A stretch of DNA of 64,000 nucleotides from contig JAUMTX010000002.1 of the NCBI GenBank assembly GCA_030530985.1, positions 52,591 through 116,590 of the forward strand, read 5' to 3'. The notes beneath the pieces were generated by a model, which saw only the letters and a program-made list of their open reading frames with translations, was not told the origin of the DNA and made no database searches. The position numbers and the translations under genes are program-made. Positions 1-64,000 of this stretch are shown one piece after another. The stretch is from Corynebacterium sp. GTDB lineage: Bacteria > Actinomycetota > Actinomycetes > Mycobacteriales > Mycobacteriaceae. Numbering within the stretch: position 1 is the first letter of the stretch; every line of letters begins with the position of its first letter.

Positions 1-891
1 AATGATTTCTGGAACGACCTTGGAGGTGATCAGGTTGTGAATAATGGTGCAACCTGGGTTCTCCTTGAGGGTGCGCTCAGCAATAATGGCGCAGATGGCG
101 GATGGGGACACTGGGTCACCCTTCTCATCCACAACGAAGCAGCGGTCAGCGTCGCCGTCGAAAGCCAAACCAATATCGGAACCGGTCTCAACAACGAACT
201 TCTGCAGATCGAGGAGGTTCTTTGGCTCCAGTGGGTTAGCCTCGTGGTTAGGGAAGTTACCGTCGAGCTCGAAGTAGAGTGGCTCAATGGTCAGTGGCAG
301 GCCTTCAAGAACGGCTGGAACGGTCATGCCGCCCATACCATTGCCGGCATCCACCGCGACCTTGAGTGGGCGAATGCCCTCAAGGTTTACGAGTTTACGC
401 AGGTAATCGCGGTAACCAGACAGAACGTCGCGCTCTTCAACACTGCCCTTCTCGCCATCGAAGGCAGGAACGCCATTAACAAGCATGTCCTTAACCTCGA
501 GCAGACCGGTCTCCTCACCCACTGGGCGGGCGCCGGCGCGGCACATCTTAATGCCGTTGTACTTGGCTGGGTTGTGGGATGCGGTGAACATTGCACCTGG
601 AACATTGAGGTCACCGGAAGCATAGTAGAGCTCATCGGTGGAGGTCAGGCCCAGGTAGACGACGTTCAGGCCCTGGCTGTTAACACCCTCAGCGAAGGCG
701 CGGGACAGCACTGGGGAGGAATCACGCATATCGTGGCCCACTGCGATGGTATCGGCACCCTCACCGCGCATCAGATACGCGAAGGCTGCGCCAGCGTCAC
801 GGATAAAGTCGGCATCGAAACCGTCCTCACCAACAACGCCACGGACGTCATAGGCCTTTACGGATGCATCTACCTGTTCACGGGAACGCAC
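1..891 (-). CDS. manB: Phosphomannomutase/phosphoglucomutase ManB, 3' end cut by window edge
   Basis: Interconverts hexose-6-phosphate and hexose-1-phosphate, feeding mannose-1-phosphate to GDP-mannose synthesis for lipomannan, lipoarabinomannan and glycolipids. The visible 297 codons are read from a GTG at 891, preceded by an AAGGAG ribosome binding site 5 bases upstream. The phosphoserine loop TASHNPAKYNG places the catalytic serine at about residue 105, and the metal-binding loop DGDADR lies near residue 245. The C-terminal sugar- and phosphate-binding domains lie beyond position 1. It is followed upstream by DUF3499 and whiB2, the same order as Rv3257c-Rv3260c in M. tuberculosis. Family assignment is secure; the preference for mannose over glucose is inferred from synteny. 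Confidence 0.93.
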   Translation of the reverse strand, partial: MRSREQVDASVKAYDVRGVVGEDGFDADFIRDAGAAFAYLMRGEGADTIAVGHDMRDSSPVLSRAFAEGVNSQGLNVVYLGLTSTDELYYASGDLNVPGAMFTASHNPAKYNGIKMCRAGARPVGEETGLLEVKDMLVNGVPAFDGEKGSVEERDVLSGYRDYLRKLVNLEGIRPLKVAVDAGNGMGGMTVPAVLEGLPLTIEPLYFELDGNFPNHEANPLEPKNLLDLQKFVVETGSDIGLAFDGDADRCFVVDEKGDPVSPSAICAIIAERTLKENPGCTIIHNLITSKVVPEII

Positions 892-940
892 ATTTACTCC
901 TTATAGTTTGAAAAATTTTACGGTTGTGGCGGGTATGCGA

Positions 941-1414
941 CTAACCCTGCGCTTGTGGATTAGCTCCGGCGGATCCACCGTGGTCCTCTTCAGGCCGTGG
1001 AACCATACTCAGAAACGGCCTGCTAGGAGCAGGGTTCGGGCTGAATGACCGCTGTGACGGGTGCCCGAATCCGAATCCTGGTCGAGACCGTCGCACCTGT
1101 TGGCGGTTGAGTTCTTGCTCATTTTCTTCCTCCCTGCGCTGCTCTTCCATGGCGCGCGCAAGGGCGGTGAGATCATCTTCCTCGTCGAAAATGGAACCGC
1201 GACGGTCAATAGTTATATCTTCGACCCGAACTAATTCCCAGCCTTTGGGGGCTGACATTCGCGCTGCATGCTTGGCACACAGATCCCAACCTCGGGTCTG
1301 AGTTGAGGTTGATAGTGGCCCAATAACTGCTGTTTGATTCCCATTATTATATGAGAAAGTAGCCACGGCTGGTTCAGGACAGCCTGGCTTAGAACAGCGA
1401 CGCATTTGACTCAC
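941..1414 (-). CDS. DUF3499 family protein (Rv3258c-like)
   Basis: Conserved actinobacterial protein of unknown function, 157 residues. The N-terminal half carries CSKPGC (C7, C12) and a later CAKH (C46, H49), a spacing that could bind zinc; this is an inference. The C-terminal half is charged, then Pro/Ser rich, and looks disordered. The GTG start at 1414 is preceded by TAGAAT ending 7 bases upstream with no ribosome binding site, so the mRNA is probably leaderless; the ATG three codons in is an alternative. It sits between manB and the metallopeptidase-like gene, as in mycobacteria. Confidence 0.85.
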   Translation of the reverse strand: MSQMRRCSKPGCPEPAVATFSYNNGNQTAVIGPLSTSTQTRGWDLCAKHAARMSAPKGWELVRVEDITIDRRGSIFDEEDDLTALARAMEEQRREEENEQELNRQQVRRSRPGFGFGHPSQRSFSPNPAPSRPFLSMVPRPEEDHGGSAGANPQAQG

Positions 1415-1552
1415 GCATTCAATTCTAACTCTAAGGCTAATATCACGCTAAATTAGACAAGCCTAATTAATTGTAATTTTTATGCTTTTGAGGGATTGCC
1501 GGCGTGGATACCAACGTGTCGGCCTGCGCGTTCTATTCTTAAATTCGTGCGC

Positions 1553-2002
1553 ATGCATTCTCATTCACCTCGGCATCGACAGGAGCTTCGTGGTCCGCTC
1601 CTGCCTAGTTCCGTGCCACTTTTTCGTACTCGCGGCGAGCTTTTCGACGACCTCGCTGTCGAGGCCTATGATTCCGTGCGTGCCCGCTTTCACCAACAAT
1701 TAATGGGAGTGGATCTTGCTGTGGACATGGCTCCGCGCATGCGCCTGACGGGCCCTGTGCCGGCCGATGTGGTGGCCGATGGCCCGGTTCCTTTGGGGCG
1801 CTTTATTCCTGCTGGGGTGGATCACCAGGGCAATCCCACAAGAGCACGCATTGTTGTATTCCGTAAGCCTATTGAAATGCGCGCGGGGGCGCAGGCCACA
1901 GAGCGCTATAAGTTATTGCAGTGGGTGTGCGCCAAGTTGGTGGCCTATGTGGTGAATGCTGATCCTGTGGCTGTGTATAGGCGGGCACGGATGCGTGGTT
2001 AA
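1553..2002 (+). CDS. Metallopeptidase-family (zincin-like) protein, Rv3259-like
   Basis: About 149 residues, matching the small conserved actinobacterial protein beside whiB2 that databases place in the zincin-like metallopeptidase family. Recognisable segments are LRGPLLP near the N-terminus, PRMRL and GPVPLGRFIPAGVD in the middle and RARIVVFRKPIEMRA after it. I see no HExxH zinc motif in the C-terminal helix (LLQWVCAKLVAYVVN), so peptidase activity is doubtful. The ATG at 1553 follows TAAATT by 7 bases with no ribosome binding site, suggesting a leaderless start; an in-frame ATG at 1496 would add 19 poorly conserved residues. It converges on whiB2. Confidence 0.75.
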   Translation: MHSHSPRHRQELRGPLLPSSVPLFRTRGELFDDLAVEAYDSVRARFHQQLMGVDLAVDMAPRMRLTGPVPADVVADGPVPLGRFIPAGVDHQGNPTRARIVVFRKPIEMRAGAQATERYKLLQWVCAKLVAYVVNADPVAVYRRARMRG

Positions 2003-2027
2003 AAGTATGTTGGCCACATCTGGGCAT

Positions 2028-2058
2028 GAAAAAACCGGCTGGTAAAAACCAACCGGTT
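2028..2058 (-). terminator. Rho-independent terminator of whiB2
   Basis: An 11-bp inverted repeat with one mismatch (arms 2033-2043 and 2048-2058) is followed, in the minus direction, by a run of six T. It lies just after the whiB2 stop and separates it from the converging gene. Confidence 0.8.
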
Positions 2059-2063
2059 GGAGC

Positions 2064-2405
2064 TTAAGCTTGACGCTGGTTTGTTTCCAGTTTCTTACGC
2101 TCACGCTCGGAGAGGCCACCCCAAATGCCGAATCGCTCGTCATTCTGGAGGGCGAACTCTAGGCATTCATCGCGCACACCGCAGGCAGCACAAATGCGCT
2201 TAGCCTCGCGGGTCGAGCCACCTTTATCCGGAAAGAAGGCCTCAGGATCGGTTTGCGCACAGAGGGCCTGTTCCTGCCAATCCTGCTCAACAGCAGCAAA
2301 AAGGTCATCATGGGAAGCGGCTGAGCCGCCAGAAGCTGCTGCACGCCTAACACCCGGGACAATACCTAGACCCCGGAGTGTAGCGTCGGTTGCAAAGTCT
2401 TCCAC
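2064..2405 (-). CDS. whcD: WhiB-family iron-sulfur transcription factor (WhiB2/WhcD)
   Basis: Small redox-sensitive [4Fe-4S] regulator linked to cell division and septation in actinobacteria; WhcD is the corynebacterial WhiB2 orthologue. The four cluster ligands are C49, C72, C75 and C81 (C-x22-C-x2-C-x5-C), followed by the GIWGG turn at 93-97 and a basic C-terminal tail (RERKKLETNQRQ). At 113 residues the length is normal. The start is GTG at 2405, preceded by AAAGGAG with 5-6 bases spacing. The gene stands alone with its own terminator and a 387-bp upstream region with paired C-tract repeats. Confidence 0.95.
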   Translation of the reverse strand: MEDFATDATLRGLGIVPGVRRAAASGGSAASHDDLFAAVEQDWQEQALCAQTDPEAFFPDKGGSTREAKRICAACGVRDECLEFALQNDERFGIWGGLSERERKKLETNQRQA

Positions 2406-2572
2406 GCGCTCTCCTTTAGTTAATAATCAGACAATAGCGATTCAACACTCATTGAGCCGAGTAGTCAAGCCAAAGTTAAGAATTTTAGGCGCTTATAAGA
2501 AAAATATTCCCAAAAAGTGGTTTTGCCCACAACTCAGATCACACCAGTCACTCTAGTAACAGGCTCCTGTGA

Positions 2573-2595
2573 AACGGGGGTAGTGAACGGGGGTA
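2573..2595 (-). repeat. Paired 10-mer TACCCCCGTT upstream of whiB2
   Basis: Two exact copies of TACCCCCGTT (minus strand) lie at 2573-2582 and 2586-2595, start-to-start 13 bp, about 170-190 bp upstream of the whiB2 start. The same 10-mer recurs at 25295 upstream of pmmB. It may be a regulator site; no binding protein is known to me. The rest of 2406-2734 holds no gene that I can support. Confidence 0.5.
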
Positions 2596-2734
2596 CTATA
2601 TATTGTGGCTTGATCCCCTAAAAAGCGGATAAAACCCCAATATCCCCGATCAGAGCATATTTTTAAAACTGAAGCCCAAGCGTAAATACGCTTTTTGCAT
2701 TCACTACCTGCACGCATGCTTTCGGATTTGCACA

Positions 2735-2770
2735 AAGAAAAACCGGTGTGCCCGCAAGGAGACACACCGG
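2735..2770 (-). terminator. Rho-independent terminator after the mannose-1-P guanylyltransferase gene
   Basis: A perfect 8-bp stem (CCGGTGTG at 2743-2750 with CACACCGG at 2763-2770) is followed by TTTTTCT in the minus direction. It lies about 20 bp past the stop codon of the gene at 2793-3899. Confidence 0.85.
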
Positions 2771-2792
2771 ATAAGCGATCTAGCTTTATTTT

Positions 2793-3899
2793 TTAGACAT
2801 CAGCAGAGAAGCGGATGCCACCCTCTGGGATAACAACATTTGGCCAGACGCGAATATCGTCGCGCAATTCACAACGGGCACCAATGGACGCACCCTCACC
2901 AATAATGGCGTGGTCAATAATTGCATTGGCACCAATATGGGCGCCAGCAGCAATAATGGAGTCCTTAATGCGGGCACCTGGCTCAATGGTCACATTCTCA
3001 AAGATGACAGACTCATCAATACGGCAACCATCACCAACATTGGAACCGGCACCAATCACAGAGCCGCCGAGCAGCAGAACATTATTGCCGACCTTGGCGG
3101 TTGGTTCCACCAGGTATTCACCATTGAGGTGCTCAAGCAGTGGGGATGGTGCAATGCCACGAATCAGGTCAGAAGAACCACGGACAAAGTCCTTAGGGGT
3201 ACCCATATCGCGCCAGTAGGACTGGTCTACGTGACCGGCAATGGTGCGGCCCTCTTCAAGCAACTTAGGGAATACATCGCGCTCCACACTGACCTCGCGG
3301 TCAGCTGGGATTTCCGCAATGATATCGCGCTGGAAGATATAGCAACCTGCGTTGATCTGGTCGGTTGGTGGGTTCGGGGTCTTCTCCAGGAAGGCCTGGA
3401 CGATTCCATTTTCGTCGGTAGGCACGCAACCAAAAGCACGTGGGTCTGGCACGCGCAGAAGATGCATGGTCACATCGGCGGACTTTTCAACATGGGTCTG
3501 CAGGAGAGCACCCAGATCTGCACCACCAAGGACGTCACCATTGAAAATCATGACTCGATCATTACGAACATGGTCCAAAACATTGCGGATGCCACCGCCG
3601 GTGCCAAGGGCAACTTCCTCGGTGACATACTCAATCTCAAGGCCAAGATCATTGCCATCACCGAAATAGTCGGTGAAAACTTCAGCCTTGAAGGAGGTCG
3701 AAAGAATGACGTGCTTAATACCAGCTGCTTCAATGCGGGCAAGCAGGTGCTTCAAGAAAGGCACACCCGCTGTTGGCAACATTGGCTTTGGGGTATTCAC
3801 AGTCAGCGGACGCAGGCGAGTGCCCTTACCACCGACCAGAATCACTGCGTCAGTGCTTGCTGCCAGCTCGCGTGCAGTCGGAATATTCTTCTCGGTCAT
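2793..3899 (-). CDS. mpg: Mannose-1-phosphate guanylyltransferase / NDP-sugar pyrophosphorylase
   Basis: Makes GDP-mannose (or a related NDP-hexose) from the hexose-1-phosphate and NTP, in the cytosol. The N-terminal Rossmann-like nucleotidyltransferase has the signature GGKGTRLRPLT near residues 23-33 followed by PKPMLP; FNGDVLGG near 118-125 fits the metal-binding site. The C-terminal part (about 255-368) is a left-handed beta helix of hexapeptide repeats, for example GAHIGANAIIDHAIIGEGA. Length (368) is typical. It corresponds to Rv3264c (manB/rmlA2) by synteny, and stands between whiB2 and wbbL. Exact sugar specificity cannot be read from sequence. Confidence 0.88.
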   Translation of the reverse strand: MTEKNIPTARELAASTDAVILVGGKGTRLRPLTVNTPKPMLPTAGVPFLKHLLARIEAAGIKHVILSTSFKAEVFTDYFGDGNDLGLEIEYVTEEVALGTGGGIRNVLDHVRNDRVMIFNGDVLGGADLGALLQTHVEKSADVTMHLLRVPDPRAFGCVPTDENGIVQAFLEKTPNPPTDQINAGCYIFQRDIIAEIPADREVSVERDVFPKLLEEGRTIAGHVDQSYWRDMGTPKDFVRGSSDLIRGIAPSPLLEHLNGEYLVEPTAKVGNNVLLLGGSVIGAGSNVGDGCRIDESVIFENVTIEPGARIKDSIIAAGAHIGANAIIDHAIIGEGASIGARCELRDDIRVWPNVVIPEGGIRFSADV

Positions 3900-3952
3900 A
3901 CATCAACTTTCATTCGGCTTAGGGTGAATAAGCAGCTCCCCCACCCCACGAA

Positions 3953-3966
3953 ACCCACATGTGGGT
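3953..3966. promoter_or_regulatory. Perfect 14-bp palindrome upstream of mpg
   Basis: ACCCACATGTGGGT is fully self-complementary and lies about 55 bp upstream of the mpg start, within the 208-bp gap to wbbL. It could be an operator for a dimeric repressor; no function is established. Confidence 0.35.
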
Positions 3967-4107
3967 GAGGCGGCGAAGCAGCGTACTTAGCAATACGCGT
4001 ACATAGTGATAATAGTACAAAAGCAGAAATGCGTTACAACAGATCAACTGGGAAATTTCTCACTCAATCCCAGCGAAACTGCAGCAACCTGCCATTGACC
4101 TGCAATT

Positions 4108-5037
4108 TTATTTAGCGGCTTTTCGTGCACGCATAGATAAAATTACGCATCTACCTACTAATCCTAAACGCAAAACCAATCGAATAGGCATCTGCCACCA
4201 AGCATTGAGACGATCCGCTTGGAAGCGGTAGGCACTTTCATGGTGGGCGCGCAGCATGACCACTGGTACCGTCTTTGCGGCGTGTCCCTGATCGTGCGTA
4301 ATCTGCGCGCTTGGCACATATATATTGCTGTAGCCTGCGCGGCCAAGACGGTCACCCAGGTCCACATCCTCCATGTACATGAAATAGCGCTCGTCAAAGC
4401 CACCAATTTTTTCAAAGGCCTGGCGGCGCACCAAGAGACAACTGCCTGAAAGCCAGCCTGCTGGGCGCTCCTTATCCATGACGGAATTGTCGCGATAGGC
4501 CTTTGTCCAGGGATTATTCTTCCACAACTGCCCCAGCAGGGCGTGGCCAATACCATTCTTGAGATTAGGAATAGCGCGGGCCGAAGGATAAATATCGCCA
4601 TTGGGCTCCAGAATCTGCGGGCCAACGGAACCCGCCTCCGGGTGGCGTTCCATGGCGGCAATGAGCTCATCAAGACAGCCCGGCAAGAACTGGACATCAG
4701 GATTAACAATCAGAAGAAAGTCCTGGTCAATCTCATCTTGCGGTAATTCCGCGGCATAGCGGGCGCCAATATTCATTGCTGTGCCATAGCCAAGATTGCC
4801 GCCGGTGGGCAGGAAGTCCACATTATCGTGGGCCTGTGCTGCTGCCTCCGGCACGCCATCACGGGAGCCATTATCCGCCAAAATAATGCGGGTATCGCCC
4901 GAATAGGCGTGCTTGGTGGATTCAATGAATTTGCTCAGGTGCTCGCCCGGTGAGTAGGTCACCGTAATAATGGGCAGGGCACCTTTCCTGGCATCCGCGG
5001 ATGCACTTTTGGGGGAATTACGCTGGGCTTCATCCAT
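4108..5037 (-). CDS. wbbL: Family 2 glycosyltransferase, WbbL-type rhamnosyltransferase
   Basis: In mycobacteria and corynebacteria WbbL adds rhamnose to GlcNAc-PP-decaprenol, building the linker that joins arabinogalactan to peptidoglycan. This 309-residue protein has a GT-A fold: ADNGSRDG near residue 55 for nucleotide binding, GGNLGYG and MNIGA around 80-90, and VNPDVQFLPG as the acidic metal motif near 112. MYMEDVDLGDRLGRAGY near 220 fits the ED catalytic base. The start lies 2 bases after the rmlD stop, so the two are surely co-transcribed, with RmlD supplying dTDP-rhamnose. Confidence 0.9.
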   Translation of the reverse strand: MDEAQRNSPKSASADARKGALPIITVTYSPGEHLSKFIESTKHAYSGDTRIILADNGSRDGVPEAAAQAHDNVDFLPTGGNLGYGTAMNIGARYAAELPQDEIDQDFLLIVNPDVQFLPGCLDELIAAMERHPEAGSVGPQILEPNGDIYPSARAIPNLKNGIGHALLGQLWKNNPWTKAYRDNSVMDKERPAGWLSGSCLLVRRQAFEKIGGFDERYFMYMEDVDLGDRLGRAGYSNIYVPSAQITHDQGHAAKTVPVVMLRAHHESAYRFQADRLNAWWQMPIRLVLRLGLVGRCVILSMRARKAAK

Positions 5038-5039
5038 GC

Positions 5040-5939
5040 CTACAGCTTACCGTGCAGGGCGCGCTCCAGTGAGGGCTGCCACGGCGGTAAGACTAAATCC
5101 GTAGCGGGATTCACATTATAAAGTGGGCGCGGAGCCTTGGCGCCATACTCGGCAGTGGTTACAGCTTTGACCAGGTCAGGTGCCCCACCAAGCGTAATGT
5201 AAATGTGGCGGGCGAATTCCAACCAGGTTGTGGCCCCTTCATTATGGGCATCAATAATGGTGCCGGGGGCAACAGTGCCGGCCGCTACTTTTTCCGCATA
5301 GGACCACAGGCCACGGGCAAGGTCGAAGGCATTAGTTGGGCATCCCCACTGGTCAGAGACCACAGAAATTTCGCGGGGATAGAGGCGGCTAAAAGTATTA
5401 GCAATATCCTTGGACTCAGGATTAGCGGGACCCGAATATAGCCAGGAGGTGCGCACAATGGCGGTGCCACCCTGGGCCAGGAATTCCTGCTCGCCCCAAT
5501 ATTTGGTGAGACCATACATATTGATGGGCGCGGGCACCTGTGGGTGGGAGTGCTCAGGCAGATCTGCACCGACCGCACCCTGAGCAGGAGGAATAGAGCC
5601 CGGATACACATAATCGGTGCTGATATGAATGGCGGGAACCCCAAGGCTAGTGGCAAGGGTGCCAATGAGCCCCGGCACAAGAACATTGAGGCGATAGGCT
5701 GCCCTGAAGTTCTCCTCATCCTGGGCGCCTTCCACATCAGTATGGGCGGCACAGTTAATAAGGACACAAGGTCGGTCGCTCTCAACTTCCTGGGTGAGGT
5801 GACTGTGCAATTCCGCTGGGCAGGGGCCGTTCAAGTCCCATTCGGCGCGACTAATGGCAGTAAAGCTTCCGCCCTCCGGGCAGGTTTTTTGCAGGGCTGT
5901 GCCCAGCTGGCCATTGGCCCCAATTATATAAAGATGCAT
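5040..5939 (-). CDS. rmlD: dTDP-4-dehydrorhamnose reductase RmlD
   Basis: Last step of dTDP-L-rhamnose synthesis, an NAD(P)H-dependent reduction. The N-terminal dinucleotide site reads GANGQLG (residues 7-13); the SDR catalytic pair is in MYGLTKYWGE with Y142 and K146, and HISTDYVY near 105-112 supplies the Ser/Thr. At 299 residues the length is normal. It is the first gene of an rmlD-wbbL pair and is divergent from the LCP gene at 6106. The substrate links it directly to arabinogalactan linker assembly. Confidence 0.92.
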   Translation of the reverse strand: MHLYIIGANGQLGTALQKTCPEGGSFTAISRAEWDLNGPCPAELHSHLTQEVESDRPCVLINCAAHTDVEGAQDEENFRAAYRLNVLVPGLIGTLATSLGVPAIHISTDYVYPGSIPPAQGAVGADLPEHSHPQVPAPINMYGLTKYWGEQEFLAQGGTAIVRTSWLYSGPANPESKDIANTFSRLYPREISVVSDQWGCPTNAFDLARGLWSYAEKVAAGTVAPGTIIDAHNEGATTWLEFARHIYITLGGAPDLVKAVTTAEYGAKAPRPLYNVNPATDLVLPPWQPSLERALHGKL

Positions 5940-6105
5940 TGACCCCTCGATTCACAGATGGCCGCCGGGACTACTCGTTGAAGAATACTAAGCAAGATTC
6001 ACAGCATTGTTAGGGCGTAATCCGGCCATCAATCCGATATACTTATATTTTAACTTTAGTACCCTAAATTAGGTAGCCCCTGAGACTGCCAAAATGGAGG
6101 TTATT

Positions 6106-7731
6106 GTGAGCGAATCCCCGAGGGAGAACCGCGATATTGCACCAAAGAATATTGCAGTGAAGCCACCTAAACAACGAGGTCATGTGGCCCTGCGTGCAAT
6201 TACGGCTCTTCTGGCGGCCAGTGTTGTGGTCGTATCGGGCGTTGGCTACAGCACCATTGGTAGTGTCACCAATACGGCGCAGAACCTTGACTTGGGTGGC
6301 GGCCAGGTGGTCAAGCAAGGCCAGGCGGCCGATGGTGCCACGGATATTTTGCTGGTGGGTATTGACTCCCGTACTGATGCCCAGGGCAATCCCCTCACCC
6401 AGGCGGAGATTGATATGCTCCGTGCGGGTGATGAGCAGAACCAGAATACAGACACCATTATTTTGATCCGTATTCCTAATGATGGTTCCTCCGCCTCCGC
6501 TATCTCGATCCCCCGCGATACCTATATCCATGATGATAATTATGGAAATATGAAGATCAATGGCGTCTACACCGCCTATGATAATGAGCGCCAGCAGGAA
6601 TTGCTCAACCAAGGTGTGGGCGACCCAACCGAATTGGCACGTGAAGGCCAGCAGGCGGGCCGACAGGCACTGATTGATGCGGTGGCTGATCTCACCGGTA
6701 TTACTGTGGATCACTTTGCCGAGGTTGGCCTCATGGGCTTTGTTCTTATGACTGATGCGGTCGGTGGCGTGCAGGTTTGTTTGAATGAGGCAGTCTATGA
6801 CCCTTATTCGGGCGCGAATTTCCATGCGGGTGTTCAGACCCTCAATGGCGCCGATGCATTGAGTTTCGTGCGTCAGCGTCATGGTCTTCCACGTGGTGAC
6901 CTGGATCGTATTGTGCGTCAGCAAGCTTATATGGCATCCATGGTCAGCACGATTTTGTCCAGCGGTACGCTCTCGAACCCATCGCGCCTCAACGCTTTGG
7001 GCGATGCGGCACGCCGCTCCGTGACCATCGATTCAACCTGGGACATTATGAGCTTTGCCACCCAGCTGCAGAACTTGGCTGGCGGTAATGTTCGATTCAC
7101 AACCATCCCTGTGACCTCCATTGATGGCATTGGTGACTATGGCGAGTCCGTGGTGACTGTGGACAAGGGCCAGGTCCAGGCCTTCTTCCAGCAGCTTTTG
7201 GGCGATAAGGATAAGGCTGGGGCTTCCCAGACTTCGGAGGAAACCACCACTACTGCCCCACCTGAGCCAATTGACCTGGTGGTTAATGTGCTCAATGCTT
7301 CCAATACCAATGGTCTTGCGGCCGGTGTTGGTGCCGCGCTTTCTGAGGATTATGGCTATAAGTTGGGTGAGGTTTCTAATGCCCCTCAGGGCCTCTATGC
7401 CCAGACCCAGATTCTGACTAATGACCCTAATAACCAGCTGGTTAAGGACTTGGCTCGTCGTCTTGGCGGTGTGCCGGTGAATGTGACTGGCTCCTTGGAT
7501 GATGGCGAAGTTGTTTTGGTGACCGCCTCCGATTATTTGGGTCCACGTAAGGACGTCACTGCGACTGCATCTGGTGCTAGCGGTGCTACCTTGGATGATC
7601 CTGATGCGGCCAATGCTGCCTCCGCTAATTTTGCTAGCGGCGAGGTCGTGGGTACCCCTGGTGAGGGTGGCGCCCCAGAGAGCAATGTGTCCATTAATGC
7701 TGGTAGCGATAGCCCACGTTGTGTGAACTAG
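6106..7731 (+). CDS. LytR-CpsA-Psr (LCP) family cell-wall ligase with LytR_C domain
   Basis: LCP proteins transfer lipid-linked glycans to peptidoglycan; in mycobacteria and corynebacteria they attach arabinogalactan. A single membrane helix (about residues 28-48) follows a basic cytosolic tail. The extracellular LCP domain contains DILLVGIDSR, DTIILIRI and SIPRDTYI with the catalytic Asp and Arg, then FVRQRHGLPRGDLDR. A LytR_C domain occupies about 385-475 (VVNVLNASNTNGLA). The GTG at 6106 is preferred because GGAGG lies 5 bases before it; the ATG at 6094 overlaps that site. It sits beside wbbL/rmlD, as Rv3267 does, consistent with ligating the product of that pathway. Confidence 0.92.
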   Translation: MSESPRENRDIAPKNIAVKPPKQRGHVALRAITALLAASVVVVSGVGYSTIGSVTNTAQNLDLGGGQVVKQGQAADGATDILLVGIDSRTDAQGNPLTQAEIDMLRAGDEQNQNTDTIILIRIPNDGSSASAISIPRDTYIHDDNYGNMKINGVYTAYDNERQQELLNQGVGDPTELAREGQQAGRQALIDAVADLTGITVDHFAEVGLMGFVLMTDAVGGVQVCLNEAVYDPYSGANFHAGVQTLNGADALSFVRQRHGLPRGDLDRIVRQQAYMASMVSTILSSGTLSNPSRLNALGDAARRSVTIDSTWDIMSFATQLQNLAGGNVRFTTIPVTSIDGIGDYGESVVTVDKGQVQAFFQQLLGDKDKAGASQTSEETTTTAPPEPIDLVVNVLNASNTNGLAAGVGAALSEDYGYKLGEVSNAPQGLYAQTQILTNDPNNQLVKDLARRLGGVPVNVTGSLDDGEVVLVTASDYLGPRKDVTATASGASGATLDDPDAANAASANFASGEVVGTPGEGGAPESNVSINAGSDSPRCVN

Positions 7732-7775
7732 GCTTTTCGACGCCTCCCCTCATACCTTTTCTGTAGGATTAAACC

Positions 7776-8543
7776 ATGGACATCTTGCGCGACCTTCTCG
7801 CTGCCGATCCATCACGCCCACGTCTGACTTTTTATGATGAGACCTTGGGTGTGCGTATCGAGTTTTCAGCAACCACTCTGGCCAACTGGGCGAATAAAAC
7901 CGCAGGTTGGTTGGTAGAAGAGTGCGAATTCACCGAGCTTTATGAGCACGCCTACCCGACTGCCAATGAGGAGCCTAATGGGCATATTTCCTTGGCTGCC
8001 GGGGTTAATTGGCAAACCGTCGGCCTGGCTTTGGGTGCGCTCACTGTGGGCGCCCGTTTTACTGTGGGTGCGGATTTTCATTCCGACTATATTCTGTGCA
8101 CCTATAAGGACATGGATCAGCTCTATATTGCCACCCTGGAAGCCCATGGTGCGATGAGTGATGATGATACTTTTGACTTCCAGGAATACCCATCCTTGGC
8201 TGTTATTACCGAGGACCCTTTTGGGCGCGGTGTGCGCGAAGTGGGCCTTGAGCTGCCCGATTATGCGATTGACTATGGGCCTGAGGTTCGTGTCAATGAT
8301 GATGCTTATCATAATGCCTGCCCGAGCCTCATTGATGCGCTGAGCAATCTCACCGGCAGCAGGATCGAAAAAGCAGAGCACCACAAGAGGATGCTCTGCC
8401 GGGGTTGGAATGATACTGATTCTCTAGTGGAGAATATTCTCATTCCTTTGGCCCAGGGCCATACGGTGGTTGTGGTTCATGGACCTGCCACCGAGGAACG
8501 ACTGGCCAAGATTGCTGAGGAAGAAAGAATCTCAGCGGATTAG
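7776..8543 (+). CDS. TIGR03089 family protein
   Basis: Conserved actinobacterial protein of unknown function related to the N-terminal part of AMP-forming acyl-CoA synthetases but too short (255 residues) to be one. Visible features are [17 protein letters not shown] near the start, typical of the family, and a long acidic middle. I see no ATP-binding P-loop of the adenylate-forming enzymes. Start choice is firm: AGGA lies 7 bases upstream, and TAGGAT ends 6 bases upstream, so it may also be leaderless. It follows the LCP gene as in Rv3267-Rv3268 and its stop overlaps purE by 4 bp on the other strand. Confidence 0.8.
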
Positions 8544-9058
8544 AATTCACCATTCATGAGGCGCTCACGGAGTGCCTCATCTTTTTTGAGTACCTCCAGG
8601 CGCATATTCTCCTGGTACTCCTCCATGCGCTTGCGAATACCCGCACCGAATTCGGTGCTATCGGCACCCAGGGTGCGCACTGCCAGCAGGCCAGCATTCT
8701 TGGCACCATTGATGGATACAGTGGCCACAGGTACGCCTGCAGGCATCTGGACGATAGACAGCAGGGAGTCCATGCCGTCGAGCTTGTCCAGGGCGCGTGG
8801 GATACCAATGACTGGGAGTGGGGTTGCTGCGGCAACCATGCCTGGAAGGTGGGCGGCGCCACCAGCACAGGCCAGAATTACACGAAGGCCCTTCTCATTA
8901 GCGCTTTTAGCATAGTCGAGCATGCGGTCTGGGGTGCGGTGTGCAGAAACGACACCGACCTCGAAGGGGATGCCGAACTCGGCCAGAACTTCAACGGCAG
9001 GCTTGACGGTATCCCAGTCGGAGTCGCTGCCCATAATAATGCCAACCAGTGGCTGCAT
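8540..9058 (-). CDS. purE: N5-carboxyaminoimidazole ribonucleotide mutase PurE
   Basis: Converts N5-CAIR to CAIR in de novo purine synthesis, acting after PurK. The substrate loop GSDSDWDTV (residues 9-17) and SAHRTPDRM (about 39-47) with the catalytic histidine are intact, as is [11 protein letters not shown]. At 172 residues it is a class I PurE with a short extra tail. AAAGGA lies 8-9 bases before the ATG. It follows purK after 86 bp on the same strand. Confidence 0.96.
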
Positions 9059-9144
9059 GGAGGGTTCCTTTCATAAGACAGTATTCCTGTCCTATTGTAG
9101 CGCCCCATCCAGTCAGACTGGTTGGCTTTAAGCTTCTCTGTAAT

Positions 9145-10323
9145 TTAAATCCACTCTGGCCACTGGCCGTGTGCCATAAAGTAGGCGCAGGCGCGGGCAG
9201 CCAAGCGGGTACCTTCTGGGTCTTCACCACTGAGGTTAATATGGCCGAGCTTGCGGCCGGCACGCCATTCCTTGCCGTAGCGGTGAATCTTGGCCGCTGG
9301 GTAGCGCTTCCAAATCTCCTGCATACGGACCACTTCCGGCAGATCGGGCTCAGTTTCGGCGCCCAGAACATTAGCCATCACGGTGAAGGCGGAAGTCAAA
9401 GTGGTCGCACCCAAAGGCATATCGGAGACGGCACGCAGGTGCTGCTCAAACTGGGAGGTTACGGAACCATCCTGGGTCCAGTGGCCGGTATTATGTGGGC
9501 GCATGGCTAGCTCATTGACAAAAACATCAGGCTGGCCGTTGAAATCGCGGGTCTCAAAAAGCTCCACGGCAAGAACACCGGTGACTTCCAGGGACTCGGC
9601 GATAATGAAGGCAATTTCGCGAATGCGGTCTGCCAATTCAGGGCTGAGATTCGGTGCTGGGGCAATGGCCTCGGAGCAAATACCATCAGTCTGAAGGGAC
9701 TCGGTGACAGCCCAGGCCTTGGTTTCCCCGGAAGGCCTGCGGGCCAAAACCAGGGAGAGTTCGCGCACAAGGTCAACCTTGAGCTCACCCATAATGCGGT
9801 TGCCCTTGTCGGTTTGCTCAGCAACCAAGGCTGCACATTCATCCTCGGAGGCTGGGAACCACACGCCGTGGCCATCATAGCCGCCACGGCAGGCCTTCAA
9901 GCAGACCTTGCCCTGGGTGGCCTGCCAAAACTCGCGGGCATCTTCTTCATTCTCCAGCAGAGCAAAAGGAGGAACAGGGGCGCCGAGGGCGCGCAGGTTC
10001 TTGCGCATCACAAGCTTATCCTGCGCATTAATAAGAGCCTGTGGGCGTGGCTCAATATTGATGCCTTCATCCACAAGCTTCATAATGTGATTAGTCGGCA
10101 CATGTTCGTGCTCAAAGGTCAGAACATCAACACCCTGGGCCACATGGCGCAGATCATTGATATCTGTGTGATCCCCCTTCACAATTCCAGGAATGACCTG
10201 GGCTGCTGGGGACTGCTCAGAAGAAGTTAATACCCGCAATTCCAGACCAAGTTCGCTGGCTGCGGGGGCCATCATACGTGCGAGCTGTCCATCACCAATT
10301 ACTGCAACTTTAAATGTGCACAC
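9145..10323 (-). CDS. purK: N5-carboxyaminoimidazole ribonucleotide synthetase PurK
   Basis: ATP-grasp enzyme that carboxylates AIR with bicarbonate, feeding PurE. GDGQLARMM near the N-terminus (about 11-19) and the ATP-grasp core (KACRGGYDGHGVW near 145, then ELAMRPHNTGHWT near 270) are present. Length (392) is normal. The start is GTG at 10323: TATTCT ends 6 bases upstream and no ribosome binding site is visible, so a leaderless mRNA is likely. It stands between the PH-domain gene and purE. Confidence 0.95.
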   Translation of the reverse strand: MCTFKVAVIGDGQLARMMAPAASELGLELRVLTSSEQSPAAQVIPGIVKGDHTDINDLRHVAQGVDVLTFEHEHVPTNHIMKLVDEGINIEPRPQALINAQDKLVMRKNLRALGAPVPPFALLENEEDAREFWQATQGKVCLKACRGGYDGHGVWFPASEDECAALVAEQTDKGNRIMGELKVDLVRELSLVLARRPSGETKAWAVTESLQTDGICSEAIAPAPNLSPELADRIREIAFIIAESLEVTGVLAVELFETRDFNGQPDVFVNELAMRPHNTGHWTQDGSVTSQFEQHLRAVSDMPLGATTLTSAFTVMANVLGAETEPDLPEVVRMQEIWKRYPAAKIHRYGKEWRAGRKLGHINLSGEDPEGTRLAARACAYFMAHGQWPEWI

Positions 10324-10380
10324 GATGCGAGAATATCAAAAACCGTGCATAAATATAAAATCGGCAGGGCGATAGGGAGC

Positions 10381-10869
10381 CTAGTACTGCTCCCCCGCCG
10401 ATAATTCACTAATCAGGGCTTCTACCTTCTTGGCCTTGGGCACACGCTCCAAAACCACAGGTTGATTGCTTCCCTGAACAAAAACATGGAGGCGGCGGCC
10501 CTGACGGTGCACCTGGCTCACATAATTCAGGTCAATATCGTGAGATATGTCACGATGCTTGGAGCGGTAGATAATGCGGCGGTGGCTAATAATGAGGCGC
10601 TGGCCGCGCGACCACAGTACAGGAAGCACAAAGCGCACCAGAAAGACCACTATCCACAGGCCAACCAAAAGATTATGCAGGTTAGGGGTACCAATTCCCC
10701 GTTCGAGCAAGAAGGCCGGGATAGGGGCAGGCCGGTCAATGACACCAATGGCGCCCCACAGCACCCCTGTCCAAATGACCATCTCGCAGAGGGCAGGGAA
10801 AGAAGCATAGAAAGGTGCCGTCAGATCCGCATAGATCTCTTCATCCCGCACCAGACTCTTTGGTCGCAT
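10381..10869 (-). CDS. Membrane protein with bacterial PH domain (Rv3278c-like)
   Basis: 162 residues with two membrane helices (about 25-50 and 65-90) and then a bacterial PH-like domain (about 90-160) with SHRRIIYRSKHRDISHDIDLNYV, typical of the bPH_2 family. Function is unknown; the family is membrane-associated and conserved in this position between birA and purK across Corynebacteriales. It may be co-transcribed with purK 57 bp downstream. Confidence 0.82.
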   Translation of the reverse strand: MRPKSLVRDEEIYADLTAPFYASFPALCEMVIWTGVLWGAIGVIDRPAPIPAFLLERGIGTPNLHNLLVGLWIVVFLVRFVLPVLWSRGQRLIISHRRIIYRSKHRDISHDIDLNYVSQVHRQGRRLHVFVQGSNQPVVLERVPKAKKVEALISELSAGEQY

Positions 10870-10928
10870 TCTGCTTCTCTACCCTCTCTACCTGTGGTTT
10901 TTCAAAACCGAGTGTACGAAACCCCTAC

Positions 10929-11822
10929 TTAACGCAGGTGCTCCACATCGCCGGCAGCATAGCTATGGCGACCCTCGGAATTTTCAATAATAATATGTCC
11001 GGCGGAATCAAAGTCTACACAGGTACCGGTGATGACTTCACCCTCCAAGGAACCGGTGGTTGGCAGAATCAAGCGCACCTCTGAACCCAGGGTTTGGGAG
11101 GCTGCGCGATAGGCTGCCAAAAGTTCGTCCTGGTCATCGGTATAATTTCGCCATTCGGCGATGCGTCGATAGAGAGCCAGGATGAGGCGGCGCACAATAA
11201 TCTCATGGATATCGGCCTCAAGTTCCACACCCAACTGCTCAGCAATAAGCGCAATACTAGTGGCGGTAGGAACTGGCAGTTCATCGGCGGTCATTGTCGT
11301 ATTAAGACCCACGCCAACAACAAAGTGTGGGCGACCGTGCACAGTGCGGGCCTCACAGAGAATACCGGAGAGCTTCTTACCATCAAAGAAAACATCATTC
11401 GGCCACTTAACCTTGGCCTGTTCTGCCTGCTCAGGGAAGGTTGCGTGCAGAACGTCAACCACAGCCAGGCTCACAAGCATAGGAAGCAGTGGTGCATGCT
11501 CCACCAGGCCACGCTCAATTTCCTTATCGCTCAAGCTCAGCAGCACAGAGACGGTGGCCTGGGTACCGCGCGCAGCAGTCCATGTGCGACCAAGGCGGCC
11601 GCGACCAGCGCTTTGGTAGTCCGCCACCTCGACTGTCCAATCAGGGATTGGAGCAATATCAGTATCCACAGCCGCTAGAAGGTCAGCATTAGTAGAGGAG
11701 GTGGTTGTTTTGTGAATAAAACGGCGATAGGGGCCTAGTTCGACGAGGTCGCGTCGCAAAGCCTCGACATTAACGCATGGAGTATCAGCCTGCAGGTCAG
11801 CTTCGTTTTCAGAAAGAGTCAT
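10929..11822 (-). CDS. birA: Biotin-[acetyl-CoA-carboxylase] ligase BirA
   Basis: Attaches biotin to carrier lysines of biotin-dependent carboxylases, here presumably AccBC and Pyc. GRGRLGRTW is the biotinyl-AMP loop, followed by KWPNDVF and [10 protein letters not shown]. There is no N-terminal helix-turn-helix, so it is a group I ligase without repressor function. The ATG at 11822 is chosen (297 residues): a longer frame upstream has no family similarity and would cross the divergent accD promoter. TACCCT lies 7 bases upstream of this ATG, suggesting a leaderless mRNA. It is divergent from accD1, which is a biologically sensible pairing. Confidence 0.93.
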
Positions 11823-11928
11823 GATGCCCAGGGTACTCAGCTTGGAAATGTGGGGCAAACAAACTGGGAAAATTTTTTGGGCGTGGCAGTTTGCTTTTTT
11901 ATGTAAAACTTTAATAAAATACCTAAAC

Positions 11929-13536
11929 ATGACAATTTCCTCATCTTTGAAGGCGGAAACCCCTACCACCGCCGCCAAGATTGCTGAGCTCAAGGAACGC
12001 CGCGCCGCCGCCCAAGCCCCAATGGGCATGGGTGCAATTGAAAAGGTCCACGCAGCTGACCGACTCACCGCCCGCGAGCGCCTTGACTATTTGCTGGATG
12101 AAGGCTCCTTTGTGGAGTACGACCAGCTGGCCAAGCACCGCACCCACGCCTTTGGCATGCAGGCACGTCGCCCCGACACCGACGGCATTGTCACTGGTTG
12201 GGGCACCATCGATGGCCGCGAAGTCTGCATTTTCAGCCAGGACGGCACCGTCTTCGGCGGCTCCTTCGGCGAAGTCTATGGCGAAAAGATGATCAAAATC
12301 CAAGAGCTGGCAGTCACCACCGGCCGCCCACTCATTGGCCTCTACGAGGGTGCCGGCGCGCGTATTCAGGATGGCGCCGTATCCCTCGACCTGATTGCCC
12401 AGACCTTCTTTAATAATGTCAATGCCTCCGGCGTGGTCCCACAGATTTCTGTCATTATGGGTGCTTGTGCCGGCGGTAATGCTTACTCCCCTGCGCTGAC
12501 CGACTTTGTGGTCATGGTGGATAAGACCTCCAAGATGTTCATTACCGGTCCTGATGTCATTAAGACTGTGACTGGTGAGGAAATTTCCCAGGAGGAGCTC
12601 GGCGGCGCGCAGACCCACATGGAAATTGCAGGCAATAGCCATTACACTGCAGCTTCTGACCAGGAGGCCCTGGATTGGGTGCACGATCTGGTGGGTTATT
12701 TGCCTTCCAATTGCCGCGAAATGGCCCCTGTGGAGCCAGCCGAGGAATTGGATGAAACCACTGTCGATGATTTGAAGCTCGACGATATTATTCCTGATGT
12801 CCCAACCGTGCCTTATGATGTGCGCGATGTGATCAGCACTCTGACTGATGATGGCGACTACCTGGAGATTCAGGCAGACCGTGCCGCCAATGTGGTGATT
12901 GCTTTTGGTCGTATTGAGGGCCAAAGTGTGGGCTTTGTGGCCAATCAGCCAACTCAGCTTGCCGGCTGCTTGGACATTGATGCCTCCGAAAAGGCCGCCC
13001 GATTCATTCGCACCTGCGACTCCTTCAACATCCCTGTTGTGATGCTTGTCGACGTCCCCGGTTTTCTTCCCGGTGCCGGCCAGGAATACGGTGGTATTCT
13101 TCGCCGTGGCGCCAAGCTGCTCTACGCCTATGCTGAGGCCACTGTGCCAAAAATTACTGTTATCATGCGCAAAGCCTATGGTGGCGCATATTGCGTGATG
13201 GGTTCCAAGGGCCTGGGTGCCGATGTGAACCTGGCATGGCCAACCGCTGAGATTGCGGTTATGGGCGCCAAGGGTGCTGTGGGCTTCCTGCACCGCCGTG
13301 AAATTGCTAAGGCACGCGAGGAAATGGACGAGGCCGATGTGGCTAAGCTCATTGCTGATTTTGAAAAGCAGTATGAGGACTACATGCTCACCCCATATTT
13401 GGCGGCGGAGCGTGGCCTGATTGATGCCGTCATTCTTCCTAGTGAGACCCGCCAACAGGTGGCTAAGAATCTGCGCCTCCTGTCCACAAAGCGTGTGGCT
13501 CGTCCGGCACGTAAGCACGGGAATATCCCACTGTAG
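11929..13536 (+). CDS. accD1: Acyl-CoA carboxylase beta (carboxyltransferase) subunit AccD1/DtsR1
   Basis: Carboxyltransferase that moves CO2 from biotin on AccBC to acetyl- or acyl-CoA for fatty and mycolic acid synthesis. Both oxyanion-hole glycine motifs are intact: GACAGGNAY near residue 180 and [16 protein letters not shown] near 415. It closely resembles corynebacterial DtsR1 through [15 protein letters not shown] and [10 protein letters not shown]. The ATG at 11929 (535 residues) is favoured because TAAAAT ends 8 bases before it and homologues begin with MTISS; a longer frame to 11821 is unlikely. It heads accD1, accD-like, accE and maf, and is divergent from birA. Confidence 0.95.
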
Positions 13537-13551
13537 GCTAAACTACTACGT

Positions 13552-15060
13552 ATGACTACTGCCCCGAACCTGAATTCTACTGCCGGTAAACTCGCAAACC
13601 TCGAGGTACAACTAGCTGAGGCAGCAGGGGCGGCAACCGCGCGCGAGCGTATTGAATATCTTCTCGATGAGGGTTCCTTTGTTGAGATTGATGCTTTGGC
13701 GCGCCACCGCTCCACTGCTTTTGGTCTTGATGCACAGCGCCCAGCAACAGATGGCGTTGTGACTGGTTATGGCACGATTAATGGCACCCGTGTCTGCGTA
13801 TTCTCCCAGGATCGTTCCATCTTTGATGGTCGTATTGGTGAGGTTCATGGTGAGAAGATTCTCAAGGTTATTGAGCTTGCCACCAAGACTGGTGTTCCTT
13901 TGATCTCCATCCTGGATGGTGCTGGTTCCCGCGCCGCTGAGGGCATTATTACCCTGGACCAGCAGGCAAAGATTCTGGCCGGTTTCACCCAAGCTTCCGG
14001 CCTGATTCCGCTGGTCACCCTGGTGTTGGGGCAGAACCGCGGCCCTTTGGTTTATGCTGCCGCCCTGGCTGATTTCTTGGTGGAAACCGCCGAGTCCAGC
14101 CTTATTGCCTATAATCCTGAGCTCCTTGCTGTAACCGGTGTTGCCCCTAGTGCTGCCCCGAATGCTGCCAAGCCACATTTTGTGGCAAAGGACTGCAATG
14201 ATGGCCTGGACTGGATTATGGAATTGGTGGATTTCCTTCCACTGAATCACCGCGCTGAGGCTGTGCGCACCATGGACCACACCATGGAAGGTGGCATTAA
14301 TGCCAACCTGGATTTGGACCTGGATGTGCTCATTCCGGATGCCTATACTGCCCCTTATGATATGCGCGCGGCCTTTAGTCCGATTCTGGATGATGCCGAG
14401 TTCTTTGAGGTACAGGCTTCCCATGCGCCCAGCGTAATCACTGGTTTTGGCCATATTGAGGGCCGTTCCGTGGGTATTGTTGCCACCCAGCCGGGCCATA
14501 ATAGCGGCCATATTGATGCGGCTGGCGCGACCAAGGCTGCCCGCTTTATTCGCACCTGTGATGCCTTCAATATTCCATTCGTGAGCTTTATTGATAGCCC
14601 AGGTTTTGCCCCTGATGGGGATAATCCTGTTGCTGCCGGTGCTGCTTTGGCCTTTGCCCAGGCAGAGGCCAGTGTGGGCAGCATTAGCGTGATTACCCGC
14701 AAGGCTGTGGGCGATATTTACACCATCTTTGGTGCTAAGGGTCTGGGCACTGATTTGTGCTTTGCGTGGCCTACCGCCCAGATTGCTGTTGATGAAGCTA
14801 TTCCTGCAGCAACCCAGGCTTATGCTGCGGAAATCAACAAGAAGGTCCGTAAGGGTGCTGATCGTGATGAGCTGACCCGTGAGCTCACAGAGGGCTATGA
14901 GGAAAAGTATTTGACTCCATATTCCGCTGCCGAGCATGGTCTGGTGGATGCTGTGATTCCACCTTCCCAGACCCGTGGCCATATTGTGGAGGGCCTGCGC
15001 CTGCTTGAGCGTAAGTTCGTCCCTTCCATCCCTAAGAAGCACGGCAATCTACCCTTCTAG
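13552..15060 (+). CDS. Degenerate AccD-type carboxyltransferase paralogue (DtsR2 position)
   Basis: Clearly homologous to AccD1 along its length ([68 protein letters not shown]) and located where dtsR2 occurs in C. glutamicum. It is shorter (502 residues). The first oxyanion-hole motif GACAGGNAY is replaced by GQNRGPLVY, the second [14 protein letters not shown] by KAVGDIYTIFGAKG, and the block [15 protein letters not shown] is missing. About 11 residues are also missing near the N-terminus. The frame is open and codon use is normal, so it is kept as protein. It is probably catalytically inactive and may act as a structural or regulatory partner in the carboxylase complex; that role is inference. 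Confidence 0.85.
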   Translation: MTTAPNLNSTAGKLANLEVQLAEAAGAATARERIEYLLDEGSFVEIDALARHRSTAFGLDAQRPATDGVVTGYGTINGTRVCVFSQDRSIFDGRIGEVHGEKILKVIELATKTGVPLISILDGAGSRAAEGIITLDQQAKILAGFTQASGLIPLVTLVLGQNRGPLVYAAALADFLVETAESSLIAYNPELLAVTGVAPSAAPNAAKPHFVAKDCNDGLDWIMELVDFLPLNHRAEAVRTMDHTMEGGINANLDLDLDVLIPDAYTAPYDMRAAFSPILDDAEFFEVQASHAPSVITGFGHIEGRSVGIVATQPGHNSGHIDAAGATKAARFIRTCDAFNIPFVSFIDSPGFAPDGDNPVAAGAALAFAQAEASVGSISVITRKAVGDIYTIFGAKGLGTDLCFAWPTAQIAVDEAIPAATQAYAAEINKKVRKGADRDELTRELTEGYEEKYLTPYSAAEHGLVDAVIPPSQTRGHIVEGLRLLERKFVPSIPKKHGNLPF

Positions 15061-15099
15061 GTTGCCTGCCCAAAATATTTTCTAGATTGGAGTTGTGTT

Positions 15100-15315
15100 A
15101 TGCGACAGGAGAACCTGTCCCAGCCAACAAAGCCATTCCTGACCGTGGTTAAGGGCAATCCGAGCCACAGTGAGGTTGCTGCCCTGACAGCCGTATTTAC
15201 ATCCTTGGCTGCAGTGGCTGCTGATACCAAGGAGCGCAAGACCCACCGTAACCTGTGGGGCGATGCTTCTGAATCCTTTAGCCCAACGAGCTTTAGGAAT
15301 GTCTCCTTCTATTAA
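15100..15315 (+). CDS. accE: Acyl-CoA carboxylase epsilon subunit AccE
   Basis: Small subunit (71 residues) that stabilises the AccBC-AccD complex in actinobacteria. It matches the family pattern: FLTVVKGNPSHSEVAALTAVFTSLAA, then a short basic linker and a C-terminal LWG...SF. Start ATG at 15100 follows GGAG by 7 bases. It lies 40 bp downstream of the AccD paralogue and upstream of maf. Confidence 0.9.
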   Translation: MRQENLSQPTKPFLTVVKGNPSHSEVAALTAVFTSLAAVAADTKERKTHRNLWGDASESFSPTSFRNVSFY

Positions 15316-15364
15316 ACCCCGCCTAGATTTTGCCCTATTCTCTATTCGCGCTGTTAGTAGTTCT

Positions 15365-15988
15365 ATGATTTTTCTTGCTTCTTCCTCCCCTTCCCGTAAA
15401 GCAATCCTGGAGGCGGCGGGCACCACGCCCGTCATTGTCCCAGCTCAAGTGGATGAAGAAGCAATTCTGTCTGCGCAGCCGCAGGAGGATGGGCAGGTTT
15501 TGCAGCCGGGTTTGGCTCTCCTTGAGGTTGCTGAGGCCAAGGCCCAGAAAGGTCTTGCTCATGTGCAAGAGAATTACGAATTTGGGGAATTCGACTTGGT
15601 TGTCGCAGCCGATTCTATGTTGCTTATCGACGGCCACCTGCAAGGCAAGCCCTATGACCCAGAGACCATGATTGAGCGCTGGCGCTACCAGCGAGGCCGC
15701 AAGGCCCAACTTCTCACAGGGCACTGTTTTATCAGCGGTGCCGGGCATATGTGGAAGGAATACACCACCTCCACTATTACTTTCGCCAATATATCCGAGG
15801 AGGATATAAAGGCCTATGCCTATAGTGAGGAGGCCCTGGGATGTGCCGGCGCATTTACCCTGGAAGCTAAGGGTGGCTGGTTCATTGACCATATTGATGG
15901 TGACTATACGGCCATTTTGGGTTTGAGCCTCCCTGTCATCCGCCAGGCGCTCTATAGTTTTGGCAGCAATGTCAACAAGCTTTGGTAG
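15365..15988 (+). CDS. maf: Maf family nucleoside-triphosphate pyrophosphatase
   Basis: Hydrolyses non-canonical or modified nucleoside triphosphates (house-cleaning). FLASSSPSRKAILEAAG at the N-terminus is the Maf signature, AADSMLLIDG holds the catalytic aspartate, and GCAGAF with DGDYTAILGLSLP is conserved near the end. The ATG at 15365 gives 207 residues, the family length; in-frame starts at 15299 and 15263 overlap accE and add an unconserved tail. No clear ribosome binding site is seen, so translation may be coupled to accE or leaderless. Confidence 0.9.
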   Translation: MIFLASSSPSRKAILEAAGTTPVIVPAQVDEEAILSAQPQEDGQVLQPGLALLEVAEAKAQKGLAHVQENYEFGEFDLVVAADSMLLIDGHLQGKPYDPETMIERWRYQRGRKAQLLTGHCFISGAGHMWKEYTTSTITFANISEEDIKAYAYSEEALGCAGAFTLEAKGGWFIDHIDGDYTAILGLSLPVIRQALYSFGSNVNKLW

Positions 15989-15998
15989 GATTGCTTCT

Positions 15999-16670
15999 AT
16001 GGATTTATTGCCAGAGCAGATAGGGACTGCCACCGTAGCGATCCTCGGCCTGTTCCTGGTGATCATTTTGAATGTCTTAGGCTTTGACCTGGGAACTTCT
16101 AGCTTCCGTGGTAATGGTGGTTCCTCTGATGCCTCCTCCCACGCCCCTGTTCCCACCGATGCTGTGATTATTCGTGTGGGCGATACTCTCATGGTCAATG
16201 GCATTCGCATTGGCCAAAGTATTTCTGAGATTCGCACCCAAATTCCGGACTTCCCTGTTGAGGGCACCAATGTGACCCAGGAGGATGGTTGGATCCGTCA
16301 GGCCGCCACCTACCAGGATGCCACCTACTATTTTGATGGGGATGGGGTGCTGCACCGAATTGCAATCAAGAACACTCCGGAAAATATTAACTACACCTCC
16401 ACCTATGCTGATGCACAGGCCACCTATGGGCAGCCGATCTACACTTTCTGCTCCATGAGCTCGACCGATGCCGAAAACCCTTCTGTGGTTTTGGCTACCG
16501 GCCAGTGCGCCTCCTATGCGGTTTTTAACGCCTACCCGGCCAATAAACTCGTATGGGTTATGGAATATGAGAATACGACTGGTTCCACCCGCCAGATTCG
16601 CTCCATCGCCTTGGATGATGGTTTGGACTATTACACGGCCCACGCAACCCGTGCGGGCCAACTGAGCTGA
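15999..16670 (+). CDS. Membrane-anchored protein of unknown function
   Basis: 223 residues. One N-terminal helix (about 8-30, TATVAILGLFLVIILNVLGF) is followed by a Ser/Gly-rich linker and an extracellular domain (about 60-220) with two cysteines (in TFCSM and GQCAS) that could form a disulfide. The ATG at 15999 is chosen because AGGA lies 8 bases before it, though the frame extends 13 codons upstream into maf. I do not recognise the family. It is packed between maf and sseA. Confidence 0.75.
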   Translation: MDLLPEQIGTATVAILGLFLVIILNVLGFDLGTSSFRGNGGSSDASSHAPVPTDAVIIRVGDTLMVNGIRIGQSISEIRTQIPDFPVEGTNVTQEDGWIRQAATYQDATYYFDGDGVLHRIAIKNTPENINYTSTYADAQATYGQPIYTFCSMSSTDAENPSVVLATGQCASYAVFNAYPANKLVWVMEYENTTGSTRQIRSIALDDGLDYYTAHATRAGQLS

Positions 16671-16767
16671 AAGCTCAGCTGAACACTCAGCTAAATGAGG
16701 AAGCAAAACCGACCCACTACTACTAAACTATTGAAGTAAAGTTATTTATCAAAAGGAGTCGTATCCC

Positions 16768-17649
16768 ATGACTATCGAGGATATTGATACCAACCCGGTA
16801 CTCGCTGGTTATAGCCACCCTGAGCGCATTGTGACGGGCCAGTGGCTCTCCGCCCGCATTGGTCGACCCAATATTAAGGTTGTGGAAGTCGACGAAAATC
16901 CACTGCTCTATAATATTGGCCACATTCCAAGTGCAATGCGTATTGATTGGAAGTCGGACTTGAGCGATGCGTCGATACGCGATGTGGTGAGCGCCGAGGA
17001 TTTTGCAAAACTCATGAGCGCAAAGGGTATTCGCCCTGATGACACCGTCATTATTTATGGCGATGGTTTCAATAGTTGGGCGGCCTATGCCCTGTGGATT
17101 TTTGATATGTACGGGCACAAGGATGTGCGTCTGCTCAATGGTGGCCGTGAAGGCTGGATGAGTAGCGAGCGCGAAACCTCCTTCTCTGTGACCGAACCTA
17201 TCCCAAGCGAATACCCTGTTCCGGAGACCCAAGTGGACGGAATGCGCGCCTTCCATGAGGATGTGCGCGACTGCCCAATTCTTCTTGATGTGCGCCCGGA
17301 AAGTTTTTATAACGGCACCCATGAATTCACCGAAGAGGATATGGATATGCGCACCGCCCGCGCCGGCCACATTCCGGGGGCGAAGAATATTCCGTGGGAT
17401 GAATTTATCTTTGCGAATGGTAGCTTCAAAACCTCCACAGAATTGAAAAAACTATTCACAAATTTTTCTCCTAAAAACAAAACAATCACCTACTGTAACC
17501 TGGGAAATCGCAGTGCTTTGGCCTGGTTCGTGTTAAAATATCTCCTCGGATATGAGGAAGTCCTCAACTATGACGGTTCCTGGCTCGAATGGGGCAATAT
17601 GATCCGCACCCAGATCGTCCGCGAATCTGACCCGAAGACAGCCGATTAA
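16768..17649 (+). CDS. sseA: Thiosulfate/3-mercaptopyruvate sulfurtransferase SseA
   Basis: Two-domain rhodanese, 293 residues. The inactive N-terminal rhodanese domain (about 20-140) has [11 protein letters not shown]; the C-terminal domain (about 165-285) has [11 protein letters not shown] and the active-site loop CNLGNRS with catalytic C243. AAAAGGAG precedes the ATG by 9-10 bases. accBC follows after 22 bp, so the two are probably co-transcribed, as in C. glutamicum and in the Rv3283-Rv3285 region. Confidence 0.95.
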
Positions 17650-17671
17650 GAAAAAAGATTCTGGAGGAATT

Positions 17672-19453
17672 TTGAGTTCCACGATCAAAGAGATCACCAA
17701 GGTCCTGGTCGCCAACCGCGGCGAAATTGCCGTGCGCGTTATTCGTGCGGCCCGCGATGCAGGTATCTCCTCGGTAGCGGTCTACGCTGAGCCGGATGCC
17801 GATGCACCTTTCGTCGCAATGGCCGATGAGGCCTTCGCCCTCGGCGGTAAGAACTCCGCCGAGTCCTACCTGGTCATTGAGAAGATTCTTGATGCAGCAA
17901 AGAAGTCCGGCGCGGATGCCATCCACCCAGGTTATGGCTTCCTCTCTGAGAATGCCGACTTTGCACAGGCAGTGATTGACGCTGGCATTATCTGGATCGG
18001 CCCAAGCCCACAGGCCATTCGTGACCTGGGCGATAAGGTGACTGCCCGTTCCATCGCCCTCAAGGCTGAGGCCCCAATGGCCCCTGGTACCAAGGAGCCA
18101 GTGAAGGATGCTGCTGAGGTGAAGGCATTCGCCGAGGAGCATGGCCTTCCAATCGCCATTAAGGCTGCATTCGGTGGCGGTGGCCGTGGTATGAAGGTTG
18201 CCTATGAGATGGATGAGGTCGAGGACCTCTACGAGTCCGCAACCCGTGAGGCTGTGGCCGCCTTCGGTCGCGGCGAGTGCTTTGTGGAGCGCTACCTGGA
18301 CAAGGCCCGCCACGTGGAGTGCCAGGTTCTGGCCGACCAGCATGGCAATGTCATTGTTGTTGGTACCCGTGACTGCTCCCTGCAGCGCCGATTCCAGAAG
18401 CTGGTTGAGGAATCCCCTGCCCCATTCCTCACCGATGAGCAGAACACCCGCCTCCACGAGTCCGCCAAGGCCATCTGCCGTGAGGCTGGCTACTATGGCG
18501 CCGGCACCGTGGAGTACCTGGTTGGTTCTGACGGCCTGATTTCCTTCCTTGAGGTTAATACCCGTCTGCAGGTGGAGCACCCAGTTACTGAGGCCACCAC
18601 CGGCATTGACCTGGTGCGTGAGCAGTTCCGTATTGCTGAGGGCCGTGAGCTTGAGCTCAAGGAAGACCCTAAGCCATTCGGCCACGCCTTCGAATTCCGT
18701 ATTAACGGTGAGGACCCAGGCTCCAACTTCATGCCTGCCCCTGGCACCATTACCCGCTATGTTGAGCCATCCGGCCCAGGTGTGCGTATGGATGCTGGTG
18801 TGCGTGAGGGCTCCGTTATTGGTGGCCAGTTCGACTCCATGCTGGCAAAGCTCATTGTGTGGGGCGAGGATCGCAACCAGGCTCTGCAGCGAGCACGCCG
18901 TGCGCTGGGCGAATACATTGTTGAGGGTATGCCTACTGCCCTTCCATTCCACCGCCACATTGTGGAAAATCCTGCTTTTGTTGGTGATGAGAATGGCTTC
19001 CAGGTCTACACCAAGTGGATTGAGGAAGAGTGGGATAACCCACTGCCACCATATACCGATGGTTCTGAGGTGGACTCCGATGAGTACGCTGTCCCAACCC
19101 AGACTGTGGTTGTGGAAATTGATGGCCGCCGCGTAGAGGTTCGCCTCCCAGGTGATTTCTCCTTCGGTGGCACCAGCCCTAAGAAGAAGCCACGTAAGCG
19201 TCGCGGTAGCGGTGCTGCCAAGGCTGTGTCCGGTGATACAGTTGCGGCCCCTATGCAGGGCACGGTTATCAAGGTCAATGTTGAGGAAGGCGCCACCGTT
19301 GCTGAGGGCGATACCGTCATTGTTCTTGAGGCCATGAAGATGGAAAACCCAGTGAAGGCCCATAAGGCCGGCGTTATTGCGGGTCTTTCTGTCTCCCCTG
19401 GTGATGGTGTGACCAAGGGTCAGGCCATGCTTGACATCAAGGATGAGGCATAG
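17672..19453 (+). CDS. accBC: Acyl-CoA carboxylase alpha subunit (biotin carboxylase + BCCP) AccBC/AccA3
   Basis: Carboxylates its own biotin with ATP and bicarbonate, then hands CO2 to AccD partners. Biotin carboxylase N domain ([17 protein letters not shown] at about 9-26), ATP-grasp ([11 protein letters not shown] near 170), then the C-terminal lid and a basic linker before the biotinyl domain, with EAMKMEN carrying biotin on K556. At 593 residues the length matches corynebacterial AccBC. The start is TTG at 17672, 4 bases after GGAGG. It follows sseA. Confidence 0.97.
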
Positions 19454-19463
19454 GACTTCCCCA

Positions 19464-19829
19464 GTGGAACCAGTAGAGATTAACGGCGGGCGTTTTTACG
19501 TCCGCCCTCTTCATTGTGATGAGCGTATCGACGACACCCATGCTCTCTCCCTGATTGATGCTACAATCCCCGCGGAATTGCCCCAACAGGCCCGTGAGCT
19601 GTGGCTTTCTGACACGCTCTATTCTTGGGCGGTCTGTGAGCAGACCTCGGTGGACTTGGTTGCTTTGGCTCTCTACGACCCAAAGACCAAAGAATTAGTC
19701 GTATATCCGAGTGGCGACCCGCACAGGGTGCTTCCTAATACAGATGGCCTCTTGCGGGATAAGACCCCGCTAGACGCGGTCTCAGCGGCTTCTGAGACCT
19801 TGTCCCGGTGGATTGAGGTCTTTGGATAA
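19464..19829 (+). CDS. Conserved small protein of unknown function downstream of accBC
   Basis: 122 residues from GTG at 19464, 8 bases after AGGA; an in-frame start at 19431 would overlap accBC. The sequence begins with INGGRFYVRPL and is acidic, with no signal peptide or membrane helix. I do not recognise the family, although the opening strand resembles the first strand of some acetyltransferases. Its position 10 bp after accBC and before a strong terminator suggests it ends the sseA-accBC transcript. Confidence 0.65.
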   Translation: MEPVEINGGRFYVRPLHCDERIDDTHALSLIDATIPAELPQQARELWLSDTLYSWAVCEQTSVDLVALALYDPKTKELVVYPSGDPHRVLPNTDGLLRDKTPLDAVSAASETLSRWIEVFG

Positions 19830-19844
19830 TAGCCATAAACCAAA

Positions 19845-19878
19845 AAGCGCGGCTCCGAAAGGAACCGCGCTTCTTTTG
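19845..19878 (+). terminator. Rho-independent terminator after the accBC unit
   Basis: Perfect 8-bp stem AAGCGCGG (19845-19852) with CCGCGCTT (19865-19872), followed by CTTTTG. Confidence 0.85.
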
Positions 19879-19915
19879 TGTGCCACAGCTAGTGTGTGCG
19901 TGTGGGGCCTCTACC

Positions 19916-20245
19916 CTAAGGGTTTACAACACCACCGCAGGCAAGTACGCGTACGCGGGCTGCATTGATGAGACCATCAATCATGCCAATCTCACGGCTG
20001 GTGAGAATACGACCCTGATAGCCGGCAGCCTGTGCAATAGCTACTGCACGAACCTGGCTGATGCTATATGCACCATAATCACGCTGGGTCTTGAGTACTG
20101 CCTGGCAGTCCACAGCATTAATGGTGTCAATAACACCCTGGTACTGGGCATTAGTTACTTCCACTGCTGCGTGGGCCTGCGGAGCGGCAAGACCCATACC
20201 GAGGGCCGCTGCACCAGCGATAAAGCAAGCCTTGAGCTTCTTCAT
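19916..20245 (-). CDS. Small secreted protein of unknown function
   Basis: 109 residues from ATG at 20245, preceded by AAGGA with about 7 bases spacing. A classic signal peptide (MKKLKACFIAGAAALGMGLA, cleavage after AHA near residue 27) leaves a mature domain of about 82 residues with two cysteines (VDCQAV and LACGG) that could form a disulfide. It is Ala/Ile/Gln rich and helical-looking. I do not recognise the family. It lies 17 bp downstream of pyc on the same strand, so it may be read through from pyc. Confidence 0.7.
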   Translation of the reverse strand: MKKLKACFIAGAAALGMGLAAPQAHAAVEVTNAQYQGVIDTINAVDCQAVLKTQRDYGAYSISQVRAVAIAQAAGYQGRILTSREIGMIDGLINAARVRVLACGGVVNP

Positions 20246-20262
20246 AATGATTCCTTCCAATC

Positions 20263-23200
20263 TTAACTCTCCAGCGCAATGACGAGGAGCAAGTCGCCAC
20301 CTTCGACCTTGGCTGTTTGATTAAGCACAATGCGCGAAACGGTGCCTGTGACTGGAGCGGTAATCGTAGCTTCCATCTTCATGGCCTCAATCACCGCCAC
20401 AGGTGCGCCTGCTTCCACCTTATCGCCTTCCAGGGCGGTGACAGTGACGACACCCGCAAATGGTGCGGCAACATGGCCTGGGTTGGCTGGGTTAGCCTTC
20501 TCAGCGGCCTGGGTGGTGGATTCGACCTTATTATCGCGGACACGCAGTGGCCTAATCTGTCCATTCACATTAAATACTACCGCACGCATGCCCTTATCAT
20601 CAGGCTCGGAGATAGCATCCAAACGGACAGTCATCTGGGTGGCATCAGAAAGGTTGATCTGCTTCTCTACACCCTCTACCAGGCCATAGAAGAACTCACG
20701 GTCTTCCAGGATGCTGGTATTGCCATAGCGGCGGCGGTGCTCAACAAACTCGGCCGTTGGCTTATCAAACATGAGCTTATTGATCGCATGGCGGCGCACA
20801 CTACGGTCGCGGGAGCGCAGCTGCTCCTCCTCTTCCGCAGGAACCTCCAAAGGTGGGCGTGGAGGATCGGTGCGGCCCTCAAGGATGCGGGTGCGCAGAG
20901 GCTCTGGCCAACCACCAGGAGGGGTACCTAATTCGCCATTGAGGAAGGCAATAACCGAATCAGGAATGTCGTATTTCTGCGGGTCACGGACAAAGTCCTG
21001 CGGATCCACATTGGCACCAACCAGGTAGAGGGCCAGGTCGCCAACTACCTTGGAGGAAGGGGTCACCTTGGTTGGGCGACCCAACATCTCATTCACCGCA
21101 GCATAATAATTCTCGATGGTTTCAAAACGATCAGCCAAACCCAAAGCCTGGGCTTGGGCGCGCAGATTGGAGAGCTGACCACCAGGAATTTCATGGTGGT
21201 AGACACGGCCAGTAGGGCCAGGAACGCCGGCCTCGAAAGGCTTATAGTTGCTGCGCACCGCCTCCCAATAAGGCTCCATGGCACAGACATTCTCCAAACT
21301 AATGCCCGTTGACCTGTAGGTATCATCGAAGGCTGCCACAATGGCCGAAAGGCTAGGCTGCGAGGTCGAACCCGACAGCGGTGCGCTGGCACCATCAATC
21401 GCATCCGCACCCGCATTGGCCGCAGCCAAGTAGGTGGCCAACTGGCCGCCAGCAGTATCGTGGGTGTGCACATGAACCGGCAAATCAAAGTTCTGGCGCA
21501 AAGCTGTTACCAGCTTTGTGGCAGCGGCCGGGCGGAGCAAACCAGCCATATCCTTAATGGCAAGAATATGGGCGCCACTATTCACAATCTCCTCAGCGAG
21601 CTTGAGATAATAGTCCAGCGTATAGAGCTTCTCATTCGGATCGGCCAGGTTGCCACTATAGGCCATGGCCACCTCAGCAACAGCAGTGCCAGTCTCCAAA
21701 ACAGCCTCAATAGCTGGGCGCATCTGGGAAACATCATTCAAAGCATCGAAGATACGGAAAATATCAATGCCGGACTCGGTGGCCTCCTGCACAAACTGTG
21801 CACAGACCTTATCTGGGTATGGCGTATAGCCCACCGCATTACGGCCACGAAGCAGCATCTGCAAATTAATATTTGGCATGGCGGAGCGCAGCTCATCCAG
21901 ACGCTGCCACGGATCCTCATGGAGGAAGCGCAAGGCCACATCATAGGTGGCACCACCCCACGCCTCAACCGAGAGCAACTCTGGGGTGAGGTAGGAGGTG
22001 TAACGGGCGGCGTCGACAAGCGCGGAGCTACGGATACGGGTGGCAAGCAGACTCTGGTGCGCATCACGGAACGTCGTATCGGTCACCGCAAGGGCATCTT
22101 GATTACGAAGACGCTCCGCAAATTTCTTTGGACCAAGGTCGCGCAAAAGGTCACGAGATCCGCGTGGTGGCTGGCCAAGAGGCAAAGAAGGCAGTTTCTC
22201 ACTGGCAAGAATGGACTCCTCCGGCGGCAAACCATGCGGGCGGTTAACCGTAATATCCGCCAAATAATCCAAAATGCGGCTGGTCTCATCATCGGCCGGT
22301 GGGGCAACCATCAACCACGGATGCTCCGCAATGAAATTGGTGGAAATACGGGTGCCCAAGAAATCAGGCTCACGCAACAGTGCGCGCAAGAAGCCAATAT
22401 TGGTGGCCACGCCCGAAACATGGAACTCCGCCAAGGCACGCTGGGCACGCACCACAGCAGTATCAAAATCCTGACCACGACAAGTGAGCTTCACCAACAT
22501 GGAATCAAAGTGGGCAGTAATCTCTCCGCCCAGCTGAATGGCACCATCAAGACGAACGCCGGCGCCACCCGGACTCCTATAGGAGGTGATTGTGCCGGTA
22601 TCGGGGCGGAAGCCATTGGCCGGATCCTCAGTGGTAATGCGGCACTGCAGGGCGGCACCCTGCACGCGAATATTCTCCTGGGTCAAACCAAGATCCTGCA
22701 GGCTCTTACCTGCAGCAATCTCCATCTGGGCCTTGACCAGATCCACCTGGGTGACTTCTTCAGTCACCGTGTGCTCCACCTGGATACGAGGGTTCATCTC
22801 AATAAAGACCCAATTATTAGCCTCATCGACCAAGAACTCCACAGTACCGGCACCGGTATAGCCAATATGCTCGGCAAAACGAACCGCAGCCGCACACATC
22901 TCATCGCGCAAATCTGCAGGTAGATGCTGGGCCGGTGCAATTTCGACTACCTTCTGGTGGCGGCGCTGCACGGAACAGTCACGCTCATAGAGGTGCACCA
23001 CATTGCCATAACTATCGGCAAGAATCTGCACCTCAATATGCTGAGGATTAATAACGGCGCGCTCAATATAGACGCGGGCATCACCGAAAGCAGAGAGGGC
23101 TTCGCGGCTGGCCTCGGCAGCCAAGTGGCGCAACTCCCCTTCACTAGGGACAAAGCGCATACCGCGGCCGCCACCACCGGCAACAGCCTTAACAAAAAGC

Positions 23201-23664
23201 GGGTATCCAAAGTCCTTAACAGACTCCACCAAATCATCAATATTATCGGTGGCTGGGGTTTCCTCCAGGACCGGAAGGCCAGCCTCGCGTGCGGCAGAAA
23301 TAGCACGGGCCTTATCACCCGTAAGTTCCAAAACCTCAGGTCGTGGGCCGATGAAGGTAATTCCGTTCTCCGCACACTCCTTAGCAAACTGGGCATTCTC
23401 CGAGAGGAAGCCATAGCCAGGATAGATAGCATCCGCATGGGACTGCTTGGCGGCACGAATCATCTCATCAATATTGAGATAGGCCTTAACAGGGGAATCC
23501 TCCCGGCCAATCTGCCAGGCCTCACTGGCATGGCTCCTGTGGAAGGAATTGCGGTCCTCCACCGGATAGACCGCAACAGTTTCAGAACCCAGCTCGAAAG
23601 CGGCACGGTACGCACGCACTGCAATCTCGCCACGGTTGGCAACAAGAATCTTCTTGAAAGGCAT
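20263..23664 (-). CDS. pyc: Pyruvate carboxylase
   Basis: Biotin-dependent anaplerotic enzyme producing oxaloacetate from pyruvate. Biotin carboxylase domain at the N-terminus ([19 protein letters not shown] at 3-21; GGGGRGMRFV near 170), HMG-CoA-lyase-like carboxyltransferase (about 545-850, with DTTFRDAHQSL and VHTHDTAGG), tetramerisation domain, and C-terminal biotinyl domain with EAMKME and biotin on K1096. Length 1133 agrees with C. glutamicum Pyc. The ATG at 23664 follows GGAGG by 8 bases, so a 22-residue upstream extension in frame is rejected. BirA encoded in this window is its likely modifier. Confidence 0.97.
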   Translation of the reverse strand: MPFKKILVANRGEIAVRAYRAAFELGSETVAVYPVEDRNSFHRSHASEAWQIGREDSPVKAYLNIDEMIRAAKQSHADAIYPGYGFLSENAQFAKECAENGITFIGPRPEVLELTGDKARAISAAREAGLPVLEETPATDNIDDLVESVKDFGYPLFVKAVAGGGGRGMRFVPSEGELRHLAAEASREALSAFGDARVYIERAVINPQHIEVQILADSYGNVVHLYERDCSVQRRHQKVVEIAPAQHLPADLRDEMCAAAVRFAEHIGYTGAGTVEFLVDEANNWVFIEMNPRIQVEHTVTEEVTQVDLVKAQMEIAAGKSLQDLGLTQENIRVQGAALQCRITTEDPANGFRPDTGTITSYRSPGGAGVRLDGAIQLGGEITAHFDSMLVKLTCRGQDFDTAVVRAQRALAEFHVSGVATNIGFLRALLREPDFLGTRISTNFIAEHPWLMVAPPADDETSRILDYLADITVNRPHGLPPEESILASEKLPSLPLGQPPRGSRDLLRDLGPKKFAERLRNQDALAVTDTTFRDAHQSLLATRIRSSALVDAARYTSYLTPELLSVEAWGGATYDVALRFLHEDPWQRLDELRSAMPNINLQMLLRGRNAVGYTPYPDKVCAQFVQEATESGIDIFRIFDALNDVSQMRPAIEAVLETGTAVAEVAMAYSGNLADPNEKLYTLDYYLKLAEEIVNSGAHILAIKDMAGLLRPAAATKLVTALRQNFDLPVHVHTHDTAGGQLATYLAAANAGADAIDGASAPLSGSTSQPSLSAIVAAFDDTYRSTGISLENVCAMEPYWEAVRSNYKPFEAGVPGPTGRVYHHEIPGGQLSNLRAQAQALGLADRFETIENYYAAVNEMLGRPTKVTPSSKVVGDLALYLVGANVDPQDFVRDPQKYDIPDSVIAFLNGELGTPPGGWPEPLRTRILEGRTDPPRPPLEVPAEEEEQLRSRDRSVRRHAINKLMFDKPTAEFVEHRRRYGNTSILEDREFFYGLVEGVEKQINLSDATQMTVRLDAISEPDDKGMRAVVFNVNGQIRPLRVRDNKVESTTQAAEKANPANPGHVAAPFAGVVTVTALEGDKVEAGAPVAVIEAMKMEATITAPVTGTVSRIVLNQTAKVEGGDLLLVIALES

Positions 23665-23696
23665 AGATACCGCCTCCGAAATCAAAACAATAGATA

Positions 23697-23726
23697 CTAA
23701 AAGCAGGGGCATCTGAATGCCCCTGC
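23697..23726 (-). terminator. Rho-independent terminator of lpdA
   Basis: Perfect 10-bp stem, GCAGGGGCAT (23703-23712) with ATGCCCCTGC (23717-23726), CTGA loop, followed in the minus direction by TTTTAG. It separates lpdA from pyc. Confidence 0.85.
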
Positions 23727-23754
23727 ACATGGGCTAAATTATGAATGCGAGTGA

Positions 23755-25191
23755 CTAGCCCAAGTCATCATGCTGCACCAGCTGGCGCGCAGCCTCCGTA
23801 ATGGAACCCGAAAGCGAAGGATAGACCGCGAAAGTCGAGGCCAAGTCCCCCACAGTCAAGCGATTATTCACCGCCACCGCAATAGGCAGGATTAACTCGG
23901 AAGCAGTTGGGGCAACCACAACGCCACCAATGACCTGGCCCGAATTCTTGCGGCAGAAGAGCTTAACAAAACCATGACGCAGGGAGCGCATCTTGGCGCG
24001 AGGGTTCGTAGCCAAAGGCAAGACCACCACGCGGGCAGAAATCTCGCCACTCTCCACCTGGGCATGGGTCACACCCACCGCCGCAATCTCTGGTCGCGTA
24101 AACACAGCGGTAGCGACCGTCTTGAGGCGGATCGGCGAGACGCCCTCACCCAAAGCGTGATACATAGCAATACGGCCCTGCATGGCGGCCACCGAAGCCA
24201 ATGGGAAGAGATCCGTGCAGTCACCGGCCGCATAAATGCCAGAAACAGAGGTGCGGGATACACGGTCAACCTTGATATGGCCGGAGCGTGTGACCTCCAC
24301 ACCAATCTTGTCCAAGCCCAGGTCAGCGGTATTAGGAATCGAACCGACAGTCATGAGGGCATGGGAGCCGTAGATTTCGCGGCCATCGGCAGTGCGGACA
24401 ACCACACCCTCAACCTCTTGGCCATTGTGCTCATAGGTGGTGCGCTTGACGCTCTCAACACGTGCATCTTTCTCCAGGTGAACGCCACGTCCAGACAGAA
24501 CCGTCTCAAGAACATCGGCTGCGTCGGCGTCGTCGTGAGGCAAAATGCGGTCACGTGAAGCAACCATGGTCACCTTGACCCCAAGTTCAGCAAAGGCGGA
24601 AACAAACTCGGCACCGGTCACGCCGGAACCAACAACAATCAAATGCTCAGGCAACTCCTGGAGATCATAAACCTGACGCCAGTTGAGAATGCGCTCCCCA
24701 TCAGGAACCGCACCAGGCAGGACACGTGGGCTCGCGCCGGTGGCAATAAGCACCAGGTCGCACTCCATAACATCCTCACTGCCGCCCTCATGCACAATGC
24801 GCACAAAATGGGTGGGCTGTACGGAAACATGCTCTTCAAAATAGGCGCGGCCACGAATGACCTTGACGCCGGCACGCTCCACCTTGGCGCGCACATCACT
24901 CGACTGGGCAAGGGCCAAAGAATGAACGCGATCATTAACCGCAGCCAACTTGAGCTTGATAGTTGTTGAATCACCGCCCTCATTAAAGCCCATGGCATCC
25001 GCCTGGCGGAGGTCAGTACGGATACCTGTTGCTGCAATAAAAGACTTGGATGGAACACAGTCGTAGAGAACTGCGGAACCGCCCAAACCTTGGTCCTCAA
25101 TGAGAGTGATCTCTGCGCCATATTTAGCTCCTGCCAGGGCTGCTTCATAGCCGGCAGGGCCACCACCGATGATAATAATCCGCTTAGTCAC
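23755..25191 (-). CDS. lpdA: LpdA-type NAD(P)H-quinone dehydrogenase (flavoprotein disulfide reductase fold)
   Basis: FAD protein of the lipoamide dehydrogenase superfamily. The FAD site IIIGGGPAGYEAA is at the N-terminus, the NAD(P) site VVGSGVTGAEF is in the middle, and the C-terminal dimerisation domain follows. The usual redox pair CxxxxC is reduced to one cysteine (GGSAVLYDCVPSKS), as in M. tuberculosis LpdA (Rv3303c), which reduces quinones rather than lipoamide. The GTG at 25191 is chosen because GGAGG lies 5-6 bases before it; an upstream ATG adds nine residues. Length is 478. Confidence 0.88.
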   Translation of the reverse strand: MTKRIIIIGGGPAGYEAALAGAKYGAEITLIEDQGLGGSAVLYDCVPSKSFIAATGIRTDLRQADAMGFNEGGDSTTIKLKLAAVNDRVHSLALAQSSDVRAKVERAGVKVIRGRAYFEEHVSVQPTHFVRIVHEGGSEDVMECDLVLIATGASPRVLPGAVPDGERILNWRQVYDLQELPEHLIVVGSGVTGAEFVSAFAELGVKVTMVASRDRILPHDDADAADVLETVLSGRGVHLEKDARVESVKRTTYEHNGQEVEGVVVRTADGREIYGSHALMTVGSIPNTADLGLDKIGVEVTRSGHIKVDRVSRTSVSGIYAAGDCTDLFPLASVAAMQGRIAMYHALGEGVSPIRLKTVATAVFTRPEIAAVGVTHAQVESGEISARVVVLPLATNPRAKMRSLRHGFVKLFCRKNSGQVIGGVVVAPTASELILPIAVAVNNRLTVGDLASTFAVYPSLSGSITEAARQLVQHDDLG

Positions 25192-25294
25192 GCTTCCTCC
25201 AGTATCGATTGCGGTCACTACCTGTGATTATAGTTCATTCGATGGTTATTAGCGAACCCGAAGCCCCGTTATAAGCACCACTAATACCTTTGTT

Positions 25295-25335
25295 TACCCC
25301 CGTTTTACCCCCCATGCTACCCCCATGTTGCCCCC
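25295..25335 (+). repeat. Phased C-tract repeats upstream of pmmB
   Basis: Four C-tracts start at 25295 (TACCCCCGTT), 25306 (TACCCCCC), 25318 (TACCCCC) and 25329 (TGCCCCC), spaced 11, 12 and 11 bp, close to one helical turn. The first copy is identical to the 10-mer repeated upstream of whiB2. The remaining 25219-25544 gap between lpdA and pmmB shows no gene I can support. Confidence 0.5.
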
Positions 25336-25544
25336 AGCCTATTCCCATCACCTACGCAAATGACGCAAGGAGAGCACTCACCCAAAGCTCATTGATGAGG
25401 CCGATCTGCAGCAGATAGGTCGCTACCAGGAAGAAGCACAAACATGCGCGATCATAGCGACAGAATTTTTGATCATATTTAAGTACAGCAAATCCATTGG
25501 ATAAGATGGAATCTATACGCTGACCCCAAGGGAAGGACATCCAC

Positions 25545-27155
25545 ATGTCGCTACGGTTTGGTACTGCAGGTCTCCGCGCACCGGTCGGCCCGGGACGCGA
25601 CCAAATGAACGTTGCCCAGGTGACACGCACCACGGCCGCCGTTGCCGCCTGGCTCGCCGCCCGCCAAGCAGCCCAGCACGCCCACGAAGACCCCATGGAC
25701 CCCGTGGACGACCACTTCTCCTCCCTCAGCCGCATTGGCGCCAGCCACCTGCGCCACAATGGCACAATGCGCGTCGTCGTTGGCTTCGACGCCCGCTACG
25801 GCTCGCACGTCTTTGCCACATGCGCATCCGAAGTTTTCGCAGGTGCAGGCTATGAAGTTACACTTCTGCCCTACCCAACCCCCACGCCCATCGTGCCCTG
25901 GCTCGTCCGCAAAGACAAATACGATGCCGGCATCCAAATCACCGCCAGCCACAATCCCGCCGCCGATAATGGATACAAAATCTACCTGGATAATGGCCTG
26001 CAGATTGATACCCAAAGCGCCAATGAAATAGAAACCTTGATGGCGCTTATCGACGACATCCATGCTGTCCCACGCGTCCATGTCCGCCCATCCACCGAAA
26101 CCGCCCGCCGCTATGTGGACGATATTATTGCCCTGGTTGAGCCCAGTGAGAATGACAGGTTGCGCGTCAATAATGAGCGCGCAGCACTCAAGATTGTGTA
26201 TACCGCCATGCACGGTGTGGGGGCACGTACTTTGCACAATGCCCTGCAAAACGCGGGCTTCGCGCTGAGTTGGGCGGTACCATCCCAAGAACATCCAGAC
26301 CCAACCTTCCCCACCATCCCCTTCCCTAACCCGGAGGAGCCCGGCGCGACTGATGAGGTTCTGGCCTTGGCGCGGGAATATGATGCGGATATGATTATTG
26401 CCCTGGATCCGGATGCGGATAGGTGTGCGATCGGCATTCGTACTGGTAATAGGCAGCATCGGATGCTTCGGGGCGATGAATTGGGCCCACTTTTGGCTAC
26501 CCGCCTGGTGACTGAGCCGGGTTCAGATGTGGCAACCACCTTTGTGTCCTCCCGCTTGTTGCGGGAAATCGCTGATGACCGTGGGTGGAATTATAAAGAA
26601 TCCGTGACTGGTTTTAAGAACCTCATGCGTACCTCGGATACATTACAGTTCGCCTATGAGGAGGCCATTGGTACCGCCCCTGCCCCATGGATTGTTGGGG
26701 ATAAGGACGGCATTGCCACCGCCCTCATTGCCTGCGCATGGGCGGCCGAATTGAAGGCCCAGGGGCTTACCCTGGAGGATGAGCTTCGTGCACTCTACCG
26801 CCAATATGGTGTGCATATGGGACGTCAGGTGTCTCAACGCACCACTGATCCCCGCCAATTGGTGGAGAGCTTGGGTCTGCGCCCGGAGATTCACGCAGGC
26901 GGGGTCATTTTGACACAAGACCCGAATCTAGCTGCGGAGACGTCGAATAGCTTCGATGGGGCCGTATTTGTTGGCACGGCAGATAATGGCTATTCGGTGC
27001 GTGTAGTAACCCGCGCCTCCGGCACAGAAAATAAGACCAAGATTTATGTTGAGGTTAGTGCCCCAGCTAGTGAAAAAGCATCAAGTCGGGCTACCGTAGC
27101 AACCCTCCTTGATGCTGTATGTGCGGATGTTGAGGACCTGGTCCAGAGCCTCTAA
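25545..27155 (+). CDS. pmmB: Phospho-sugar mutase (PmmB-like)
   Basis: Alpha-D-phosphohexomutase family, 536 residues, converting hexose- or pentose-1/6-phosphates. FGTAGLRAPVGPG opens the protein; TASHNPAADNGYK (about 127-139) carries the phosphoserine; DPDADR near 285 binds the metal; RASGTENKTKIYVEV near the C-terminus binds phosphate. AAGGA is 8 to 9 bases upstream of the ATG. It matches Rv3308 pmmB by position next to upp; whether the substrate is mannose, glucose or deoxyribose phosphate cannot be told here. Confidence 0.9.
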   Translation: MSLRFGTAGLRAPVGPGRDQMNVAQVTRTTAAVAAWLAARQAAQHAHEDPMDPVDDHFSSLSRIGASHLRHNGTMRVVVGFDARYGSHVFATCASEVFAGAGYEVTLLPYPTPTPIVPWLVRKDKYDAGIQITASHNPAADNGYKIYLDNGLQIDTQSANEIETLMALIDDIHAVPRVHVRPSTETARRYVDDIIALVEPSENDRLRVNNERAALKIVYTAMHGVGARTLHNALQNAGFALSWAVPSQEHPDPTFPTIPFPNPEEPGATDEVLALAREYDADMIIALDPDADRCAIGIRTGNRQHRMLRGDELGPLLATRLVTEPGSDVATTFVSSRLLREIADDRGWNYKESVTGFKNLMRTSDTLQFAYEEAIGTAPAPWIVGDKDGIATALIACAWAAELKAQGLTLEDELRALYRQYGVHMGRQVSQRTTDPRQLVESLGLRPEIHAGGVILTQDPNLAAETSNSFDGAVFVGTADNGYSVRVVTRASGTENKTKIYVEVSAPASEKASSRATVATLLDAVCADVEDLVQSL

Positions 27156-27164
27156 ACCCGCAGG

Positions 27165-27800
27165 TTAAAGTTCGATATTGCGAGGACCGTACAGACGGTC
27201 ACCAGCATCACCGAGACCAGGGACGATATAGGCATCGTCGTTCATTTCAGGGTCAATGGTTGCGGTCACGAGACGCACTGGGAACCCAGAGTTCGAGAGC
27301 GCATCCACACCCTGCTGGCTCGACACCATGCACACGCAGGTGATGTCAATGCAGCCACGGTCAACAAGCAGCTTAATTGCGTGAAGCAAAGAGCCACCGG
27401 TGGCCAACATTGGGTCAACCAGGAAAACGGACTCGTGAGAAAGATCCTCAGGCAGGGCCTCCAAATATGGCACTGGCTCATGGGTCTTCTCATCGCGGGC
27501 CAGGCCAATGAAGCCAACCTGGGCATCCGGAATCATAGACAAAGCGGAATCAATCATGCCAAGACCTGCACGAATGATAGGGACAATGATTGGCGGGCGC
27601 TTGAGGCGGGTACCTTCAGCCACAGCAACAGGGGTCTTGACTGGGAAAGTTTCAATTTCCTGGCCGCGGGCAGCCTCATAGATGAGCATCATGCCCAAAT
27701 CGCGGAGAGCCTCACGGAATGCAGCATTATCGGAACGGGCGTCACGCATAATTGTCAAGCGTGAAGCCGCCAATGGATGGGATACGACTGTAACGTTCAT
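27165..27800 (-). CDS. upp: Uracil phosphoribosyltransferase
   Basis: Salvages uracil to UMP with PRPP. The PRPP motif [10 protein letters not shown] and the C-terminal uracil-binding [11 protein letters not shown] are intact; 211 residues is the usual length. TAGGAT ends 7 bases upstream of the ATG with no ribosome binding site, suggesting a leaderless mRNA. The start is only 36 bp from the divergent gene at 27837. The 3' ends of pmmB and upp converge within 9 bp. Confidence 0.97.
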
Positions 27801-27836
27801 AGCTTCTATCCTACAGATACCGTATAATCACGAGTT

Positions 27837-29048
27837 ATGGCACAAAAGGCAATTCTTCCGGTCAAGATTTCTTTGACCAATGCAGATTACTACACTTTAT
27901 GGGCACCTAGCTGGAAAGAGCATGGTGAGCAGTGGCAGGCTTTCCTGGGTAAGGACGAGCATATTTATTTCTTCGACTCCCGTGCGAAGCTGCTTGCTTT
28001 CCTTGATTCCGGTGCGCCACACGACCTGACTTCCCATCCACGATGGGGTGCCTTCGCCGCCTCCAAGACTGACCGCGCACTGCCAGCGGAACGCGACCAC
28101 TATGACATTATTGGCGTTCCTGCTTTCTTGGCTGGTCGCGCATCCCACGAGAATGTATCCGCGGTATCCCGCGCCTTTGCAATTTCTCGTTCTATTGCGG
28201 ACGTGCTCTCCCTGATTAGCATTCAGTCCTTCTTCTCCTCCTACTCTGTTCTGCGCAATGTGGACCGTGGTTCGGACCACTACCAGACCGAGTACGGCAA
28301 GGAAGAGTGGACCAGTGTTGGCCGTACCATCCTTGAGCGTTGGGATGGCATTGTTGATGGTCTCGATGAGATTGTCTTCCAGCCGGAGGTTGATGAGGCT
28401 GCTGTGGCTGCCGCACAGGTTGCAATTGAAGAGGCTGAGGCCGCCGCTAAGAAGGCTGAAGAGGAGCGTCAGGCTGCAGCTGAGGCTGTGGACCCATATG
28501 ATGTTTCTGTATGGGGCGAGGCAGGTATTGACCCAATTCGTATCAAGCTGCAGGGCAAGACTCTCTACACTCTGCGCACCTACCTTGGTGGCCAGCCAGT
28601 ATTCCTCGGTCGTTTCGGTGAAATTGTCACCTTCCCAAGCCGCAAGAATATTGCTCGTTGGTTGATTGAGCACGAAAACCACGATTTGGTTAAGGCATCC
28701 ACCTGGGAGAACATTATGGCTAAGGCCAATGATGGTTCCCTGGAGATCCCTGTGCACCCGGACAATGTATATGACTTCACCGGTCTCTCTGATGCGATTG
28801 CCCAGGGTCCGGAGAAGGTCAATGCTGCCCAGCTGCGCAATGCCTATGAGTTGCTTGCCGACGCCGCCGACTGGGCTGGCGATGACGGCGTCAACTCCGT
28901 TGTGGTTGCCAACCCACGCCTGCAGGAGTTCCTCTCCTACGTGATGGGTAAGCCTACCGGCTATATTCCAGAGCCACCATATACCGAAGAGCAGAATGGT
29001 TGGCTTGAGCTGGAGAAGAACCTCACTGGTCGTTTCTCTAAGTTCTAA
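27837..29048 (+). CDS. Conserved actinobacterial protein of unknown function (Rv3311-like)
   Basis: 403 residues, soluble, no signal peptide. Two similar alpha/beta regions (about 5-180 and 220-400) flank a charged Ala/Glu-rich helix near 185-220 (AQVAIEEAEAAAKKAEEERQ) that is probably coiled coil; SRAKLLAFLDSG and SRKNIARWLIEHENH look like matching elements, hinting at an internal duplication. TATAAT ends 8 bases before the ATG, with no ribosome binding site. It shares a 36-bp promoter region with upp, as Rv3311 neighbours upp in M. tuberculosis. Function unknown. Confidence 0.82.
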   Translation: MAQKAILPVKISLTNADYYTLWAPSWKEHGEQWQAFLGKDEHIYFFDSRAKLLAFLDSGAPHDLTSHPRWGAFAASKTDRALPAERDHYDIIGVPAFLAGRASHENVSAVSRAFAISRSIADVLSLISIQSFFSSYSVLRNVDRGSDHYQTEYGKEEWTSVGRTILERWDGIVDGLDEIVFQPEVDEAAVAAAQVAIEEAEAAAKKAEEERQAAAEAVDPYDVSVWGEAGIDPIRIKLQGKTLYTLRTYLGGQPVFLGRFGEIVTFPSRKNIARWLIEHENHDLVKASTWENIMAKANDGSLEIPVHPDNVYDFTGLSDAIAQGPEKVNAAQLRNAYELLADAADWAGDDGVNSVVVANPRLQEFLSYVMGKPTGYIPEPPYTEEQNGWLELEKNLTGRFSKF

Positions 29049-29071
29049 AAGGTTCTAAAAGGTTCTAAAAA
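29042..29071 (+). repeat. Three tandem copies of a 10-mer spanning a stop codon
   Basis: GTTCTAAAAG, GTTCTAAAAG, GTTCTAAAAA lie head to tail; the first copy contains the TAA stop of the gene ending at 29048. Probably a slippage product. Confidence 0.6.
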
Positions 29072-29103
29072 CCAGTTCTAGCAATCACAACTCCACATAC
29101 ACC

Positions 29104-29135
29104 AAAGGTCCGGGAATTATCCCGGACCTTTTCTT
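29104..29135. terminator. Strong terminator hairpin between convergent genes
   Basis: Perfect 10-bp stem AAGGTCCGGG (29105-29114) with CCCGGACCTT (29121-29130), AATTAT loop, followed by TTCTT on the plus strand. It serves the gene ending at 29048 and perhaps also the converging one. Confidence 0.85.
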
Positions 29136-29161
29136 ATGCCTATCTTAGGCCTTAGGTGAAG

Positions 29162-30058
29162 TTATTTCTCGTCGGTGAGCTTAATCTGTGATGGGTCAAT
29201 GCCCAGCATGGTGAAAAGCTCAGGGTCGATATTATCCAAATCATCTTGGGAGAGCTCATACTGTGGATCAAGTTGTGGCTGCTCATCCCCTAGTTCCTGC
29301 GGATCGGCGAGGCTTGCTAGTGGCTGAGAGACCACCTGGAGCAGCTGCTCGCGCTCCGGCAGTGGAAGCCAGCAGGCCTCAACCATGCTGCGGTTAAAGG
29401 CCACAACATCCTCTAGATCGAAGCCATGCTCGTCTACAATGGCCGAAAGGGAGCCGGTTGGGTCATTGGAGTACATGAAGGCCTTGAAGCCCATAGACTG
29501 CAATAGAGCCATTGGGGACTCTTCGCTATAGTCCTTGCTAATACGGTAGGCCAGTGGGAGGCCACGGTCACGGGCAAAAGCGCTGGCAGGGCCAGGCACC
29601 AGGTCATTCTCTTCTTCACTAAAGATGAAATCATCACACATGTCATTGGCGTCCACAATGCGGTGGGCGCCATGGAGCACGGCCAAGAAGGAAGGAATAT
29701 CATCAATGGCGAAGGTAATCAGATGTGTGCGGAGAACCGGCGCCTGATTGTCGGCATTCTTACCACGAATCTGAACGCCCAGGATAAGTGGGAAGCGCTT
29801 AGCGGCCAGGCCCTCCAAGTACTCCTGGAGATCCACATCATCCTTGACCTTAAGAATCAGACCAATGCGCACTGGGCTCTCATCGGCAATAGAGCTCACA
29901 AGCTCATACTGATCCAGGGTAATCTCGCACTCTGCATAGGCGACGTTCTGCTCGGCTAGCAGGTTGAGCTGGCGCTTTAGATCGGAGGCGTCGATAGACT
30001 CACCAATCTGCACGCCGAGCGCTACCTTTGGCAGCGCACGCAATTCTTCAAGATTCAA
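29162..30058 (-). CDS. Adenosine-deaminase-like protein lacking catalytic metal ligands
   Basis: 298 residues. The opening LRALPKVALGVQIGESID aligns with the adenosine deaminase start LPKVELHxHxxGS, but both zinc-binding histidines are replaced (by G and Q) and the glutamate by A. Further matches are AYAECEITLD, RIGLILKV, RIVDANDM...RDRGLPLAYRISKD, MYSNDP where the enzyme has a TDD or DDP motif, and DLEDVVAFNRSMVEACWLPLPERE at the C-terminal helix. The catalytic HAGE segment is not seen. Synteny also fits: add (Rv3313c) lies near this place in M. tuberculosis. It is probably a non-catalytic descendant with an unknown role. The acidic C-terminal tail (about 250-298) is extra. Confidence 0.7.
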   Translation of the reverse strand: MNLEELRALPKVALGVQIGESIDASDLKRQLNLLAEQNVAYAECEITLDQYELVSSIADESPVRIGLILKVKDDVDLQEYLEGLAAKRFPLILGVQIRGKNADNQAPVLRTHLITFAIDDIPSFLAVLHGAHRIVDANDMCDDFIFSEEENDLVPGPASAFARDRGLPLAYRISKDYSEESPMALLQSMGFKAFMYSNDPTGSLSAIVDEHGFDLEDVVAFNRSMVEACWLPLPEREQLLQVVSQPLASLADPQELGDEQPQLDPQYELSQDDLDNIDPELFTMLGIDPSQIKLTDEK

Positions 30059-30067
30059 CGGAACTCC

Positions 30068-31162
30068 TTATTTCCACAAATTTCTAAAAGCACCAATAAT
30101 CGCACCCAAGGCTACACCGCCCAAGGCCCAGGCGGTGCGGTTATAGCGCGAATAGGAACCACGGCCACGGTGGGCGCGGCTGCTACGCACATAAATCACC
30201 GCAGGGGCGGGAACAGGAACCGCCACATTTTGGAGCGACTCCTCCGTAGTTGCAGCCCAGCAGGAGGCATAGAGCAAAATACGCCACACAAAATAGAGCA
30301 GCATCATCATACCGATGATAGGGCCGAAGGTGGCGCCGGCTGGATTCTTCACCGCATTAGCAAAGAAGAGGCTAGCGAACTGCTTAAAGACCTCAAAAGC
30401 AATAGCTGCAATCACCGCGGCATGGCGGATAGAGCGATTAGGAATATCACCCTCAAAACCACGAGGCAGGAAGCGCATAAGGCCGAAGAACATGCACCAG
30501 CTTGTCGCCACAGACAAGATGATAGAAATAATCTTAACGGCCGGGCCAACCCCGCCGATCGAATCCAAATGCAGGAAGTGCAGGAAAGACTCCAAATGGG
30601 AAGTGGTACCCAAGGCGGTGACCACAAAGCCTAAAACCAAGGCGAAGACCAAGGCAACCAGACCAATGAAGTCCTGCACCTTAGTCACCACAAAATTGCC
30701 ATCGGTCGGATCCATGCGCCACATCTTGCTCACCGCATAGCGCAGATTATCAATCCATCCGAGGCCCCACCACAAGGTGGTCACGGCACCAAAACCAGCC
30801 ACCGCACCGCGCTGACTAATCGCCGTATCAAGAATGGAATTGACCTGGTCGCCAATATCGCCGGTAAAAGAGGACTGGATGAGATTACTCAAATCATCCA
30901 CGGCCTCTGGGCGACTGGCCAAGATAAAACCAATGGTCGCGAATACCAACATGAGGATCGGGAAAACACTCAGAATCGAATAGTAAGTAATACCAGCACT
31001 GAACTGGTTACCACCGACCTGGGTATAGCGATCCTGCATCAACAAAACGTGGTCGAGCCACTTAGCTCGACCACGCAAGTGGGTGTCAATGAATCCAGGT
31101 TCCTCGTCGCTCGCTCGCTCAATACCGAGTTCATCAATGCGACTTTTTGGGGAGCCGGCCAT
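30068..31162 (-). CDS. YihY/BrkB family inner membrane protein
   Basis: 364 residues with about six membrane helices between residues 50 and 310 and a basic Arg-rich stretch near 325-340. Family landmarks include FSAGITYYSILSVFPILML and WGLGWIDNLRYAV. The family function is not settled. AAAGGA lies 5 bases before the ATG. It corresponds to Rv3335c, which also neighbours trpS. Confidence 0.9.
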   Translation of the reverse strand: MAGSPKSRIDELGIERASDEEPGFIDTHLRGRAKWLDHVLLMQDRYTQVGGNQFSAGITYYSILSVFPILMLVFATIGFILASRPEAVDDLSNLIQSSFTGDIGDQVNSILDTAISQRGAVAGFGAVTTLWWGLGWIDNLRYAVSKMWRMDPTDGNFVVTKVQDFIGLVALVFALVLGFVVTALGTTSHLESFLHFLHLDSIGGVGPAVKIISIILSVATSWCMFFGLMRFLPRGFEGDIPNRSIRHAAVIAAIAFEVFKQFASLFFANAVKNPAGATFGPIIGMMMLLYFVWRILLYASCWAATTEESLQNVAVPVPAPAVIYVRSSRAHRGRGSYSRYNRTAWALGGVALGAIIGAFRNLWK

Positions 31163-31185
31163 GTATTCCTTTCGCTTAAGTCTCG

Positions 31186-33184
<1,999 letters not shown>

Positions 33185-33544
33185 TAATCTCCTCAGTTTG
33201 ATTCTTTATAGATTCTTCACGGTTAGCTTTCAATAATCTACAGTCTAATAGTTTATGTCTCTTAAACCAAGATGTGTGAGAGACCACGAAAACTCGGGCC
33301 GAGTGGCATGGAACCACATTTTAAGTAACTACCGTACTGTAGAAAATAGGGCTCTTACAGCAGAAACGACACGGGAGCACTTTCATGCAAATACGCAACG
33401 CTTGACACAGGACCCCTGTCAATCCGCTCCAAGACTAATACAAACGAACTGCCATTTAGATTTAGCTACAAAATACTGTAGAATTATTGGGAGATAACTC
33501 CATAATCAGAAACGATTTTCCACCCGCTACGTAGGGAGACCAAT
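33185..33544. other. 360-bp gap between xthA and icd with no gene
   Basis: This divergent gap holds the promoters of xthA and icd. An 80-codon frame at 33255-33497 has no ribosome binding site and no recognisable protein features. I see no clear operator motif. Confidence 0.5.
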
Positions 33545-35728
<2,184 letters not shown>

Positions 35729-35740
35729 GAGTAACTAGCC

Positions 35741-37252
35741 TTAGGCAGCACCTCCTTCAATGGAAGCCCCATTATTTGGCGGCGCAGAATCTTTCATGAT
35801 CTGCGCCGCCATTTCTAGATAACGGCGCATTTGCTCGAAGACTCGAGCTTCCTCTGCAGTACCTGCCCGCTGAGCTGCACCTGCTTTGAGCAGTTCAGCC
35901 GCATGCTTAAGCCCATCATTACTGAGTTCAGCTTGAATCTGGTGCAGAATGCCCAGACGCTGACGCATGCTCACCATCGCTTCCTTACGGCCATCGGGAT
36001 AAACCAAATATGGCTGGTGGGTTTCCAAGTCACGCGTATTATCGCCATAAAGTTGTGGATTAGAGCGGCGAGCGTGCTCACTTGGGCTCAACAGAATACT
36101 GTTGGCAATGCTGGTTGGCCCACCCTGGCTGAATGGCACCATGTGGTGAATCTGGCAGAAGGCCAGTGGAACATTACCATTATGGTCTTCCCCTCCAGCA
36201 GCCATCAGCCCAAGGATCCTGCGCATCCACGGGGCGGCCAAGCGCCCCTCCGCATAATCAATGAGCCGTTTGCCCTCGTTATCCGTAATGGCAATGGCTG
36301 TACGTGCTTCGGCAGCATAGCGCCCATACCGTTGGAGCAGCTTAGTGATTCCAGCAGGATTGAATACTCCGTATCCGCTGGTAAACATGCGCTGGGCCAT
36401 GTCAATACCAAGCCAACTATTGAGCGTTCCTGCCACAGCTAGGTCAAGTCTAATCTTGACCTTATCCCGCATCATATCCATGAATGCCTGGCCCAGTCGA
36501 TGCTTGATGTCATCCTTAGGGCTTCCCACACCTTGGCGGATAAACTTGCCGATCAAGGTATCCATGAACACACCATCAATGCCATCGGTGATGACGTGCA
36601 TGTGCACGCGACCTCGCTTATCCGCATAGTAGGTAAGCTCGGTTGGCGCTGCTCCTTGGAAGTTGCGCTTAACCTCGTACTCCCGGTCACGTAGACGCGA
36701 GTAGTAGCTCACAACCTGGGTGCGGAACTGTGGTTCAATATCGTCCAGGTTGAGATTGTCGACGTCGAGAGGCTTAGCCTTAGGCCGTGGGGGTGGAGTC
36801 GGCTTCTTTTCGGCGACAAGCCGTTCGACAAATGCGCGGCGTTCCATGAAGCGCATGCCGCTGGCAGCACGGCGAATTGCACCGCGAACAATGCGGAGTC
36901 GATCAGAATGTTTCTTCAATCCCTGGGTGCGACACCAAAGAGAATAGATCTCTTTGGAAGTCACGTTATGTTCGAGAGCTATACGGAACACACGGGTGTC
37001 CGCCAAAACCCAACCAACAAAGGCCAAAGGCTTGGCCTCACGGTAGCTGATTCCGCGATTATGCGCAATTGCCTTGTAGAGGGTAGGTTTTGGCATATGC
37101 TTGTACTTGCGGAAGTTAATGACACAGAAGGCCAGATCCGAGCATCGACGGTCGTCAGCGAGTTGATTACACTCTTCAGCATTAGGTAGCTGATTATAAC
37201 TTTGCGCGACTTTGACCATAGAATTACGCAAGTCCGCGCTTTGCGTAAGCAT
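35741..37252 (-). CDS. HNH endonuclease domain protein (DUF222-like architecture)
   Basis: 503 residues. The C-terminal HNH motif reads CQIHHMVPFSQGGPTSIANS followed by LSPSEHAR (about residues 380-410). The N-terminal part is mostly helical and basic with a Pro/Lys linker near 170 (EKKPTPPPRPKAKP), as in the multi-copy HNH proteins of corynebacteria. The ATG at 37252 is chosen because AAGGAG lies 8 bases upstream; an in-frame extension to 37384 has no support. Function in vivo is unknown; it may be nuclease-related to mobile DNA. It converges on icd. Confidence 0.82.
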   Translation of the reverse strand: MLTQSADLRNSMVKVAQSYNQLPNAEECNQLADDRRCSDLAFCVINFRKYKHMPKPTLYKAIAHNRGISYREAKPLAFVGWVLADTRVFRIALEHNVTSKEIYSLWCRTQGLKKHSDRLRIVRGAIRRAASGMRFMERRAFVERLVAEKKPTPPPRPKAKPLDVDNLNLDDIEPQFRTQVVSYYSRLRDREYEVKRNFQGAAPTELTYYADKRGRVHMHVITDGIDGVFMDTLIGKFIRQGVGSPKDDIKHRLGQAFMDMMRDKVKIRLDLAVAGTLNSWLGIDMAQRMFTSGYGVFNPAGITKLLQRYGRYAAEARTAIAITDNEGKRLIDYAEGRLAAPWMRRILGLMAAGGEDHNGNVPLAFCQIHHMVPFSQGGPTSIANSILLSPSEHARRSNPQLYGDNTRDLETHQPYLVYPDGRKEAMVSMRQRLGILHQIQAELSNDGLKHAAELLKAGAAQRAGTAEEARVFEQMRRYLEMAAQIMKDSAPPNNGASIEGGAA

Positions 37253-37517
37253 GTTTTTCACTCCTTCGTGAATGGTAGGTGGATAAGAGGGAGCGACTTT
37301 CGCACCCAATCTGAGGATTAGAACAAATAATACACCCGTTCGAAGCCTTGTAGAAGGCTTGCACGAACTTGCATAGCCGTGCAAAAATTTCAGATTTCCT
37401 ACCTGCGCGAATCTGAGCGAATGTGACTATAAACACAGTGAAATTAGCTCAGTAGCAATCAAGACCCAGCAATTAATTGCAGAAGCGTGCCATACGGGCA
37501 TTTATGCACCTAAACGG

Positions 37518-37523
37518 TACAAT
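37518..37523 (+). promoter_or_regulatory. Extended -10 TACAAT of a leaderless gene
   Basis: TACAAT ends 6 bases before the GTG at 37530 with no ribosome binding site in between, so transcription probably starts at the GTG itself. Confidence 0.5.
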
Positions 37524-37529
37524 AACCCT

Positions 37530-38255
37530 GTGCAGACCCCTAAGTTTTCGAAAAATAGCCGAGTTCTCCGATTGCTCACCGCATGCGCCTTCGGTGGCGC
37601 CGCACTGTGCTCACAGGCATATACCGTGACCCCAAATATCACGACAATGACGTGTATTTATGACCCTAACCAGGCGGATTCGGCTGTCGCGAACTTCTGG
37701 ACAACTCTCCAAAGTGATGCGCGCGCCCAGCGACTGGATGAACTTGATGCGGTCGATCCAGGGCTTAAGGATGCCATCTTGGCCTACCAAAATGACCCCA
37801 CCAGCCAGATTGCAGGCGACTTGCAGACCCGCATTGAAGCAGCTGGTGGCACCGAAGGCTTGGCCGAGCTCATCGAGGCCGAGGATCCGAACCTGGTCGA
37901 TCAGGCCGGCACTGCCCTGAACCCGAACCTCCAGACCGCATATACGGAGGACCAGGCAAAGGCGGCAGCTGCAGCGATTAGTGATAATCCCGCCGCAGCA
38001 ATTGAGGGTGCACTTGCCGACGGCACCCGCCTAGGCGATATCCAAACGGAGCTGTTCAAACAGCGCGAAGCGCAGTATAACCAGACACAGTTCGAATTGC
38101 GCAAGAGCCTTCAAGATTGTGTAAAGGCACTTGAAAAGGCAAAGCCGATGCCCCTTTGGCAACGCGTAGGAATTGTAATTATCGTGGGCCTCATCGTGAT
38201 TGTGGGCACCCGCGCTGTCTACAATAACCGTAAGCCAGTACGCCACGGCAAGTAA
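37530..38255 (+). CDS. Exported, membrane-anchored protein of unknown function
   Basis: 241 residues. An N-terminal signal-like segment (about 12-30, LLTACAFGGAALCSQAY) is followed by an Ala/Gln/Asp-rich helical ectodomain (30-200) and a C-terminal membrane helix (about 208-230, VGIVIIVGLIVIVGTRAVY) with a short basic tail. Two cysteines (MTCIYD and QDCVKA) bracket the ectodomain and may pair. I do not recognise the family. It is alone, followed by a strong terminator and then the DnaA-box region. Confidence 0.75.
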   Translation: MQTPKFSKNSRVLRLLTACAFGGAALCSQAYTVTPNITTMTCIYDPNQADSAVANFWTTLQSDARAQRLDELDAVDPGLKDAILAYQNDPTSQIAGDLQTRIEAAGGTEGLAELIEAEDPNLVDQAGTALNPNLQTAYTEDQAKAAAAAISDNPAAAIEGALADGTRLGDIQTELFKQREAQYNQTQFELRKSLQDCVKALEKAKPMPLWQRVGIVIIVGLIVIVGTRAVYNNRKPVRHGK

Positions 38256-38276
38256 TCTGCACACTTCAACAGAATT

Positions 38277-38321
38277 CCCTATTGCGCCATCTGACCAGGC
38301 GCAATGGGGATTTTCTTTTAT
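38277..38321 (+). terminator. Rho-independent terminator after the 37.5-kb gene
   Basis: A 12-bp stem with one wobble pair (38277-38288 with 38298-38309) is followed by ATTTTCTTTTATT. Confidence 0.85.
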
Positions 38322-39203
38322 TCACAGTGAGGCGAATTAGCGCCATTAACATCTATGCTAACCACTCTTACTGGGCTGATAGTTTCACATTATCCACAGA
38401 GTTATCCACAGGCTGTGAATAACAAGGTGGATATTTCACACCGGGACTGCTGACCAGCACAAACACAGCGGTTACTGGGCTTATAACTCCCTCCTATACG
38501 GATAGATTCCCGATCTCACCTTCAAATTCCACAAAACAAACGCAATGACCTCGATAATTACAAAATATATATTCACACGGTTATACACAGCTTGTGAATT
38601 TTACTGGGGATATAAGTTTTAGCTGGTAGTGCCACAGGCTAAACCATGTCATTCACAATTTTTCGATGGACCGAAGATTACAAGCCACCCTACCACTCCC
38701 CTACCCCAACTCCACAGAGCACAATTTTTGTAATTAACTCCCCTTCACTACGTGAAAACACTGCCGACCAGGAGGTTTTTGCATGAGTTATCCACAGGGC
38801 AAAACTACGACTGTGAAATACTTTTTATTGGGGTAAATGCACTATTTATGCAGGTAGTGGAGTTTTACCAGGTCACCATACCCAAGGCTCAAATCGACTT
38901 ATCCACAGAATTTCACATCCCCGCAGCCCATACTGTTTGCACAAATGCACAAAAGCATCAAAATAATTACAAAAATTTTACAGGCCCCCGAAAATCACAC
39001 TCTTATTCCACAGCGACCAGGAGTTTATCCACAGGCACCCCACCCCACCTGGGGATATAGCGAAATCCCCAGGTCAGTTTACAAACATGCAGGTAAGACC
39101 GCTTTTTCTTCTGCTCTGCACATTCAGCCCCGCACGCATGCAAGCCGTTTCTCCTGCGTTTATCCACAAGTTTATCCACAGGCCACAAGTTAATTACAAA
39201 AAA
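38318..39203. other. Dense DnaA-box cluster (oriC-like or DnaA-titrating region)
   Basis: Ten strict DnaA boxes (TTATNCACA) occur at 38318, 38390, 38402, 38581, 38788, 38899, 39025, 39160 and 39172 on the plus strand and 38414-38422 on the minus strand; seven are TTATCCACA exactly. Boxes at 38390, 38402 and 38414 and the pair 39160/39172 are spaced 12 bp. Near matches lie at 38568 and 38648. AT-rich TAATTACAAAAA elements are interspersed. No protein-coding frame here is credible. Such a layout is typical of bacterial replication origins, but no dnaA, dnaN or rpmH is nearby, so a titration or secondary site is also possible. Confidence 0.8.
38555..39203. repeat. Dispersed AT-rich repeat TAATTACAAAAA
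   Basis: Copies are at 38555 (TAATTACAAAA), 38725-38736 (reverse orientation, full 12-mer), 38964-38975 and 39191-39202. They alternate with DnaA boxes; some run into AAAATTTT tracts. They resemble DNA-unwinding-element repeats, an inference. Confidence 0.65.
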
Positions 39204-39376
39204 TTTTCCACATCGCCACTTCTCCGTCAGTGGTTAAAACATGTAATTATGCGGCAATTTTTTCAGACCAAGGTGTCTACATTGGGCCATCGAGCCTAAA
39301 TCTCGAAAAATTTTTTATCCGCTTTAACCTGCACGTATGGAGATAAATTTCTAAAAACTAAGCAGTCCACTTGCAA

Positions 39377-39392
39377 TAGACCAAGTGGTTCA
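39377..39392. promoter_or_regulatory. McbR-like operator upstream of metY
   Basis: TAGACCAAGTGGTTCA matches the C. glutamicum McbR site TAGAC-N6-GTCTA fully in the left half and partly in the right. It lies 56 bp before the metY start. The same motif precedes metX and both metQ genes. Confidence 0.65.
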
Positions 39393-39447
39393 TTATGCTT
39401 GTGTTCATCGAACTTCACCAATAAAAACTCTTGAAAGGATCAAGACA

Positions 39448-40761
39448 ATGCCAAAGTATGACAACTCCAATGCTTCCGAGTGGAACTTTGAAACCCGCTC
39501 CATTCACGCAGGCCAGCCTGTGGATAGCGCAACCAGCTCCCGCAACCTGCCAATTTATCTGACCTCTTCCTACGTCTTTGATAGCGCCGAGCACGCACGC
39601 CAGCGCTTCGCACTGGAGGATGCAGGCCCTGTTTATTCCCGTCTCACCAACCCAACCGTGGCAGCTGTTGAAGACCGTCTCGCATCTCTCGAGGGTGGCG
39701 TGCACGCCGTGCTTTTCGGCTCCGGCCAGGCCGCTGAGACCGCAGCCATTCTTAATATTGCTCGTGCTGGTTCCCACATTGTGGCTAGCCCACGCCTTTA
39801 TGGTGGCACCGAGACTCTGCTCCAGGTGACTTTGCCTCGCCTGGGCATTGAGACCACCTTCGTTGAGAATCCAGACGATCCTGAGTCTTGGCAGGCAGCG
39901 GTCAAGGATAATACCGTCGCGTTTTATGCTGAGACTTTTGCTAATCCACAGGCTGACGTGCTCGATATTCCGGCCGTGTCTGAGGTAGCTCATCGCAACC
40001 AGGTTCCACTGATTGTGGATAACACCATTGCCACTGCTGCCCTGGTCCGCCCACTTGAGCTTGGCGCGGATGTCGTAGTTGCCTCTACTACCAAGTTCTA
40101 TACCGGCAATGGCTCTGGCCTTGGTGGCGTGCTTGTCGACGGCGGCACCTTCGACTGGTCCGTTGAGCGCAATGGCGAACCTGTCTTCCCAGATTTCGTC
40201 AACCCTGACCCTGCTTATCATGGTCTCAAGTATGTTGACCTGGGTGCCCCAGCCTTTGGTTTGAAGGCTCGTGTGGGCCTGCTGCGCGATACCGGCGCTG
40301 CTCCTAGCCCATTCAATGCGTGGGTGCTTGCACAGGGCCTGGATACCCTTTCCCTTCGCGTTGAGCGCCATAATGAGAATGCCAAGCGTGTGGCTGAGTT
40401 CCTTGATGCTCATCCTAAGGTCACCAAGGTCAACTATGCTGGTCTACCGTCCTCCCCTTGGTATGCAACCAAGGAGAAGCTGGGCCTCAAGTACACCGGC
40501 AGCGTGATTTCCTTCGATATCAAGGGTGGCCGCGAGGAAGCCTGGGCCTTTATCGACGCCCTCAAGCTCCACTCCAACCTGGCCAATATTGGCGACGTAC
40601 GCTCCCTGGTTGTACACCCTGCCACCACCACTCACTCCCAGTCCGATGAGGCTGGCCTGACTCGCGCAGGTATCAATGAGGCCACTGTCCGACTCTCTGT
40701 CGGCATTGAGAATATCGACGATATCCTGGCTGATTTGGAGCGTGGTTTTAACGCAGTATAG
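39448..40761 (+). CDS. metY: O-acetylhomoserine sulfhydrylase MetY
   Basis: PLP enzyme making homocysteine from O-acetylhomoserine and sulfide, the direct sulfhydrylation route to methionine. PLP lysine K216 lies in TTKFYTGNG; YSRLTNPT and GSGQAAE bind the cofactor. The ATG at 39448 gives 437 residues, the corynebacterial length, and follows AAAGGA by 8 bases; an in-frame start at 39385 would run over the operator. MetX, which makes its substrate, is encoded 8.4 kb downstream rather than adjacent. Confidence 0.96.
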   Translation: MPKYDNSNASEWNFETRSIHAGQPVDSATSSRNLPIYLTSSYVFDSAEHARQRFALEDAGPVYSRLTNPTVAAVEDRLASLEGGVHAVLFGSGQAAETAAILNIARAGSHIVASPRLYGGTETLLQVTLPRLGIETTFVENPDDPESWQAAVKDNTVAFYAETFANPQADVLDIPAVSEVAHRNQVPLIVDNTIATAALVRPLELGADVVVASTTKFYTGNGSGLGGVLVDGGTFDWSVERNGEPVFPDFVNPDPAYHGLKYVDLGAPAFGLKARVGLLRDTGAAPSPFNAWVLAQGLDTLSLRVERHNENAKRVAEFLDAHPKVTKVNYAGLPSSPWYATKEKLGLKYTGSVISFDIKGGREEAWAFIDALKLHSNLANIGDVRSLVVHPATTTHSQSDEAGLTRAGINEATVRLSVGIENIDDILADLERGFNAV

Positions 40762-40813
40762 TTGACTCTCCTAAGCCGTTAAGGCACCCTCCTCATAAAT
40801 AGTTTTCTTCCAC

Positions 40814-40846
40814 AGCGATAGGCCCTTCGGGGCCTATCGCTTTTTA
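40814..40846 (+). terminator. Rho-independent terminator of metY
   Basis: A perfect 12-bp stem (40814-40825 with 40830-40841) with TTCG loop is followed by TTTTAT. Confidence 0.92.
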
Positions 40847-40883
40847 TATGGCCTGGTCAACCGGGAGGCGCAGCAGATCGGCC

Positions 40884-40922
40884 CATAAAAAAACTCGGAG
40901 CCACAGTAGTGACTCCGAGTTC
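40884..40922 (-). terminator. Rho-independent terminator of the small secreted gene
   Basis: A 9-bp stem (40892-40900 with 40913-40921) is followed in the minus direction by a run of seven T. Confidence 0.85.
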
Positions 40923-40932
40923 TTAAGCCCTT

Positions 40933-41250
40933 TTAGCCAAAGAGGCTAGCAATCCAGCGGAATGGTGCGAACAGCACATTCAAAACCTTGGTGAACCAAG
41001 ATACCTGGGTTGTGGTCTGGGCAGGGGTTTCTGCTTGGGATTCAGTCTCACAGCCTTCTGCGGTTGGATCAATCTCGCAAGAAGAATATGGATGAATGAC
41101 CTCGGAAATTACGAGGTCGCCATCTTCGTAGTACTCAAAAGTTGGGTCATCAGCATGTGCCATAGCACCAGAACCAACTCCTGCACCAAGAAGGACGCCC
41201 AGGCTAAGACCACCGGCAACGGCGATGCGTCGTGCAGTAGCCAACACCAT
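40933..41250 (-). CDS. Small secreted protein of unknown function
   Basis: 105 residues. A signal peptide (about 1-33, ending GAMAHA) is followed by an acidic segment with two cysteines (SSCEIDPTAEGCE) and a Thr/Gln-rich linker. The C-terminal 20 residues (VSWFTKVLNVLFAPFRWIASLFG) form a hydrophobic, aromatic and amphipathic segment that could insert in or lie on a membrane. The gene has its own terminator. I do not recognise it. Upstream, 41251-41527 shows no gene. Confidence 0.72.
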   Translation of the reverse strand: MVLATARRIAVAGGLSLGVLLGAGVGSGAMAHADDPTFEYYEDGDLVISEVIHPYSSCEIDPTAEGCETESQAETPAQTTTQVSWFTKVLNVLFAPFRWIASLFG

Positions 41251-41527
41251 AATCCATTCTCCTTAATCAGAATATAAGAATAAACTTAATTTAAAACAAG
41301 ATTACACTGAGTATCCCTTGTTAGCAAATTTCCCGAAGGTTTCTGACAAAAAATTTTTTGAACTCTGAAGCCCTCCTGGGGAATTAGTTCTAAATTATAC
41401 CATTAGCCTGGACAAATACAAGACACCACAACAACCTGCAAAATAACAAAAATTGAACTTTATTACAGCCATCCATACACCTAAAAATCCACACATCTCC
41501 ATGGATTACACCAGGTCATCCACAAAA

Positions 41528-41572
41528 AATGCCCAGCCTCAGGGCGGTAAACCCCAAGACTGAGCATTCTTA
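41528..41572 (-). terminator. Terminator of the haem uptake operon
   Basis: An imperfect stem of about 16 bp with G-U pairs (arms near 41528-41544 and 41556-41572) lies just after hmuV and is followed in the minus direction by TTTTTT. Confidence 0.75.
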
Positions 41573-41579
41573 TTAAATT

Positions 41580-42407
41580 TTATTTAAAAGGGAATTGTGT
41601 CGAGCCTCTTTGTGGAACAACATGGATGCCACCGTGGTCGTCTCGGCGGACGTCGATAGGCCAACCGTAGATCTCTGTGAGGTTCTCACTGGTATAGACC
41701 TGCTCAACAGGCCCAAAGCTCGCAACACGGCCATTCTTGACGCACAGAATGTCATCGCAATAGGCAGCGGCCGCATTCAGGTCATGGAGCACAATAATCA
41801 CGGCTGCACCCTGCTCAGCAAGGCTCCGCATCAGACCCAAAGCGTGCTCCTGGTGGCCAATATCCAAAGCCGCCGTAGGCTCATCAAACATCACGACAGG
41901 AGTCTGCTGGGCAAAGACCCTAGCCATGGCCACGCGGGCGCGCTCACCGCCGGAGAGAGTGAGAATATCGCGGTCCGCAAGGTGTGTAACCTCGGTGGCC
42001 TTCATAGCCTCATCAATAATTCGCTCGTCCTCATCTGCGCGAGGAGTATTGGCCCAGGGGCGACGACCCATCGAGACAATGTCATAGACCAAGAAAGAGA
42101 AGGACACGGACACGTCCTGCAGCATCACTGCCCTGGCCTGCGCCAAGTCGCGGGCCGAACTTGTCTTAGGGTCCAAGCCGGCAATCTGCATCTCACCGGT
42201 GAATGGCACATCGCCGCACACCGCCGAGAGCAAGGTGGACTTACCAGCACCATTCGGGCCAATCAGACCAAGCACACGCCCGGCGCGGGCCTCAATATCT
42301 ACATCCTCGAGCAGCGTTTTGGTGCCAATGCGAACAGTGATGCCGCGACCAACCAATCCGCTATTGTCCGTGGTAGCAAGGGAGTTATGGTGATTCTGCA
42401 TCTGCAT
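41580..42407 (-). CDS. hmuV: Haem ABC transporter ATP-binding protein HmuV
   Basis: Powers haem import through HmuU. Walker A GPNGAGKST near residue 50, signature LSGGERARVAMARV near 155, Walker B VVMFDEPTAALD and the H-loop LHDLNAA are intact. At 275 residues it is a typical FecCD-type ATPase. The start overlaps the hmuU stop by one base, indicating tight coupling in htaA-hmuTUV. Confidence 0.95.
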   Translation of the reverse strand: MQMQNHHNSLATTDNSGLVGRGITVRIGTKTLLEDVDIEARAGRVLGLIGPNGAGKSTLLSAVCGDVPFTGEMQIAGLDPKTSSARDLAQARAVMLQDVSVSFSFLVYDIVSMGRRPWANTPRADEDERIIDEAMKATEVTHLADRDILTLSGGERARVAMARVFAQQTPVVMFDEPTAALDIGHQEHALGLMRSLAEQGAAVIIVLHDLNAAAAYCDDILCVKNGRVASFGPVEQVYTSENLTEIYGWPIDVRRDDHGGIHVVPQRGSTQFPFK

Positions 42408-43474
42408 TAGTGGCTTCCTTTCCTCAGCATACGGCGCAGGAGAATGAAGAAGGTTGGGCCGCCGACCAGGGCGGTGAAGATACCGATCGGCAGGTCAGCG
42501 AATGGGATAATCGTGCGGGCCACAATATCGGCAATACTGATGAGCACGGCACCACCAAGGGCGGAGGCCGGAATCAGAATGCGGTTACTTGGGCCTGTTA
42601 CGCTGCGCAGAAGGTGCGGGATAATCAGACCAACAAAGCCAATGAGACCCGCATAGGCCACTGCCGCTGCGGTGAGCAAGGTGGCACAACCAATGGCAAT
42701 AATGCGCAGCCGATGCACATTAATACCAATATGACCTGCGGCTTTTTCGCCCAGGGCGAGGGTATCTAGCTGCTTGCCCAGGAAGGTTGCGAGAAGAATG
42801 CCGATAATAATAATCGGGATAACAACCTGAACGTGCTTCCACTGCGAGCCATTAAGGGAGCCCATCTGCCAGAAAATAATCTGCTCACGGCTGGTGGTTG
42901 GCGCAAGGTAGAGCATGAAGCTAATAATCGCGCCGGCCACAGCATTAATGGCAATACCGGTCAGAATGAGGTTAATGACCTGTACTCGGCCCTGGAAGCG
43001 GGCCATGCGGTACACAATCAGGGTGGTAAGCACCGCTGTGAGGAAGGCACAGATGGCAACCGTGGAGGTGCCAAAGAACGTCAGGTTAAAAACAATGGCG
43101 ACTGCGGCGCCGACACCAGCGCCACTAGTCACACCAATAACTGCTGGTTCGGCCAAGGGATTGGCAAAAACAGCCTGCATGAGTGCACCGGCCACACCAA
43201 GACCAGCACCCACAGCAATACCCAGAATGAGGCGTGGGAGACGAATATTCCACACCACGGATTCGGCAACGCCCTTTTGGCCAGGGCCGCCGGCCAGAAT
43301 ACCAAAGACTCTATCGAGTTCAATATGGTACTGGCCAACAGCGATGGAAAAGAGAACCGAGATGAGCAAAGTAGCTGATAGAACGGCCACCAAGATAATT
43401 CGGTTCAGACGCCGCCGGGCAAAGGTGTCTTTGTAGTTATGGGTTTCTGCGGGTGCAGAGGACTGGTTAAGCAC
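42407..43474 (-). CDS. hmuU: Haem ABC transporter permease HmuU
   Basis: FecCD-family permease with about ten membrane helices over 355 residues. Conserved RLPRLILGIAVGAGLGVAGALMQ lies near residue 75, PLAEPAVIGVTSGAGVGAA follows, and GFVGLIIPHLLR near 270 is the coupling region for HmuV. It lies between hmuT and hmuV. Confidence 0.95.
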   Translation of the reverse strand: MLNQSSAPAETHNYKDTFARRRLNRIILVAVLSATLLISVLFSIAVGQYHIELDRVFGILAGGPGQKGVAESVVWNIRLPRLILGIAVGAGLGVAGALMQAVFANPLAEPAVIGVTSGAGVGAAVAIVFNLTFFGTSTVAICAFLTAVLTTLIVYRMARFQGRVQVINLILTGIAINAVAGAIISFMLYLAPTTSREQIIFWQMGSLNGSQWKHVQVVIPIIIIGILLATFLGKQLDTLALGEKAAGHIGINVHRLRIIAIGCATLLTAAAVAYAGLIGFVGLIIPHLLRSVTGPSNRILIPASALGGAVLISIADIVARTIIPFADLPIGIFTALVGGPTFFILLRRMLRKGSH

Positions 43475-43489
43475 GGTGAATCTTTCAAA

Positions 43490-44599
43490 CTAGCTTTGTT
43501 CGAGCTGCTCAGGCGCATAGAGTGCCTGAGCGGTGCGGAGCAGGAGCTCGCCGGTCTGTGGACCATAGGCAAGGGATGCGCCATCATCGATGGTGATAAT
43601 ACGCTGGTTCTGGCCAGCAACAGTCTGCGCAACGCCTGGGCGCTGCAGCAGGCCTTCCACACCACCGGTGGATGCAAGGCCCTTACGCATCATAATGAAT
43701 ACATCTGGGTTGACCTTGGCCAGTGCTTCCGCATTGGCTGGGGTCATGTCCTTAATTCCATTTTCCTTGGCCACGTCAATGCCGCCGACGCCTTCAATGA
43801 GCTCGCTGGTGCCGGACTCTGGGCCGAGGATGAAGAAGACACCACCATTGCCACGGGCATAGAGGAAGGCAATGCGCAGTGGGTTTTCAGGTACGAGCTT
43901 CTGGATTGCCTCTTTATCCAGGTCAATGTCCTTAACGGAACGTTCGGCGAGGATCTTGCCCTCTTCTGGCAGGCCAACGACGCCAGCAACATTTTCGATA
44001 TCTTCGGAGACACCGTCAATGGTGCGGGTTGGTTCCATGACTACCACGGTGACACCGGCGTCACGGATTTGGTCGATGGCTTCACGTGGGCCGATGGAGT
44101 GGTCCACAATGACGAGGGTTGGGGCGAGCTGGAGGACCGCTTCGACATTGAGGGTGTGACCACCTGCGGTTACGAGAGGTAGGTCCGCGAGTTCGGCTTC
44201 GGTGGAGCTCACGGTTCGACCAACAATCTTGTCCTTCATGCCAAGGCCGATGAGGGTCTTGGTGTAGGCGCCGTAGAGGTCGAGGGCCAGGATGCGGGAG
44301 GTATCGGTGACGGTGACGTCATAGCCGTCGGCGTCGGTTAGCTCAACGGGGAGCTGTGATACTGGGTTGTCCGCAACGGGGGTTGGGGCGCCGAAGTCAG
44401 GAACATCGGTCACACCGGTGATGGTGTGTGGGTCCTGCAGGTCGGATACATTGTTGATTTGGGCGCGGATTTCGGCGTCATTGCTTACTGCGCTCTGACT
44501 GCCATTGGTGCTGGCCTGGGAGCAGCCGGTTACCACGAGGGCTGCGGCGGTCAGAATTGCACCGATAGCTAGTCGACGTGCTGAAATACTCTTAGTCAT
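43490..44599 (-). CDS. hmuT: Haem-binding lipoprotein HmuT
   Basis: Substrate-binding lipoprotein, 369 residues. Lipobox LVVTGC with acylated C26. The haem ligands known for corynebacterial HmuT, a His and a Tyr 99 residues apart, correspond to H148 (TAGGHTLN) and Y247 (FLYARG); the spacing is exactly 99. It receives haem from HtaA-type surface proteins and passes it to HmuUV. It lies 5 bp after htaA and 15 bp before hmuU. Confidence 0.95.
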   Translation of the reverse strand: MTKSISARRLAIGAILTAAALVVTGCSQASTNGSQSAVSNDAEIRAQINNVSDLQDPHTITGVTDVPDFGAPTPVADNPVSQLPVELTDADGYDVTVTDTSRILALDLYGAYTKTLIGLGMKDKIVGRTVSSTEAELADLPLVTAGGHTLNVEAVLQLAPTLVIVDHSIGPREAIDQIRDAGVTVVVMEPTRTIDGVSEDIENVAGVVGLPEEGKILAERSVKDIDLDKEAIQKLVPENPLRIAFLYARGNGGVFFILGPESGTSELIEGVGGIDVAKENGIKDMTPANAEALAKVNPDVFIMMRKGLASTGGVEGLLQRPGVAQTVAGQNQRIITIDDGASLAYGPQTGELLLRTAQALYAPEQLEQS

Positions 44600-44604
44600 T
44601 TCTC

Positions 44605-46539
44605 TTACTTCTGGACTGGATTACGGAAAATGAACTGGCCGAGGCTTGTGCCGGAAACAACAAAGGCAGCGAGCAGGAGCAGTACTGCGGTCCTGAAGTC
44701 TACTGCACTGTTGAGCAGGCTGGCAGCCTGGGTCTGATTATTTGCGGTGGCTGCGGTGTTCTTGATGCGGAAGCTACCGGAGTTGGCATTATCAGAGTCC
44801 ATGGTACTGGTGCTGCCAGTGGAGGAGCTGGTGCCAGAGGTACGGGTGCTTGCGCTGGTGCCGGAGGTGGAGCTGGTGCCACCTGTTGCACGAGCAATGG
44901 CTGCTGCATTGGTGCCGGCACTGGTGGAGCGGGTTCCGCTGGAGCTGGATACGCCCGAACCGCCGATTGTGGTGGTTGTGCAGGCAGTTTCTGGATCACC
45001 CAGGGTGCCGCTGAAGGTCACTGGGTCGAGCTCGAGACCTTCCTCATAGAACTCAGCAAAGGCCTGAACACCGGAGGCACTCAGTGCCACGGAGGAGGTG
45101 GAGCCACTGATGGAGGTATCGGTGACGGTCAGGTTGGAGAAGCTCAGGTCAGCCAGCGCGGTACGACCATAGTCATTGGCATTGCCGTCCATGTCATTGG
45201 AGGTGACGGTGGCAATGAGCTGACCGGAATTACCGTTGAAGTAAATCTCCAGGTCAGAGATAACAAGGTCAAGAATGCCGCCGTGGCCGGTGAACTCAAC
45301 GGTACCGCTGGACTTGATGGAGCCGCGCTTATTGGCCACATCAACTTCGCCGCCACCGCCGGTCCAAACAAAGTCATTGCCGTCAAAGTCCATGCCAGTC
45401 AGGGTCCAACCGCCCTTAGCAATGGAACCACGAATATAGGTCTGGAAGGACTCCTTCACACCCCATGCAAGGTTGGAGGCAACCACTGGTGCAATATCAC
45501 TGACTTCACAAACTTCCTGGGTAACGGCACCTGCCTGCGTATCTGCAGAGTTGGTTACTGCCCCATTGGCGCCACTGGTGGTACCAGTGCCGTTGCTTGC
45601 GCTTGTGCCTTCACCGGAGGTGGTGCCACTAGTAGCGGAGGTATTAGATGTGGTGGTCTTGGAGGTACCGGAGGTGGTTCCGGACGCGGCACTAGCAGAG
45701 GTAGCGCTGGTACCGTCATTGCCGGTAACCATCTTGCCCAGCTTCTCGCTGTTCTCAATCATCTTGATTGAGTTAGTCATCATCTTATTCAGGTCGCCGA
45801 ACATGGTGGCTAGGTTGTTGACCAGGTCGGTTCCGGAACCAGAGCTGCTGGTACCAGTGCTGGTGCTGACTGGGGTGCCAGTACCGCTACAGTCAACCAC
45901 ACCGCCGAGTGGGTCGAGCTCAGCACCGGCCTCATATGCACCAAAGTATGAGGCACCTGCCTCTGTAATGGCAACATTCCCACTGCTCAAATCAAAGGTA
46001 TTGGCATCGGCGCTGATTGGGGTGGAGAGCGTACCAGTTGCTAGAACCACGTCATCGCCGGAGATTTCACCGCCGACTTCGTGGGTGTCCATATTGAATT
46101 CCTTGGAGGCAACATCGGTGAGGATCTCCACTTCATCGCCTTCTAGCCTTACTTTCCAGTCGCTGAAGGTCATATCAAGGATGCCCTTGTGGCCAAGGAA
46201 CTGGAGCGTACCGTCGAAGGAGAGGGTGATGGCATCACCATCACGGGAATAGCCGGATGGCTTTACTGGGAATTCAAAGTATGCGTCGGCAGCATCGGCG
46301 GTGCCGCTAAAACCGGCGCCGTCGGTTAGCTCCCAGCTGCCCTTGGCCACGCCATTGTCGATGTACTTACGGAAAGTTTGCTTGAGACCCCATTGCGCGG
46401 AGCCGGCACAGCTACCGATTTCTGCTGCTTGTGCAACAGGAAGAGCAGTGTGACCTGGCACGAAGAGCGCGCTGGCGATAAATAGTGCGCCGGCAGCGCT
46501 TGTGGCAGCTGCAGCGCGGACGGAGCTGAAAATCCTCAC
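44605..46539 (-). CDS. htaA: HtaA, surface haem-binding protein with two HtaA domains
   Basis: 644 residues: signal peptide (1-39), first HtaA domain (about 44-220), Ser/Thr/Gly-rich linker with a short helical part (220-340), second HtaA domain (about 350-522), Ser/Thr-rich linker, and a C-terminal membrane helix (about 612-635). In both domains the haem-ligand Tyr and its His partner are kept: Y59 with H117 (FLGHKGILD) and Y368 with H419 (FTGHGGILD). Start is GTG at 46539 with GAGGAG upstream. It heads htaA-hmuTUV and probably takes haem from haemoproteins. Confidence 0.95.
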   Translation of the reverse strand: MRIFSSVRAAAATSAAGALFIASALFVPGHTALPVAQAAEIGSCAGSAQWGLKQTFRKYIDNGVAKGSWELTDGAGFSGTADAADAYFEFPVKPSGYSRDGDAITLSFDGTLQFLGHKGILDMTFSDWKVRLEGDEVEILTDVASKEFNMDTHEVGGEISGDDVVLATGTLSTPISADANTFDLSSGNVAITEAGASYFGAYEAGAELDPLGGVVDCSGTGTPVSTSTGTSSSGSGTDLVNNLATMFGDLNKMMTNSIKMIENSEKLGKMVTGNDGTSATSASAASGTTSGTSKTTTSNTSATSGTTSGEGTSASNGTGTTSGANGAVTNSADTQAGAVTQEVCEVSDIAPVVASNLAWGVKESFQTYIRGSIAKGGWTLTGMDFDGNDFVWTGGGGEVDVANKRGSIKSSGTVEFTGHGGILDLVISDLEIYFNGNSGQLIATVTSNDMDGNANDYGRTALADLSFSNLTVTDTSISGSTSSVALSASGVQAFAEFYEEGLELDPVTFSGTLGDPETACTTTTIGGSGVSSSSGTRSTSAGTNAAAIARATGGTSSTSGTSASTRTSGTSSSTGSTSTMDSDNANSGSFRIKNTAATANNQTQAASLLNSAVDFRTAVLLLLAAFVVSGTSLGQFIFRNPVQK

Positions 46540-46669
46540 TCTTTACTCCTCAAAAATTAACTCTTAGTTGCATGCACGTTTTCAGAATCACAGGCGCTAC
46601 ATATCTTATGGATATTTCCTTTGGCGCCGGTTTGAAAAACACGTTCCTACTTATGCTAACCTACTCATA

Positions 46670-46688
46670 GTAGTTTAGGCTACCTTAA
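46670..46688. promoter_or_regulatory. DtxR-type iron box candidate between htaA and a membrane gene
   Basis: GTAGTTTAGGCTACCTTAA matches the 19-bp DtxR consensus (two 9-base arms) at 14 of 18 arm positions by eye. A second partial site (CTAACCTA) lies at 46656. Iron-dependent repression by DtxR is known for C. diphtheriae haem genes. The site is 131 bp from the htaA start and 28 bp from the divergent gene. Confidence 0.55.
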
Positions 46689-46715
46689 GTAGTCACTAAT
46701 TTCGAAGGACACGCA

Positions 46716-47318
46716 ATGACTGAAACGAAAAATCGCTTTCACGAGGACTTTCTTCGCCTCTACCCTGAGGTCGATCCAACTACCCCACTATCCATTAATC
46801 GGGTCGAAAAGGTCTCTATTGCCGTTGCTACAGCGGTGTGCGCATACGGTATCGGATTTGGCAATATCCCCATCGCCTTCTTTGGCGCCTTGCTCATCAT
46901 CTTTGCTGCTGTGAGCTGTGGTTTTAATCCACGACGTCGCGTCCGCAATACGGCCCGAACCCGTTTTCCGCAGGAGCCATGGGCCGAATATGCAACCTCG
47001 CGCGGGCTGCATTTGCGCATCCTTTTCCCAATCTTCTGGCTCGCCATTGGTCTTGTTGCAATTGGATGCCTCTACCTCGTCCCTGCTGAGCATGCCCAAG
47101 CCGGCGGCATTGGCGCCGCAATCTTCGCGGTCATTGCCACCTGGTTTATGCCTGGTTTGAGCACCGTGTGGGACCGTAATGATTCGGAAAAGTCCCAGCC
47201 TATCGACGCCTCGGCGCAGAGTCGCGCATCCCAGAATACTACTCGCTCCGGCTTGCGCCCTGCCCCACAGGCAGCACCGGCTGACCCTGATACCACCGAA
47301 ATTCCAACAGTGCGTTAA
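46716..47318 (+). CDS. Membrane protein of unknown function in the haem locus
   Basis: 200 residues. Four membrane helices are predicted in two hairpins, about 30-50, 50-68, 100-120 and 125-145, linked by a basic loop (NPRRRVRNTARTRF). The C-terminal 55 residues are hydrophilic and look disordered. GAAGGA precedes the ATG by 8 bases. I do not recognise the family. It is divergent from htaA and its start lies 28 bp from the iron-box candidate, which suggests iron control. Confidence 0.75.
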   Translation: MTETKNRFHEDFLRLYPEVDPTTPLSINRVEKVSIAVATAVCAYGIGFGNIPIAFFGALLIIFAAVSCGFNPRRRVRNTARTRFPQEPWAEYATSRGLHLRILFPIFWLAIGLVAIGCLYLVPAEHAQAGGIGAAIFAVIATWFMPGLSTVWDRNDSEKSQPIDASAQSRASQNTTRSGLRPAPQAAPADPDTTEIPTVR

Positions 47319-47330
47319 AGCACAAAGAAG

Positions 47331-47372
47331 AAAAGACCTCGCTCTCCTTAAAAGGGGAACGAGGTCTTTCTG
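47331..47372. terminator. Bidirectional terminator between convergent genes
   Basis: A 10-bp perfect stem AAAGACCTCG (47332-47341) with CGAGGTCTTT (47360-47369) carries T runs on both strands. It separates the membrane gene from the HtaA-domain gene. Confidence 0.8.
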
Positions 47373-47424
47373 CGTGATACTGCGGGTACTGTGTAGTCAC
47401 AGTACCCAGAGTGAGGTCTAAGGC

Positions 47425-48966
47425 TTAGGCCTCATTATCTCCTGGCTCGCCGGTGGTGGTCGCTGCTGCGCCACTCTGCGCCTTGCGGGCCCTGACCACT
47501 GCGGATGCAGCAACCAGTACGAGAATAATCACAATGGCAACCCACAGCCATGGCTTCTTCAGGATATTATCCTCGGCAGCATTGGCTGCTGCCTGGTTGC
47601 TATCCTCATTGGCATCCGAATTGGATTCGGTGCTTGGGGTTTCCTTGATTTGGAACTGGCTTTCCGTTGGCGCTGCTGCTTCGCTGCTTGGGGCTGCGGA
47701 GGTAGAAGTGCCGGTGGTACCCGCAGTGCGGGTGGAGGTGGAGCCAGTGGTGCTGCGGCTGGTGGTGCTGCGGCTTGTGCTGGTTGAGCTGCTCGAACGC
47801 GTTGCGCTCGAGGCACTGGTGCTCGCACTGCTGCCACAGGTATCCGACATTGCGCTGGCGAAGGTCAGAGCATCCAACTTATCGCCGGCCTTGTAGAAAT
47901 CACCAAATGCACGGGCACCAGCATCGGTGAGGGTCACCGAATCAGTGGCGCCAGTGAGTACACCATTGGACAGGTTCAGCTGGGCAAAGCTCAGGTTCGC
48001 AATAGCGATACGGCCATAGTTGACCGCATTACCGTTCATGTCATTCGACACAACGGTAGCCATGAGCTGGCCAGTTCCTGCACGGTAGACAATTTCCGGA
48101 GCGGAAATGGTCATATCAAGTACACCATTATGGCCAGTGAAGCGCACGCTACCATTGAGCTGCGCGATACCGCTCCTATCCTGGCTATTTGCGGAACCGG
48201 TGGTGCCGGTCCAGACAAAGTTGCCATTCTCATAGTTGGTGCCATTGAGATCCCAACGGCCATTGGCAATGGAACCAGAGATATATGAGCGGAATGACTC
48301 CTTTACACCCCAGACCAGGCGGTTTGCCGTGACCCTATAGGTGCTGGAGCAGGTGCCACTGGCCTGACCGGCACCCGAGAGGGTGGCGCTCATTGCAGCA
48401 CTATCAGCGCTGCGGGCAATGGCACGATTTTCGGTGGCACCGGTTTGATTACCAGAATCGGTGCCGGTGGTGGAGGTGCCAGACTGGCTCTGGCCCTCCT
48501 CGGTATTGCTGGTGGTGGTCTGGTTCTGGCTTGCAGTTCCAGACTGGGTGGTGGTTTCCGTTGCTGGTGGGGTCCAGCGCAGGAAGGCAGGCAGAAGATT
48601 ACCGAAACCAAGCGAGTCGGCGAATTCGGTCAGGTTCTTCTTGAGTAGCTCCCAAAAATCAGGCAGTCCAAGGCTGCTGCTTAGTACTGAGGACGTGATG
48701 GCGGCTTGAGCCTCTGCCACTGGCTGAGCAATGGCTGGCTGCGGAACTGCATCGAGTACGCCCTGAGCAGGAAGGACAGGAAGACTTGGTACGCTGATTT
48801 CAGGGAGTGTAGGTAGGCTAATGGAATTGGTTACAGGGGAAGTGCTCACCGGAGTTTCCTCCGCCTGAGCATGAGGTGCAAAACCACACAGACTAGTAAA
48901 GGCCAGGCCAGTGATGGCGAGGCCAGCTAATGCGTAGGCGCGCACACGAGGCTGGGTGCGGGGCAC
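47425..48966 (-). CDS. HtaA-domain surface protein with one domain and long N-terminal region
   Basis: 513 residues: signal peptide (1-35, APHAQA), a Pro/Val-rich then helical region (40-135), Ser/Thr/Gln-rich linker (135-200), one HtaA domain (about 205-385) with Y228 and H279 (FTGHNGVLD) retained, another Ser/Thr-rich linker, and a C-terminal membrane helix (about 478-500) with basic tail. Start is GTG at 48966 with AAGGAG 6 bases upstream. It resembles the Hta/Cht haem-binding proteins of C. diphtheriae and probably relays haem to HmuT; which member it matches is not clear. Confidence 0.85.
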   Translation of the reverse strand: MPRTQPRVRAYALAGLAITGLAFTSLCGFAPHAQAEETPVSTSPVTNSISLPTLPEISVPSLPVLPAQGVLDAVPQPAIAQPVAEAQAAITSSVLSSSLGLPDFWELLKKNLTEFADSLGFGNLLPAFLRWTPPATETTTQSGTASQNQTTTSNTEEGQSQSGTSTTGTDSGNQTGATENRAIARSADSAAMSATLSGAGQASGTCSSTYRVTANRLVWGVKESFRSYISGSIANGRWDLNGTNYENGNFVWTGTTGSANSQDRSGIAQLNGSVRFTGHNGVLDMTISAPEIVYRAGTGQLMATVVSNDMNGNAVNYGRIAIANLSFAQLNLSNGVLTGATDSVTLTDAGARAFGDFYKAGDKLDALTFASAMSDTCGSSASTSASSATRSSSSTSTSRSTTSRSTTGSTSTRTAGTTGTSTSAAPSSEAAAPTESQFQIKETPSTESNSDANEDSNQAAANAAEDNILKKPWLWVAIVIILVLVAASAVVRARKAQSGAAATTTGEPGDNEA

Positions 48967-49105
48967 GCAAACTCCTTAAAAATACTTGCTAACGGCGTAC
49001 GAATACTGAGCATACTACCCAGTTCAAAAAACTTTAAAATACACACCCAAACTAGCTTCGACTAATTTCAATCTAGCCCCGTTATGCTGCTCATTTAACA
49101 AACAA

Positions 49106-49121
49106 TAGACCAAGCGGTACA
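49106..49121. promoter_or_regulatory. McbR-like operator overlapping the metX promoter
   Basis: TAGACCAAGCGGTACA lies 9 bases before the metX ATG. Its right end shares bases with TACAGT (49118-49123), which ends 7 bases before the ATG and looks like the -10 of a leaderless transcript. A bound repressor would block the polymerase directly. Confidence 0.7.
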
Positions 49122-49130
49122 GTAGTATCT

Positions 49131-50285
49131 ATGAGCGAGACACCACAGGCAGTACTTGGACCGGAGGACACCCTCATCCACCAGCCCATCGGCGACTTCA
49201 CTACGGAGGCCGGCGCCACCATTCTTGAGGCCACCATTGGGTACCACAGGTGGGGTGAGCCCCGAAAGGCCGGTGAGCTGTGTGAACTCCAGCAGGCCGA
49301 TAATATTGTGCTCATTGAACACGCCCTGACCGGTGATAGTAATGCCAAGTGTTGGTGGGATGGCATCATTGGCCCTGGTTTGGCCATTGACACGGATAAA
49401 TACCTGGTCATCTGTGCCAATGTGCTGGGCGGCTGTTATGGTTCCACAGGCCCAAGTAGCCCACATCCGGAGGATGGCCGCGCCTGGGGCTCCCGCTTCC
49501 CTGCTGTCTCCATTCGCGATTTGGTGCACTCCGAATACCAGTGGCTGCGCGTTCTTGGCGTCTCACAGCTCTATGCCGTTATTGGCGGCTCTATGGGCGG
49601 CGCTCGTACTCTCGAGTGGTCCTACCTCTACCCTTCTTTTATCCGCACCTCTTTGGTGATGGCTGTTTCGGCCCGCGCCAGCTCCTGGCAGATTGGCATC
49701 CAATCCTCCCAGATTGCCTCCATTACCAATGACGCCGCTTGGAACCGTGGTGATTACTATCACACGAGTTTGCATCCGGATTCCGGCTTGGCGACGGCAC
49801 GTCGCATAGCTCATCTTACCTACCGCGGCGAGCTCGAACTCGACGAGCGTTTTGGTGCCGACCCACAGCCGGGCGAAAACCCACGCGGCCCCTATTGGCG
49901 TCGTGATCAGCGCTTTGCTATTGACTCTTACCTGGACTACCAGGCCAAGAAGCTCGTTGAGCGTTTTGATGCCGGCTCCTATGTGATTCTCACCGATGCG
50001 CTTAATCGTCATGATATTGGCCGTGACCGTGGCGGTTTGAATAAGGCCCTGGGTAATATTGATATTCCGGTGATGGTTGTTGGTGTGGACACAGATATTC
50101 TGTATCCTTATCACCAGCAGGAGCATCTCTCTCGTAATCTTGGCAAGCTCATGGGCATGTCGAAGATCTCCTCCCCTGTTGGCCACGACGCCTTCCTTAC
50201 GGAAATCCGCCAGGTCAGCACTATCATTAGGCGATTCTTCGACCTTAGTAATGAAGAGACTCCCGTCCAGCATCCACCAGAGTAA
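49131..50285 (+). CDS. metX: Homoserine O-acetyltransferase MetX
   Basis: Acetylates homoserine for the MetY reaction. Alpha/beta hydrolase of 384 residues; the nucleophile elbow is GGSMGGART with S154, and the acid and His lie in GVDTDILYPY and GHDAF near the end. The GCYGSTGPSS loop near 102-110 is typical of the family. There is no ribosome binding site; the start appears leaderless. Unlike C. glutamicum, metY is not adjacent; the haem locus lies between them. Confidence 0.96.
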   Translation: MSETPQAVLGPEDTLIHQPIGDFTTEAGATILEATIGYHRWGEPRKAGELCELQQADNIVLIEHALTGDSNAKCWWDGIIGPGLAIDTDKYLVICANVLGGCYGSTGPSSPHPEDGRAWGSRFPAVSIRDLVHSEYQWLRVLGVSQLYAVIGGSMGGARTLEWSYLYPSFIRTSLVMAVSARASSWQIGIQSSQIASITNDAAWNRGDYYHTSLHPDSGLATARRIAHLTYRGELELDERFGADPQPGENPRGPYWRRDQRFAIDSYLDYQAKKLVERFDAGSYVILTDALNRHDIGRDRGGLNKALGNIDIPVMVVGVDTDILYPYHQQEHLSRNLGKLMGMSKISSPVGHDAFLTEIRQVSTIIRRFFDLSNEETPVQHPPE

Positions 50286-50310
50286 AGAGCCGATGGTGGA
50301 CGGGTAGAAA

Positions 50311-50346
50311 AAAGGGGCCGAGTTCTTATGAATCGGCCCCTTTGGG
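50311..50346. terminator. Terminator hairpin after metX, shared with the DUF3017 gene
   Basis: A perfect 11-bp stem (AAAGGGGCCGA at 50311-50321 with its complement at 50333-50343) has a T-rich flank better developed on the minus strand, so it may serve both convergent genes. Confidence 0.85.
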
Positions 50347-50375
50347 GTATCTACCGTGGGTTTTAGGAAACCTGT

Positions 50376-50753
50376 TTAGGATCCAAGGGAATCCACGGAA
50401 ACAGAGAGGAACATGAGTCCCGCTGCCAAAACAAGGTTGAAAAAGCAGTCAAAGAATCGCGACCGGACTGCAAAGATTCCAAGTATGCGTGAATCACAGG
50501 TCGCGCGAACCAGCGCCAACCAGCCCATGGCCAGGGCCAATGTAAAAGTGGATCGGCGCCAGCGCTCAAGCCCAATGAATACAATCACCATAATGAGGGC
50601 AAGGAAGAATCCTCCCATTGCTGCCTGCTGAACCCGGCGCGGCAGGAAAGATGCCGGCAGGTTCACATCATGGGGATTGAAGAGCGGGTCAACCGCGTTC
50701 TTGGCAGTATTCTGCGCCTTATTGGGCGTCACGTTCAGCGCGCTCCACCACAT
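50376..50753 (-). CDS. DUF3017 membrane protein
   Basis: Small membrane protein of about 125 residues with three helices (about 45-62, 68-82 and 98-118), matching the DUF3017 proteins found downstream of folD in Corynebacteriales. The ATG at 50753 overlaps folD by 35 bases; a GTG at 50732 is an alternative start with similar support. Function unknown; co-transcription with folD is almost certain. Confidence 0.75.
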
Positions 50754-51570
50754 TGCGAACAAGGAAAGCGCGGGTCAGTGGGCCCACACCGCCAGGATTT
50801 GGCGAAATTGCGCCGGCGATGTCCCAGCAGTCTGGGTGGACGTCGCCAAGCAGCTTGCCATCCTTGCGGGATACGCCGACATCGAGGATGGCGACGCCAG
50901 GGCGAATCATATCAGGGGTCAGCATGTGCGCTACACCTGCTGCGGCGATAATAACATCGGCCTCGCGGGTCTCAGCGGCAAGGTCCTTGGTGCCGGTGTG
51001 GCAGAGGGTCACTGTCGCATTTTCGCTGCGTCGGGTAAGCATGAGGCCGATCGGGCGGCCAACAGTCACGCCACGACCAATGACAACAACCTTGGCGCCA
51101 TTGAGCTCAATACCAAAGCGCTTGAGCAGATGAATCGCACCATTTGGGGTACATGGCAGAGGGGCTGGCTCATTCAATACCAGCTTGCCAAGATTCACTG
51201 GGTGCAGGCCATCAGCATCCTTATCTGGATCAATGCGCTCAAGAACCGCATTTTCATCAAGGTGCTTTGGCAGTGGCAGCTGCACAATATAGCCGGTGCA
51301 GGCTGGATCAGCATTGAGTTCATCAATTACTGCAAGCAGCTCTTCCTGGCTAATATCTGCAGGTAGATCCTTACGGATGGAGTTAACACCGATGGACTCG
51401 CAGTCGCGGTGCTTCATCTTCACATAAGAATGGGAGGCTGGGTCGTCGCCCACCAAAACAGTAGCAAGACCAGGGGTGATGCCCTTTTCCTTGAGAGCGT
51501 CAACGCGGGTCTTGAGGTCGGCGAAAATTTCATCGCGGTAGAGGTTACCGTCAAGTTTCGTAGCAGTCAC
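50719..51570 (-). CDS. folD: FolD, methylenetetrahydrofolate dehydrogenase/cyclohydrolase
   Basis: Bifunctional one-carbon enzyme, 283 residues. [14 protein letters not shown] holds the catalytic Lys; [23 protein letters not shown] and [11 protein letters not shown] are family signatures, the latter at the NADP site. The GTG at 51570 is chosen: it gives the corynebacterial length, and TACACT ends 7 bases upstream, so the mRNA is likely leaderless. A longer frame to 51681 would cover the divergent trmL start. Confidence 0.95.
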
Positions 51571-51601
51571 AACTACTAGTGTAATTCGGTATCCTAAGAT
51601 A

Positions 51602-52090
51602 GTGCTAACTGAGAATCCATATGCCCATATTATTTTTGACCAACCCGTGATTCCACCGAATACGGGTAATGCGATTCGCATGTGTGCTGGTACAGGGGCC
51701 CATCTTCATCTTTGTGGCCCTCTTGGATTTAATTTTGATGATAAGCATGTGCGCCGTGCGGGCTTGGATTACCATGATTTGGCTGATGTGACTGTGCACG
51801 ATAGCCTGCAGGATTGTTTGGATTCTTTGCCGGGTGTGCGGGTTTTTGCTTTCACCACGGCGGGCACCACGCGCCATACTGATATTGAATATCGCCATGG
51901 CGATGCCCTGCTTTTTGGCACGGAACCTTCGGGTTTGGATGAGGCGGCACTGAACAATCCGCGTGTGACGGACTTGGTGCGCATCCCCATGTTGCCGGCC
52001 CGGCGCTCCATGAACCTATCTAATGCGGCGGCGGTGGCGGCCTATGAGGCTTGGCGGCAGTTGGATTTTATTGGGATCGAACAGCAATAA
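51602..52090 (+). CDS. trmL: tRNA (cytidine(34)-2'-O)-methyltransferase TrmL
   Basis: SPOUT methyltransferase, 162 residues, modifying the wobble base of tRNA-Leu. [23 protein letters not shown] near the start, GTEPSGL near 107 and [26 protein letters not shown] at the end form the knotted SAM site. GTG start at 51602; TATCCT ends 6 bases upstream, so it is probably leaderless. Its stop lies inside the converging mntR frame (23-bp overlap). Confidence 0.92.
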
Positions 52091-52748
52091 GTGCTGCTGC
52101 GGCATCGGTGAGGACGAAGCTCGTTTCCTCACCGATTTTTTGTATATTGAGCATGCCTGGCATTGGCGAATCTACAATAATGAGGCCACTACCTGGTTCG
52201 ATGTCGAGTTCGGCTAGGTAGCGCAGCACATCTGGTTCGTGGTCGAGGATGCGGTCGATCCATACTTCTTCGCCTGCCTCGCACTGATCCAAGCAGCGTG
52301 TCGACGGCGCCACAACAGTCCCATCCGCCATGGGAATCGGGTCCCCATGCGGGTCGCGGACTGGGTGATCCAAATAGCTGTCAATGCGTTCGAGTAACTT
52401 ATCGGATACAGAATGCTCAAGGAGTTCTGCATCATCATGGACTTCGTCCCAGGTGTAGCCGAGTACCTTGACCAGGAAGGTTTCAAGGAGGCGGTGGCGG
52501 CGAACAATGGCCACCGCATAGGAGCGGCCAAGTTCAGTCAGTTTAATGCCCGCATATTTTTCGTGCTCCACCAGACCACGGTCTGCCAGGCGCTTAATTG
52601 CTTCCGAGGCGGTGGAAGGCTTCTCCCCCATGCGCTGCGCAATATCTTTAAGCTGGGCCTGGCCGCCCGTGTGCTCCTCAATATCCCAGATATTCTTGAG
52701 ATAGTCCTGGGTTTTGAGGGGCAGGTCAATTACGTGGGGCGAATTCAT
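52068..52748 (-). CDS. mntR: MntR, DtxR-family manganese-dependent repressor
   Basis: 226 residues: winged helix-turn-helix (about 10-70, with KPSTASEAIKRLADRGLVE), dimerisation and metal-binding domain (75-140, RRHRLLETFLVKVLGYTWDEVHDDAELLEH), and a C-terminal FeoA/SH3-like domain (150-220). The helix with H and E ligands is typical of DtxR/MntR. Its location next to a manganese ABC transporter points to MntR rather than DtxR, as in C. diphtheriae. It is preceded by mntD on the same strand. Confidence 0.9.
   Translation of the reverse strand: MNSPHVIDLPLKTQDYLKNIWDIEEHTGGQAQLKDIAQRMGEKPSTASEAIKRLADRGLVEHEKYAGIKLTELGRSYAVAIVRRHRLLETFLVKVLGYTWDEVHDDAELLEHSVSDKLLERIDSYLDHPVRDPHGDPIPMADGTVVAPSTRCLDQCEAGEEVWIDRILDHEPDVLRYLAELDIEPGSGLIIVDSPMPGMLNIQKIGEETSFVLTDAAAALIAVRSQ
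52104..52141 (+). terminator. Terminator of trmL located inside the mntR coding region
   Basis: A perfect 10-bp stem ATCGGTGAGG (52104-52113) with CCTCACCGAT (52127-52136) is followed by TTTTT. It lies 13 bp beyond the trmL stop and within codons for the last 15 or so residues of MntR on the other strand. Confidence 0.8.
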
Positions 52749-52849
52749 AAGTGATTATCTTAGCCGATCCTTTGTGGCTCTCGGAAGTCCCTTGGAAGAA
52801 ATTTTTCTGGGCTTATTGCACCGCGTACACGGCACCAGCGGTGCGGGTT

Positions 52850-53716
52850 TTAGGCGGTAGTGCTGCTAGCAATCCTGGCACCCAAGCGTGCGCGAATCTC
52901 GGTGCACAGTTTTACCAAAACATAGGCTACACCAGCAAAGACTGTGATTGAACCACCGCTGGACAGGTCCCACTGCACGGAAATAAAGAGGCCAACCAGA
53001 CCAATGAGCACACCAATAATTGGGGCAATGAGGAACATGGTTTTGTAATTACTCACCAGCATGCGGGCAATAGCGGCTGGGGCAACCAACAGCGCCAGGG
53101 ACAAAATGGTGCCAACAGCGGGAATCATAATAACCACGGTGGCAACAATCATCACGAGGACCAGTGGGCGCATGCGTGGCAGGCTTTCTGGTTCGAAGGC
53201 GAAGGCAATGAGCCTACTGCCGAATTGCAGCAATGCCACAATGACCAGCACCAATACAGTGGCAGCCATCATAAGGTCGGTACTACTCACACTGAGTAGT
53301 GAACCACTGAGGAAGCTATCCACCTTAACTGGCAAGGGTGCGAACCACTTGTTGAGAAAGTAGCCCAGGGCAAAGCCGAAGGTAAGAACAATGGCTGCGG
53401 CAGCCTGGGTGGTGAGGCCCCGAACCTTAGCCAGACGGTGCATCAACCAGGAGAAGGGAATGCACATGAGGGCGGCACCACCATAGATGGCCAATGGACT
53501 ATTGCCCGCAATGACCACACCCAAGACCGCACCGGGGAAGGTGGAGTGGGTGATGGACTCACTAAAGAAAATATGGCGAGTCAAAAGCGCAATTGTGCCC
53601 ACAAGACCAGCAAGAATGCCGATCAGGGTGACTTCAATCAGTGGCTTGGTCAGCACCGTAAGCAGATAGTCGTGGCCAAAAATGGGGCTCAGAATCGGGC
53701 TTAGAATGCTGCTCAT
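52850..53716 (-). CDS. mntD: Manganese ABC transporter permease (second permease, MntD)
   Basis: ABC-3 family permease, 288 residues with about eight membrane helices. ITHSTFPGAVLGVVIAGN near 57-74 is the family motif, and PAVGTILSLALLVAPAAIARML near 205-226 is the ATPase-coupling region. It overlaps the preceding permease gene by 4 bp, so the two permeases probably form a heterodimer. Confidence 0.9.
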   Translation of the reverse strand: MSSILSPILSPIFGHDYLLTVLTKPLIEVTLIGILAGLVGTIALLTRHIFFSESITHSTFPGAVLGVVIAGNSPLAIYGGAALMCIPFSWLMHRLAKVRGLTTQAAAAIVLTFGFALGYFLNKWFAPLPVKVDSFLSGSLLSVSSTDLMMAATVLVLVIVALLQFGSRLIAFAFEPESLPRMRPLVLVMIVATVVIMIPAVGTILSLALLVAPAAIARMLVSNYKTMFLIAPIIGVLIGLVGLFISVQWDLSSGGSITVFAGVAYVLVKLCTEIRARLGARIASSTTA

Positions 53717-54549
53717 GCGCGCACCTGCTTGAGGCTATCGGTGATCTTGCGGGCAATGAGCAGGATAAAGAAGATGGCAATCATGGATAGTGCCACTACT
53801 GCTTGAGGGGAGACTGGAAAGTAGCTCAGCAGAATTCCCAGCACACCGCCACCAATGCCCACAGCCATGCTGATAGGAATCATGGTGCGAATGCTTGTGG
53901 CAAAGACGTGGGCGGCCGCCCCGGGAATCACCAGGTAGCCAAGCACAAGAAGCACACCAATGGCGGAGGATGCTGCCACAACAACAGCAGCAATGGCGGC
54001 ATTGAGAATAAGGTCGGCCCATAGGCTGCGCGGTACTTCTGGCTCAAAGGCGGCAGCAATTTGGTAGCGCCAGCTAAGAAGAATCAGGAGCACTGCAACC
54101 AGGCAGACAATACTTGCTTGGAGTAGGCGATGCCCGCTGACCTCTAACAGTCGACCAAACATAATGGCTTCCAATTGGCCGGACATATCCCCCTTCTTCA
54201 TGGAGATAATAATGCCCAAACCAAAGAAGGAGGCAAGCACAATGGCGGTGCCGGCTTCCGCATTGGCACTACTGCCCCGCCTTAGCAGAGTCAGCGCAAT
54301 AGCAACCACCACACCACAGAGGCTGGCAAAAGGAAGGACCTGGTCAACCCCATAGAAAAGCGCACCGATCACAATGCCCGGGAAAATGGAGTGGATGCAG
54401 GCCTCCGCATTGAACTCGGCGGCACGGAGATTAATCACCACACCAATGAGGCCAGCACTAAGACCCAAAATAATGAGCATAATCAGTGGCCTATAGATAT
54501 AAGGCATGCTCACATAGTCACTGAGATTAGTGAAGAAATTAGTGAGCAT
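53713..54549 (-). CDS. mntC: Manganese ABC transporter permease (first permease, MntC)
   Basis: ABC-3 family permease, 278 residues from ATG at 54549, with about eight helices. ACIHSIFPGIVIGALFYG and IGVLLVLGYLVIPGAAAHVFA are the landmark segments. A start five codons upstream is possible. It overlaps the ATPase gene by 11 bp at its start and mntD by 4 bp at its stop, a tightly coupled operon. Confidence 0.9.
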   Translation of the reverse strand: MLTNFFTNLSDYVSMPYIYRPLIMLIILGLSAGLIGVVINLRAAEFNAEACIHSIFPGIVIGALFYGVDQVLPFASLCGVVVAIALTLLRRGSSANAEAGTAIVLASFFGLGIIISMKKGDMSGQLEAIMFGRLLEVSGHRLLQASIVCLVAVLLILLSWRYQIAAAFEPEVPRSLWADLILNAAIAAVVVAASSAIGVLLVLGYLVIPGAAAHVFATSIRTMIPISMAVGIGGGVLGILLSYFPVSPQAVVALSMIAIFFILLIARKITDSLKQVRA

Positions 54550-55246
54550 AATAGCCTTCCCCATAGGCCGTATCCAGAATGCTGCGGGTCATGACCTGCT
54601 CTGGTGGACCATAGGCAATGAGCTTGCGGTTAAGTACAGCCACTTGGTCGGCAATACCATGCACCAAGGCAAGGTCATGGGTGGAAGCAATAATGGAGAC
54701 ACCGCGCTCTTTTAGCTGCTCAATGGTGGCAAGAAGCGCATCGCGGTTGGGTTGATCGAGCCCGTTGAAGGGTTCGTCGAGAAGCACGAGGGAAGGTTCC
54801 TTGGCCAGTGCGCGGGCAAGAAGGACGCGCTGCTGCTGGCCGCCGGAGAGATTGCCGAATTGCATATCGGCACGGTCAAGGAGCCCAACATCTGCAAGGG
54901 CCGCGCGGGCACGCTGCTTATCCCCACGGTTCAAGTGTGCCCACCAGGGCTTAGCCGTGAGAATTCCCATGCGCACCACATCCACCGCACTGATAGGGAA
55001 AGTTGGATCAATGCTGGTAGATTGAGGCACATAGCCGATCTGCGCGGGCGCGGGGGCCTGAATCTCACCGCTAGAATGAAGCTGTCCAAGCACGCCCTTG
55101 AGGAAGGTCGACTTGCCACAGCCATTCGGCCCAATGAGGGCAAGGAGCTGGCCTTTATCCAAATCCAGGGTGATATTGCGCAGGGCTGGCTGGCTACCGG
55201 GGTAGCTCCAGCTAATATCGCGGCACTGCAGAATAATTGGGCTCAC
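54539..55246 (-). CDS. mntB: Manganese ABC transporter ATP-binding protein MntB
   Basis: 235 residues. Walker A GPNGCGKST near 38, signature LSGGQQQRVLLARAL near 134, Walker B LVLLDEPFNGLD and H-loop STHDLALV are intact. It follows the solute-binding gene after 6 bp and overlaps the first permease gene. Confidence 0.94.
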   Translation of the reverse strand: MSPIILQCRDISWSYPGSQPALRNITLDLDKGQLLALIGPNGCGKSTFLKGVLGQLHSSGEIQAPAPAQIGYVPQSTSIDPTFPISAVDVVRMGILTAKPWWAHLNRGDKQRARAALADVGLLDRADMQFGNLSGGQQQRVLLARALAKEPSLVLLDEPFNGLDQPNRDALLATIEQLKERGVSIIASTHDLALVHGIADQVAVLNRKLIAYGPPEQVMTRSILDTAYGEGYYAH

Positions 55247-55252
55247 CTGTTT

Positions 55253-56278
55253 CTAGTTCACGCTGGTAGCGGCGGCAGGCACGTCGATCTGGCTGCCACC
55301 CCAGGCATCCACAAGCACATTGACATTGTGAATCATGGACTGCGCATAGGTCATATCTGGACCAAGGGAATCACCATAGAGGGCATCATCACTGGTATAG
55401 GCCTTCACGCCCGCGGCACTGGCAATGGCCTCAATGGACTTGGCACTATTGGAATGCTCGGCGAAGATTGCGGTGGCACCAGAGTCGCGCACTGCCTGGG
55501 CAGCCTGGGCAATATGCGCTGCGGTGGCATCATTCTGATCGGAGAAATCACTCAAAGCCGTGCCAATATAGGTAAGGCCATAGGCCGCACAGAAATAACC
55601 AAAAGCATCATGGCTGGTGAAGAGCACACGGTGCTCGGCCGGCACAGTCTGGAAGGACTCCTTAATCCACTGGTCAAGGGCCTCATAGGAGGAAATGACC
55701 TCCTTGGTGCGGCTGGCAATGACATCAGCGTGCTCACTATCGGCACTGGCCAGGGCATCACCAATATTCTGCACCTGGATAATGGCATTATTCACGCTCA
55801 TCCACACGTGGGGATCGTAGGTGAAGTCCTCGCCATCATCATCGGGGCCGAAAGGCCACGGGGCCACATCCACAGCCTGGGCTGTATTATCGGTGCGATT
55901 ACCATCCCCATCCACACCAGCTGTGAGGATACGGGTGCCCTTGAAGCCGGAAGAGCTCAGGGCACTATCCATATAGGTTTCAAGGCCGACACCATTTTCA
56001 AAAAAGAGGTCGGCGCTGGCAAGCTTGGACATTTGGGCGCTGGTTGGCTCATATTCATGCGCGGAAGCATTTGGGCTGAGCAGACAGGTAAGATCCAGCG
56101 GAACCTCAGTACCAGCGATTTGCTTGATGTAATCACAGACTTGGGTAGTGGTTGCGACTACTTTAAGGCCCTCAGCATTGGCGGTGTTGCTGGAGCATGC
56201 GGTGAGCGTGGCGGCGGCTACCAGGGTTGCGAGTGCAGCCGGAACAGCGCTATTGAATACAGTTTTCAATTTACTCAT
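55253..56278 (-). CDS. mntA: Manganese-binding lipoprotein MntA
   Basis: Cluster A-I metal-binding protein, 341 residues, lipobox LTAC with C28. Metal ligands expected for the family are H in NASAHEYEPT, H in YDPHVWMSV, and E/D near the C-terminus (AIFAEHSNS and DALYGDSLG). ATG at 56278 follows TAGAAT by 6 bases with no ribosome binding site, so it is probably leaderless. It heads mntABCD. Zinc cannot be excluded as substrate, but MntR next door argues for manganese. Confidence 0.92.
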   Translation of the reverse strand: MSKLKTVFNSAVPAALATLVAAATLTACSSNTANAEGLKVVATTTQVCDYIKQIAGTEVPLDLTCLLSPNASAHEYEPTSAQMSKLASADLFFENGVGLETYMDSALSSSGFKGTRILTAGVDGDGNRTDNTAQAVDVAPWPFGPDDDGEDFTYDPHVWMSVNNAIIQVQNIGDALASADSEHADVIASRTKEVISSYEALDQWIKESFQTVPAEHRVLFTSHDAFGYFCAAYGLTYIGTALSDFSDQNDATAAHIAQAAQAVRDSGATAIFAEHSNSAKSIEAIASAAGVKAYTSDDALYGDSLGPDMTYAQSMIHNVNVLVDAWGGSQIDVPAAATSVN

Positions 56279-56295
56279 AGCACTATTCTAACTCA

Positions 56296-56319
56296 AAAAG
56301 TTCAAATGCATGAACTTTT
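56296..56319. promoter_or_regulatory. Candidate MntR operator upstream of mntA
   Basis: A perfect 9-bp inverted repeat, AAAAGTTCA (56296-56304) and TGAACTTTT (56311-56319), has a 6-bp spacer. It lies 18 bp upstream of the mntA start, covering the probable -35 region, and overlaps the dnaE2 stop codon. MntR is the obvious binder, but this is inference. Confidence 0.55.
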
Positions 56320-59300
56320 ATCTAAAGTCGCGCGAACCTGGGTTCAGGTAGTGGGCGGCACGCAGCAATTCACAGTGGTCCGCAGTAATAGAAATCGCAC
56401 CATTATTCCGCACTACACCGCGGATGACCAGGGCCTGCGCCGTATTGAGTAGCTTCTTCTGGTGCAGCCACAATCCCTGACTAATCACCACATTAGCAAT
56501 ACCCGTTTCATCCTCGACCGAGAAGAAGGTCGTGCCACCCGCAGTCATGGGGCGCTGCTTATGGGTCACAATTCCAGCAATGCGCACCCGGGTGCCTGTT
56601 TGGACTTTATCCAGCTCAGCCACACTAAGAATCCCATCGGCATGTAATTGCTCGCGGAAAAACTCCATTGGCTGCTTATCGGCAGTCACCCCTGTTGTGG
56701 CAATATCAGCCAGCATCAGCTCGAATGGATTCATACCAGGCAGACTCGGGGTGGCCGGCGCCATATCTAATTCCAAAGTATCGGGACTATGCAGGGCCGC
56801 CTGGCGGGACTCCCACATGGCTTGGCGGCGACTCAAGTTCACAGCCTCAAGGATTCCCGCCGCACTCAGGGCCTCCAATTCCCTTTGTGTGAGCTCGGCA
56901 CGGCGCGCCAAATCCGGCAGGTCTTTGAATTTCCCCTGCTCACGGGCCGCAACAATCCGTTCGGCGGCAGCGCTACTGAGCCCTTTGACCAGATCGAAGC
57001 CAAGGCGAATGCCATACTGGGGTTCGCCATTCTGCCCGTAACTTAGTTCTACCTGCGCTTTCTCAATAGAAGTATGCAGATCAATGGGGTGAATGGGGAC
57101 GCGATGACGGCGGGCGTCGGCAAGCAAGGATTGGGGTGAGTAGAAGCCCATTGGCTGGGCGCGCAGCAGCCCCACATAGAATTCGGCCGGATAGTAGCGC
57201 TTAAACCACGCGCTGAAGTAGACCAAGAAGGCGAAGGACTGGGAGTGGGATTCGGGGAATCCATAAGCAGCAAAGGCAAGCATTTTATTCCAAAGACGAT
57301 CGGCAGTGTCACCGGTAATACCATTGGTTTTTTCAAGACCGGCATAGAAACGGCGGCGCATATTATCCATGCGTTTAAAGGAGCGATTGGCACCCATGGC
57401 GCGGCGCAACTGGTCGGCCTCAGCACCGCTAAAGCCGGCAGCCACCACAGCCATATTCATCAACTGCTCCTGAAAAAGTGGAATACCCAGGGTTTTTTCC
57501 AAGATTGGTTCCAAACACGGATGGTCGTAGGTCACCGGTTCCAAGCCATCGCGGCGGCGAATATATGGGTGCACGGAACCACCCTGGATGGGGCCGGGAC
57601 GAATAATCGCAACCTCAACGACCAGGTCAAAGAAGCAGGAAGGCTTAAGGCGCGGCAGCATGGACATCTGCGCGCGGGACTCAATCTGGAAGAGCCCAAC
57701 CGCATCCCCGGAGGAAATCATGGAATAGACCGCCGGGTCATCACAGGTCAATTCCCACATGCGAATATCCTCACCCCTATGCTCTTTGGCCAGGTCAACC
57801 ATATAGTGAAGCGCTTCGAGCATGCCCAAACCAAGAAGATCGAACTTGACCAATCCGGCCTCCGCGCAGGATTCTTTATCCCACTGAACCACGCTGCGGC
57901 CCTCCATGCGCGCCCATTCGGTGGGCACAATATCCGCGATGGGCCTATCCGCAATGACCATGCCGGCAGAGTGAATGCCCAGGTGGCGTGGCTGCCCCTT
58001 GAGCAGGCCCGCAATATACATGAGCTTGTCATTATTCTCGGGCTCCTTGGGTGGCTCACCCAGGCCTAATGCACGGGAGGCATCACGAATGGAACCACGC
58101 GTGCGGTAGGTAATCAGGTTAGCTACCTGCGCGGCACAGTCACGACCATAGGTTTCATACACATAGGCAATGACCTCCGGGCGGCGCCCCGACTCAATAT
58201 CGAGGTCAATATCGGGATAGTCATCGCGTTCCTCAGAAAGAAAGCGTTCAAAGAGCAGCCCATTAGAAAGGGGCTCAACATTTGTAATTCCCAGGGCAAA
58301 GCAGACAGCACTGTTTGCCGCCGATCCGCGCCCCTGACAATAAATATTATTCTTATGGCAAAAGTCGACAATATCGGCAACAATGAGAAAATATCCGGGG
58401 AATCCCAGGCGGTGAATCACATCCAACTCATGGCGTAATTGCTTCGCGGCTTTGCGCAAGATGGCCTTTGGCCTGCCACGATAGCGCATTGCTTGCCGCT
58501 TGGCGACGATCCTATCCAAGGTCTCAGGCTCAGCAATGACCGGCAATCCCGGCTTAATCAAATCAAGATCAAAGGCGCACTCAGCGGCCAGACTTTCTGT
58601 TTCCACAAGATAATCGGCATATTCTGCATAATGGGCGAGCAATTCCTGGTGATCGGTTAGCCACATTCCACCCATGGGGTGCACGCTCGGATCAATATCA
58701 TTAATGGTGGTATTCGTACGCAAGGCGGCTTTGACCAGGGCCCTATCGCAGTCAGCCTTGGTGGCGGCCACTGGCTGGCAGGAGGTAATAATGCGCAGCC
58801 CATGGTTCGTAGCCGCCTGAATGAGACTTTCGTGTTTCTCCTGCTCACCGGGCACAAATTGCAAAACGAGCTCGGCAATAACATGCTCAGGGCCAAAGGC
58901 AGCGCAGAGTACCTCCAGGTCTTCGGCATTATCGGCGAGCACATACCAATGGCCACGCCCAATGGCTGCAAGTTCCTCAAGGCTCGGGTAGGCACGCAGC
59001 CCCTTCTCCCCTGCATCCATGGCAGCCTTGGCTATCACCCTACTGAGCAGGCGATAACCCTCCGGATCCCGTGCTAGAATTGAGAGTACTTCTATCGAAC
59101 ATCCTTCGCTTTTATTCTTGCCATCAGCCAGGGTAAGTTCCGCGCCAAAGCAGGTGCCCATGCCTGCTTCTTTGGCGGCACCGGCGTAGACTACGGCACT
59201 ATAGAGACCATCGCGGTCCATAATGCCGATATAGTCCAGCCCCTTGGCGGCAGCAATATCAACGAAGTCTTCTGGGTCACTAGCACCAAGAAGAAAACTG

Positions 59301-59497
59301 AAGCTTGAACGTATATGCAGCTCAACGCCATGTCCGTGCAGTTTTACCGGCTGTTTGGGCGCCGGCTCCTCTGCAAGATTCGTCCAGGCTTCAGGGTTGG
59401 TGGATTGCGGGTTGGGTTCGCCACTGAGCAAAGAGTTGAGCTCTTTCCAGCTCAATGCCCCTTTACCCCAGGGCTTATATCCACCATTAAAGTTCAC
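56318..59497 (-). CDS. dnaE2: Error-prone DNA polymerase III alpha subunit DnaE2
   Basis: SOS-induced mutagenic polymerase, about 1059 residues. PHP domain near 60-270 (LHIRSSFSFLLGASDPEDFVD), polymerase core with DYPDIDLDIESGRRPEVIAYVYE near 440 and GRGSAANSAVCFALGI, helix-hairpin-helix (about 870-910), and OB-fold (about 975-1030, RVRIAGIVTHKQRPMTAGG). I prefer the GTG at 59497: TATAAT overlaps the ATG at 59506 and ends 7 bases before this GTG, so a leaderless mRNA would begin there. A LexA-type box overlaps the promoter. imuA and imuB are not in the window. Confidence 0.93.
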   Translation of the reverse strand: MNFNGGYKPWGKGALSWKELNSLLSGEPNPQSTNPEAWTNLAEEPAPKQPVKLHGHGVELHIRSSFSFLLGASDPEDFVDIAAAKGLDYIGIMDRDGLYSAVVYAGAAKEAGMGTCFGAELTLADGKNKSEGCSIEVLSILARDPEGYRLLSRVIAKAAMDAGEKGLRAYPSLEELAAIGRGHWYVLADNAEDLEVLCAAFGPEHVIAELVLQFVPGEQEKHESLIQAATNHGLRIITSCQPVAATKADCDRALVKAALRTNTTINDIDPSVHPMGGMWLTDHQELLAHYAEYADYLVETESLAAECAFDLDLIKPGLPVIAEPETLDRIVAKRQAMRYRGRPKAILRKAAKQLRHELDVIHRLGFPGYFLIVADIVDFCHKNNIYCQGRGSAANSAVCFALGITNVEPLSNGLLFERFLSEERDDYPDIDLDIESGRRPEVIAYVYETYGRDCAAQVANLITYRTRGSIRDASRALGLGEPPKEPENNDKLMYIAGLLKGQPRHLGIHSAGMVIADRPIADIVPTEWARMEGRSVVQWDKESCAEAGLVKFDLLGLGMLEALHYMVDLAKEHRGEDIRMWELTCDDPAVYSMISSGDAVGLFQIESRAQMSMLPRLKPSCFFDLVVEVAIIRPGPIQGGSVHPYIRRRDGLEPVTYDHPCLEPILEKTLGIPLFQEQLMNMAVVAAGFSGAEADQLRRAMGANRSFKRMDNMRRRFYAGLEKTNGITGDTADRLWNKMLAFAAYGFPESHSQSFAFLVYFSAWFKRYYPAEFYVGLLRAQPMGFYSPQSLLADARRHRVPIHPIDLHTSIEKAQVELSYGQNGEPQYGIRLGFDLVKGLSSAAAERIVAAREQGKFKDLPDLARRAELTQRELEALSAAGILEAVNLSRRQAMWESRQAALHSPDTLELDMAPATPSLPGMNPFELMLADIATTGVTADKQPMEFFREQLHADGILSVAELDKVQTGTRVRIAGIVTHKQRPMTAGGTTFFSVEDETGIANVVISQGLWLHQKKLLNTAQALVIRGVVRNNGAISITADHCELLRAAHYLNPGSRDFR

Positions 59498-59510
59498 ACA
59501 CGCCATTATA

Positions 59511-59522
59511 GAACGGCCGTTC
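59511..59522. promoter_or_regulatory. LexA-type SOS box upstream of dnaE2
   Basis: GAACGGCCGTTC is a perfect palindrome of the form GAAC-N4-GTTC, the core of the Gram-positive/actinobacterial LexA site. It directly abuts the TATAAT -10 (59505-59510), which fits SOS repression of dnaE2. Confidence 0.8.
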
Positions 59523-59603
59523 GGATTTTATAGAAGAATCACCCTGTGATTAAGTTCACAGCAATTATGAGATCGTCGACAAGCTGCAAAGATAAAGAAA
59601 ACA

Positions 59604-59643
59604 TATACCAAGCGGTCTATGTAACCGTAGACTAAGCTGTACA
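59604..59643. promoter_or_regulatory. Two tandem McbR-like operators upstream of metQ1
   Basis: TATACCAAGCGGTCTA (59604-59619) and TAGACTAAGCTGTACA (59628-59643) are spaced 24 bp start to start, about two helical turns. Together they complete both halves of TAGAC-N6-GTCTA. They end 77 bp before the first metQ start. Confidence 0.7.
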
Positions 59644-59720
59644 AAATTTATGGGACGGGCTACTCTGTGTAACACCTCTAAGGAATAACACCTAAGGAAA
59701 ACACAGAACGGAAGTGACAC

Positions 59721-60632
59721 ATGAAACGTAGCTCGTCCAAGCTAGTCAAGGCCCTCAGCCTTGGCGCAATTGCGCTTCTTGGCGCCGCTGGCCTGGCCGC
59801 TTGCTCTTCTAACTCAGAAAGCACAGCATCCAGCGACAGCACCACCACCGTCAAGATCGGCACCATCGACGCCAGCAGCGCAACCTGGCAGGCCTTTGAA
59901 GAGAAGGCAGCCGAAGAAGGCATCACCCTGGAAACCACGGACTTCTCCGCCTACGCATCCCCAAATGCAGCGGTCTCCGAGGGCCAGATTGACGTCAACC
60001 TCTTCCAGCACCTCAAGTTCCTCGCCCAGTACAATGTGGCCTCCAATGACGATCTGGTTCCAATCGGCTCCACCGAGGTCGTCCCACTGGCCCTCTACTG
60101 GAAGGATCACGACAGCCTGGACGGCATTGACGGCCAAGCAGTCGCCATCCCTTCGGACTCCACCAACCAGGGCCGCGCTATTAATGTCCTGGTACAGGCT
60201 GGCCTGCTCACTCTGAAGGAAGATAACCTTCTGACCCCAACCCCAGCAGATATTGATGAGGCACAGTCCCGAGTGACCGTTACCCCAGTTGAGGGCGCCC
60301 AAACCTCCACAGCGTGGAATGAAGGCCGCCCAGCAATCATCAATAACACCTTCCTCAACCGCGCCGGCATTGACCCTACCTCCGCAGTCTTTGCTGATGA
60401 CCCTAATTCCACTGCAGCTGAGCCATATATCAATGCCTTTGTCACCACTCAGGCTAAGAAGGATGACCCAACCCTGCACAAGCTGGTTGATATTTGGCAC
60501 TCCCCAGAGGTTTTGGCCGCTGTAGCTGCAGATTCCCAGGGCACCTCGGTGGCAGTGACTCGCTCCGAGGAGGATTTGGAGGCCATCTTGGCTCGCCTTG
60601 AGGACCAGATTCGCGCTGAGGATGCTTCCTAA
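59721..60632 (+). CDS. metQ: Methionine-binding lipoprotein MetQ, copy 1
   Basis: NlpA/MetQ family solute-binding protein, 303 residues, lipobox LAAC with C28. INVLVQAGLLTLKEDNLLTPTPADID and INNTFLNRAGIDP are near-identical between the two copies and typical of MetQ, as are VNLFQHLKFLAQYN and EPYINAFVTTQ. GGAAG lies 6 bases before the ATG. It is a paralogue of the next gene and has its own pair of operators. Confidence 0.93.
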   Translation: MKRSSSKLVKALSLGAIALLGAAGLAACSSNSESTASSDSTTTVKIGTIDASSATWQAFEEKAAEEGITLETTDFSAYASPNAAVSEGQIDVNLFQHLKFLAQYNVASNDDLVPIGSTEVVPLALYWKDHDSLDGIDGQAVAIPSDSTNQGRAINVLVQAGLLTLKEDNLLTPTPADIDEAQSRVTVTPVEGAQTSTAWNEGRPAIINNTFLNRAGIDPTSAVFADDPNSTAAEPYINAFVTTQAKKDDPTLHKLVDIWHSPEVLAAVAADSQGTSVAVTRSEEDLEAILARLEDQIRAEDAS

Positions 60633-60743
60633 GCACTCTAAGTTTCCCCTACCGAATCAAAAATTCACACACCATAATTAAATACCCCACCATTAAAACC
60701 CGCAGGTAGAAGCAGGTTAGCTGCAGATCGGTCAGAAATTCTA

Positions 60744-60759
60744 TAGACCAAGCTGTACA
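60744..60759. promoter_or_regulatory. McbR-like operator upstream of metQ2
   Basis: TAGACCAAGCTGTACA lies 53 bp before the second metQ start and overlaps TACATT (60756-60761), a plausible -10. The 180-bp gap between the metQ genes therefore has its own promoter. Confidence 0.7.
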
Positions 60760-60812
60760 TTAATCTGCTTCCTTGTTATTGTTACGTAGTCCCTAAATTT
60801 TTAAGGAGAAGT

Positions 60813-61718
60813 ATGTTCAACCTGAAGAACCGCGGCCGCAAGGTTGCCGCAACTATCGCACTTGGTGTCGCAGCCCTCGGTGCTGCTTCCGTCCTGTCCG
60901 CTTGCTCCAGCAATAGCAGCGACAGCGCAGACGGCACCACCGTCCGCATCGGCACCACCGATTCCTCCAAGCACGCTTGGGAGGTCTTTGAGGACAAGGC
61001 TAAGGAAGAGGGCATCAACCTTGAGATTGTTGATTTCTCTGACTACACCACCCCAAATAAGGCTCTGACCGAGGGCCAGATCGACGTTAACCTCTTCCAG
61101 CACCTCAAGTTCCTGGCTCAGTACAATGTCGCTTCTGATGACACCCTGACCCCAATTGGCTCCACCGAAATTGTGCCACTGGCTCTCTTCTGGAAGGACC
61201 ACGACAGCCTTGATGGTATCGACGGCCAGTCCGTTGCTATCCCATCTGACGCTTCCAACCAGGGTCGCGCCATCAACGTCCTCGTTCAGGCTGGCCTGCT
61301 CACCCTGAAGGAAGACAACCTTCTGACCCCAACCCCAGCTGATATCGACGAGGCTGCTTCCCGAGTCTCCGTCACCCCAGTTGAGGCTGCTCAGACCCCT
61401 GCCGCTTATGGCAATGGCACCCCAGCAATCATCAACAACTCCTTCCTGGACCGCGCTGGTATTGATCCAAACACCGCTGTTTTCCAGGACGATCCTGAGT
61501 CCGAGCTCGCTGAGCCATACATCAACGCCTTCGTAACCACCCAGGCTAAGAAGGACGATGCCACCCTGGCTAAGCTCGTTGAGATCTGGCAGTCCAAGGA
61601 AGTTGAAGAGGCTGTAGCCGAAGACTCCAAGGGCACCTCTGTTCCTGTTCACCGCTCCGCATCTGACCTTCAGGACATCCTCGATCGCCTCGAGGTTCAG
61701 GTTCGCGAACAGGGCTAA
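60813..61718 (+). CDS. metQ: Methionine-binding lipoprotein MetQ, copy 2
   Basis: 301 residues, lipobox LSAC with C31. Very similar to copy 1 over the mature domain (for example INVLVQAGLLTLKEDN, VNLFQHLKFLAQYN, GTSV near the end), diverging mainly in the signal peptide and C-terminus. AAGGAG lies 5 bases upstream of the ATG. It is followed by metN after 27 bp, so this copy is the one tied to the transporter operon; both may serve MetNI with different ligand preference, an inference. Confidence 0.93.
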   Translation: MFNLKNRGRKVAATIALGVAALGAASVLSACSSNSSDSADGTTVRIGTTDSSKHAWEVFEDKAKEEGINLEIVDFSDYTTPNKALTEGQIDVNLFQHLKFLAQYNVASDDTLTPIGSTEIVPLALFWKDHDSLDGIDGQSVAIPSDASNQGRAINVLVQAGLLTLKEDNLLTPTPADIDEAASRVSVTPVEAAQTPAAYGNGTPAIINNSFLDRAGIDPNTAVFQDDPESELAEPYINAFVTTQAKKDDATLAKLVEIWQSKEVEEAVAEDSKGTSVPVHRSASDLQDILDRLEVQVREQG

Positions 61719-61745
61719 TTTCTACTAAGGAGATTTTTTCTTTCC

Positions 61746-62765
61746 ATGACTGGTACCAGGGTTGAGTTTAAAGATGTCACCAAGGTCTTTAAGAGTGGCA
61801 AGACCACTACTAAGGCTTTGGATGGCGTGAGCCTGAGCGTGGAGCCGGGTGAGGTTATCGGCATTATCGGTTATTCCGGTGCCGGTAAGTCCACTCTTGT
61901 GCGCCTGATTAATGGCCTGGACACGCCAACCTCTGGCTCCATCACTATCGACGGCAAAGAGATTGTTGGTTTGGGTGAGCGCGAATATCGCGGCCTGCGC
62001 CGTAATATTGGCATGATCTTCCAGCAGTTTAACCTCTTTAGTTCCCGCACCGCTGCGGGAAATATTGAGTACCCTTTGAAGCTTGCTGGCGTTCCGCGTG
62101 CGGAGCGTAAGAAGCGCGTCGAGGAGCTTTTGGAATTCGTTGGTCTTTCTGACCGTGGTGGTAACTATCCTGAGCAGCTGTCTGGCGGCCAGAAGCAGCG
62201 TGTGGGCATCGCCCGCGCCCTTGCTACAAACCCTAGCCTTTTGCTTTGCGACGAAGCCACCTCGGCACTCGACCCTGATACGACCCAGGAAGTATTGAAG
62301 CTCCTTCGTCGAGTCAATAAGGAATTGGGCATCACCATTGTGGTGATTACCCACGAAATGGATGTGGTTCGTTCCATCGCCGATAAGGTCGTTGTGATGG
62401 AGACCGGCAAGGTCATCGAACAGGGTCCTGTCTATCAGATTTTCTCTAAGCCACAGAACCCAACCACTGCCCGCTTTGTGCAGACCACCCTGCGCAATAC
62501 TCCGGATCTTGTTGAGGCCGATGAGTTGCGCGCCAAGGATGGCCGTGTCTTCACTATTGATTTGTCCTCCAAGTCCGGCTTCTTTGCCGCCTGTGCAAAG
62601 GCCCAGGAAGCCGGCGTGGACATTAAGATCGTGCACGGTGGTGTGACGACTATGCAGCATCATTCCTTTGGCAAGATGACTGTATGCCTGAGTGGCAATG
62701 AGCAGGCAGTTGAGGAGTTCTATCAGACCCTTCGCGCACGTACCGACGTTGAGGAGATTGTGTAA
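61746..62765 (+). CDS. metN: Methionine ABC transporter ATP-binding protein MetN
   Basis: 339 residues. Walker A GYSGAGKST near 40, signature LSGGQKQRVGIARAL near 143, Walker B LLLCDEATSALDP and H-loop ITHEMDVV are intact; the C-terminal NIL domain (about 265-335) senses methionine and inhibits transport in homologues. AAGGAG is 13 bases before the ATG, longer than usual. metI starts directly after the stop codon. Confidence 0.95.
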   Translation: MTGTRVEFKDVTKVFKSGKTTTKALDGVSLSVEPGEVIGIIGYSGAGKSTLVRLINGLDTPTSGSITIDGKEIVGLGEREYRGLRRNIGMIFQQFNLFSSRTAAGNIEYPLKLAGVPRAERKKRVEELLEFVGLSDRGGNYPEQLSGGQKQRVGIARALATNPSLLLCDEATSALDPDTTQEVLKLLRRVNKELGITIVVITHEMDVVRSIADKVVVMETGKVIEQGPVYQIFSKPQNPTTARFVQTTLRNTPDLVEADELRAKDGRVFTIDLSSKSGFFAACAKAQEAGVDIKIVHGGVTTMQHHSFGKMTVCLSGNEQAVEEFYQTLRARTDVEEIV

Positions 62766-63455
62766 ATGTTGACTGATCCAAATGTGATGATTCTGGCGAC
62801 CAACTGGTCGCGCCTGCAGGATAAGTTCACTGAGTCCATTTGGACAACCCTCTACATGGTTGCTTTGACCATGATTGTTGGCGGTATTGCTGGTCTCATT
62901 ATCGGCACTTTGCTCTATGTGACCCGTGCAAATGGTGTGTTGAAGAACCGCTTCATCTACGCTGTTCTCAATATTTTGGTGAACTTTGTTCGTCCAATCC
63001 CATTCATTATTTTGATTGCCGCCGCAGGTCCTTTGACCCGTGCAGTTATCGGCACCACCATTGGTACTGAGGCAGCTATCTTTGTGATGAGTATTGCGGC
63101 GACCTTCGCGGTTGCTCGTATTGTGGAGCAGAACCTGGTCGCCATTGACCCTGGTGTCATTGAGGCCGCTCGTGCAATGGGCGCAAGCCCATGGCGCATT
63201 ATCACCACTGTGATTATCCCTGAGGCTCTTGGCCCACTGGTTTTGGGTTATACCTTCATCTTTATTGCTGTGGTCGATATGAGCGCTATGGCCGGCTATA
63301 TTGGCGGCGGCGGTATTGGTAACTTCGCCATTACCTACGGCTATCAGGCATTCGACTGGAATGTAACCTTGGTTGCTACGGCAGTCATGATTATTATCGT
63401 CCAGATTGCTCAGCTGGCTGGTAATCTCCTTTCCAAGAAGATTATGCGCCGCTAA
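62766..63455 (+). CDS. metI: Methionine ABC transporter permease MetI
   Basis: 229 residues, five or six helices, with EAARAMGASPWRIITTVIIPEALGPL near 143-168, the EAA loop that contacts MetN. The ATG immediately follows the metN stop. A terminator lies 14 bp beyond, closing metQ2-metN-metI. Confidence 0.95.
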   Translation: MLTDPNVMILATNWSRLQDKFTESIWTTLYMVALTMIVGGIAGLIIGTLLYVTRANGVLKNRFIYAVLNILVNFVRPIPFIILIAAAGPLTRAVIGTTIGTEAAIFVMSIAATFAVARIVEQNLVAIDPGVIEAARAMGASPWRIITTVIIPEALGPLVLGYTFIFIAVVDMSAMAGYIGGGGIGNFAITYGYQAFDWNVTLVATAVMIIIVQIAQLAGNLLSKKIMRR

Positions 63456-63468
63456 TAGCACTCCCCAG

Positions 63469-63501
63469 GAGGCATCTACAGAACGTAGATGCCTCTTTTT
63501 T
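63469..63501 (+). terminator. Rho-independent terminator of the metQNI operon
   Basis: A perfect 11-bp stem GAGGCATCTAC (63469-63479) with GTAGATGCCTC (63485-63495) is followed by six T. Confidence 0.92.
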
Positions 63502-63931
63502 ATTGTCCTCTACGGCCCTTACATAAACGGCAAAATATTGATTTTGCGGCACATAGAGGCCACAGGCTACTCACCACTCGACGAAGGCCTGGTGCGGGCC
63601 TTCGACATGCTAGTCGTCAGTCAGATCCTTAGCTAACTTATCAACATAGCGCTCACCACAAGTAACAGCTGACTACAAGTTTGCGATCAAGTCGACCTAT
63701 TCATTGCCAGCGGAAACTACCGACACAGAGCCAAATAAACCGCCAGCAGGAAGAAGGAAAAACGCGGTACACACAATACGCTGCACGTGATCCCTCATGG
63801 CACGCCTTAGTTTTATGAGTTTCAGGTCCGCGCAACTTTAACATTTAACCGAACAGTTGACGCGTTCATGCAAACCAAACTGGATAGAAGCAACTACCAG
63901 CTAATACACAGGATAAATTAACGTATGCACC
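63502..63931. other. 430-bp region without a supported gene
   Basis: The frame open from before 63505 to 63636 (containing HIEATGYSPLDEGLVRAFD) is not overlapped by another gene and reads like protein, but it has no start signal and is only about 40 codons. It may be a remnant. The rest shows no promoter, repeat or RNA that I recognise. Confidence 0.4.
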
Positions 63932-64000
63932 TGTACCCATTTTTTGGGGGTTAATTCTTACGCTACTGCTTCCTGCAGTTTGTTGATTCGGTATTGCATT
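63932..64000 (-). mobile_element. Possible end of an IS3-type insertion sequence, cut by window edge
   Basis: On the minus strand the last bases encode MQYRINKLQEAVA then TAA (63958-63960), resembling the P-x-x-YR C-terminus of IS3-family transposases. About 26 bp outside it, TGTACCCATTTTTTGGGGG (from 63932) begins with TGT and could be the terminal inverted repeat. Both are short and need the sequence beyond 64000. Confidence 0.35.

What the first reader, a model, noticed from the sequence alone, without database searches (positions are those of the whole stretch)
38318..39180. Ten strict DnaA boxes in 0.86 kb, away from any visible dnaA
Boxes TTATNCACA occur ten times (nine plus, one minus), seven of them TTATCCACA. 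About 0.03 would be expected by chance in this length at equal base composition. Three consecutive boxes (38390, 38402, 38414) and a pair (39160, 39172) have 12-bp spacing, as in functional DnaA arrays. The known actinobacterial origin lies beside dnaA-dnaN, and the conserved gene order around here is not that region. The locus may be a relocated or second origin, or a DnaA-titrating site comparable in role to E. coli datA. I know of no described element of this kind at this place in Corynebacterium.
Basis: partly seen in the sequence, partly recalled or inferred. Interest (0 to 1): 0.88.

Follow-up and report, generated by a model that had tools for sequence, protein, structure and literature searches.

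The report
Extra DnaA-binding cluster upstream of metY
In two closely related Corynebacterium genomes a 1-kb stretch rich in likely binding sites for the replication initiator DnaA sits in front of a methionine gene, away from the normal replication origin; it may soak up DnaA and help time DNA replication, like a similar cluster seen near the origin in most of the Corynebacterium genomes sampled for it.

Summary
In detail: ten TTATNCACA boxes at 38318-39180; 0.07 expected at this genome's own box density. It is not the ordinary oriC: the one dnaA found lies on another contig in the usual gyrB-recF-dnaN-[gap]-dnaA-rpmH-rnpA order. The boxes fill a 1.19-kb gap between a strong hairpin terminator and metY. 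In 13 other loci with the same upstream gene the gap is 91-517 bp without boxes; of the relatives examined only the sister genome G233 has a large box-rich gap. This genome has a second, denser cluster beside rhomboid-ppiA; 33 of 40 chosen Corynebacterium genomes have boxes there. Both clusters and oriC carry an AATTACA/TGTAATT motif; its full palindrome lay in the dnaA-dnaN gap in 23 of 30 fetched loci, though 68 of 101 genomes lack the exact form. Best explanation: a lineage-specific DnaA-titration/timing site working like datA or the Streptomyces and Bacillus clusters. A second origin is unlikely, not excluded. Function is inferred; no binding or replication data exist here.

The parts
38273..38318 (+). 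Likely intrinsic terminator of the upstream gene: 13-bp stem, 9-nt loop, T-rich tail; its tail runs into the first box
   Evidence: fold -26.3 kcal/mol, z -7.9; inverted repeat. The consensus scan did not list it (it allows loops of 3-8) and found only chance numbers of other terminator- and promoter-like sites
38318..39180 (.). Cluster of ten TTATNCACA DnaA boxes
38390..38423 (+). Composite core: two direct boxes 12 bp apart followed by an inverted box (TTATCCACAGAGTTATCCACAGGCTGTGAATAAC); similar cores in the ppiA-rhomboid clusters of this and other genomes
   Evidence: spacings
39160..39212 (+). Two direct boxes 12 bp apart, then AATTACAA (39192) and a near-box TTTTCCACA (39204)
38556..38563 (+). 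Co-motif half-site AATTACAA
38728..38735 (-). Co-motif half-site AATTACAA (minus strand)
38965..38972 (+). Co-motif half-site AATTACAA
39192..39199 (+). Co-motif half-site AATTACAA
39242..39248 (-). Co-motif half-site AATTACA (TGTAATT on +)
39264..39279 (+). McbR-like operator CAGAC-N6-GTCTA, one mismatch to the consensus TAGAC-N6-GTCTA, which is recalled and not confirmed here (one search found no paper); exact in G233
   Evidence: the window has 4 such sites with at most one mismatch
39448..40761 (+). metY, O-acetylhomoserine sulfhydrylase (Cys/Met metabolism PLP enzyme)
37530..38255 (+). Upstream gene (241 aa, no Pfam match); homologue before metY in G233 (74-75% identical) and, at 32-43% identity and with a short gap, in 13 other loci

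Best explanation
The gap is a non-coding DnaA-binding site that acts away from the origin. DnaA bound to the ten boxes, cooperatively on the 12-bp-spaced direct and inverted groups, is kept from oriC (or its nucleotide state is changed there), so that each duplication of the site as the fork passes lowers free DnaA and delays re-initiation. It is a lineage-specific extra site beside a cluster of similar make-up that most sampled Corynebacterium keep near rhomboid-ppiA. A second factor that recognises AATTACA/TGTAATT half-sites probably binds with DnaA at oriC and at both clusters. Shown: anatomy, statistics, spread among the genomes examined, shared motifs. Inferred: DnaA binding, titration, the co-factor, any effect on timing.
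For: Box number far above chance. Ordinary oriC elsewhere. The boxes sit between a strong hairpin with T tail and the metY control region; transcription through E. coli datA/DARS harms their function (PMC5010248, passages). The metY gap is 91-517 bp in 13 loci with the same upstream gene but about 1.2 kb in the window and G233; in G233 the gap is diverged yet holds 4 strict and 5 CTATNCACA boxes, as expected if box content rather than exact sequence is kept. The 34-bp core has 3 mismatches in this genome's ppiA cluster and 16 in its oriC. ATTACAA exceeds its shuffled expectation in oriC, ppiA and metY sites of this genome and in the two clusters of G233. Position by analogy: in G045 and G082 metY lies about 0.2 of the chromosome from dnaA; E. 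coli datA and DARS2 lie at 0.10 and 0.21 (PMC5010248, passages). S. coelicolor and B. subtilis have datA-like clusters (PMC4585315 and PMC10950094, passages).
Against: No DnaA binding, deletion or replication data. At metY it was seen in one relative only. The known S. coelicolor and B. subtilis clusters are described as close to oriC; this one probably is not. The co-motif's full palindrome is absent here, the 8-bp spacing from co-motif to box seen in other genomes is not present here, and the longer form TAATTACAA was in only 3 of 33 genus clusters. No extended similarity between the metY gap and the ppiA cluster. The genome is a 58-contig draft, so the distance to oriC is inferred from relatives.
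Confidence: 0.65

Rival explanations
1. DnaA acts here as a transcription factor for metY or the upstream gene, coupling methionine synthesis to the cell cycle.
For: The cluster lies upstream of metY, mostly in the same orientation, and DnaA is a transcription factor in other bacteria (PMC8203912, start of abstract in the listing).
Against: Boxes lie 268-1130 bp before the metY start, upstream of the McbR-like sites; metY in the other Corynebacterium examined has 0 or 1 box there; a terminator-like hairpin follows the upstream gene. Ten boxes seem more than a promoter needs (inference).
Confidence: 0.15
2. A DARS-like site that recharges DnaA (ADP to ATP), promoting rather than delaying initiation.
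For: Inverted and direct box groups and a likely position near 0.2 of the chromosome, as for DARS2.
Against: DARS needs only a few specifically arranged boxes (recalled); ten boxes fit binding capacity better. Anatomy alone cannot separate the two.
Confidence: 0.1
3. A second or relocated replication origin.
For: Many boxes, 12-bp spacing, local GC minimum 0.28 in 60 bp (oriC 0.30), co-motif shared with oriC.
Against: A dnaA-dnaN gap with boxes is present; no skew sign change across the cluster (-0.016 in 58 kb left, -0.001 in 25 kb right; third-position skew is negative on both sides and lower in plus-strand than in minus-strand genes on both sides, few genes); ppiA clusters of similar make-up coexist with dnaA-dnaN oriCs in other genomes; the palindrome found in many oriCs is absent at metY, though also from this genome's own oriC.
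Confidence: 0.05
4. A neutral or selfish insertion with boxes that do nothing.
For: Seen in two genomes only; sequence turns over fast.
Against: Boxes and co-motif remain numerous in both genomes although most of the gap is hardly alignable.
Confidence: 0.05

Closest known systems
Escherichia coli datA
   Same: Non-coding DnaA-box cluster away from oriC; likely position 0.1-0.2 of the chromosome from it
   Different: No IHF site identified (not searched for); AATTACA half-sites instead; mostly direct boxes; a terminator-like hairpin stands before it, whereas datA is reached by read-through tRNA transcription (PMC10950094, title and passages); seen in one lineage only at this place
Streptomyces coelicolor DnaA-box clusters (Smulczyk-Krawczyszyn 2006; the strongest is recalled as D78)
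   Same: Actinobacterial DnaA-box cluster outside oriC, cited as repressing untimely initiation
   Different: Described as close to oriC; original paper not held, so motifs could not be compared
Bacillus subtilis oriC-proximal DnaA-box clusters (Okumura 2012)
   Same: Box clusters outside oriC, cited as repressing untimely initiation
   Different: oriC-proximal; original paper not held
Corynebacterium oriC (dnaA-dnaN gap)
   Same: DnaA boxes and AATTACA/TGTAATT motif
   Different: Many relatives' oriCs have the full 18-bp palindrome near boxes; metY has half-sites and the core resembling the ppiA cluster

Membership tests
datA-type DnaA-titration/inactivation site | Cluster of DnaA boxes in non-coding DNA away from oriC | tested here: met
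datA-type DnaA-titration/inactivation site | Binding site for an architectural partner (IHF in E. coli) | tested here: inconclusive
   A repeated AATTACA motif is present and shared with oriC, but no protein is known for it
datA-type DnaA-titration/inactivation site | Binds DnaA and promotes ATP hydrolysis or titration | not testable with these tools
   needs EMSA/ChIP and biochemistry
datA-type DnaA-titration/inactivation site | Conserved position in the species group | tested here: not met
   At metY only in the window and G233 among the genomes examined; the rhomboid-ppiA cluster is the widespread one (33 of 40). So this copy is said to work like datA, not to be it
oriC-proximal clusters of Streptomyces/Bacillus | Located near oriC | tested here: inconclusive
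   Draft genome; in G082 and G045 metY is about 0.46 and 0.54 Mb from dnaA, which would not be near
Chromosomal origin oriC | Lies beside dnaA/dnaN | tested here: not met
Chromosomal origin oriC | GC-skew change at the site | tested here: not met
   83 kb of one contig only
Chromosomal origin oriC | AATTACA-N4-TGTAATT palindrome near boxes, as in many Corynebacterium oriCs | tested here: not met
   not a strict marker, since this genome's own oriC and 68 of 101 genomes lack the exact form
DARS | ADP-to-ATP exchange on DnaA | not testable with these tools
   biochemistry needed

The most novel reading that the evidence does not exclude
Corynebacterium has a replication-control module of its own, made of DnaA boxes plus AATTACA-N4-TGTAATT sites for an unidentified partner protein. 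It is present at oriC and at an oriC-proximal rhomboid-ppiA cluster in much of the genus, and in this lineage a further copy was installed at metY, about a fifth of the chromosome away, adding a later-replicating DnaA sink.
Probability: 0.4. Interest if true: 0.8.

Novelty: new member of a known kind. Interest (0 to 1): 0.6.

Why it matters
I found no description of how initiation is restrained in Corynebacterium (searches listed under Tried and rejected). A widespread DnaA-box cluster with an oriC-shared co-motif, and a natural extra copy in one lineage, give a concrete, deletable target and a DNA bait for finding a partner protein. The window copy suggests that such sites can be gained far from oriC within a genus.

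Tried and rejected
Relocated oriC: rejected as main reading because a normal dnaN-dnaA gap exists. Genus-wide conservation of the cluster at metY: not found in the part examined. Direct duplication of the ppiA cluster: blastn shows only short box-containing matches, but the ppiA clusters of the two sister genomes also match each other only in short pieces, so this neither shows nor refutes duplication. RNA element: no Rfam match up to E 0.5 in 37000-41000. GlxR-type TGTGA-N6-TCACA sites (motif recalled): none in the five regions. Protein for the co-motif: 16 other stretches of this genome with TAATTACAA were looked at by eye only (ORF starts, no family search) and gave no obvious regulator gene; a literature search for the letters found unrelated papers and the E. 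coli RelB operator, whose right half is TTGTAATTACAA (PMC2812701, passages), a lead or a coincidence. ppiA clusters outside Corynebacterium: in 27 newly fetched loci of other genera 0-2 boxes of the wider form TTRTNCACA, but only 1.5 kb each side was seen and genus clusters begin about 1 kb away, so some could be missed. The control for the 34-bp core is weak: random pieces hold few boxes (14-18 mismatches in 27 pieces); in 29 other box-pair loci it scored 6-15, the three lowest being a ppiA locus (L057), a sequence end beside dnaA (L045) and an unidentified one (L065).

Prior description: full-text searches listed no paper whose title or shown abstract concerns a Corynebacterium DnaA-box cluster outside oriC. 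The Corynebacterium genome papers mention DnaA boxes about once each and were not opened; subscription papers are not held. This is not proof of absence.

Full report
OBSERVATION. Ten TTATNCACA boxes lie at 38318-39180 as described. The window has 13 in all against 1.5 in dinucleotide shuffles. The genome (G000, 58 contigs, 2.107 Mb, 91% complete) has 160 such boxes against 27 for the reversed pattern, 100 of them TTATCCACA. At that density the segment should hold 0.066 boxes. Counted over all 160 places, only two 1-kb stretches have more than 3: this one (10) and C40:55514-56146 (11).

WHERE oriC IS. One DnaA match was found in the genome, on contig C17, in the order gyrB, a small gene, recF, dnaN, gap, dnaA, rpmH, rnpA, yidC (gene names by inspection of translations, recalled). 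The dnaN-dnaA gap has 3 strict boxes and further near-boxes. So dnaA does not lie beside the window cluster, and an ordinary oriC exists.

ANATOMY AT metY. The gene upstream (241 aa, no Pfam match) ends at 38255. A strong hairpin with a T-rich tail follows at 38273-38318 (fold -26.3 kcal/mol, z -7.9). Boxes run from 38318 to 39180, with two groups at 12-bp spacing and an 81% inverted repeat at 38391-38433. McbR-like sites (consensus recalled; one search found no paper) stand at 39264 and 39377 with 1 and 2 mismatches; metY starts at 39448. The only longer stretch that matches G233 well is 39371-39426, beside metY (56 bp, 95%). GC of the gap is 0.43; the 2-kb profile elsewhere in the window runs mostly 0.51-0.58. 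Promoter- and terminator-like consensus sites in the gap are at chance level.

COMPARISON AT metY. metY was found in 115 of 121 genus genomes and, at a stricter cut, in 227 of 242. Upstream sequence was examined for part of these: 29 nearest other genomes (about 1.5 kb each; 2 have one box), 20 further genomes (4 kb each; 2 have one box), 17 further near relatives plus G233 (about 1.5 kb each; the 17 have none), and 80 named loci, 14 of them Corynebacterium and some of these certainly or probably the same genomes (up to 3 kb; one has one box; one, L183, has no upstream sequence). Only G233, the closest relative (MetY 94% identical), has several: 4 strict boxes and 5 of the form CTATNCACA. Thirteen loci keep a homologue of the upstream gene (32-43% identical) with gaps of 91-517 bp, against 1,192 bp in the window and about 1,235 bp in G233. 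The gap was therefore enlarged by roughly 0.7-1.1 kb in the ancestor of these two, or reduced elsewhere; insertion is the simpler reading.

A SECOND CLUSTER. The genome's other dense cluster lies at C40:55514-56146, next to the rhomboid and ppiA genes (gene names by inspection). I fetched 4 kb downstream of the ppiA match in 40 Corynebacterium genomes, chosen from the listed matches (mostly single-contig assemblies, not a random draw): 33 have at least 2 boxes, 32 have 3 or more in 1 kb, 24 have 4 or more, and 7 have none; 151 boxes against 3 of the reversed pattern in 166 kb. In six genomes where both were seen (G019, G043, G044, G045, G083, G089) it lies about 19-36 kb from dnaA. In 27 loci of other genera no such cluster was seen within 1.5 kb of ppiA.

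SHARED PARTS. A blastn search with the metY gap found matches (E up to 0.001) in 61 of 242 genomes, the best two candidates per genome being scored; nearly all are short matches to the two-box core, and several were checked to lie at the ppiA cluster. The 34-bp core, idealised at one base, has 3 mismatches in this genome's ppiA cluster and in that of G233, 6 in the metY gap of G233, 4-11 in the 33 genus clusters, 16 in this genome's oriC, and 14-18 in 27 random 1-kb pieces of the window; in 29 other box-pair loci 6-15. Because the core was taken from the window, the window's own score means nothing. Box spacings of 12-13 bp (same direction) and 10, 12 or 24 bp (opposite) are the commonest short ones in the clusters; shared descent contributes.

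THE CO-MOTIF. ATTACAA (both strands counted, so a palindromic site counts twice) occurs 5 times in the metY gap, 4 in oriC, 8 in the ppiA cluster, and 3 and 8 in the two clusters of G233, with 0.15-0.34 expected; of 300 shuffles none reached these numbers except one for the G233 metY gap. TAATTACAA has 37 matches at 32 sites in the genome: 4 sites in the metY gap, 6 at the ppiA cluster (9 matches) and 2 in oriC; one more lies in the end of the gene before the metY gap. In the genus clusters AATTACAA is present in 22 of 33, 30 copies in 24.7 kb against 1 in 112 kb of flank; the longer TAATTACAA is in only 3 of 33. Of 58 copies, 24 have a box of the loose form YTWTNCACA within 40 bp downstream, and in 19 of these the gap is exactly 8 bp; these come largely from one homologous place, and the window's own copies do not show it. 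Read with its neighbours the motif is a palindrome, AATTACA-N4-TGTAATT. In 101 genomes searched the exact palindrome has matches in 33, none for the reversed pattern; of 30 fetched loci, one per genome, 23 lie between dnaA and dnaN. So it is an oriC-associated motif in part of the genus. In this genome the exact form is at C4 and at the ppiA cluster, not in oriC, and the metY gap carries half-sites only. I found no protein for it.

INTERPRETATION. The metY gap combines the parts of the ppiA cluster and sits behind a terminator. A DnaA sink is the most economical function, by comparison with datA (PMC5010248, passages) and with clusters in S. coelicolor and B. subtilis that restrain untimely initiation (PMC4585315 and PMC10950094, passages; the original papers are not held). 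Distance from oriC is inferred: 0.54 Mb of 2.69 Mb in G045 and about 0.46 Mb of about 2.4 Mb in G082, whose contig has the length of one of C. lowii NML 130206. For C. glutamicum I read only passages of one marker-frequency paper (PMC5461407); they speak of one oriC. All functional steps are inference.

CHANGES ON CHECKING.

Noticed in passing
G000:C40:55514-56146 (L100 9515-10147) and L227-L266: DnaA-box cluster beside rhomboid-ppiA, with boxes in 33 of 40 Corynebacterium genomes examined; no description found in the searches listed
   Followed up: partly
dnaA-dnaN gaps, in L332-L360: 18-bp palindrome AATTACA-N4-TGTAATT in the dnaA-dnaN gap in 23 of 30 fetched loci; binding protein unknown
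   Followed up: partly
L227-L266, ppiA clusters: TGTTCGAA (LexA-like half, recalled) occurs 22 times in 16 of 33 clusters and not in the rest of those fetched stretches
   Followed up: partly
L100 6555-9104 (G000:C40): Imperfect long repeats (about 323 bp, TRF at 7263-7931) and repeated ORF-like pieces between crgA and the ppiA cluster
   Followed up: partly
L289 1895 and 2197 (G000:C34): Two nearly identical stretches about 300 bp apart, each with TAATTACAA; possible small repeat element
   Followed up: no
L112 6278-7127 (G164): The dnaA-dnaN gap of this genome has 18 strict boxes here, far more than the 3 of the window's genome: oriC box number varies widely in the genus
   Followed up: no
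window 38368, 38472, 38601, 39049: Short repeats of the TTACTGGG and CTGGGGATATA type inside the cluster, not found in the four other regions compared
   Followed up: partly
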